DNA from: Clostridiaceae bacterium
Lineage (GTDB): Bacteria; Bacillota; Clostridia; Acetivibrionales; DTU013
Direction of reading: 5' to 3'
DNA length: 34,819 bases
NCBI GenBank assembly: GCA_012730015.1
Contig: JAAYBT010000118.1
Span: 1-34,819 of the forward strand
The notes below the pieces were generated by a model. That model saw only the letters and a program-made list of their open reading frames with translations. It searched no databases and was not told where the DNA came from. Both the position numbers and the translations under genes were made by a program. Each line of letters begins with the position of its first letter. Position 1 is the stretch's first letter. Below are positions 1 to 34,819 of the stretch, piece by piece.

Positions 1-443
1 GGTCTTAAGAGCATTTGATAAATCTCAAAGCCATTCTGATTCAGCAATTCCGCGGTAACACCATTTCCATCTATCAGTCTGCCACTAAAGCTGCCGTCAT
101 ATATTTTCCCGAATCCACAAGAAGGACTCCTGGACTTTAGTATCGCACTTTTTACCTTACAGGCTTTTGCTAACTTCAGGCTCTCCCTGGCGCCATTTAT
201 GAAGCTTTCGGTCATATCCGTGCCGTTCTCATTTATCACAGAGCATCTTCCTGCAAGCACGTCCTCCCCTGTGCCGCCTACTATCTCACATCTGGGTCTC
301 GGCGTCGGGCACCCCCCCAGCTGTTCGGGACAAATTGGTATAACCTTCCCCTCTGCCGCAAGCTCCATCAAGGCTTTGTTACTTCTCGCCAAACCATCAT
401 AGCGGCAATTAATTCCCAAAAGGCACGCGCTGACTAGAATCAT
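1..443 (-). CDS. DUF523 family protein (3' end outside the window)
   Basis: I translated this minus-strand frame by hand; it stays open from an ATG at 443 to the window edge, giving about 147 residues. It starts MILVSACLLGINCRYDG and contains PICPEQLGGCPTPRP and KSRSPSCGFG, which are the cysteine-rich signatures of the DUF523 family of small bacterial proteins. Family members have no established reaction, although the conserved cysteines suggest metal or cofactor binding. A strong GGGGGAGG ribosome binding site sits 7 bases upstream of the ATG, so the start is secure. The gene follows rnr by about 90 bp on the same strand and may be cotranscribed with it. The C-terminus is cut off by the window. 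The family assignment is firm and the function is unknown. Confidence 0.85.
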   Translation of the reverse strand, partial: MILVSACLLGINCRYDGLARSNKALMELAAEGKVIPICPEQLGGCPTPRPRCEIVGGTGEDVLAGRCSVINENGTDMTESFINGARESLKLAKACKVKSAILKSRSPSCGFGKIYDGSFSGRLIDGNGVTAELLNQNGFEIYQMLLR

Positions 444-533
444 TCAGACCTCCCCCTATAATCTTTCATCTATAACATAACCATTCTTTTGAACAGGACA
501 GTTATATGGCTACAATTACCGGGTGCTTCTTTA

Positions 534-2894
534 TTAATACGATTTCCCCGATTTTTTTGACATCCGTGTTCCCTTAGGCTTTCGTGACTTCTGCAGCTCC
601 AGTTTCTTTGGCTTCTTCACTCTGTTTATTGCCTTTGGTCTCTTTTCAGCAACCTTAGGCGTCTTAATTTCGCGCTTCTTACGCCCCGTTCGAGTCTTAT
701 CGCCCTGCGCCAATACTGCGGCAGGCATTTCCTCAAAGACGACCTCTTCCTTACCGGCACCGTTCTTCTCATTCTCATCAATAACTATAAAATCTAACTG
801 ACGTGATGGAATATCGGCTCTGACCAACAGCACTCGAATCTGGTCACCAATGCTATAGCGCTTGCTTGTATGCTCCCCAATCAGGCAATAATGCTTCTGA
901 TCAAAAATGTAATAGTCATCGTCCATGTTGCTAACCTTCACAAGTCCCTCGATGGTATTGTCAAGCTCGACAAACATGCCAAAGGAGGTCACATTTGAAA
1001 TTATTCCCTCAAACGCTTCGCCTACCTTTTCCTTCATGAACTCAACCTTTTTTAGATCTACTGTTTCCCGTTCCGCCTCATCTGCATCCCGCTCCCGCGC
1101 TGAGCAAAGTCTGGCAATTTCGGGCAGCTTCTCTATAAGCTCCTGCTCCCGCCGTTCCGTCATAATGCCCTTTAGCTCTTCCTTCATCAGCCTGTGAATA
1201 ATCAAATCGGGATACCTTCTAATCGGCGCTGTAAAGTGGCAATAATACTTGGCTGCAAGTCCAAAATGTCCATCATTCTCAGGGCTGTATCTGGCCTTTG
1301 CCAGCGAGCGCAGCATAACCGTACTCACAATGGTTTCTTCCCTGGAGCCCTTCACCTTGGTCAAAATATCCTGAAGCGCTCTTGGATGGACCTTTGTTAT
1401 CCCCTTTAGCGGATAACCCAGGTTTCTAGAAAACTCTGCAAACGCGGCAATCTTCTCGCTGTCAGGCTCCTCATGAATTCTGTAGACAAATGGCATGTCT
1501 GCCCAAAAGAAGTGTTCTGCGACAGTTTCATTGCACACCAGCATGAATTCCTCAATCACCCTGTTTGCTATGGTTATCTCATACTTTCTTACCTCGGTGG
1601 GCTTTCCCTTTTCATCAAGTATGACCTTTGCCTCAGGGAAATCGAAGTCTATTGAGCCTCTATCCATCCTCTTCTTGCGCAAAATGAGTGCCAGCTCCTT
1701 CATAGCACAAAAGTCGTCCAGGAGATGGCCATATCTGTCTTCAAGCTCCTCATCCTGCTCCTCGAGCAGCTTATATACATCAGTGTAGGTCATTCTCTCA
1801 TTGACATTTATAACACTCTCAAATATGTCATGGCTTATCACCTTACCGTTATAATCGATATCCATCGTTACCGTGAAAGCCAGCCTGTCCTCTTTTGCAT
1901 TAAGGCTGCACACGCCATTTGACAATTTGGCCGGTAGCATAGGTATAACCCTATCCACAAGATAAACGCTCGTGCCTCTTTCTATAGCCTCTTTATCCAA
2001 GGCTGAGCCCTCGGTCACATAATTGCTAACGTCCGCAATATGTACCCCGAGTCTGAAGCCATTGGGCAATCTTTCTATGGATACCGCATCATCCAGATCC
2101 TTAGCATCCTCGCCGTCTATCGTAACCATCACCAAGTCTCTTAAGTCCCGTCTACCCTTCATTATGCTTTCGCTGATTTCTTCCGGAATAGCCTCTATCT
2201 GCCTGATTACCTGTTCGGGAAAGGTTTCCTTCAAATTGTAGGATTTCATAATGGACAGGATATCAGTACCGGCCTCATTGATGTCACCTATGACCTCAAA
2301 AATCCTTCCTTCGGCATTGCGCCTTTTTTCTGGCCATTTGACAATCTCTGCAACAACCTTGTAGCCGGGCTTTGCACCCTTAGTCTCATCCTTTGGTATG
2401 AAAATATCACCTGTGATTCTTCTGTCATCAGGCACTACAATGCCAAAATACCGACTGTCTTCAAAGGTTCCTACAACCTTTGTAACAGCTCTTTTCAGTA
2501 TCCTGACTATTTCACCCTCTGCGCGCCTGTCTCCGGCTTTCACGGTCACCCTTGCAACGACTCTATCGTTATGCATAGCTCCCGCCATGTTATCAGCAGA
2601 AATAAAAACGTCCGATGCCGTCTCATCATCGGGGATTAGAAAACCATAACCCCGTTCATTTCCCTGCAGTCTGCCCACCACAAGATTCATTCTCTCCGGA
2701 ATACCGTATCTATCCTTATTGGTCTTGTATATAGCGCCTTCCTGTTCCAGATCTTCCAGCATCTGCGCCAGCTGCTCTCTGTCCTCCTTTGGCACATCAA
2801 GAATGACGGCAAGCTCACTTAGCCTCAATGGCCTGTAGGAGCTCTCCTTCATAAACTCCACTATTTTGTTCTTTCGCTCCTGGCTAATATCCAT
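534..2894 (-). CDS. rnr: Ribonuclease R, 3'-5' exoribonuclease
   Basis: The 786-residue protein matches RNase R, a hydrolytic processive 3'-5' exoribonuclease that degrades structured RNA. An N-terminal winged-helix-like segment (about residues 1-70) and cold-shock/OB domains (about 70-230) precede the RNB catalytic domain. That domain carries TIDGEDAKDLDDAVS near residue 260, whose aspartates bind the catalytic magnesium. An S1 domain (GEAFEGIISNVTSFGMFVEL) follows near residue 640. The last 70 residues are a lysine/arginine-rich tail, as in other RNase R proteins. The ATG at 2894 follows GGAGAAGGAAGGA. It lies just downstream of secG, the common Firmicute order, but a terminator between them implies at least partly separate transcription. 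In many Firmicutes smpB follows rnr; here the next gene is DUF523. Confidence 0.96.
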   Translation of the reverse strand: MDISQERKNKIVEFMKESSYRPLRLSELAVILDVPKEDREQLAQMLEDLEQEGAIYKTNKDRYGIPERMNLVVGRLQGNERGYGFLIPDDETASDVFISADNMAGAMHNDRVVARVTVKAGDRRAEGEIVRILKRAVTKVVGTFEDSRYFGIVVPDDRRITGDIFIPKDETKGAKPGYKVVAEIVKWPEKRRNAEGRIFEVIGDINEAGTDILSIMKSYNLKETFPEQVIRQIEAIPEEISESIMKGRRDLRDLVMVTIDGEDAKDLDDAVSIERLPNGFRLGVHIADVSNYVTEGSALDKEAIERGTSVYLVDRVIPMLPAKLSNGVCSLNAKEDRLAFTVTMDIDYNGKVISHDIFESVINVNERMTYTDVYKLLEEQDEELEDRYGHLLDDFCAMKELALILRKKRMDRGSIDFDFPEAKVILDEKGKPTEVRKYEITIANRVIEEFMLVCNETVAEHFFWADMPFVYRIHEEPDSEKIAAFAEFSRNLGYPLKGITKVHPRALQDILTKVKGSREETIVSTVMLRSLAKARYSPENDGHFGLAAKYYCHFTAPIRRYPDLIIHRLMKEELKGIMTERREQELIEKLPEIARLCSARERDADEAERETVDLKKVEFMKEKVGEAFEGIISNVTSFGMFVELDNTIEGLVKVSNMDDDYYIFDQKHYCLIGEHTSKRYSIGDQIRVLLVRADIPSRQLDFIVIDENEKNGAGKEEVVFEEMPAAVLAQGDKTRTGRKKREIKTPKVAEKRPKAINRVKKPKKLELQKSRKPKGTRMSKKSGKSY

Positions 2895-2955
2895 TCCTTC
2901 CTTCTCCTGTCAACCTTCTTATCTTTATTATGCCTGTATCTGTCCGCCTTTAATC

Positions 2956-2983
2956 AAAAAAGGCCATGCATCTGCGCATAGCC
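2956..2983 (-). terminator. Intrinsic terminator after secG
   Basis: On the minus strand, GGCTATGC and GCATGGCC form an 8-bp stem with one G-U pair around a 6-nt loop, followed directly by six T residues. It lies 20 bp past the secG stop and 60 bp before the rnr start. Confidence 0.85.
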
Positions 2984-3003
2984 TCTTGAGCACCAAGCAT
3001 TAT

Positions 3004-3246
3004 TTATTTTAGAACAAGAAACAGTACGATAGATGTAACCATGAACATGATCGCTACTGCGGACGTATACTTGCTCAAAATAGCATCCATTGTCCTGCCT
3101 TTGTTTTTCCCAAAAAACGTTTCTGCTCCACCGGCTATAGATCCCGAAAGTCCTTCGGACTTAGCAGACTGCAGTAAGATTATAATAATGATGGCTAAGG
3201 AAAAAATTATCTGTAACACCGAAACAATAATCTGAGCCGCTGTCAA
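3004..3246 (-). CDS. secG: Preprotein translocase subunit SecG
   Basis: SecG is the small membrane subunit of the SecYEG translocon and stimulates preprotein export. The ORF track extends to 3294, but the best start is TTG at 3246: GGGAGG lies 8 bases upstream, and the extra upstream residues are not SecG-like. The resulting 80-residue protein has two hydrophobic segments (about residues 5-27 and 57-78) flanking a polar loop with QSAKSEGLSGSIAGGAETFFGK, the SecG family signature. The position between eno and rnr is usual in Firmicutes. The terminator immediately downstream ends this transcript. Confidence 0.93.
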   Translation of the reverse strand: MTAAQIIVSVLQIIFSLAIIIIILLQSAKSEGLSGSIAGGAETFFGKNKGRTMDAILSKYTSAVAIMFMVTSIVLFLVLK

Positions 3247-3318
3247 TACAAACACCTCCCGAAAAATTAACAAACTAAATTGTAACACATGCACTTCAAA
3301 AAAACAACTCTTACTTAA

Positions 3319-4670
<1,352 letters not shown>

Positions 4671-4742
4671 GCTTGCTAATCGTGGATAAAACTTACCTGT
4701 CCTCTATTCTAACCACAAAAGGCAAGCTTTAAAACACCCGGC

Positions 4743-6275
4743 CTATTTCAACAGGGATTCCCCTGTCATCTCTGCTGGCTTATCGATTCCCAGCAATTCA
4801 AGCATTGTCGGCGCAAGATCCGCAAGACGGCCCTCCTTCAATTGCTTGCCCTCCAGGCCGATACCAATAAGAGGTACCAGATTCGTAGTATGGGCAGTAA
4901 ATGCACCTCTGGTCTCATAATCGAGCATCTGCTCCGCATTACCATGATCTGCCGTTATCAGTGCCACTCCATTTTTCGCCTGAATCGCCTTCACAATCCT
5001 GCCAACACATTCATCCACGGCCTCAACCGCCGCCTTTGCAGCATCAAAGAAGCCGGTATGTCCTACCATGTCGCAGTTGGCGAAGTTGAGCACTATTACA
5101 TCATATTTCCCGGAATCTATTCTCCTGAGCACTTCTTCAGTCACTTCATATGCGCTCATTTCCGGCTTAAGATCATAGGTGGCTACCTTTGGCGAAGGGA
5201 TTAGTGCGCGATCCTCGCCCTCATACATGGCCTCCACTCCGCCGTTAAAAAAGAATGTAACATGAGCATACTTCTCCGTCTCTGCAATTCTCAGCTGCTT
5301 CAAGCCATTTCGACTTATAATTTCACCGAAGGTGTTTGTAAGGCTTTCAGGCTTAAATGCAATCACTACATTAGGAATGGTTTTGTCGTATTGGGTCATG
5401 CACACATAATACAGCGGGAAAAATCCCCTTTGCCTGTCAAAGCCTGAAAACTCACGATCCACAAAGGTCCTGGTAATCTCCCTTGCCCTATCCGGCCTGA
5501 AATTATAGAAAATTATTGAGTCATTACTTCCAATTGTGGCGACAGGCTTGCCGTCTTCCATAATAACTGTGGGCTTTATGAACTCATCGAGCTCATTTCG
5601 TCCATAAGATTCGGTCACCGCTACGGCTGCGTTTGCAGCACTGAGACCTTTGCCCAAAACCATTGCATTGTAGGCTTGTTCAACCCTTTCCCAGCGGTTG
5701 TCTCTGTCCATTGCGTAGTATCTGCCCATAACAGTGGCTATCTTACCCACTCCTATTTCGTCCAGCTTGGCTTCGAGCTCCTCCACAAAGCCAATACCGC
5801 TATCGGGAGGCACATCTCTGCCATCAAAGAAGCAGTGTACAAAAACATCCTTCAATCCCTGCTTCTTTGCCAACTCTACCAAAGCATAAAGGTGTGTATT
5901 ATGGCTATGTACCCCGCCATCCGAAAGCAGGCCCATGAGGTGCAGCTTTGAATTATTAGCTTTGCAGTTTTCAATCGCTTTCAAAAATTCTTCTTTCTCA
6001 AAGAAGTCCCCGTCCTCAATAGATTTTGTGATACGGGTGAGCTCCTGATAGACAATCCTCCCGGCACCAATATTGGTATGCCCAACCTCAGAATTGCCCA
6101 TCTGGCCGGTTGGCAGTCCCACATCCATTCCACTTGTTCGAATGACGGTGTTGGGATAATCCTTCATAAAGCCGTCCAAATTTGGCTTGTTCGACGCATA
6201 TACAGCGTTACCCTCAGGGTTACTATTTATGCCGAATCCATCAAGTATAATCAGTGCTATCAACTTATTCTTCAT
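4743..6275 (-). CDS. gpmI: 2,3-bisphosphoglycerate-independent phosphoglycerate mutase
   Basis: This manganese-dependent enzyme of the alkaline phosphatase superfamily interconverts 3- and 2-phosphoglycerate. The protein begins [15 protein letters not shown] with the first metal-binding aspartate. It has [17 protein letters not shown] with the serine nucleophile near residue 60, [13 protein letters not shown], and [12 protein letters not shown] near the C-terminus. The ORF track starts three codons earlier at GTG, but the ATG at 6275 has AGGAG at 8-base spacing and a conventional N-terminus. This gives 510 residues, normal for the family. It sits between pgk-tpi and eno in pathway order, behind a terminator at 6393-6418, so it needs its own promoter or read-through. 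Confidence 0.97.
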
Positions 6276-6290
6276 ACAATTCACTCCTAT

Positions 6291-6313
6291 TTAGGACATT
6301 TTACAATGTATCT
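6291..6313. repeat. Direct repeat copy 1 (TTAGGACATTTTAC)
   Basis: About 22 bp starting TTAGGACATTTTACAATGTA, repeated with three mismatches at 6427-6448. The two copies bracket the pgk-tpi terminator. The role is unknown; a regulatory protein site is one possibility. Confidence 0.5.
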
Positions 6314-6392
6314 TGTCTTAGCTCTGCAACACAATATATCGTAGGTTTGTATAAAAGTATATCGCTATATATTGCCCCACCTGTGTCTTACC

Positions 6393-6418
6393 AAAAAAGG
6401 CTGTCTGTCCGGACAGCC
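6393..6418 (-). terminator. Intrinsic terminator after pgk-tpi
   Basis: On the minus strand GGCTGTC, a 6-nt loop and GACAGCC form a perfect 7-bp stem followed by six T residues. It lies about 95 bp after the pgk-tpi stop and separates it from gpmI. Confidence 0.92.
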
Positions 6419-6426
6419 CTCTCCAG

Positions 6427-6448
6427 TTAGGACATTTTACGATACATC
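6427..6448. repeat. Direct repeat copy 2 (TTAGGACATTTTAC)
   Basis: Second copy of the 22-bp repeat also found at 6291-6313, starting TTAGGACATTTTACGATACA. It lies between the pgk-tpi stop and its terminator. Confidence 0.5.
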
Positions 6449-6512
6449 CCAAGTCAACAAAGGTTCATCGTAAAAGCCTTATATAAAAAATTACTTTGTT
6501 CAATTACTGCCT

Positions 6513-8462
6513 TTATATATCATAGTACTTGACTATCTTCTCGAAATCATCAAGCTTCAGGCTCGCGCCGCCGACCAGACCACCATCGATGTCCGACATG
6601 TTGAACAGCTCATTTGCATTTGCTGCATTAACGCTGCCGCCATACTGGATGCGAACAGCATCAGAGGTTTCTTCGCCATAAAGAGCCTCGACGGTCTCCC
6701 TTATGATGGTGCATACCTCATTGGCCTGCTCATTGGTCGCCGTTTTTCCTGTTCCAATTGCCCAAATAGGCTCATAGGCAATAACAAGATTGCATACCTG
6801 CTCTGCGCTAAGGCCAAGAAGAGCAATCTTCACCTGATATCTAATAAGATCGGCTGTAATCCCCTGCTCTCTTTGTGTAAGTGACTCGCCCACACAAACT
6901 ATGGGTTTGAGCCCACACTTAAACGCAGCGTGAACCTTCTTATTTACAGTTTCATCGGTCTCGGCGAAATACTGTCTTCTCTCCGAATGGCCTATAATGA
7001 CGTAGTCTACTCCCAGATCCTTAAGCATTGGTCCGGATACCTCTCCAGTGAAGGCGCCCTTATCTTCCCAGTGCATGTTCTGGGCGGCAACCTTTATATC
7101 TGAACCTTCTACAGCCTTAATCACGTTAGGAATGCATACAAAGGGAACCCCTACAACAACCTCGGTGTCGACATTTTCCACTCTGGGCTTAAGCTCATTT
7201 ACAAACTCAAAGGCTTCTGCAGCTGTCTTGTTCATCTTCCAGTTTCCTGCAGCAATCTTCTTCCTTGAATTTTTGTCAAGTAACACAGCTATACCCGGAA
7301 GCACCTTGCCCTCAAGGAATTCGAGTGAAGCACCGCCGCCTGTAGAGATGTGTGTTATCCTGTCTGCATAGCCCAGCTGTTCAACAGCTGCAGCTGAGTC
7401 TCCTCCGCCTACGATGGAAACAGCGCCGGAATCTGCAACAGCCTTGGCTATTTCTCTGGTGCCCGTTGCAAAGTTCTCAAATTCAAATACGCCCATAGGG
7501 CCGTTCCACACAATAGTCTTGGCCTTTTGTATTTCCTTGGCGAAGGTTTCTATTGTCAATGAGCCTATATCCATGCCCATCCAACCGTCGGGCATATCGT
7601 CGGAGGGAACATACATATGCTCGGTGTCATTCTTAAATTCCTTGCCGACAATGCTGCCTACTGGAAGCATCAATTTTACACCCTTCTTATCCGCTTTCTC
7701 GAGGAGGCTCTTCGCAAGATCCAGCTTATCCTCTTCACAGATAGAATTACCTATCTTGTAATCCTTTGCCTTCAGAAAAGTATAGGCCATGCCTCCGCCT
7801 ATGATCAATGTATCCACTTTGTCCAGAAGATTCTCAATAACACCGATTTTATCTGAAACCTTTGCGCCACCCAGTATTGCAACAAAGGGTCTTGCAGGGT
7901 TTAATAAAGCCTTACCCATAATGCCTATTTCCTTTTTAATCAAATAGCCGCATACAGCCGGCAGATAATCGGCCAGTCCAGCAGTTGAAGCGTGAGCCCT
8001 GTGTGCTGTTCCGAAAGCATCATTCACGAATATCTCCGCAAGCGTAGAAAGCTCTTTTGCGAAGGCCGGATCATTCTTTTCCTCTTCCTTGTGGAATCTG
8101 ACGTTCTCCAGCATCAGTATTTCTCCATCCTTCAGCGCAGCAGCCTTCGCCTTTGCATCAGGACCGATTACATCGGCAGCCATTATTACAGGTTTGCCCA
8201 GAATTTCACTTAATCTGATAGCCGTAGGCTTCATGCTGAATTTCGCTTCAGGACCGTTCTTCGGTCTGCCCAGGTGGGATACTAGTATTATTTTCGCACC
8301 CTTGTCAACTAGATATTGTATAGTGGGGACAGCTCCAACGATTCTCTTATCATCGGTTATGTTGAGATCATCATCCAGCGGTACGTTAAAGTCAACTCTT
8401 ACAATTACCCTTTTACCCTTTACATCGATATCTTCAATAGTCTTTTTATTGTACAATGCCAT
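6513..8462 (-). CDS. Fused phosphoglycerate kinase-triosephosphate isomerase
   Basis: One continuous frame of 649 residues encodes two glycolytic enzymes. Residues 1 to about 395 are a complete phosphoglycerate kinase, with [29 protein letters not shown] and the nucleotide-binding [16 protein letters not shown]. Residues about 398-649 are a complete triosephosphate isomerase, with [10 protein letters not shown] (catalytic lysine), [11 protein letters not shown] (catalytic histidine) and [12 protein letters not shown] (catalytic glutamate). The junction [14 protein letters not shown] is very short, as if the pgk stop and the tpi start had been lost. The ATG at 8462 is chosen over the GTG three codons upstream because AAAGGGTG is well spaced for it. 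All key residues of both halves appear intact. A PGK-TIM fusion is known from Thermotoga maritima; most clostridia have separate genes. Confidence 0.96.
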
Positions 8463-8489
8463 GCAATTCACCCTTTCAATAATATTGAA

Positions 8490-8539
8490 AAGGTCTGCCC
8501 TTCAACCGCTCACTAAAGGTAAGGGTAAGAGTAGACCTT
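8490..8539 (-). terminator. Possible weak terminator or processing hairpin between gap and pgk-tpi
   Basis: On the minus strand AAGGTCT pairs with AGACCTT, and CCC/GGG blocks inside the loop could add pairs; TTTTC follows. It lies in the 153-bp gap between gap and pgk-tpi, where a partial terminator or RNA processing site would set different expression of the two genes. Confidence 0.4.
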
Positions 8540-8615
8540 CTGTTCATAAGGGGACGTTCCCGGGATACAGCTTCCTGAGAAGCATCCCCTCACTTGAGAA
8601 TTCTAAAACCTCATG

Positions 8616-9629
<1,014 letters not shown>

Positions 9630-9691
9630 TTATTACCTCCTATATAAATTGTGTATTTCACTCTTTGTTGCCAACATTCAAACCAACAATA

Positions 9692-9720
9692 ATTTTACAT
9701 TATTATATCCATTTTTTCAA
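9692..9720 (-). promoter_or_regulatory. Sigma-A-type promoter of gap
   Basis: On the minus strand TTGAAA and TAAAAT are separated by exactly 17 bp, about 65 bp upstream of the gap ATG. Just downstream, TGTTGG occurs twice 12 bp apart and TTGTTG/CAACAA forms a dyad, which could be an operator near the transcription start. Confidence 0.65.
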
Positions 9721-9873
9721 TACCCTGTTGTAAAATAATTAAATTTTTAACAAAGTTTCAGTCACGGCTCAGACCGCCAGGCCGCTTACCAAGCTTAGCA
9801 CCTGAATAGAAACGGTTTTACGTGCCGCATTCCAATCTATATGCTTTCCGGCTGTATAAAAAATATACCTCCA

Positions 9874-10770
9874 CTAATCGGCGTAGACAGTGTATTTTTC
9901 AACCAGCTGAATCGGCTGGTAGGATAGCTTTGACCTGCGCATTCCTTCCAGTCCCAAGTCCTGCTCCCTGTTGATATATCTGGTCCCGCCCCACTCTCTT
10001 TGCGCAAATTGCTGGTTGATGAGGGTATAGAGCCCATCTATTGAGTTTTTCGCCTTCTCAATATGTATTACTGCTGTATCCTCGTTTAGCATTTCTCCGA
10101 CGGTAAATGCCTCAAAGGCGCCATCGACTTTGATTAGAGCGCCTTTACAGCCAAGGGTCTTAAAGTTTCTCAGCAGCTCCAGGTTTGCCTCGCGCTCACA
10201 GTATTCTCCCTCCTGGCAGTCACAGTCCTTTTCCTCGCACCACTCTTCCATGATTCTGCTGCATTCACTTATAAACGAGCATTCCAGGGGAACATATTCG
10301 TAGGTGTGACGTTTTTTAAACCTGTTTATATGGTTGCGCTTACCATCATATCTTTTGCCACGCAGCTCAATAAGGTCGAAGGTGTTATAAAGGTAATCAC
10401 TGTTGTCCCTGTCAAAGACAATAGCCTCCTCGGACGAAACCTTATCCTTAAAGAAATCCAGCATATGGCCGGGTATTTTTTTAAATACCGGCTGCCAGCC
10501 CTGCTCAATAAAATATTGCCTTAGCTTCGAAAAAGCCTCCGCGAAGTTCTCCTCATTTACATCGCCTATTGGCATCATTGCAAAATGATCCCCTCTGCAA
10601 GGAACCGATACGACACAAAGCAGTCCTGCAATAACTGCATATCTAAATCTATAAAAATATCTCCATGCGAAAAAATTAGTAAAGGTCATTTCAGATGTTA
10701 ACACCCTATGCTGCCCGATATAATGGTCAAACTCTGCCTTACTTTCTAACGTGATTTCCGAAAAATACAT
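9874..10770 (-). CDS. DUF2156 (phosphatidylglycerol lysyltransferase C-terminal-like) protein
   Basis: The 298-residue soluble protein resembles the DUF2156/LPG-synthase C-terminal family, which has a tandem GNAT-like fold. It starts with a segment ending in FTNFFAWRYFYRFRYAV, has a central RFKKRHTYEY stretch, and ends with INREQDLGLEGMRRSKLSY, which resembles the aminoacyl-transferase end of such proteins. No membrane segments are seen, so it is not a full MprF. The substrate is unknown; transfer of an aminoacyl or acyl group is inferred from fold only. Several cysteines cluster around residue 200 (EEKDCDCQEGEYCE). It follows pfkA by 44 bp and probably belongs to the trmL-peptidase-pfkA transcript. 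The 9727-9873 stretch after it holds no recognisable gene. Confidence 0.7.
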   Translation of the reverse strand: MYFSEITLESKAEFDHYIGQHRVLTSEMTFTNFFAWRYFYRFRYAVIAGLLCVVSVPCRGDHFAMMPIGDVNEENFAEAFSKLRQYFIEQGWQPVFKKIPGHMLDFFKDKVSSEEAIVFDRDNSDYLYNTFDLIELRGKRYDGKRNHINRFKKRHTYEYVPLECSFISECSRIMEEWCEEKDCDCQEGEYCEREANLELLRNFKTLGCKGALIKVDGAFEAFTVGEMLNEDTAVIHIEKAKNSIDGLYTLINQQFAQREWGGTRYINREQDLGLEGMRRSKLSYQPIQLVEKYTVYAD

Positions 10771-10814
10771 TCAACAATCTCCCCAGTTTAGTCACAATTA
10801 ATTTGATAAAAGGC

Positions 10815-11900
10815 TTAATCACCAAAACCGACCCCAACACTCTTGGCTATGCAGACCATCTCACCATCGGGTGGAACCTGCTTCAGAGTTCCTACTGCGT
10901 CCTCCAGGGGCTCTGCCGTTACCTCGTTTCCTCTGAGCGAAACCATCAGGCCGAATTTGCCTTCATTGGCCAGCTCAACCGCTTTCACCCCATATCTGGT
11001 TGATAGAACCCTGTCGTATGGGTTTGGCCTGCCCCCTCTTTGCAGATGACCAAGCACAGTGACTCTGGTTTCAATCCCCGTAAGCTTCTCAATTTCTGCG
11101 GCGACCTTGTTGCCAACTCCCCCCAGTCGAATAGGGTCGGGGCTACTCTCGTCAACCTTGCTGACTGTTAATTCTCCCTTAATCTCCTTAGCTCCCTCAG
11201 CCACGACAACAATGCTGAAATGCTTGCCCTCAACCTTCCTTTGCAGTATGCTGTCTGCCACCTTCTTAATGTCATATTCTATTTCCGGTATCAGAATAAC
11301 GTCCGCACCGCCTGCAATTCCAGCGGTCAATGCAATCCAGCCAGCGTATCTGCCCATTACCTCCAGAATCATGACCCTGTGGTGGGATTCTGCTGTTGAA
11401 TGCAGCTTGTCGATTGCCTCCGTAGCCGTATCCACAGCCGTCATGAAGCCGAAGGTGGTGTCTGTTGCCGATAGATCATTGTCTATGGTTTTGGGAACGC
11501 CAATGACATTCATTCCCTTCCTGGAGAAATCTCTTGCACTGGTAAGAGTACCATCGCCTCCGATAATTATCATGCAATCAATACCGTGGGCATTTACATT
11601 CTCCATTGCCTTATCTGACATATCTACATAATTGACCTTGCCATTATTCTCGACTCTGAACTTAAAGGGATTGTCTCTGTTGGAGCTGCCAAGAATGGTC
11701 CCTCCCTTGTCCAGTATGCCTGAAACATCTCCTGATTTGAAGTGCACATAGTCGTTCAGGACCAATCCCCTATATCCATCTCTAAATCCAATTACCTCAT
11801 ATCCATACTTGACCATGGCAGTTTTAACAACGGCTCTTAATACCGCATTCAGCCCCGGACAGTCTCCACCACCAGTCATTACTCCAAGCCTTCTAACCAT
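10815..11900 (-). CDS. pfkA: 6-phosphofructokinase (group III-like)
   Basis: The enzyme phosphorylates fructose-6-phosphate to the 1,6-bisphosphate, the committing step of glycolysis. The start is taken as ATG 11900 (MVRRLGVMTGGGDCPG) because GGAGGGG lies 5 bases upstream; the seven extra residues in the ORF track are unlikely. The protein is then 361 residues, longer than the 320 of allosteric E. coli-type PFK. IIGGDGTLTSA has glycine at the position that selects ATP, where PPi enzymes have aspartate. VPKTIDNDL has lysine where ATP enzymes usually have glycine (PGTIDND). MGRYAGWIAL and GHLQRGG are also visible. The mixture suggests the group III (mixed-substrate) subfamily, probably using ATP. 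The M20 peptidase gene lies 25 bp upstream. Confidence 0.92.
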   Translation of the reverse strand: MVRRLGVMTGGGDCPGLNAVLRAVVKTAMVKYGYEVIGFRDGYRGLVLNDYVHFKSGDVSGILDKGGTILGSSNRDNPFKFRVENNGKVNYVDMSDKAMENVNAHGIDCMIIIGGDGTLTSARDFSRKGMNVIGVPKTIDNDLSATDTTFGFMTAVDTATEAIDKLHSTAESHHRVMILEVMGRYAGWIALTAGIAGGADVILIPEIEYDIKKVADSILQRKVEGKHFSIVVVAEGAKEIKGELTVSKVDESSPDPIRLGGVGNKVAAEIEKLTGIETRVTVLGHLQRGGRPNPYDRVLSTRYGVKAVELANEGKFGLMVSLRGNEVTAEPLEDAVGTLKQVPPDGEMVCIAKSVGVGFGD

Positions 11901-11925
11901 TTCGCCCCTCCATCTCAGCATTTAT

Positions 11926-13038
11926 CTAGTAAATATTTTGTATAATTGACAGTAAAAACTCCGTTGCCGAAGCCATATCATCTACAAGAATATTCTCATC
12001 CACGCTGTGAACCTGCTTCATTCCTACGCTTATATTAACCGACTCGATACCATTCTCATTAAAAATGCTCGTATCACTACCGCCGCCGGTCTCTTCCGGC
12101 AAGAGCTTTATATTGGTATCATCGGCAGCCCTTTGCAGCATGCTCATTATTTTTGCATCCATTGGTATGCTAAAGGACGAGTATTCAAGGTCTGCCTTGA
12201 AATCCACCTTGCCGCCAAACTTTACAGCCGCCTTCTCAAAACATTCTCTCATGTGGGCTGTCTGCTCATCCAGCTTCCGATTATCAAGGCTCCTTGCTTC
12301 TGCCTTGATCTCTACCTTGTCACATATGATATTGGTCTGCCCGCCGCCATGAATGGATCCAATATTAGCTGTTGTCTCAGAATCAATTCTACCAAGCTTC
12401 ATGGACGCAATAGCCGTCGATGCTATCTGAATCGCGCTGATGCCATTTTCAGGTTCGATACCCGCATGAGACGCCAGCCCTTTTACCGTGGCATTGATTA
12501 TGTTATGGGAGGGAGCCTTAACAGCCACTGTGCCTATTGGGCCACCAGTATCAAGCACAATTGCATATTTCGCATAAATGCGGCTGTAGTCCAAATTCCT
12601 TGCGCCCAACAGACCGCCTTCCTCCGCTATGGTGAACACCACCTGAATGTCTCCGTGCTCGAAAGCCTCTTCCTTTATGACCTTAAGCGATTCCAATATG
12701 CATACGATACCCGCCACATCGTCACTGCCAAGCACCGTTGTACCATCCGACCTGATCACATCCCCATCCACGATCGGCTTTTTCCCCGTTCCCGGCTCGA
12801 CCGTGTCCATATGCGCCGCCAGCATCACAGCCGGCACGCCCTTAGTACCCTTAATAGTACAGATTAAGTTGCCTGCAGTTCCGCCTATCTTTTCTCCCGC
12901 CTTATCCTCCTCAACCTCATAACCCATCTGCTGGAGCTTCTGCTTCAACACATCCGCCATCTGGCGCTCTTTCCCTGTGAGGCTGTCAATGCTGGTAAGT
13001 TCAACAAATTCACTGCTTATCCTATCCTTATTAACTAT
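11926..13038 (-). CDS. M20 family metallopeptidase (peptidase T-like), probable ATA start
   Basis: This zinc-dependent exopeptidase-type enzyme has the M20 signatures AAHMDTVEPG (metal ligand His and catalytic Asp), GSDDVAGIVCILE (bridging Asp), FTIAEEGGLLGA (catalytic Glu) and a late metal site at MKQVHSVDE. The ORF track starts at an internal ATG (12960), but the frame continues upstream as VNKDRISSEFVELTSIDSLT, a typical M20 N-terminus, with no ATG, GTG or TTG before a TGA. The only start that fits is ATA at 13038, 9 bases after GGAG and 6 bp past the trmL stop. That gives 370 residues, normal for the family. It probably acts as a di- or tripeptidase in the cytoplasm; the substrate is not visible from sequence. 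Confidence 0.85.
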   Translation of the reverse strand: MVNKDRISSEFVELTSIDSLTGKERQMADVLKQKLQQMGYEVEEDKAGEKIGGTAGNLICTIKGTKGVPAVMLAAHMDTVEPGTGKKPIVDGDVIRSDGTTVLGSDDVAGIVCILESLKVIKEEAFEHGDIQVVFTIAEEGGLLGARNLDYSRIYAKYAIVLDTGGPIGTVAVKAPSHNIINATVKGLASHAGIEPENGISAIQIASTAIASMKLGRIDSETTANIGSIHGGGQTNIICDKVEIKAEARSLDNRKLDEQTAHMRECFEKAAVKFGGKVDFKADLEYSSFSIPMDAKIMSMLQRAADDTNIKLLPEETGGGSDTSIFNENGIESVNISVGMKQVHSVDENILVDDMASATEFLLSIIQNIY

Positions 13039-13044
13039 AGCTGA

Positions 13045-13533
13045 TCACTCCATTCCCATTTTCCCTGTTTTATTTAAGCTATCAAACCCCTGCTGCCTCA
13101 GCACTTCGTAAAGCACTATCGCAACAGAGTTGGACAAATTCAACGAGCGGATGTCCGGTCTCATCGGAATCCTGATACACATTTCCCTATTGGCCTCAAG
13201 CAGCTCCTCAGGAAGGCCGGCTGTCTCCTTCCCAAAGACAATAAAGCTCTCCTTGGGATAATTCACTTCGGCATAACATTTTCCGGCTTTTGTCGAGGCA
13301 AAAAAGAAAGGCTTATCAGCGTATCTTTCCCTTAATTCTGTAAAGCTATCGCAACAGCTTACCAACACCTTATCCCAATAATCAAGGCCGGCCCTTTTAA
13401 GATATCTATCCTCAATGGAAAACCCAAGAGGCTTTATCAAATGAAGCCCAGCCCCGGTGGCCGCACATGTACGAGCAATGTTCCCAGTATTCTGAGGTAT
13501 TTGCGGCTCAACAAGCACAATATGGTTAATCAA
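13045..13533 (-). CDS. trmL: tRNA (cytidine(34)-2'-O)-methyltransferase TrmL
   Basis: TrmL is a small SPOUT methyltransferase that methylates the wobble nucleotide of certain leucine tRNAs using S-adenosylmethionine. The 162-residue protein has VEPQIPQNTGNIARTCAATG at its N-terminus, FVFGKETAGLPEELL-like text in the middle (IVFGKETAGLP) and RSLNLSNSVAIVLYE near the C-terminus, which forms the trefoil knot. The start is TTG at 13533, ten bases after GGAG; an out-of-frame ATG lies between. Its end carries the ribosome binding site of the downstream peptidase, so the two are translationally close. Confidence 0.94.
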   Translation of the reverse strand: MINHIVLVEPQIPQNTGNIARTCAATGAGLHLIKPLGFSIEDRYLKRAGLDYWDKVLVSCCDSFTELRERYADKPFFFASTKAGKCYAEVNYPKESFIVFGKETAGLPEELLEANREMCIRIPMRPDIRSLNLSNSVAIVLYEVLRQQGFDSLNKTGKMGME

Positions 13534-13578
13534 TTCTCATTCACTCCAAATAATTACACATAAATTAATATTACCACA

Positions 13579-13608
13579 AATATAGAATTGTATATAAAAT
13601 TTTTTCAA
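13579..13608 (-). promoter_or_regulatory. Probable promoter of trmL
   Basis: TTGAAA and TATATT are separated by 18 bp on the minus strand, about 46 bp before the trmL start. It diverges from the gdh promoter 21 bp away, so the two promoters share one short region. Confidence 0.5.
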
Positions 13609-13628
13609 AACATTGTATTTTGCTATTA

Positions 13629-13657
13629 TTGACAGATATAATTCTCATTGCTATAAT
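13629..13657 (+). promoter_or_regulatory. Consensus sigma-A promoter of glutamate dehydrogenase
   Basis: TTGACA and TATAAT, both perfect consensus hexamers, are separated by exactly 17 bp. The expected start site lies near 13664, giving a leader of about 180 nt before the gdh ATG. Confidence 0.88.
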
Positions 13658-13708
13658 AATTTTATCTTGAAGCAGTGGTATCACAGATTCTACAAAGGTT
13701 TTACCGGT

Positions 13709-13760
13709 GGGCATTTCATCCGTTCAAAGGTGAAATGCCCATTGTTATGAAGTAGGGCAT
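13709..13760 (+). promoter_or_regulatory. gdh leader with two mutually exclusive hairpins
   Basis: GGGCATTTCA (13709-13718) pairs perfectly with TGAAATGCCC (13731-13740). The ATGCCC in the second arm can instead pair with GGGCAT at 13755-13760, 14 bases further on. The strong first hairpin and the alternative second one resemble a switchable leader. No T-run follows either hairpin, so transcription termination is not obvious. I do not recognise a known riboswitch class. Confidence 0.45.
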
Positions 13761-13843
13761 CCCCGCTTTAGTAATTACTGTTTCAGGTAGTTGATAATGG
13801 TTATATCGCATTTTTTCACAAATCTAAATTAGGAGGAACAGTA

Positions 13844-15130
13844 ATGAGTAATACAAAGTACAACCCTTATGAAAATGCACAGGCACAGTTTGATAAAGTG
13901 GCTTCCATCCTTAATCTGGATGAGGCAACCCGCGAGCTGCTTCGCCAGCCTATGCGTGAGTATCATGTAACAATACCTGTTCATATGGACGACGGTAGTG
14001 TCAAGGTGTTTAAGGCATATCGCATACAGCACAATGATGCAAGAGGCCCGGCAAAGGGAGGAATACGCTTCCATCCTCAAGAGACTATTGATACAATTCG
14101 TGCCTTATCTATGTGGATGACATGGAAATGCGCCGTTGTAGATATCCCCCTTGGCGGTGGTAAGGGTGGCGTTATTTGTGATACCCATAATCTTTCACCG
14201 CGTGAGCAGGAGCAAATATGCCGCGGGTATGTGCGGCAGCTGGCTTCCAACATAGGCCCAAACAATGATGTTCCCGCTCCTGATGTTATGACGAATGCGC
14301 AGCATATGCTTTGGATGCTGGACGAATATGAGACCATACATGGCGGACGCTATCCGGGATTTATCACCGGTAAGCCGGTGGGCATGGGAGGATCTCTTGG
14401 AAGAACCGAGGCTACAGGCTTTGGTGTAGTTTACGTTCTAAACGAAGCATTGAAAGAGCTGGGAATAGACATTGAGAGCACCTCCGCTTCCTTCCAGGGC
14501 TTTGGAAATGTGGCGCAATACGCTGTCAGATTGTACCTGCAGCTGGGCGGAAAGGTTACTGCCATATCCTGCTGGGACAATAAAGATAAGAAGTCATACA
14601 CCTTCCGCAATGTAAATGGAATGGATATTGACTCACTACTCAGCATTACAGACTCCTTTGGCACTATAGACAAGGACAAGGCAAAGGCACTGGGCTATGA
14701 AATACTTCCTGGAGAAGCATGGATCGAGCAGGATGTTGATATTCTCGTGCCGGCTGCTTTGGAAAATCAGATCACCGCAGAAAATGTAAATAAGATAAGC
14801 AAGCAGGTAAAGGTCATTACCGAGGCTGCAAACGGTCCTACAACTCCTGATGCGGATAAAGTCATCAATGATCGTGGTATCTTCGTTTTGCCGGACTTCC
14901 TGACCAATGCCGGAGGAGTTACCTGTAGCTATTTTGAACAGGTCCAGTGTAATATGAACTATTTTTGGCAGAAGGATGAGGTTCTGGAAAAGTTGAATAC
15001 CAAAATGACCTCAGCATTCAAAGCCGTATATGAAATGGCACAAAGCAGGAAGCTTACAATGCGAGACGCCGCATATGTCATATCAATAAACAGGGTCGCC
15101 GAGGCAGTCAAACGCCGCGGTTGGGTATAG
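13844..15130 (+). CDS. gdh: Glutamate dehydrogenase (Glu/Leu/Phe/Val dehydrogenase family)
   Basis: The enzyme reversibly deaminates glutamate to 2-oxoglutarate and ammonia. The 428-residue length fits the hexameric, usually NAD-linked and catabolic type found in amino-acid-fermenting clostridia. Visible motifs are RGPAKGGIRFHPQ, TWKCAVVDIPLGGGKGGV with the catalytic lysine near residue 110, and QGFGNVAQYAVRLYLQLGG for the nucleotide-binding fold. TEAANGPTTPDAD is also present. AGGAGGAAC precedes the ATG. It is the only clear plus-strand gene in the core part of the window, with its own consensus promoter, a structured leader and a strong terminator, so it is monocistronic. The cofactor preference is inferred from length and family, not proven. 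Confidence 0.95.
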   Translation: MSNTKYNPYENAQAQFDKVASILNLDEATRELLRQPMREYHVTIPVHMDDGSVKVFKAYRIQHNDARGPAKGGIRFHPQETIDTIRALSMWMTWKCAVVDIPLGGGKGGVICDTHNLSPREQEQICRGYVRQLASNIGPNNDVPAPDVMTNAQHMLWMLDEYETIHGGRYPGFITGKPVGMGGSLGRTEATGFGVVYVLNEALKELGIDIESTSASFQGFGNVAQYAVRLYLQLGGKVTAISCWDNKDKKSYTFRNVNGMDIDSLLSITDSFGTIDKDKAKALGYEILPGEAWIEQDVDILVPAALENQITAENVNKISKQVKVITEAANGPTTPDADKVINDRGIFVLPDFLTNAGGVTCSYFEQVQCNMNYFWQKDEVLEKLNTKMTSAFKAVYEMAQSRKLTMRDAAYVISINRVAEAVKRRGWV

Positions 15131-15139
15131 AACAAGTTA

Positions 15140-15168
15140 GGGGCTTCCGTTATGGAAGCCCCTGTTTA
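15140..15168 (+). terminator. Intrinsic terminator of gdh
   Basis: GGGGCTTCC, a 5-nt loop and GGAAGCCCC form a perfect 9-bp stem, followed by TGTTTAT, starting 9 bp after the gdh stop. Confidence 0.85.
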
Positions 15169-15227
15169 TGCAAAAATATAATAGGCCTTTTGCCTTCATC
15201 AGAAACTTGGCTGATGTGCAAACAGAA

Positions 15228-15692
15228 TCAGATTTCACTTGAGATATCAAGCTCTACCACATCACTATCACCAACAATCAAAGGCACACAAATTGTTTTC
15301 ATCTTGTTCGGCGTTATTTGCAGGTTCTCACCCATCAATAAGGATGGTGGTGTAATATCGATATTAATCCCTTTATTGTAAAGGATCGTCGCTGCGTTAC
15401 CCATAATCATGTTGGCCATCTCTGAAATAGCACTCTTTGACATCTCATCGAACTCGGTAACAGGCATACCCATCATCATACTAGATGCAATTTTCATCCC
15501 CAGGCTTTTCTTCATGGAGAAAATAGCCTGACCACGGATCTTGCCCGTAAGTCCTACCATAATTATTAAATCCTCGCTTCTGTAGGGGGCGGTCTTTAAG
15601 TAAACCTTTCCCAGCTTTGCTTCAAATGTTGTAATTTGTTTGATAACCGTCTGGCTTGCTTCAATAAATGGATTAATATATTCTATATTCAT
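15228..15692 (-). CDS. CheX-like chemotaxis phosphatase domain protein
   Basis: The 154-residue protein resembles CheX/CheC proteins, which dephosphorylate CheY-P or act on other response regulators. The signature is SAISEMANMIMGNAA around residue 88, which fits the conserved E-x-x-N active-site helix. Nearby are a GQAIFSM strand and a glycine-rich GMPVTEFDEMS stretch typical of the domain. The ATG at 15692 follows GGGGTGG. It stands alone between gdh (convergent) and the spoVA genes, with no other chemotaxis gene in the window, so the partner response regulator is unknown. A plausible promoter (TTGAAA, 17 bp, TAGTAT) lies upstream. Confidence 0.8.
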   Translation of the reverse strand: MNIEYINPFIEASQTVIKQITTFEAKLGKVYLKTAPYRSEDLIIMVGLTGKIRGQAIFSMKKSLGMKIASSMMMGMPVTEFDEMSKSAISEMANMIMGNAATILYNKGINIDITPPSLLMGENLQITPNKMKTICVPLIVGDSDVVELDISSEI

Positions 15693-15801
15693 TATGCCAC
15701 CCCACTGTTTTCTGCAAAGTCATAATATTTTGTAATATATATTCTATACTATATCCAATAAACCTCTTTTTCAAGGGCTATTTTACTCATAACTAATACT
15801 T

Positions 15802-15827
15802 ATCAACTCCGGAAACAATCAACTCCG
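15802..15827. repeat. Tandem 10-bp direct repeat upstream of the cheX-like gene
   Basis: ATCAACTCCG occurs twice with a 16-bp period (15802-15811 and 15818-15827). It lies between the spoVAE stop and the probable cheX promoter, and might be a regulator binding site. The rest of the 15693-15861 gap holds no gene. Confidence 0.4.
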
Positions 15828-15861
15828 CATTATAGGCTGTTTCCAACGGGTATATCCCATT

Positions 15862-16233
15862 TCACGCCTTTGCCTTAGGCTTAAAAATAACTGCGACAAG
15901 GTATCCAAAAACGATTGCGGCTGACACCCCGCCGGCAGTTGCTCGGATTCCCCCGGTGAATGCACCTAACAGTCCGTGCTTATCTACATCGCTAAAGGTT
16001 CCCTTGGCCAGGCTGTAACCAAATCCCGTAAGCGGTATTGTGGCGCCTGCCCCCCCAATGTCAACAACCTTTTGGTAAAGACCAAGTGCAGTTAAAAAAA
16101 CGCCTACAGTGACAAACAGCACCAGTATTCTGGCAGGAGTCAGCTTCGTCTTGTCAATAAGAATCTGCCCAAGAGAACAAATTACACCTCCGACCAGAAA
16201 AGCACTTATATATGAAATCAATGTGTTATTCAT
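15862..16233 (-). CDS. spoVAE: Stage V sporulation protein AE
   Basis: SpoVAE is one of the inner forespore membrane proteins of the SpoVA channel, which moves dipicolinic acid and calcium into the spore and releases it on germination. The 123-residue protein has four hydrophobic stretches (about residues 8-25, 36-53, 60-80 and 92-115) and the family text ALGLYQKVVDIGGAGATIPLTGFG. GGAGGGTAAATA precedes the ATG. The stop of spoVAD is 3 bp upstream, so the two are cotranscribed. It is paralogous to spoVAC in the same cluster. Confidence 0.93.
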   Translation of the reverse strand: MNNTLISYISAFLVGGVICSLGQILIDKTKLTPARILVLFVTVGVFLTALGLYQKVVDIGGAGATIPLTGFGYSLAKGTFSDVDKHGLLGAFTGGIRATAGGVSAAIVFGYLVAVIFKPKAKA

Positions 16234-16236
16234 TAT

Positions 16237-17256
16237 TTACCCTCCTATTACATTTTCAATCACAATAGCATGCGCAACACAGGGAATGCTTTCCCCCTGC
16301 TGTACGCTCGTAGGGCTCAACAATGCGCCTGTGGGAACAAGTAATATTTTTCTCAGCTTTCCCTTTTTCAAGCTATCGTACAAATAACCTGCTAATACCG
16401 AGGCACAACAGCAACATCCGCTGCCTCCTGCATGAACATCCTGCTTCTTATCAAATATCATTACTCCGCCGTCGTTCAATACCTTACCTATTCTAATGTC
16501 GTTTGATGAAAGAAGATCGTCCAAAATCTCCAGTCCAATCGATCCCAGATCGCCTGTAATCACCATATCATAGTAGTCATGGGGAAGACCGGTATCTTCA
16601 AAGTGAGCATAAATAGTATCTGCGGCAGCAGGTGCCATTGCCGCACCCATGTTGTTTTGATCCTTTATACCCAGGTCAACGACTTTTCCCGTCGTTATTT
16701 TCGTAATAAAGGGACCTGTCCCCTCTGCAGATAGAAGTACACCTGCGGAGCCTGTAACAGTCCACTGTGAAGTGGGAGCCCTCTGCGAGCCAAGCTCCAA
16801 GGGGAATCTGAACTGCTTTTCTGCAGAGCAGAAATGGCTGGAGGTTATGCATACCACATTGCTGGCAAACCCACCATCAATCAGCATTGCGCCAAGGCCC
16901 ATGGACTCACCTATAGTCGAGCATGCGCCATAAACTCCATAAAAAGGCACACCCGAGTCTCTTAATCCAAAGGTCGAAGCAATAGATTGGTTCAGTAGAT
17001 CACCGGCAATAATGTAATCCACGCCATTGGCTGCCAGTGAAGCGTTTGACAGAATCTTTGCATAGGTCTCCTTAACAAACTTGCTCTCTGCTTTTTCCCA
17101 TGTTTTTTCCCCCCATAGCTCATCATCCACAGTTAAGTCAAAATGGGCTGCAAGAGGCCCCTTTCCCTCCTTAGGTCCTACAATCGATGCCGTGGCAGTG
17201 ATGACAGGCGGATTATGAAGCCGCCGAGTTTGCTTTCCCACCTTTTTGTCCAGCAT
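16237..17256 (-). CDS. spoVAD: Stage V sporulation protein AD
   Basis: SpoVAD is the soluble, thiolase-fold subunit of the SpoVA complex and binds dipicolinic acid. The 339-residue protein begins near GKQTRRLHNPPVITATAS and carries YGVYGACSTIGESMGLG, the thiolase-like cysteine loop. A CCCCASV run near residue 290 and EWxxTGSAGVLL-like text (SQWTVTGSAGVLL) are also present. AAGGAGCGACTATT precedes the ATG. Its position between spoVAC and spoVAE is the conserved order, and all three should be made in the forespore from the promoter at 17953-17983. Confidence 0.95.
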   Translation of the reverse strand: MLDKKVGKQTRRLHNPPVITATASIVGPKEGKGPLAAHFDLTVDDELWGEKTWEKAESKFVKETYAKILSNASLAANGVDYIIAGDLLNQSIASTFGLRDSGVPFYGVYGACSTIGESMGLGAMLIDGGFASNVVCITSSHFCSAEKQFRFPLELGSQRAPTSQWTVTGSAGVLLSAEGTGPFITKITTGKVVDLGIKDQNNMGAAMAPAAADTIYAHFEDTGLPHDYYDMVITGDLGSIGLEILDDLLSSNDIRIGKVLNDGGVMIFDKKQDVHAGGSGCCCCASVLAGYLYDSLKKGKLRKILLVPTGALLSPTSVQQGESIPCVAHAIVIENVIGG

Positions 17257-17288
17257 AATAGTCGCTCCTTATAAAATGTTTGTTACAA

Positions 17289-17735
17289 TCAGGTAGTTAC
17301 CAGGTAATAGATAATTCCAACAATAATTGATGCACCTATGCCATGAACCAAAACAGGGCCGGCGATTAAAAACATTTTGGCACCAATTCCAAGCACAAGT
17401 CCCTCGCTTTTGTACTCCATTGCAGGAGAAGCGATCGAATTTGCAAACCCGGTAATCGGTACAATAGAACCTGCACCTGCAAACTTACCCAAATCATCAT
17501 ATAGATTAAGGGCAGTAAATAATATTCCCAGAGATATCATCACAATAGAGGTCAGGGATGAAACAGCGTCCTTTTCCATTCCCATGCCCTTAAAAGTATT
17601 AGTGAAAAACTGACCTACAACGCAAATCAGTCCGCCAACCAGAAAAGCTTTTGGAATATTTCGAATAAGACTTGAGTTAGGTGATTTCTTGTCCACATAT
17701 TTCTTATATTCATCCTTGGTCATTACCTGCTGCAA
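17289..17735 (-). CDS. spoVAC: Stage V sporulation protein AC
   Basis: SpoVAC is a forespore inner-membrane protein that behaves as a mechanosensitive channel component for dipicolinic acid. The 148-residue protein has a polar N-terminus, then hydrophobic segments around residues 30-48, 62-80, 90-105 and 120-145, with NLYDDLGKFAGAGSIVPITGFAN as the family signature region. The start is TTG at 17735, directly after the stop of the small upstream gene and 6 bases after GGAGGAGGG. An ATG four codons later is too far from that site. spoVAA and spoVAB, present in Bacillus, are absent. Confidence 0.94.
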   Translation of the reverse strand: MQQVMTKDEYKKYVDKKSPNSSLIRNIPKAFLVGGLICVVGQFFTNTFKGMGMEKDAVSSLTSIVMISLGILFTALNLYDDLGKFAGAGSIVPITGFANSIASPAMEYKSEGLVLGIGAKMFLIAGPVLVHGIGASIIVGIIYYLVTT

Positions 17736-17909
17736 TTAAATCCCTCCTCCCTGCATATCCTGCGGGAGAATATTATCCAGAACAAAAACTCCTCTGGATG
17801 GAATATTGTCTGTCTGTTGGTTCCCCATAAATAGCCAGGCCAATAGAACCATAATAATTATTGTCATAATAATAAAAATCACTTTGTGTCTGTTGATTAC
17901 TGCTAACAT
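17736..17909 (-). CDS. Small single-pass membrane protein before spoVAC
   Basis: This 57-residue protein is not one I can name. It has a short basic start (MLAVINRHK), one strongly hydrophobic segment (about residues 9-29) and a polar tail. GAGGTG precedes the ATG at 17909; the ORF track starts three codons earlier at GTG. Its stop abuts the TTG of spoVAC, and its last codons supply the spoVAC ribosome binding site. This argues that it is a real, translationally coupled gene. It is the first gene after the sigma-G-type promoter, so it should be expressed in the forespore. A role in SpoVA assembly or the spore membrane is inference from position. Confidence 0.75.
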   Translation of the reverse strand: MLAVINRHKVIFIIMTIIIMVLLAWLFMGNQQTDNIPSRGVFVLDNILPQDMQGGGI

Positions 17910-17952
17910 AAAATACACCTCGATTTGATTGACTTTTAGCTCAGCCTCTTCT

Positions 17953-17983
17953 TATTATGCAGACAAAGCAAAGCAAGTATGCA
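17953..17983 (-). promoter_or_regulatory. Sigma-G (forespore) type promoter of the spoVA cluster
   Basis: On the minus strand GCATA (within TGCATA) and CATAATA are separated by exactly 18 bp. This matches the Bacillus sigma-G consensus at every position; sigma-F promoters are similar. It lies between sigF and the small membrane gene, 44 bp before that gene's ATG. Confidence 0.75.
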
Positions 17984-18017
17984 GAAAATAAATGTTAATA
18001 TTGAAGCCTATAAAGGT

Positions 18018-18764
18018 TTAGAAATGATTTATTTTTTCACGTATGTTTTCAAGAATCTTTTTCTCAATTCGTGATACCTGCACCTGCGATATCCCAAGCA
18101 TCTTAGCGATCTGAACCTGGGTTTTCTCTTTAAAATATCTCAGAACAATGATTTGCTTTTCTCGAGGCTTTAGCGTATCCATCACCTGTCTTAGGGCTAT
18201 CCTATCAACGATGTCCGACTCGTTATCACTACAGCTATCATTGAGCTTATCAATAAGCATCAGGGATGAATTGTCACCATCGCCAACCGAATTGAAGAGT
18301 GAGTCAGGAGAGTGAGCGGCTTCAACAGCCATGGCAAGCTCTTCGACAGGAATGTCAAGCCGCTGCGCAATCTCACCGATAGCCGGTTCCCGTCCAAGCT
18401 CCTTGCTCATGACCTCTCTGACAACTCTGGCCTTAATAGATGTTTCCTTAAGAGAGCGACTCACCTTAATTATACCGTCATCGCGCAGAAAACGCTTGAT
18501 TTCTCCTATAATCATCGGTACGGCATAGGTCGAAAGCTTAACGTCAAAGGAGGTGTCAAATTTGTTTATAGCCTTAATTAACCCGATACATCCTATCTGA
18601 AATAGGTCCTCTGTTTCATGGCCTCTATTTTGAAATCTTCGCACAAGACTCCACACAAGGCCAATATTCTTCTCCACAAGATAGCTTTGGGCAAGCTTGT
18701 CGCCTTCCTTTGCCATAATAATCAATTTTATTGTATCTATACCTTCATATGGACTCTCGCTCAT
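18018..18764 (-). CDS. sigF: Forespore RNA polymerase sigma factor SigF
   Basis: SigF is the first forespore-specific sigma factor. The protein has the sigma-70 region 2 text EDLFQIGCIGLIKAINKFD, KLSTYAVPMIIGEIKRFLRD and, at the end, the region 4 helix-turn-helix around KEKTQVQIAKMLGISQVQVS. The start is ATG 18764 (MSESPYEGID), 8-9 bases after AGAAAGG; the seven extra residues of the ORF track lack a ribosome binding site. That gives 248 residues. SigG is very similar, but location next to spoIIAA-spoIIAB identifies it as SigF. A terminator sits between spoIIAB and this gene, which is unusual. Confidence 0.95.
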   Translation of the reverse strand: MSESPYEGIDTIKLIIMAKEGDKLAQSYLVEKNIGLVWSLVRRFQNRGHETEDLFQIGCIGLIKAINKFDTSFDVKLSTYAVPMIIGEIKRFLRDDGIIKVSRSLKETSIKARVVREVMSKELGREPAIGEIAQRLDIPVEELAMAVEAAHSPDSLFNSVGDGDNSSLMLIDKLNDSCSDNESDIVDRIALRQVMDTLKPREKQIIVLRYFKEKTQVQIAKMLGISQVQVSRIEKKILENIREKINHF

Positions 18765-18871
18765 AAAGCAAAACCTTTCTCTCAAGCCTTAAATATCCTT
18801 GCATCAGCTAACAACCATAAGAGCTATGCTATTATATTTTGCTAATTCTGCTATATTTTTACATCGCATAG

Positions 18872-18899
18872 AAAAAAAATAAATAGCAGCTCTGCTATT
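18872..18899 (-). terminator. Intrinsic terminator between spoIIAB and sigF
   Basis: On the minus strand AATAGCAG and CTGCTATT form a perfect 8-bp stem around AG, followed by TA and eight T residues. The spoIIAB stop codon lies inside the stem. It would cut sigF off from the spoIIA promoter unless it is leaky or overridden. Confidence 0.82.
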
Positions 18900-19335
18900 G
18901 TAAGCCATCCAATGAGTTAAACTCCTTATAGAGGGTCACAGTTGTTCCTTCGCCAGGCTTTGAGCGCACCTGAATTTTGTCCATAAAGCTCTGCATGACT
19001 GTAAAGCCCATCCCCGACCTCTCCATATCCGGCTTGGATGTATACAGGGGCTGCATGGCCTCCTCAATGTTTTCAATACCTTTACCTTCGTCAGATATTT
19101 CAATTTCAACGCTCTTCTCAAACTGACGGCAAACCATTTTAATAATACCATACCGGTTTTCATAGCCGTGAATAATTGCGTTTGTAACTGCCTCTGAAAC
19201 TGCAGTTTTTACATCGGCAAGCTCCTCAATAGTAGGATCCAACTGGGATGCAAACGCAGCCGCCACCACCCTTGCAAAGGCTTCATTGCTCGATTTGCTC
19301 ACAAATTCCAGTTTCATTTCATTTATTGGCTGCAT
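18895..19335 (-). CDS. spoIIAB: Anti-sigma F factor SpoIIAB
   Basis: SpoIIAB is a GHKL-fold serine kinase that holds SigF inactive and phosphorylates SpoIIAA. The N-box [17 protein letters not shown] is near residue 45, the G1 box ISDEGKGI near residue 80, and a glycine-rich [14 protein letters not shown] near residue 105. The start is ATG 19335 ([11 protein letters not shown]), 7 bases after GAGGGAGAG, giving 146 residues. The 20 extra N-terminal residues in the ORF track overlap spoIIAA and do not match the family. Confidence 0.95.
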
Positions 19336-19387
19336 ACCACTTCTCTCCCTCAATAAAAATCTGTGTACTACTACCTGTCGCCGTCGC

Positions 19388-19732
19388 TCATGCACTTAGT
19401 AATGCCTGTAGGGCACTGTCCAAATTCTCGAAAACGGGCATAAGCTTTAAAATCCCCGATATCTCCAACAAGCGGTAAATCTTTTGATTACTACATATAA
19501 TCACTGAACGCCCTCCGAGCTTCATGATCTTGGCGTATCTGCCAACAATCACTCCAATGCCGGAGCTATCCATAAAGTTTAGCCCTGTTAAATCAAAAAC
19601 CACATTTCGTGTAGTAGCCTTCATTAGCTCCCGCTCAATTTTATTGCGGGCATATTCCGCAAAGTGATGGTCCAGCTCCCCGGTGAACATGGCAATTAAG
19701 GTCGATCCCCTATTGGAAAATTTTATATCCAA
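19388..19732 (-). CDS. spoIIAA: Anti-sigma F factor antagonist SpoIIAA
   Basis: SpoIIAA is a STAS-domain protein; its unphosphorylated form binds SpoIIAB and frees SigF. The 114-residue protein has [20 protein letters not shown], in which the second serine of DSSG is the phosphorylation site. The start is TTG at 19732, 8 bases after GGAGGAG. The gap to spoIIAB is 52 bp. It is the first gene of the locus, downstream of a possible sigma-H promoter. Confidence 0.95.
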
Positions 19733-19771
19733 TCTTATCTCCTCCGAATATCCAATATGTAATACTAACTA

Positions 19772-19798
19772 TTTCTTCAACTAATTGGAATATCCTTC
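19772..19798 (-). promoter_or_regulatory. Candidate sigma-H promoter of spoIIAA
   Basis: On the minus strand GAAGGATAT (matching RNAGGAWWW) is followed after 11 bp by GAAGAAA, one base off RNNGAAT. It lies about 40 bp before the spoIIAA start. The spoIIA operon of Bacillus is sigma-H dependent, which raises the likelihood. Confidence 0.45.
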
Positions 19799-19878
19799 AA
19801 AGAATCCTGGGAACCTTTGTAGAAATCGGACATTTTTCCTACAAAATACGCCCCTGCTCACTAAACCTCCTCCTGCTC

Positions 19879-20829
19879 TTACAGCTTCTCCTCTCTGTGC
19901 TTCTCGGCAATCATGTCAAGCTTTCTGAGCCTGTGGTTAACCCCCGATTTGCCCAGTGGAGGTGACAGCATCTGCCCCAGCTCTACAAGGCTTGCATCGC
20001 TGTATTCCATCCGCAAAGAGGCTATCTCCTTGAGGCCGGGATTTAGCTTGTCAAAACCAATGTTTTCTGCGATGTATTTGATGTTTTCCACCTGCCTAAT
20101 AGATGCATCTATTGTTTTGCCTAGATTTGCAGTCTCGCAGTTAACAATCCTGTTGACATTGTTTCTCATATCCTTAAGAATCCTGACATTTTCCAGCTCC
20201 ATTAAGGCATTGTGAGCCCCAGCAATATTCAGGAAATCAACGATATTTTCTCCCTCTTTTAGATAAGTCACGAAGCTGCCCTTTCTTTGTATAATTCTTG
20301 CCCGAAGCTTGAAAAGCCCTAATATCCTCTTCAGCTCATTAGCCTGTGCACTTGTTCGGGAGGTCAGCTCAAGATGATATGTTTTTTCCGGATCGCTGAT
20401 AGATCCACCCGCCAGGAAAGCGCCCCTTAGAAATGCTTTTGTGCAGCATTGCCTCTTCAAAATTGATTTGTCAGCTATCACAAGCATGGGTGATTTTTCA
20501 TCTTCAATCGTTACACCTGCTTGCTTCATCAGCTTCTCCGAGCCAATACAGGGTGTAATAAAGAGCATATATGAAGCGTGCTTTTTCAGCTTCTTACTCT
20601 TTCGTATGGCTACCTCCGGATTGATGCCGCAAAGCTTTTTAATACTACTATAAATCCTTCTGGCAAAGGCCGCATTCTCTGTGGTAATCCTAATATTATG
20701 TCCGCCACCGGCAGCTGTAGCCACCAGACCGCTAAAGCAGAGCGCTGCAGTCACTTCCGATAACAGGCAGCAATCATTTACATTCTCGAGCCGGCACAAC
20801 TCGTTTTTCACAGTTGAAGAAAACGACAA
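19879..20829 (-). CDS. whiA: DNA-binding protein WhiA
   Basis: WhiA joins an N-terminal LAGLIDADG-like domain without nuclease activity to a C-terminal helix-turn-helix. In Actinobacteria it controls sporulation, and in Firmicutes it affects division and chromosome segregation. The 316-residue protein has AALCFSGLVATAAGG near residue 30, CCTKAFLRGAFLAGGSISDPE near residue 130, and a C-terminal HTH around ASLVELGQMLSPPLGKSGVNHRLRKL. The start is TTG at 20829 after AAGGAG. It normally follows yvcK directly; here a debranching enzyme gene lies between. Confidence 0.96.
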   Translation of the reverse strand: MSFSSTVKNELCRLENVNDCCLLSEVTAALCFSGLVATAAGGGHNIRITTENAAFARRIYSSIKKLCGINPEVAIRKSKKLKKHASYMLFITPCIGSEKLMKQAGVTIEDEKSPMLVIADKSILKRQCCTKAFLRGAFLAGGSISDPEKTYHLELTSRTSAQANELKRILGLFKLRARIIQRKGSFVTYLKEGENIVDFLNIAGAHNALMELENVRILKDMRNNVNRIVNCETANLGKTIDASIRQVENIKYIAENIGFDKLNPGLKEIASLRMEYSDASLVELGQMLSPPLGKSGVNHRLRKLDMIAEKHREEKL

Positions 20830-20873
20830 TTAACAACACTCCTTTCTCAGCTATGCTCTTCGCATATCCACAC

Positions 20874-22832
20874 TCAATCGCAAAAGCCTTTATATGCTCT
20901 GAGTACCTCGGCCACGCTCCAGGCCTGCGCGCAGCAGCCCCGAGGATTTAGTGGCTCATCGCCATCGAATATTTCGGAAATGCTGCCAAGGCATGCATGA
21001 TATAAATGATCCTTAAAGGGCTTGAGAAACGAAGCCATCATATCCCCGTATTCAGGCTCCTGGCCAAGGGTCTTTGCAAAAGCGTCGACGAAATGCCCGA
21101 TAGGCCAGGCCCAGACAGTACCCTGATGATAGGCAGAGTCCCTTGTATATCGGTCTCCCTTATATAATCCTCTATAACCGGGAGAATCCTGCGACAGGCT
21201 CCTTAGCCCGTAGGCCGTGTAAAGCTCCTTCCACACCTTCTCAACTACACACCTTGCCTGCATGCCTTCTATGACAGGATAAGCCAGGCTTACGGCAAAA
21301 ATCTGATTAGGCCTGACGCGCTTATCCTTATATACTCCATTGACAACATCATATAGATATTTCCCATCCTCATACCAGAAAGCCTTGGCAAAGCTATCCT
21401 TCACTTGCATTGCCAATGAGGCATATTCACTTGGATCCTGATCAAATTCCCCGGCAAATGCCTCCAGTATCTTAAGTGCATTGTACCACAGTGCATTTAT
21501 CTCAACAGCCTTGCCATGCCTGGGCGTAAAAACCACATCATCAACCTTGGCATCCATCCAGGTCAACTGAGTGCTTTCATCCCCTGCTGTGATAAGACCG
21601 TCTTCCTCCATGTGAATATTGTGTAGCGTTCCATCCTTGTAGCCTCTGTAAATTTGCAGCATGGATGGAAAAAGCTTTTCTTTAACAAGAGCCTTATCAC
21701 CGGTATATTTCAAATAATGATCTACCGCATCAACATACCACAAGGCAGCGTCGACAGTATTATAACCAGGTTCACCGCCCTCATCCGGAAACATGTTTGG
21801 AACAAGACCGCCCTTTATGTATTCGCTGTAGGCTGAAAGTATCTGGGCAGCGTCCTTAAAACGCCCTGTTGATAAGGTCAGGCCGCGCAAGGAAATCATT
21901 GCGTCCCTTCCCCAGTCAGTAAACCAGGGATATCCAGCCAAAATTGTCTTTGAGCCGGTAGATTTTCTATCTACAATAAATTGATCAGCAGCTCTCACAA
22001 GCAGAGCAGAAAAATCATCCCGACAGCCTGCCCTATCTACTAATTCTGCCTGTCTGGCCTTTTCAGCCTTTGTCAACAAAGTACCTTCCCTAAATATCCA
22101 CTCCTTCTCGGTAGTGCAGACAAATGAGAGAACCCTGTCGCAGCCTGCCTCTACGTCTATACTAAAGCTGCCCGGTATATAGTGATCTTCATAAGCATGA
22201 AGTCCTCTTTCCTCTTCAACAGCATAAAACATATTTTCGAACCAGCAGCCCTCTGCCGGGGTATAACTGCTGCCAGCGCAGTAGAGCCTTATGGGTGTAT
22301 CTAGATCGTAGGGCCGGATGAGCGTGTTGTCGCTTCCAGCCTGCTGAGTAAATCTCATATGTGTACGGCTAGAATTACCATGATAATCCCTAAAATTAAT
22401 AAGAGGTGCAATTTTCAGTGTGAGGCCCTCACTGCCGCTTCTTATGCGATATACAATCGCCACAGTGTTCTCACCATAGACCATTGTGACAGTTTTCTCT
22501 ACGGAAATATCCCCAAGTGAATATGTAAACACAGGCAGAGGATTTAGCTCAAAGCTTTGCTGGTAATGAAAGCCCTCCATAACAAAATCACCCGTTGAAA
22601 AGGAATGAAGGCTGTAGTCCCTATCCTTTGTAACAATGGTTTCATGTAGCTGAGACAAAATAAGGTGTCTTTGAACCGGTGGCTTCAGCGATGCTACCAG
22701 CAAGCCGTGGTATCTGCGGGAATTCGCTCCGGTAATAGTCCCCGACGCAAAACCACCTATACCATTTGTAAGAAGCCACTCTCTTTCGAGTCCCCTGTTA
22801 TAGTTGCTCCATTCAGCTTTGCCAAATCTCAT
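20874..22832 (-). CDS. Glycogen debranching enzyme (amylo-alpha-1,6-glucosidase type)
   Basis: The 652-residue protein has the two-domain layout of the bacterial/archaeal GDE family. An N-terminal beta domain (about residues 1-270) has EWLLTNGIGGFASGTITGAN and RRYHGLL. A C-terminal (alpha/alpha)6 GH133-like domain (about 280-650) has AGYPWFTDWGRDAMISLRGL, VDAALWYVDAVDHY and HQGTVWAWPIGHFVDA. The aspartate and glutamate residues in these motifs are candidates for catalysis. It would remove alpha-1,6 branches from glycogen-like polymers. GAGAGGGTAGA precedes the ATG. No other glycogen gene is in the window. Its insertion between yvcK and whiA is unusual and suggests a link to carbon storage during growth control or sporulation. 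Confidence 0.92.
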   Translation of the reverse strand: MRFGKAEWSNYNRGLEREWLLTNGIGGFASGTITGANSRRYHGLLVASLKPPVQRHLILSQLHETIVTKDRDYSLHSFSTGDFVMEGFHYQQSFELNPLPVFTYSLGDISVEKTVTMVYGENTVAIVYRIRSGSEGLTLKIAPLINFRDYHGNSSRTHMRFTQQAGSDNTLIRPYDLDTPIRLYCAGSSYTPAEGCWFENMFYAVEEERGLHAYEDHYIPGSFSIDVEAGCDRVLSFVCTTEKEWIFREGTLLTKAEKARQAELVDRAGCRDDFSALLVRAADQFIVDRKSTGSKTILAGYPWFTDWGRDAMISLRGLTLSTGRFKDAAQILSAYSEYIKGGLVPNMFPDEGGEPGYNTVDAALWYVDAVDHYLKYTGDKALVKEKLFPSMLQIYRGYKDGTLHNIHMEEDGLITAGDESTQLTWMDAKVDDVVFTPRHGKAVEINALWYNALKILEAFAGEFDQDPSEYASLAMQVKDSFAKAFWYEDGKYLYDVVNGVYKDKRVRPNQIFAVSLAYPVIEGMQARCVVEKVWKELYTAYGLRSLSQDSPGYRGLYKGDRYTRDSAYHQGTVWAWPIGHFVDAFAKTLGQEPEYGDMMASFLKPFKDHLYHACLGSISEIFDGDEPLNPRGCCAQAWSVAEVLRAYKGFCD

Positions 22833-22872
22833 TCTACCCTCTCAATTCTAAGCTCTGTATCAATACTTTTTA

Positions 22873-23886
22873 TCACTTAATAGTTACCTGGCTCCGACCC
22901 GCCAATTTTTCCGTAACAAACTCAATTATCATAGCAGCCAGCTTCCGAGGGTCATGTCTTACTAGATTCCTCTCAAAGGATAGAATGTCTCCCTCCAGTA
23001 GCTTAATGCCCACATCAGATATCCTATCATAATCAATCCTGACCCGATCAGCACCTTCCTCAAGGTACCTCTTCCTAATCTGTGCCGGTATATCGGCCTT
23101 ATTGACAATACAGTGATCGACGATTCCCCTTAGGGAATGGGACTCCAATGCAGCTATATGGTCGTACACACTATAGTTTTCCGTTTCACACTGCTGGGTC
23201 ATCACATTGCATACATACACTTTGAGTGCCGGGCTTTCCTTTATTGCACTGCCTATGCCATCAACGAGCAGGTTAGGGATAATGCTGGTGTAGAGGCTGC
23301 CTGGTCCCAGCAGAATAACATCCGCATTCTCAATTGCATATAAAACATCCTGTAAAGGCTTGGCATGGTGGGGCTTCAAATACACACGCATAATCTTGCC
23401 CTTGTGAAAATCATTGTGCTTGCCTATCTTTGACTCTCCACAGATTGTGTATCCATCCATAAGCTCAGCGCACAGCGTCACATTATCAAGCGTTACGGGA
23501 AGCACCCTGCCTGTAACCGCCAGTACATCACTCACCCTCTTAATGGCCTCTTCAAACCCCGAAGATATGCCATTCATTGCCGCCAGGAACAGATTGCCGA
23601 AGCTCTGACCCTTTAGAGAGCCATCCTGAAAGCGGTATTGCAGCAGCTGCTCTAGTATAGGCTCTGTTTCAGCCAAGGCCAATATGCAGTTTCGGATATC
23701 ACCGGGCGGCAGTATTCCAAGCTCCTCACGGAGCACGCCTGACCCTCCTCCGTCATCTGCTACTGTTACAACTGCAGTGATATTTGAGCTATATTCCTTC
23801 AGCCCGCGCAGCATGGTAGAAAGACCTGTTCCTCCACCAATCGCGACTATTTTGGGCTCCCTGATCAAACCTCTGTCATCCCTCAT
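22873..23886 (-). CDS. yvcK: YvcK/GlmR family gluconeogenesis and wall-precursor regulator
   Basis: This CofD-like fold protein binds UDP-GlcNAc and, in Bacillus, is needed for growth on gluconeogenic substrates by stimulating glucosamine-6-phosphate synthesis. The 337-residue protein has IGGGTGLSTMLRGLK at the N-terminus, VVTVADDGGGSGVLREEL, ILPPGDIRNCILALA, and LGPGSLYTSIIPNLLV near residue 200. Its ATG overlaps the rapZ stop by four bases (ATGA), so translation is coupled. Confidence 0.95.
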   Translation of the reverse strand: MRDDRGLIREPKIVAIGGGTGLSTMLRGLKEYSSNITAVVTVADDGGGSGVLREELGILPPGDIRNCILALAETEPILEQLLQYRFQDGSLKGQSFGNLFLAAMNGISSGFEEAIKRVSDVLAVTGRVLPVTLDNVTLCAELMDGYTICGESKIGKHNDFHKGKIMRVYLKPHHAKPLQDVLYAIENADVILLGPGSLYTSIIPNLLVDGIGSAIKESPALKVYVCNVMTQQCETENYSVYDHIAALESHSLRGIVDHCIVNKADIPAQIRKRYLEEGADRVRIDYDRISDVGIKLLEGDILSFERNLVRHDPRKLAAMIIEFVTEKLAGRSQVTIK

Positions 23887-24758
23887 CTTCCCGAGCTCCT
23901 GCCATCCTTTTCTATATCTCTGTGCTCAACAACAACACGGTTCTGCTTCTGCGAAAGGTTTAGGCCCAGCTCGTCCGCAATTGCGACAGAGCGGTGGCGT
24001 CCTCCGGTGCAGCCAATACCAATCACAAGCTGAGACTTGCCCTCTTTTATATAGTTTGGTATAAGAAAGTCAAGCATGGAATAGAGCTTGGCAAGGAATT
24101 CTTTGGTCTCCGGCATCTCAAAGACATACTTCCTCACCCTCTCGTTTTTCCCTGTGAGCTTCCGCATGGACTCAATATAGTATGGATTTGGAATAAACCT
24201 GACGTCAAAAATCAGGTCACATTCAATCGGAATGCCATATTTAAAGCCGAAGGATATGATGTTAACAACAAGCCCCTGCATTGAATTGTCATTACCGATG
24301 ATCCCTGTAACTGATTCTTTTAGCTGTTTCGGAGCAAGGCTTGATGTGTCGATTATGTAATCGGCGCGGTCCTTGATTTTCTGCAGCAAACGCCTCTCCT
24401 CTGCTATCCCCTTTGCTATTCTACCTTCAAGCGCCAAGGGGTGAGACCTTCTGGATTCCTTATAACGATCTATAATTATCTTATCTGAGGCCTCCATAAA
24501 AAGTATCTCAAAGGTGTAGCCATCATCAGTTAGCTCATCGAGCGCAGGAAAGAGGTCATTCAGAAGCTCGCCTCCGCGAACATCAATAACAACTGCGATT
24601 TTGTCCATTTTCCTGTAGCTCTGCGAACATATTTCAACTATTTTGGGTATTAGAAGCGGTGGCAAATTGTCAATGCAAAAATATCCTGCATCCTCCAAAT
24701 GCTTAGCAACCAAGCTCTTGCCCGCTCCCGATATTCCTGTGATTACAATAAGCCTCAT
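23883..24758 (-). CDS. rapZ: RNase adapter RapZ (YvcJ), P-loop nucleotide-binding protein
   Basis: RapZ/YvcJ proteins bind nucleotides. In E. coli RapZ directs RNase E to the GlmZ small RNA, while in Bacillus YvcJ affects competence. The 291-residue protein has the Walker A motif ITGISGAGKSLVAKHLED, CIDNLPPLLIP, and IGIGCTGGRHRSVAIA near the C-terminus, the conserved RNA/metabolite-binding end. GAGGTAGCACT precedes the ATG at 24758. It lies between murB (12 bp upstream) and yvcK (4-bp overlap), the conserved Firmicute order. Confidence 0.95.
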   Translation of the reverse strand: MRLIVITGISGAGKSLVAKHLEDAGYFCIDNLPPLLIPKIVEICSQSYRKMDKIAVVIDVRGGELLNDLFPALDELTDDGYTFEILFMEASDKIIIDRYKESRRSHPLALEGRIAKGIAEERRLLQKIKDRADYIIDTSSLAPKQLKESVTGIIGNDNSMQGLVVNIISFGFKYGIPIECDLIFDVRFIPNPYYIESMRKLTGKNERVRKYVFEMPETKEFLAKLYSMLDFLIPNYIKEGKSQLVIGIGCTGGRHRSVAIADELGLNLSQKQNRVVVEHRDIEKDGRSSGR

Positions 24759-24770
24759 AGTGCTACCTCG

Positions 24771-25685
24771 CTATTCTTCACCAACAATTTTCACTTCCAG
24801 ATTGAGCTGCACTCCAAAATCAGCCAATACCTTATCCTGCACATATTTTATGAGTGACGTCACGTCCTCAGCCGTAGCGTTGCCTTTATTTACAATAAAC
24901 CCGCAGTGCAGGCCGGATACTTCCGCTCCGCCGATCCTATAGCCCCGTAAACCACAGTCCTGTATCAGCTTTCCGGCAAAATATCCTTCCGGCCTTTTAA
25001 ATATGCTACCTGCGCTTGGCAATTCCAGCGGCTGTTTCTCACGACGTTTTGCTCGAAATTCGCTCATTTTCGCAGCTATATTCTCACGCTCACCCCTTTT
25101 GAGGGAAATCCTTGTCCTTAGCACAACACCTGAGTCACTTTGTACAAGGCTTGATCTCTTGCTGAAGCAGAGCTGCTCATTATTTAGCATGCATATTTGC
25201 CCATTGGAACGAAGGTATTCTACTTGCCTTACAATGAATGACATCTCGCCATCATAGGCGCCCGCATTCATGGTAACGGCGCCGCCAAGAGTACCGGGAA
25301 TGCCTTCAGCAAACTCCAACCCACTAAGCTCCTGATCCAGTGCAATTCTAGAGAGTCGTGACAGCAATATTCCCGGCTCCGCCACAATATCTTCTCCTTC
25401 TATCCCATATGCACTCATGTTGTCGGTTATCTGGATCACAAGGCCCCTAATCCCCTTATCGCGCACAATCAAATTCGTGCCGTTTCCCATAATCATTACC
25501 GGCAACTGTCTTTGAGCACTTATATTCAAAACCTTCATGAGATTGTCACTATTTGTCGGTCTGACAAAAATATCAGCGGGCCCGCCTATCTTAAATGAGG
25601 TATGCTTTGACATCGGCTCATCTACCAAAACGCTACAGTACTCCGATAGCTGATTGAATAGCTCCTCTTTTAGCTCTTTATTCAA
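24771..25685 (-). CDS. murB: UDP-N-acetylenolpyruvoylglucosamine reductase
   Basis: MurB uses FAD and NADPH to reduce UDP-GlcNAc-enolpyruvate to UDP-MurNAc. The 304-residue protein has HTSFKIGGPADIFVRP and MIMGNGTNLIVRDKG for FAD binding. It also has GIPGTLGGAVTMNAGAYDGE, and GSIFKRPEGYFAGKLI containing the catalytic serine, and ends with a conserved glutamate region (NLEVKIVG). It is of the shorter type II form usual in Firmicutes. The start is TTG at 25685, preceded by GGAGGAG. Confidence 0.96.
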   Translation of the reverse strand: MNKELKEELFNQLSEYCSVLVDEPMSKHTSFKIGGPADIFVRPTNSDNLMKVLNISAQRQLPVMIMGNGTNLIVRDKGIRGLVIQITDNMSAYGIEGEDIVAEPGILLSRLSRIALDQELSGLEFAEGIPGTLGGAVTMNAGAYDGEMSFIVRQVEYLRSNGQICMLNNEQLCFSKRSSLVQSDSGVVLRTRISLKRGERENIAAKMSEFRAKRREKQPLELPSAGSIFKRPEGYFAGKLIQDCGLRGYRIGGAEVSGLHCGFIVNKGNATAEDVTSLIKYVQDKVLADFGVQLNLEVKIVGEE

Positions 25686-25746
25686 AGTATTACTCCTCCG
25701 TCCTTAGTCTCATCTCTTGTTTATTAGTATGTGAGTAATCTCCGGC

Positions 25747-26661
25747 TTAATCATATTTCATAAATCTCTCGCTAATCACCTTTGCCGCATTGTATCCCAT
25801 CTTCTTCTGCCGGTTGTTCATGGCTGCAACCTCAACAATGATAGCCAGGTTCCTTCCCGGCCTGACCGGAATCACCAGAGAAGGCACAGATATGCCAAGT
25901 ATATCAGTGAATTGATCATCAAGCCCCAGTCTATCATAAGTCTTTTTATTGTCCCAAAGCTCCAGCTTGATAACGAGGTTTATATTCTCCTGTATTTTGA
26001 CGGCGCCCATTCCGTATAGATTCTTAACATCAACGATTCCAATGCCGCGGATTTCTATGAAGTGCCTGATGTTTTCAGGAGCTGCGGCAAGCAAGGTACT
26101 GTCGGAAACCCTTCTGATTTCGACAATGTCATCGGCAATCAATCTATGCCCTCTCTTTACAAGCTCAAGAGCAGTTTCACTCTTCCCGACTCCACTCTCG
26201 CCCAGCATTAAAATGCCTTCACCGTATACTTCGACCAGCACACCGTGCTCGGATATCCTCGGCGCAAGCATTACATTCAGGTAACGAATCAATCCGCTCA
26301 TGAATCTTGATGTGATATCATCTGTCCTTAATAGGGGTACCCCATATTTTTCTGATACAGAAATCATTTCCTCGAAGGGTTCAATATTTCTGGCAAGCAC
26401 CAGGCAGGGAAATCCCGTTCTAAAATACTCGTCCAGCCTTTTATATCTATCCTGGGGCGATAAGCTTGTTAGGTAGGTAGTCTCCACCTTGCCAATAATC
26501 TGTATCCTGTCCGTGCCGAAATACTCCATGTATCCGGATAGCTGAAGCCCCGGCCTGTTGACATCGGAAGTGGTTATGACAATATCATTGTCGGATTCGT
26601 CCATGCGAAGCTTCTCTAATCTAAATTCCTTAATCAGTTCACTCAGTTTTACAGTAAACAT
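25747..26661 (-). CDS. hprK: HPr kinase/phosphorylase
   Basis: HprK phosphorylates HPr on Ser46 when fructose-1,6-bisphosphate is high and reverses this with phosphate, driving CcpA-mediated carbon catabolite control. The 304-residue protein has the N-terminal domain, the Walker A motif GESGVGKSETALELVKRGH near residue 155, LIADDIVEI, and the family signature EIRGIGIVDVKNLYGMGAV. The ATG at 26661 lies 14 bases after GGAGG, a long spacing; an in-frame TAA immediately upstream rules out an earlier start. It is the first gene of the hprK-murB-rapZ-yvcK-GDE-whiA run. Confidence 0.97.
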   Translation of the reverse strand: MFTVKLSELIKEFRLEKLRMDESDNDIVITTSDVNRPGLQLSGYMEYFGTDRIQIIGKVETTYLTSLSPQDRYKRLDEYFRTGFPCLVLARNIEPFEEMISVSEKYGVPLLRTDDITSRFMSGLIRYLNVMLAPRISEHGVLVEVYGEGILMLGESGVGKSETALELVKRGHRLIADDIVEIRRVSDSTLLAAAPENIRHFIEIRGIGIVDVKNLYGMGAVKIQENINLVIKLELWDNKKTYDRLGLDDQFTDILGISVPSLVIPVRPGRNLAIIVEVAAMNNRQKKMGYNAAKVISERFMKYD

Positions 26662-26703
26662 GCTTTATCCGTGCACCTCCCTCTGCAAAGCTCATCGCTA
26701 TAA

Positions 26704-26732
26704 ATTATATAGCATTCCTGCTGATTTTACCA
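26704..26732 (-). promoter_or_regulatory. Possible promoter of hprK
   Basis: TGGTAA and TATAAT are 17 bp apart on the minus strand, 43 bp before the hprK ATG. The -10 box is perfect and the -35 box is weak. A GGGCAAATGCCC dyad lies further upstream. Confidence 0.4.
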
Positions 26733-26791
26733 TTTATATCTCCATAGGGCATTTGCCCTCCGCGGTTGTTGTGCCATAGATGCGAAAAAAA

Positions 26792-27052
26792 CTAGGGATT
26801 CTTAAGCGTCCGGTCATGTTCCCCAAGGCTCCTAAGTAAAATCCCATCTGATATGTACTGCCAGGTCATTCGTATATCCATATTAATGCTGGCCTCAAAT
26901 ATATCGTCAGTACCTTCAATCTTTTTACTTCGCAAAGAAGGGTGTCTTGGATTCTCAATCATGATTTCAAGCTTTATCTTCAGTTGCCTTTTAGCCTCCG
27001 GAGAGAGATTTTGAACAGCATCTCTAAAGCTCTCAGAGTATTTAATCTTCAT
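26792..27052 (-). CDS. RelE/ParE-family toxin
   Basis: The 86-residue protein (MKIKYSESFRDAVQNLSPEA) has the compact fold pattern of RelE/ParE toxins. Two N-terminal helices (SFRDAVQNLSPEAKRQLKIKLEIM) are followed by strands, with IFEASINMDIRMTWQYI and a final LLRSLGEHDRTL. RelE-type members cleave mRNA on the ribosome; the target of this one cannot be told from sequence. The ATG at 27052 lies inside the end of the upstream antitoxin gene (11-bp overlap), typical of type II pairs. The ORF track starts two codons earlier at TTG. Confidence 0.8.
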   Translation of the reverse strand: MKIKYSESFRDAVQNLSPEAKRQLKIKLEIMIENPRHPSLRSKKIEGTDDIFEASINMDIRMTWQYISDGILLRSLGEHDRTLKNP

Positions 27053-27323
27053 TATCAAGACCTAATTCATCAAACAATTCGCCCTTTGAATTTGCTTCAT
27101 GAACTTTCCCCTCTGCAATCTGTTGATCTACTTTCTTCTCTTGTTCTTGCCATTCTTTAGAATAATACCAGGCTTGACTCTTTGGAATAACTATAACTGG
27201 TGTTATAATTAGCTTTCCGTCCTTTTCCACTACATCAAGCTTATCACCCACAGATAAATTGAGCTTATTAACCAATTCCTTAGGTATAGTAACCTGTGAT
27301 TTCTGCTTTAAATCTACTATCAT
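27042..27323 (-). CDS. AbrB/MazE-type antitoxin
   Basis: The 93-residue protein starts with a SpoVT-AbrB swapped-hairpin DNA-binding domain (QKSQVTIPKELVNKLNLSVG, residues 7-26, then GDKLDVVEKDGKLIITPV). An acidic, flexible C-terminus (residues 60-93) follows, of the kind that wraps a toxin. It overlaps the RelE-like toxin gene, so the two form a type II toxin-antitoxin pair. AbrB-type antitoxins are more often paired with MazF or VapC than with RelE-fold toxins. It is probably autoregulated through the dyad upstream. Confidence 0.8.
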   Translation of the reverse strand: MIVDLKQKSQVTIPKELVNKLNLSVGDKLDVVEKDGKLIITPVIVIPKSQAWYYSKEWQEQEKKVDQQIAEGKVHEANSKGELFDELGLDNED

Positions 27324-27343
27324 AATAAGACCCCTTAAGTATA

Positions 27344-27356
27344 AAAGTTTAACTTT
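27344..27356 (-). promoter_or_regulatory. Candidate operator of the AbrB-RelE pair
   Basis: AAAGTT and AACTTT form a dyad around one base. It is nested in a larger GTATAA/TTATAC dyad just downstream of the promoter, a likely site for the antitoxin's DNA-binding domain. Confidence 0.45.
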
Positions 27357-27364
27357 CTAACTTT

Positions 27365-27394
27365 ATTATACTCCAACATTTATTAAGTATGCAA
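27365..27394 (-). promoter_or_regulatory. Promoter of the AbrB-RelE pair
   Basis: TTGCAT and TATAAT are separated by 18 bp on the minus strand, 42 bp before the antitoxin ATG. Confidence 0.65.
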
Positions 27395-27406
27395 CTAAAT
27401 ATTCTC

Positions 27407-28186
27407 CTATAATTCAAAACTCGGTTCGCCTGCCACATCTTTAATTAGGGCATCTACCTCACTCAACTGTTCCTGGGTTCCGCAAACTGCTATCCAGCAG
27501 CTTCCCTCGGCCCCACAAACGCCGCCACTGGCTACAAGCTCAGCGTGCGCACCTGTAATAATGTTGATTGCCTCCAGTTCAGTTATTATGTTCCCACACA
27601 CCGGCAGATACCTTGAGCCAGTTGCACTCGTGGAATTTAGCTTCACAGCTATTTCATTTATGTCTCCATCTATTCTTTTTTCCAAGCCAATTGGCAAATA
27701 GAGTTCAACCCTCCTGCCTAAGACTGCCTGGAGCGCAGCACTTATTGTGCCTGCCTTTGGATGACCAATCAGAACTGCGGCCTGCTTACTCTTCAAGTTG
27801 ATTGCGTTAGCCCCTTTTATTATGATATCGCCCTTTTCAAGACTGTCGGCAACATCAAATATCGTTTTCCCCTTGTCCCATTTCCCCTTAACAATGACAA
27901 CGTCACCGGGGAATTTACTTTCGTCGCTCAGCCTGCCCTCATTATTAACGGCATGCTTTGGAGGCAATGATATGCCTCTGAAAAATCTTTTCTTGGAAAA
28001 ATCGTTATCTTGGTTTTTCAGCTTGAAGATCTCTTCAACAATATATCCATTTGTTGTGCCGGCAATAATCACGACGGTTCTATTCTCCAGAGCTTCAACT
28101 ATTGAAGGAATGTGTAAAATAGATTTTGCAATTAGCCTTTTCCCCGCTGCTGGTGATAAAAAATACTGTTTGATTCTCTTATCCAT
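27407..28186 (-). CDS. Conserved hypothetical protein
   Basis: I do not recognise a named family for this 259-residue protein. It looks soluble, with no membrane segment or signal peptide. A glycine-rich strand-turn (VVIIAGTTNGYIVEEI) is near residue 38, a KGKWDKGKTIFDVADSLEKG stretch near residue 100, and IIKGANAINLKSKQAAVLIG follows. Near the C-terminus ASGGVCGAEGSCWIAVCG has three cysteines. The nucleotide- or substrate-binding look is impressionistic. GGAGAGGGAGAAGAATA precedes the ATG. It stands between the toxin-antitoxin pair and the flavoprotein gene, all in one direction but with long gaps, so no operon partner is clear. Confidence 0.75.
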   Translation of the reverse strand: MDKRIKQYFLSPAAGKRLIAKSILHIPSIVEALENRTVVIIAGTTNGYIVEEIFKLKNQDNDFSKKRFFRGISLPPKHAVNNEGRLSDESKFPGDVVIVKGKWDKGKTIFDVADSLEKGDIIIKGANAINLKSKQAAVLIGHPKAGTISAALQAVLGRRVELYLPIGLEKRIDGDINEIAVKLNSTSATGSRYLPVCGNIITELEAINIITGAHAELVASGGVCGAEGSCWIAVCGTQEQLSEVDALIKDVAGEPSFEL

Positions 28187-28329
28187 TATTCTTCTCCCTC
28201 TCCTCTAATTCATACCTCAGTTTCCCGCCACTCGCCGACTCTGTGCGAGTTTAAAACCATTGTCAGCTTTTCTGCTTGCCCTAATATTCATCCTACCATC
28301 CTTTATCAGTTTAGAAAAGCCTTAGGTAT

Positions 28330-28369
28330 AAAAAATCGACATAGCCGCTAAAACAGCCAGACTATGCCG
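28330..28369 (-). terminator. Intrinsic terminator downstream of the flavoprotein gene
   Basis: On the minus strand CGGCATAG and CTATGTCG pair (one G-U), with a smaller GGCTG/AGC stem inside, followed by ATTTTTTAT. It lies in the 304-bp gap 28187-28490, which otherwise contains no gene I can see. Confidence 0.75.
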
Positions 28370-28490
28370 ATGTTGCTTATGCTTGCTCCTGATGGTAAGC
28401 CCCTTCTTTCAACCTATCCGCTTGCATCTGCTATCATAAAGTGTATCGGATCGGTATGATCATGACAGTACGCAACCTATCTCATATTTC

Positions 28491-29069
28491 TCATGCTCGC
28501 TTTATCATGCTTGCATATTTTAGAATATTTACTCCCAGCGTATTTGCTTGTCGTAGCCGCCTTTCCTGAGTCAGTATATCGCCGCATTTATCTGCTCTTG
28601 CTGTTAATCCATTTAATTCGCCCGGCACGCAAATTGCTCCGGATGAAAGGTAGTAGTTATGTATTATATTCAGGACTATGCTCTGGCCTCCGCCCTCACC
28701 TCTACCAACCGCTATTGCCCCTCCGACCTTTCCTTCTAAAGGCTTCTTGTCGCCGAACGCATAACTCCTGTCAAATAATGCCTTAAGCTGAGCACTAACA
28801 TTTCTATAATAGGTAGGAGAGCCAATAATAAGTGCATCACAAGAGGAGAACTCCTCACAAATAGAACTCATGTCATCATCCCTAATGGAACACTCTCTGG
28901 TTTGTGTGCAGCTCTCACATCCTATGCATGGCTTTATTATCTTTTCACTTAGAAAGAATTCCTTTACATCCCACCCTTGAGCCTTAAAAGGCTCCAAAGC
29001 AAGCCTAACTAAAATCTCGGTATTACCGCCTTTTCTCGGGCTACCGGATATGCCAATTACTTTCAACAA
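28491..29069 (-). CDS. Flavodoxin-fold iron-sulfur flavoprotein-like reductase
   Basis: The 192-residue protein belongs to the NADPH-dependent FMN reductase superfamily. The FMN phosphate loop is GISGSPRKGGNTEIL at residues 6-20. CIGCESCTQTREC near residue 48 resembles the compact cysteine motif that binds a 4Fe-4S cluster in archaeal and clostridial iron-sulfur flavoproteins. IIGSPTYYRNVSAQLKALFD is the second flavin-contact motif. It would move electrons between a donor and FMN; the partner is unknown. The start is one of two adjacent TTG codons (29069 or 29066) after a GGGGGGG run. A 28-bp palindromic region upstream suggests repression. It is the last core gene before the cassette array. 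Confidence 0.85.
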   Translation of the reverse strand: MLKVIGISGSPRKGGNTEILVRLALEPFKAQGWDVKEFFLSEKIIKPCIGCESCTQTRECSIRDDDMSSICEEFSSCDALIIGSPTYYRNVSAQLKALFDRSYAFGDKKPLEGKVGGAIAVGRGEGGGQSIVLNIIHNYYLSSGAICVPGELNGLTARADKCGDILTQERRLRQANTLGVNILKYASMIKRA

Positions 29070-29121
29070 ATCACCCCCCCTTAATAATACTTTTAAGTGC
29101 TATAACCCCATGTGTGAGGTT

Positions 29122-29149
29122 ATTATACCATAATTTATTATGGTATAAT
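29122..29149 (-). promoter_or_regulatory. Palindromic operator with -10 box upstream of the flavoprotein gene
   Basis: ATTATACCATAA and TTATGGTATAAT form a perfect 12-bp inverted repeat around 4 bases. On the minus strand its distal arm contains TATAAT, so a repressor bound here would cover the promoter. No regulator gene is adjacent. Confidence 0.6.
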
Positions 29150-29150
29150 T

Positions 29151-29191
29151 GTGCATGTGCATTTTCGCACCAGCGAAAAGCTTGCACGCAC
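29151..29191. other. Long hairpin at the edge between core genes and cassette array
   Basis: TTTTCGC-ACCA-GCGAAAA is a perfect stem-loop, extended by GTGCA/TGCAC and GTGC/GCAC with small internal loops. No T-run follows on either strand, so it is not a simple terminator. The rest of 29192-29464 holds no supported gene. Confidence 0.45.
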
Positions 29192-29464
29192 CTAAATTCC
29201 GCCGGAGGCGTATAATAGCCTCAAATAGCCTTTCCTTATAATGATGCGCCTGCTCCAGCATCATGTCCTTGACCTCTCTAAGTCTAATGTACCATTTCGT
29301 CCCAAACAGTCTTTTTTATTACCTTTTACCTTTATTAACATCCAATTGTATACCACCTTATGGTAAGCAATGTTATGCTGATCTCGGTAAAATCTCGGTA
29401 AAAGCCCCCGACGTTTCATGCAACGTTTCGTAATAAATGGGGGTTCCTATTGCGAAAATGAGTA

Positions 29465-29618
29465 GACCAACGCCGCTTTTGGACTAGCGGAGCCCCCCTT
29501 CCTTGGCGGCGCTTGCCGCCCGGTGAAGGAATGTGGTGCCTGCTCGCGCTCCTGCTGTCGATGGTATAAGGCTGGGTGACTTTCCCCTGGCACCCTTGCG
29601 CTGACTGCTTTGTTATGT
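29465..29618 (-). repeat. attC-like site A (after TrmO), decayed on one side
   Basis: On the minus strand the site opens with ACATAAC, a 3-base spacer and GCAGTCA. It keeps the inner GGTGCC/GGCACC arms and a GGCGGC/GCCGCC hairpin. The far end has only a poor core (GTTGGTC) and no box complementary to GCAGTCA. As the last site of the array it may be an inactive remnant. Confidence 0.5.
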
Positions 29619-29733
29619 AAAGTACCGCCCACCCTCCGGCCGCACGGCAAGGCCAAGGCTGGAGCCCCTTTTCTGTTCATATTAATTTATATAATATTCG
29701 TTGATATTTTCACCGCACCAAATTGAAATTCAA

Positions 29734-30189
29734 TTAGAAATAATGCTCCATTAATCTGTACACCCATTCCGGCACAGTAGCATTTTCCTTATAATCATAC
29801 ATTGGATAGTAAGGTTTGATATCTATTATTGGAGTTGAGTTAATTGCATCCAGCCCCTTTACAATCAGTGTATCATTTTTTAACGACATGATTTGAACTG
29901 CTGTTATTCCAATTTGATTTGGCCTATCCTTCCCTCTTTGAGAAAAGATGCCTACTAAAGGCATATCTTCTCTGTTTTGCGGCTTGCGCTGTATATGTTT
30001 ATCTCTTTCAAAATGTGCTTTATCTAAATAATAAATAATAATTGCATGAGAAAAATCATCTAAACCTTTTAGGCCACCTGAGTATTCTTCTTCTAATATG
30101 ATTTTTGATACATCCTCACCCCAAGTAGTGTCCTTTCTATTTTCTATTTCGTTACTCACGTAACCAATCGGATTTAATGATATAGTCAT
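29734..30189 (-). CDS. TrmO/TsaA-like tRNA methyltransferase (cassette gene)
   Basis: The 151-residue protein belongs to the UPF0066 family. E. coli TrmO in this family methylates N6-threonylcarbamoyladenosine at position 37 of certain tRNAs with S-adenosylmethionine. Signatures are NPIGYVSNEI at the start, GLKGLDDFSHAIIIYY, GIFSQRGKDRPNQIGIT (normally F-x-T-R-S-P-x-R-P-N-P-I-G) and LDAINSTPIIDIKPYYP. It is near the single-domain length and lacks the C-terminal extension of longer forms. AAAGGAG precedes the ATG. It sits between two attC-like repeats and is probably a mobile paralogue. Its target may differ from the housekeeping enzyme. Confidence 0.85.
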   Translation of the reverse strand: MTISLNPIGYVSNEIENRKDTTWGEDVSKIILEEEYSGGLKGLDDFSHAIIIYYLDKAHFERDKHIQRKPQNREDMPLVGIFSQRGKDRPNQIGITAVQIMSLKNDTLIVKGLDAINSTPIIDIKPYYPMYDYKENATVPEWVYRLMEHYF

Positions 30190-30316
30190 TATTCAATCTC
30201 CTTTACAAATTCCTCTTTATATAATATTTACTTTATACGTGGCGCATCCTTTTTACAGAGCGCTTGTTATTCGCCCGACGGCCGGAAGCCCGGGCGACGT
30301 CGATGGACTACATTTC

Positions 30317-30452
30317 GCAGAACGTGTTCGCACTCACGACATCCTTGAACCGGACCTCAGAGCCCTTCTCCTTAGCGGAGCTCCGCTCCCGGTGAGACGG
30401 TGTGGCAGACATGACCCGTGAGCACGCCCGAAGCGTGAAAATATTGTTCTCT
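30317..30452 (-). repeat. attC-like site F (between VOC and TrmO cassettes)
   Basis: On the minus strand the cores are AGAGAAC and GTTCTGC; here GTTC replaces GTTA at both ends, so the cores still pair over five bases. The inner boxes match poorly. A GCGGAGCTCCGC palindrome forms the apex. Outside the second core, a TCGCCCGG...CGGGCGA hairpin (30267-30296 region) is shared with sites C and D. Confidence 0.55.
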
Positions 30453-30593
30453 GATGTGAAGGGCTCTGCAAAGCCTAGCCGCCATGGACGGCGGCGCCCT
30501 TAAATAACTTTGAAAAACCACTTACTACATCATTTATAAAGATTACGACCACAATACTATCACTGTATATGTACTCTTATAATAAAGCGAAGG

Positions 30594-31016
30594 TTACCTA
30601 TCTGTCTGTTCTGTCATAAGTCCCCATCTAAAACCAAATTTGTCTATCAAACTACCTACACAGGAACTGTATGTCGTACTACGCAAAGGATAGATTATCG
30701 TACCTTCTTCTGATAAAATTCTATATGCTTGCTTAACCTCTTCTGCTGTATCAAATGTAATAGTCAAAAATATGGAAGTAGCTTTAGAATATTCTTGTTC
30801 CATTTCATCAGCAAGCATAAACCTCTGTCCTCCAATATATCCCTCTGAATGATATACGAATTTCTTTTGTTCCTCTGATAATTCAATATTCCAATCATGT
30901 TTGTCTGCATCACTATAATGCAATATATGACTGATTTTCAAATCAAAAGCTTTTTGATAAAAGCAAATCGCTTCTTCGCATCTTCCTTGAAAATGCAATG
31001 TAGGTGTAACAATCAT
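30594..31016 (-). CDS. VOC/PhnB-like glyoxalase-fold protein (cassette gene)
   Basis: The 140-residue protein resembles PhnB-like members of the vicinal oxygen chelate superfamily. It starts MIVTPTLHFQGRCEEAICFY, has HSEGYIGGQRFMLADEM in the middle, and ends with LIDKFGFRWGLMTE, the usual C-terminal strand. Relatives include resistance proteins, isomerases and binding proteins, so a specific activity cannot be assigned. The start is ATG 31016 or 31019; GGAGG at 8-base spacing favours 31016, and the longer ORF-track start lacks a ribosome binding site. It is a single-gene cassette between sites B and F. Confidence 0.82.
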   Translation of the reverse strand: MIVTPTLHFQGRCEEAICFYQKAFDLKISHILHYSDADKHDWNIELSEEQKKFVYHSEGYIGGQRFMLADEMEQEYSKATSIFLTITFDTAEEVKQAYRILSEEGTIIYPLRSTTYSSCVGSLIDKFGFRWGLMTEQTDR

Positions 31017-31143
31017 CATAATCCCCTCCGAAAAATATATAATCAATATTCCGCCTTATACAGCAATCGTGCATAGCAACCTTACATAGATAGAACCCAT
31101 GCATATCGGGCCACGGATGGCGCGTCCTTTTGCCCTCCATTTC

Positions 31144-31306
31144 AGAGAACGTCCCGGTTTTACGACGCCGACGAACCGGACCAGCGGAGTCCCTGGCGGT
31201 GCTTGCACCCGGTGAAGGAATGTGGTGTGCTGTAGGGACAATTATTTCAGGAACCAAATCCGGGACTCAGACCATGCACACCCTTGCGCCGACTGCTTTG
31301 TTATGC
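31144..31306 (-). repeat. attC-like site B (between YefM-YoeB and VOC cassettes)
   Basis: On the minus strand the site opens GCATAAC, AAA, GCAGTCG and ends GTTCTCT. The inner arms are GGTGTGC/GCACACC, a compensated change from the GGTGCC/GGCACC of sites A, C and E. The box before the second core is replaced by a CCGGTT/AACCGG hairpin, so the outer stem is incomplete. Confidence 0.6.
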
Positions 31307-31367
31307 GCAGTACCATCCACCTTCCAGCCGCACGGCAAGGCCAAGGCTGGAATTCCTTATAACTAAA

Positions 31368-31628
31368 TCAATCCTCATAATGTCCTTTACACGAAATAAT
31401 CATCAAATTGTTTTTATCATCAAAAACGTACACCAACCTATGTTCTTCGTTAATCCGTCTGCTCCAAGCCTTTCGATACTTTAGTGGTTCAGGTTTCCCA
31501 ATACCTTTTGATAAGCCATTTCTTTCAATATCTTTCACAAGATCATTAATACGTTTGAGTATCTTTTTATCTTGAGTTTGCCACGATAAATAATCATCCC
31601 AGGATCTATCCGACCATATTTTATTCAT
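31368..31628 (-). CDS. yoeB: YoeB-family toxin (cassette gene)
   Basis: The 86-residue protein matches YoeB, a ribosome-dependent mRNA endonuclease of the RelE fold. Signatures are MNKIWSDRSWDDYLSWQTQD, KRINDLVKDIERNG, GKPEPLKYRKAWSRRINEEH and a C-terminal IISCKGHYED, with the conserved arginine, glutamate, histidine and terminal tyrosine region. The ATG at 31628 overlaps the yefM stop by 8 bp and has GAGGTTAGTG upstream. Toxin-antitoxin cassettes are common in large chromosomal integrons, where they are thought to stabilise the array. Confidence 0.93.
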   Translation of the reverse strand: MNKIWSDRSWDDYLSWQTQDKKILKRINDLVKDIERNGLSKGIGKPEPLKYRKAWSRRINEEHRLVYVFDDKNNLMIISCKGHYED

Positions 31629-31875
31629 CACTAACCTCAATCAGTTCATGAACAGTTCCCTTTCCAGATGCAAGCTGTTCCATTGATCTGTCAATCATTG
31701 CAAGGTATTCTGCATTCCTCACTGCTTTTATCATTGAGTTGTATTCCTCTAGGCTTATTATTACTACATTCTTTTCATCTTTACGGGTAACAATTACTGT
31801 TTCACGATCATCAGTAACGCGATCACAATATTCCTTCAATTTATTTCTTATTGTTGAATAATTTACAGCCAACAT
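31621..31875 (-). CDS. yefM: YefM/Phd-family antitoxin (cassette gene)
   Basis: The 84-residue protein has the YefM/Phd N-terminal DNA-binding domain (MLAVNYSTIRNKLKEYCDRV, then VIVTRKDEKNVVIISLEEYN). An acidic C-terminal tail (VHELIEVSDE) follows that would neutralise YoeB. AAAGGAGATATTTG precedes the ATG. The pair has its own promoter and TGTAC-type operators, so expression does not depend on an integron promoter. Confidence 0.93.
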   Translation of the reverse strand: MLAVNYSTIRNKLKEYCDRVTDDRETVIVTRKDEKNVVIISLEEYNSMIKAVRNAEYLAMIDRSMEQLASGKGTVHELIEVSDE

Positions 31876-31898
31876 ATCAAATATCTCCTTTCACGTAC

Positions 31899-31926
31899 GT
31901 ACAATATTATGTACAATATATTGTAC
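31899..31926 (-). promoter_or_regulatory. YefM operator region
   Basis: GTACAATATATTGTAC (31911-31926) is a perfect 16-bp palindrome. A near copy, GTACAATATTATGTAC (31899-31914), overlaps it. TGTAC is the core of known YefM-YoeB operators. The palindrome overlaps the -10 box, consistent with autorepression. Confidence 0.7.
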
Positions 31927-31948
31927 CATTATTGCGCTTCATTTTCAA
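31920..31948 (-). promoter_or_regulatory. Promoter inside the yefM-yoeB cassette
   Basis: TTGAAA and TACAAT are separated by exactly 17 bp on the minus strand, 45 bp before the yefM ATG. Confidence 0.75.
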
Positions 31949-32019
31949 GAAATAATACACGTAGAGTGCATATTTTCGCCCGTGGTCGGAGACAGGGCGA
32001 CGTCGGTGGATGGTATTTC

Positions 32020-32238
32020 GCCTAACGTCTCGCAGTCGCGACGCCGATGAGCTGGACCCTCGAAACCCTTCTCCTTGGCGGTGCTTGCCACCTAGTATGT
32101 TGAGTGCGCTAGCACGAATTACCTTTACAACATACAAAGGAGCGAATCGGTGTGGTGCCTGCTCGCGCTCCTGCTGCCAATGGTATAAGATTGGATGTCA
32201 TTCTCCCTGGCACCCTTGCGCCGACTGCTTTGTTATGC
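32020..32238 (-). repeat. attC-like site C (between DUF3788/DUF3795 and YefM-YoeB cassettes)
   Basis: This is the best-formed site. On the minus strand it reads GCATAAC, AAA, GCAGTCG ... CGACTGC, GAGAC, GTTAGGC, so the outer boxes are fully complementary and both cores fit the integron consensus closely. Inner arms are GGTGCC/GGCACC and CTCCTT/AAGGAG. It contains a 53-bp hairpin segment identical to one in site E. Conserved hairpins continue outside both cores. Confidence 0.65.
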
Positions 32239-32383
32239 GTAGTGTTGCCCATCCTCCAGCCGCTCGGCGGAGTCAAAGCCGGATTTCCTTATTTATTCTT
32301 TTTTATTCTTTTTTCTTCTTTCAACATATATAAACATTACGCATCAATCTCGGTACAGAAAATGCTTATTTGCTTTGGTTTGA

Positions 32384-33114
32384 CTATTCATATTGAAATG
32401 GTACATAAGGTAAAACTGCCCATGTTATATCATCGGCTGAAATACTTCTTGGCTCTAATTGTCTGTAGCCAACAGTTGCGTTTTGACATGGATAAACAGC
32501 ACATTCTATACAGGTTTTATATTCTTTAGTTTGGAGACATTTCAATGGCTCGCACAACTCATTACCATCGCAATAACAATGACAGCCAGATGTATTACAT
32601 CCAGTGCAACGCATATTCCAATCGGGATTCCCATACACCGCAGTTAGATGTGGAATTAACATTTCTCTGAAATCTTCAGCAAGTCCTGTATAATGAACAC
32701 ACAAATCGCATCGGTGTCCGCATTTCCCATACACTGCATTTTCTTTTGGGAACGGTTTTCGATTAGGGTTTTTCTTGATTAAGACGAGTTTTTTTACTTC
32801 CTCTAAGGTTTTAAGGTTATCCACTCGTATCAAGAGCCATTTCCCATCATGAAGAGTGCGTTCTCTGTCATAAAGTTCTTGTATTTCTTTGGAGAATTCA
32901 TTACGCTGTGCATCAAATTTTTCTCGTTCTTTTTTACCGAGAATAAGCTGAAAATCATAGTGCTTCTCGTGTATATTAATAGAAAGAATGGTTTTTTTCC
33001 TTGACGAAACTTCAAGCAATCAATATCGTAATACTTGCCAGCTACTTCATCAAGTCGATATTTCCCACGCATAAATTTTACAGTTTCAAGCTTTACTTTA
33101 CCAAATTCGGTCAT
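32384..33114 (-). pseudogene. DUF3788-DUF3795 fusion gene with a frameshift at an A7 run (cassette gene)
   Basis: Two overlapping frames together make one protein of about 242 residues. The first part starts MTEFGKVKLETVKFMRGKYR (ATG 33114, after GGGGTG). It runs to RQGKK at an A7 run (32992-32998), then must shift by -1 (or gain one base) to continue as TILSINIHEKHYDFQLILGK. The N-terminal 130 residues resemble DUF3788. The C-terminal 90 resemble the cysteine-rich DUF3795 (CGHRCDLCVHY, then CTGCNTSGCHCYCDG), probably a metal-binding module. Without the shift, the first frame goes on through unrelated residues. Causes could be a mutation, a homopolymer sequencing error, or slippage at A-AAA-AAA. 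Function is unknown. Confidence 0.75.
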
Positions 33115-33264
33115 TATTCTTCACCCCGAGCTAATATAAATTTTGAGTGCTACAGTTTCAGTCTGCTTAAATAAATTATCCATACTGCACAATATCATAC
33201 CAATACGCAGAGCACCTTTTTCGCCCGACGACGGAGTCCGGGCGACGTCGGTGGAATGCATTTC

Positions 33265-33449
33265 ATATAACGGTTTGCATTTGCGACGCCTGCCTGCTTA
33301 CAGGAAGGCGCTTATGCCCGGGTGCCCTCCGGGCGGGCTAATGCGGCGACCGACTCGGTTAGCGGGCGGGTGTGAGCAGGAATGACATCATGCCCTGCTC
33401 ACAACGCCATGCTACATGCTTTGCCCTTTATGCAAATGCGTTGTTATGT
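33265..33449 (-). repeat. attC-like site D (between GNAT and DUF3788/DUF3795 cassettes)
   Basis: On the minus strand it reads ACATAAC, AAC, GCATTTGC ... GCAAATGC, AAACC, GTTATAT. The outer boxes differ in sequence from those of sites C and E but remain fully complementary, and the 3-base and 5-base spacers are the same. Inner arms TGTGAGCAGG/CCTGCTCACA also pair. This covariation is strong evidence for a folded site. Confidence 0.65.
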
Positions 33450-33497
33450 AAAGTTGCGCGCCCCTCGAAGCCAGAGATTGACAGGACGTCAGTCCCA

Positions 33498-34331
33498 TTA
33501 ATTCTTTGAGTTTAAGCTAAACCAATACACATTATACTCATATTCTTTAATAAATCCCAGTTTTTCAGCTAAGTTATAAGATGCTACATTATCTTTCATA
33601 CAGTCCCAATATGAATTAGCTCCAAGATTCATATGTGCTTTTTTTACCTCTTGTGCTACTAATTCGGCAAAACCCCTGCGTCGATAATCCTTTACTGTTT
33701 CAATACCTATTGTATATGTTGAACCTGCAATAAATCCTGTGTACGCAGTACTCACAATCCATTTATCTGTAGTAATACAGTACCCAACACCTTTAGATAA
33801 AAAATTAGTCTTTGTCCCCCAAAAACTTTCAATGATATTTAATAAAAACTCAATATTTTCATACTCTTTTGATTTTTCCAAAACATTACTTATTGACTGA
33901 AGATAGAAACCTTGTGGAACATGACTAACTTGATTAATGTTGAAATCTGACTTTTTGAATGTATAGACAATTTGTTTTCCAACACAAAGACCTCTAGACG
34001 AGAAAACATCTTCAATTGTCTGTTCCCATCCAGGGTCACCACTTACCTCAAAATCATTGAAGCCAACATCCTTGAGCCTTTGAACCAAATATCCATCTAT
34101 AAAAGAATTTAATCCACTGATAAATGTATTATTTTCACAATCTCCTATTAAATGAAAGCCTTCCATTCCTTTGCACCAAATTAAGGCTGTTATCGGATTA
34201 TCCTTACTATCAACAAAAATCCATCCAGGATTATTACCATCAACAACCGCAATAGCTTCTGGCCTAAACTTATTTTTTCGTTCAATTAAATCTTTGACTA
34301 AATAAAAATCTTCATTATGTAGCTCAATCAT
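33498..34331 (-). CDS. GNAT-family acetyltransferase (cassette gene)
   Basis: The 277-residue protein has two parts. The N-terminal 130 residues (DFYLVKDLIERKNKFRPEA, WIFVDSKDNPITALIWCKG) look like a degenerate GNAT-like repeat. The C-terminal 130 residues carry a standard acetyl-CoA-binding region, TIGIETVKDYRRRGFAELVA, followed by SYWDCMKDNVASYNLAEKLG. This layout resembles the GNAT_acetyltran group. The substrate is unknown; acetyltransferases, including antibiotic-modifying ones, are frequent cassette genes. The ATG at 34331 begins 67 bp after site E. Confidence 0.85.
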   Translation of the reverse strand: MIELHNEDFYLVKDLIERKNKFRPEAIAVVDGNNPGWIFVDSKDNPITALIWCKGMEGFHLIGDCENNTFISGLNSFIDGYLVQRLKDVGFNDFEVSGDPGWEQTIEDVFSSRGLCVGKQIVYTFKKSDFNINQVSHVPQGFYLQSISNVLEKSKEYENIEFLLNIIESFWGTKTNFLSKGVGYCITTDKWIVSTAYTGFIAGSTYTIGIETVKDYRRRGFAELVAQEVKKAHMNLGANSYWDCMKDNVASYNLAEKLGFIKEYEYNVYWFSLNSKN

Positions 34332-34398
34332 TATTCCTTACCCAGAGCCTTCCCTAGTATTCCCGTGCCCGGACGGCATGGTTTTTGCACTGTCTTTC

Positions 34399-34618
34399 TG
34401 CTAACGTCTCGCAGTCGCGAAGCCGATGAGCAGTGACCCGCGCTAACCCTTCTCCCTGGCGGTGCTTGCCACCTAGTATGTTGAGTGCGCTAGCACGAAT
34501 TACCTTTACAACATACAAAGGAGCGATTCGTTGTGGTGCCTGCTCGGGCTACTTCTGTTAATGGTATAAGGTCAGATGTCTTTCCCCAGGCACCCTTGCG
34601 CCGACTGCTTTGTTAGCT
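34399..34618 (-). repeat. attC-like site E (between the edge-cut gene and the GNAT cassette)
   Basis: On the minus strand it reads AGCTAAC, AAA, GCAGTCG ... CGACTGC, GAGAC, GTTAGCA, with the same outer boxes and spacers as site C. It shares GGTGCC/GGCACC arms and a 53-bp segment identical to one in site C. The first core lies 47 bp after the stop of the edge-cut gene. Confidence 0.65.
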
Positions 34619-34665
34619 GATGTCGGACGGCCCATGACTCGGAGCAAGCCACGGATGGCTTGCCC

Positions 34666-34819
34666 TCAACTAGTCTCTATACCACTAAAAGCTTTGTTGC
34701 ACTCATCATTTATAGCAGTCTTCATTTTATCAATGAAATCATAGAACTCAGTACCTTTATATACCGAGCCTTCGATCTTATATGCATTTATTGGTATACC
34801 TTCAAATCTATCATTTTGA
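34666..34819 (-). CDS. 3' end of an unrecognised cassette gene
   Basis: The last 50 codons of a minus-strand frame enter from beyond the window edge and end at TGA 34666-34668. The readable part begins QNDRFEGIPINAYKIEGS and ends NKAFSGIETS. I recognise no family. It is AT-rich like the other cassette genes, in the same direction, and followed by site E at the same spacing as other genes, so it is probably a further cassette. Confidence 0.55.
   Translation of the reverse strand, partial: QNDRFEGIPINAYKIEGSVYKGTEFYDFIDKMKTAINDECNKAFSGIETS

Follow-up and report, generated by a model that had tools for sequence, protein, structure and literature searches.

The window (the whole stretch of DNA analysed, 34,819 nt) is the complete contig C47 from the draft genome of a clostridial bacterium; the assembly totals 2.85 Mb in 278 contigs and is 87% complete. 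Chromosomal genes occupy 1-29 kb, and a cassette array extends from 29.4 kb to the contig end. The array carries genes for TrmO, a VOC-fold protein, YefM-YoeB, DUF3788/DUF3795 proteins and a GNAT acetyltransferase, which is typical cassette cargo, and every cassette gene lies on the minus strand. The genes are separated by sites of 120-210 nt with AAC and GTT cores at their two ends; the cassettes and sites described below are all assigned to the minus strand. Read in that direction from the contig end, the first site is site E (body 34406..34611), the attC of a cassette that runs off the contig. It is followed by the GNAT acetyltransferase cassette (33271..34404) with site D as its attC (body 33272..33442), the DUF3788/DUF3795 cassette (32026..33270) with site C (body 32027..32231), the yefM-yoeB cassette (31150..32025) with site F (body 31151..31299), the VOC cassette (30323..31149) with site B (body 30324..30445) and the TrmO cassette (29612..30322, gene 29734-30189). 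Site A (29460..29611, the boundary being approximate) is the last attC-like site and marks the chromosomal (distal) end of the array; its far end is degenerate. The L arms pair within sites C (GCAGTCG), D (GCATTTGC) and E and pair poorly in B and F, the L''/L' of site F being unpaired and mosaic-looking. The DUF3788 part (32830-33114) begins in another frame, with a T run near 32990, which reflects a frameshift, decay or an assembly error. An Rfam scan of the array gave nothing above threshold, a plasmid search with site C gave no match and a viral-contig pattern scan gave no matches.

The VOC cassette, as it would be excised by a cut between G and TT, comprises 827 bp in the order start arm, gene, end arm, site B; these limits were set from the gene orientation, the paired arms, the mark at position 11 and the cut point in relatives (see below). 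Its gene (30594..31046; Pfam 3-dmu-9_3-mt and Glyoxalase) encodes 150 aa from TTG 31046, or starts at ATG 31019. The start arm (S, GTTCTCTGAAATGGAGGGC in the minus-strand reading, 31132..31150) has the R' core of site F as its first 7 nt, and the end arm (E, 30446..30464, reverse complement GTTCTCTGATGTGAAGGGC) terminates in the R'' core of site B. The initial annotation had described GTTCTCT (30446-30452) and AGAGAAC (31144-31150) at the two edges as exact reverse complements; we located both, and found that the match continues beyond the core, GTTCTCTGATGTGAAGGGC and GTTCTCTGAAATGGAGGGC being identical at 16 of 19 nt. GTTC is, as also stated there, a minority core in the window, and recurs as GCAGAAC (30317-30323) at the TrmO edge. 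The edges of the yefM-yoeB cassette, likewise proposed to match, agree at 16/19 between S (32008-32026) and E (31300-31318). An unguided search for inverted repeats recovered both the VOC pair (GTTCTCTGATGTGAAGGGC / GCCCTCCATTTCAGAGAAC) and the yefM-yoeB pair (GTTATGCGCAGTACCATCCACC / GGTGGATGGTATTTCGCCTAAC), the two being repeats I12 and I4.

Arms are thus matched in two of the five complete cassettes of the window, those of the TrmO (11/19), DUF3788/DUF3795 (11/19) and GNAT (9/19) cassettes being unmatched and at background; the start arm of the TrmO cassette is instead similar to the arm that ends a cassette on contig C68. When we scanned for paired edges, the VOC and yefM pairs were the only ones in the array part of the window, and positions 1-26000 gave no matches on either strand, so the pairing of these two sets of edges is beyond chance.

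Within this genome, a scan that covered selected contigs showed similar sites on C68 and C241, and their cargo consists of what we take, from our reading of the sequences, to be HAD, methyltransferase, phosphotransferase-like and lipoprotein genes. The arrays on C47 and C68 both run distally into ordinary chromosomal genes, and this genome therefore has at least two separate arrays. Some attC-like sites contain, within their loop part, a palindromic element of ~45 nt (AGTATGTTGAGTGCGCTAGCACGAATTACCTTTACAACATACA) that is absent from others: copies lie at 32093-32140 (nested in site C) and 34474-34521 of the window, and in other loci at L017 minus 1591-1655, L018 minus 2405-2450 and L040 minus 2975-3020, and one C68 site bears a palindrome of this type twice. 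Judged by its sequence, the element is a candidate small insertion element nested in attC-like sites.

Paired arms at the cassette ends

To quantify the pairing, we compared S, read from GTT in the reading direction, with the reverse complement of the end (rcE) of the same cassette and with the rcE of other cassettes. In a set of 20 complete cassettes, drawn from five related genomes, the match between own arms exceeded all 20,000 permutations, with or without the core, in tests that take cassettes as independent though some share arms. Own versus other match in these 20 cassettes was 0.60 versus 0.49 at positions 4-7, 0.62 versus 0.53 at positions 8-12, 0.66 versus 0.34 at positions 13-17 and 0.61 versus 0.38 at positions 18-22 (0/5000 permutations for each of the last two), and the excess was gone at positions 23-27 (0.21 versus 0.20). 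With the 10 cassettes of the source genome alone, the test of positions 8-30 was significant (28/20,000) and that of the core was not (2812/20,000). The match of the 7-nt core taken by itself was dropped as evidence for the window on account of the latter result.

Two further genomes, G034 (a complete genome of 6.88 Mb) and G054, were found by a search with the integrase of the relative G001, some of whose sites are N-masked. For G034 and G054 we used the site bodies to define sites, listed the cassettes by hand from body motifs and checked their strings against the sequence. All 12 cassettes of G034 and all 10 of G054 had matched arms, with own versus other match at positions 13-17 of 0.97 versus 0.32 and 1.00 versus 0.29, respectively (0/5000 permutations each). 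Cassettes with a GAT core in these two genomes have ATC at the opposite end; position 2 therefore also belongs to the cassette. By sequence comparison, these results show what can be defined as a cassette arm of 19-22 nt, present as inverted copies specific to each cassette. As a control we used the superintegron of Vibrio sp. HDW18 (NZ_CP049914; 32 cassettes of one array), which gave 0.91 versus 0.61 and 0.59 versus 0.30 and no own-arm excess past position 12. The ends of canonical cassettes match over 9-11 nt (PMC2727003). Together with the ~12 nt of the Vibrio control, this indicates that the pairing follows an integron principle, with an arm about twice as long here.

A composite two-gene cassette was seen in the metagenome-assembled genome L040 (minus strand, ~1900-2140), in which the R' core of the inner attC has been lost and the outer arms, GTTATACGAAATGTAGTCC and GTTCTACGGAGTGTAGTCC, still match. 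Unmatched cassettes may be remnants of fusions of this kind.

Polarity and the point of crossover

The two arms of a cassette differ in a constant way at position 11: in 33/33 matched cassettes the start arm has A there and the end arm has G. The same holds for the window regardless of whether arms are matched, with G in 6/6 R'' arms and A in 5/5 R' arms. The A/G difference yields a G.T pair on the bottom strand and a C.A mismatch on the top strand, and position 6 often shows a similar asymmetry. Mismatches between own arms do not reflect a general bottom-strand wobble, an idea rejected on counts of 9 versus 9 outside positions 6 and 11; it is positions 6 and 11, and only these, that would favour use of the bottom strand. 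Start arms point toward the integrase in relatives.

Since the genes and the position-11 marks both lie on the minus strand, the attC of the VOC cassette is site B, and site F is that of yefM-yoeB. In this respect the initial annotation, which had given site F to the VOC cassette and had expected an empty junction of site B with TrmO, had the polarity reversed: the empty junction is predicted to be site F fused to the start of the TrmO cassette, ...GGGACG/TTCTGCGAAATG, cut G/TT. The rest of its interpretation, namely integron-type cassettes, the cut between G and TT and an edge that travels with the cassette, was borne out. It had missed the arm length of 19-22 nt, about twice the canonical one, and the fixed directional mark.

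Evidence on the cut came from relatives. L'' and L' pair within their own site (7.75 versus 4.3 in G034 and 8.27 versus 4.5 in G054, 0/20,000), whereas R arms match across the cassette at 16.6 and 16.9 of 19 positions in G034 and G054 and within their own site at only 10.2 and 10.7. The crossover therefore falls between L' and R', and the match of R arms across the cassette agrees with the proposal that the edge moves along and that circularization re-creates a matched attC. Moreover, G054 contains one cassette twice (17852-18544 and 18932-19616, 97% identical), and the repeated block begins exactly at TT and stops exactly at the G of the next GTT or its replacement. Crossover at G/TT of the R' core was thus observed in a relative, not for the VOC cassette itself. 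In locus L081 (10534-12075), one whole cassette is tandemly duplicated directly behind the G054 integrase, with 97% identity. Many L helices in G034 and G054 have ~9 uninterrupted pairs and, by alignment only, no clear bulge for extrahelical L'' bases.

The recombinase and the putative attI in relatives

The arrays of relatives are linked to enzymes that, as in the 400-aa protein of G001, are tyrosine recombinases with all catalytic motifs (R..K..HxxR..H..Y). The closest solved structure to the G001 enzyme is 2A3V (VchIntIA; E 2.5e-36), and the alignment with it skips the IntI insertion: the distance from the KDR motif to HTLRH is 58 residues versus 99 in IntI1, ~41 shorter. The match to TIGR02249 reached 211 bits in two pieces (cut-off 265), and the catalytic part scored 216.5 bits against the XerA-type model NF040815 (cut-off 220). 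This insertion, located near patch III, has been described as the feature that defines integron integrases (PMC9668308, PMC2426708), and the array-linked integrases of the relatives are without it. Most members have an N-terminal extension of 70-90 aa (GRKW...KIW.IP), for which 6/9 members gave a weak match to HARP (Pfam PF07443; best E 4.8e-4, below cut-off). A second enzyme of G054 (L084), which has no such extension, also precedes an array. In a tree, the array-linked enzymes stand apart from the Xer recombinases of the same genomes, with IntI1 and Xer joined by long branches that give no usable branching order. In G002, the integrase (L042:14177-15262) is flanked by two attC-like sites and is split in two frames near 14950, through either a frameshift or decay.

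In most cases among the relatives, a few to ~115 nt separate the integrase stop from the first cassette, which is preceded by one or two palindromes, for example ATTCACGAAcctatgTTCGTGAAT in G048; the window itself contains no region of this kind. From their sequence and position, these palindromes are a plausible, putative attI. One or two dif-like palindromes (ACGAA...TTCGT) are present in the attI-like regions of L083, L078, L079, L109 and L110.

Distribution among Clostridia

When the position-11 mark was included in the paired-edge scan, the first cassette was found shortly behind the integrase in G044, G042, G048, G054 and G034, and likewise in G269, G112, G207 and G185, which belong to other families of the class. 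Correct marks outnumbered swapped marks by 6:0 in G269, 5:0 in G112 and 6:0 in G207. A close homologue of the enzyme was present in 10/245 genomes drawn from the class, and similar sites also occur in G001, G002 and two further metagenome-assembled genomes, L039 and L040. Firmicutes have been described as nearly devoid of integrons, with one complete integron, in Limnochorda pilosa (PMC9024848), and surveys define integrons by the IntI insertion (PMC2426708). Searches of open papers gave no description of clostridial cassette arrays with such an integrase. The presence of integrase-linked arrays in several clostridial families suggests that the insertion criterion has caused a gene-capture system to be overlooked. 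Paired arms together with a directional mark make a simple search signature, which finds cassettes without an attC model.

Interpretation and alternatives

Overall, we consider it very probable that an integron-type cassette array, belonging to a lineage found across Clostridia, has its distal end in the last 5.4 kb of the window. The arrays look like a little-described lineage of integrons, or a clostridial integron variant, and the VOC cassette is probably an example of it that has partly decayed. In the mechanism that we propose, each unit would consist of a single gene or operon on the minus strand and, after it, an attC-like site of ~100-220 nt. By cutting the R' core between G and TT, a tyrosine recombinase would free the cassette as a circle, in which end arm, L'', loop, L' and start arm would form one long single-stranded hairpin with the arms paired at its base. 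The circle would then be reinserted at attI, one or two palindromes right behind the integrase gene, or at another site, and the asymmetry at position 11 (A in start, G in end) would signal polarity. The match between arms would be preserved because only the circle's own site has to fold and be cut. For the modelled circle junction of the VOC and yefM-yoeB cassettes, a hairpin is predicted on both strands. Points that count against this interpretation are the failure to find an integrase of this family in the source draft genome, so that the local array may be an orphan, the lack of any recombination event, circle or empty site seen for the VOC cassette, the unmatched arms in three of the five complete cassettes of the window, the poor L pairing in sites B and F, and recombinases in the relatives without the insertion held necessary for IntI activity.

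The strongest alternative, to which we give not far short of an even chance, is that the source array is a dead relic, that is, a cluster of attC sites without an integrase, whose edges match from past activity and in which nothing moves now. This would account for the failure to find an integrase of the array-linked family in the draft genome, for the three unmatched cassettes, for the degenerate state of sites A, B and F, and it would have a parallel in the apparently frameshifted integrase of the same family in G002. However, completeness of the genome is 87%, the contig stops inside the array, on the side expected to hold the integrase, and both matched cassettes retain 16/19. An integrase may lie beyond the contig end and may serve the array, or have served it in the past. 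For the VOC cassette, present-day mobility is doubtful, because L-arm pairing is poor in sites B and F.

The other alternatives fare far worse. G+C-rich hairpins adjoin the arms at both cassette ends and could work in RNA, so that the arms might act in transcription, as terminator-like structures or in mRNA folding, rather than in recombination; we regard this as improbable, since the arms lie 600-1000 nt apart across the gene and only the circle unites them, and since the sequence right behind the integrase, on the putative attI side, has a start arm as well. The inverted-repeat ends of ~19-22 nt on each unit would also suit MITE-like or transposon-like elements with terminal inverted repeats cut by a transposase. 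This is more improbable still: the units are arranged head to tail in a single orientation behind a tyrosine recombinase, the L arms pair within sites, and the shared block comprises the unit together with a single flanking site and extends from TT to G inside an attC-like site, leaving no space for target-site duplications. Least credible is the view that the VOC edges share their 7 nt by coincidence, some cassette among five being bound to match given the few core types, as the core-only result in the source genome (2812/20,000) would allow, because the match extends to 16/19 and the pairing of positions 8-30 is significant in the source genome (28/20,000) and overwhelming across all genomes.

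If the array is of the integron type, the question arises of how a recombinase without the IntI insertion recognizes a folded site. We tentatively suggest, while judging it somewhat less likely than its opposite, that a separate integron lineage is widespread in Clostridia, whose recombinase reads the cassette site otherwise: in place of the extrahelical bases that the IntI insertion reads, it would use a longer paired arm with a fixed G.T at position 11, to which the HARP-like N-terminal domain may bind. If true, surveys demanding that insertion would have missed a separate clostridial lineage.

Comparison with known systems

CALIN, clusters of attC sites without an integrase, have rarely been reported in Firmicutes (PMC9024848). 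The source array resembles them in that its contigs hold at least two attC-like sites with no integrase detected nearby; it may differ in that the draft genome is incomplete and the contig ends within the array, so that an integrase could have escaped detection, and in that relatives have linked integrases that a search requiring the insertion would miss. With XerA, XerC and XerD the clostridial enzymes share the near-threshold NF040815 score, and the putative attI palindromes resemble dif, whereas unlike Xer the enzymes are array-linked and separate in the tree from their genomes' own Xer. The likeness to IntI (IntI1, VchIntIA) lies in the tyrosine recombinase motifs and in 2A3V as nearest solved structure, and the difference in the absence of the IntI-specific insertion and, in most members, the N-terminal extension of 70-90 aa. 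Compared with sedentary chromosomal integrons such as the Vibrio superintegron, the clostridial arrays match over 19-22 nt rather than ~12 nt, have a fixed A/G at position 11, tolerate GAT/ATC cores, have sites of up to ~220 nt and have integrase and cassettes on one strand, the cassettes coming after the 3' end of the integrase. In common with the superintegron, they consist of single-gene cassettes placed head to tail, for the most part in the same orientation, every one having its attC; cores R'' and R' are present at every site, ending in AAC and starting with GTT, and enclose inverted L''/L' boxes, as in integrons; cassette ends match, the cut falls at G/TT, and the array begins, here in the relatives, at a putative attI beside a tyrosine recombinase.
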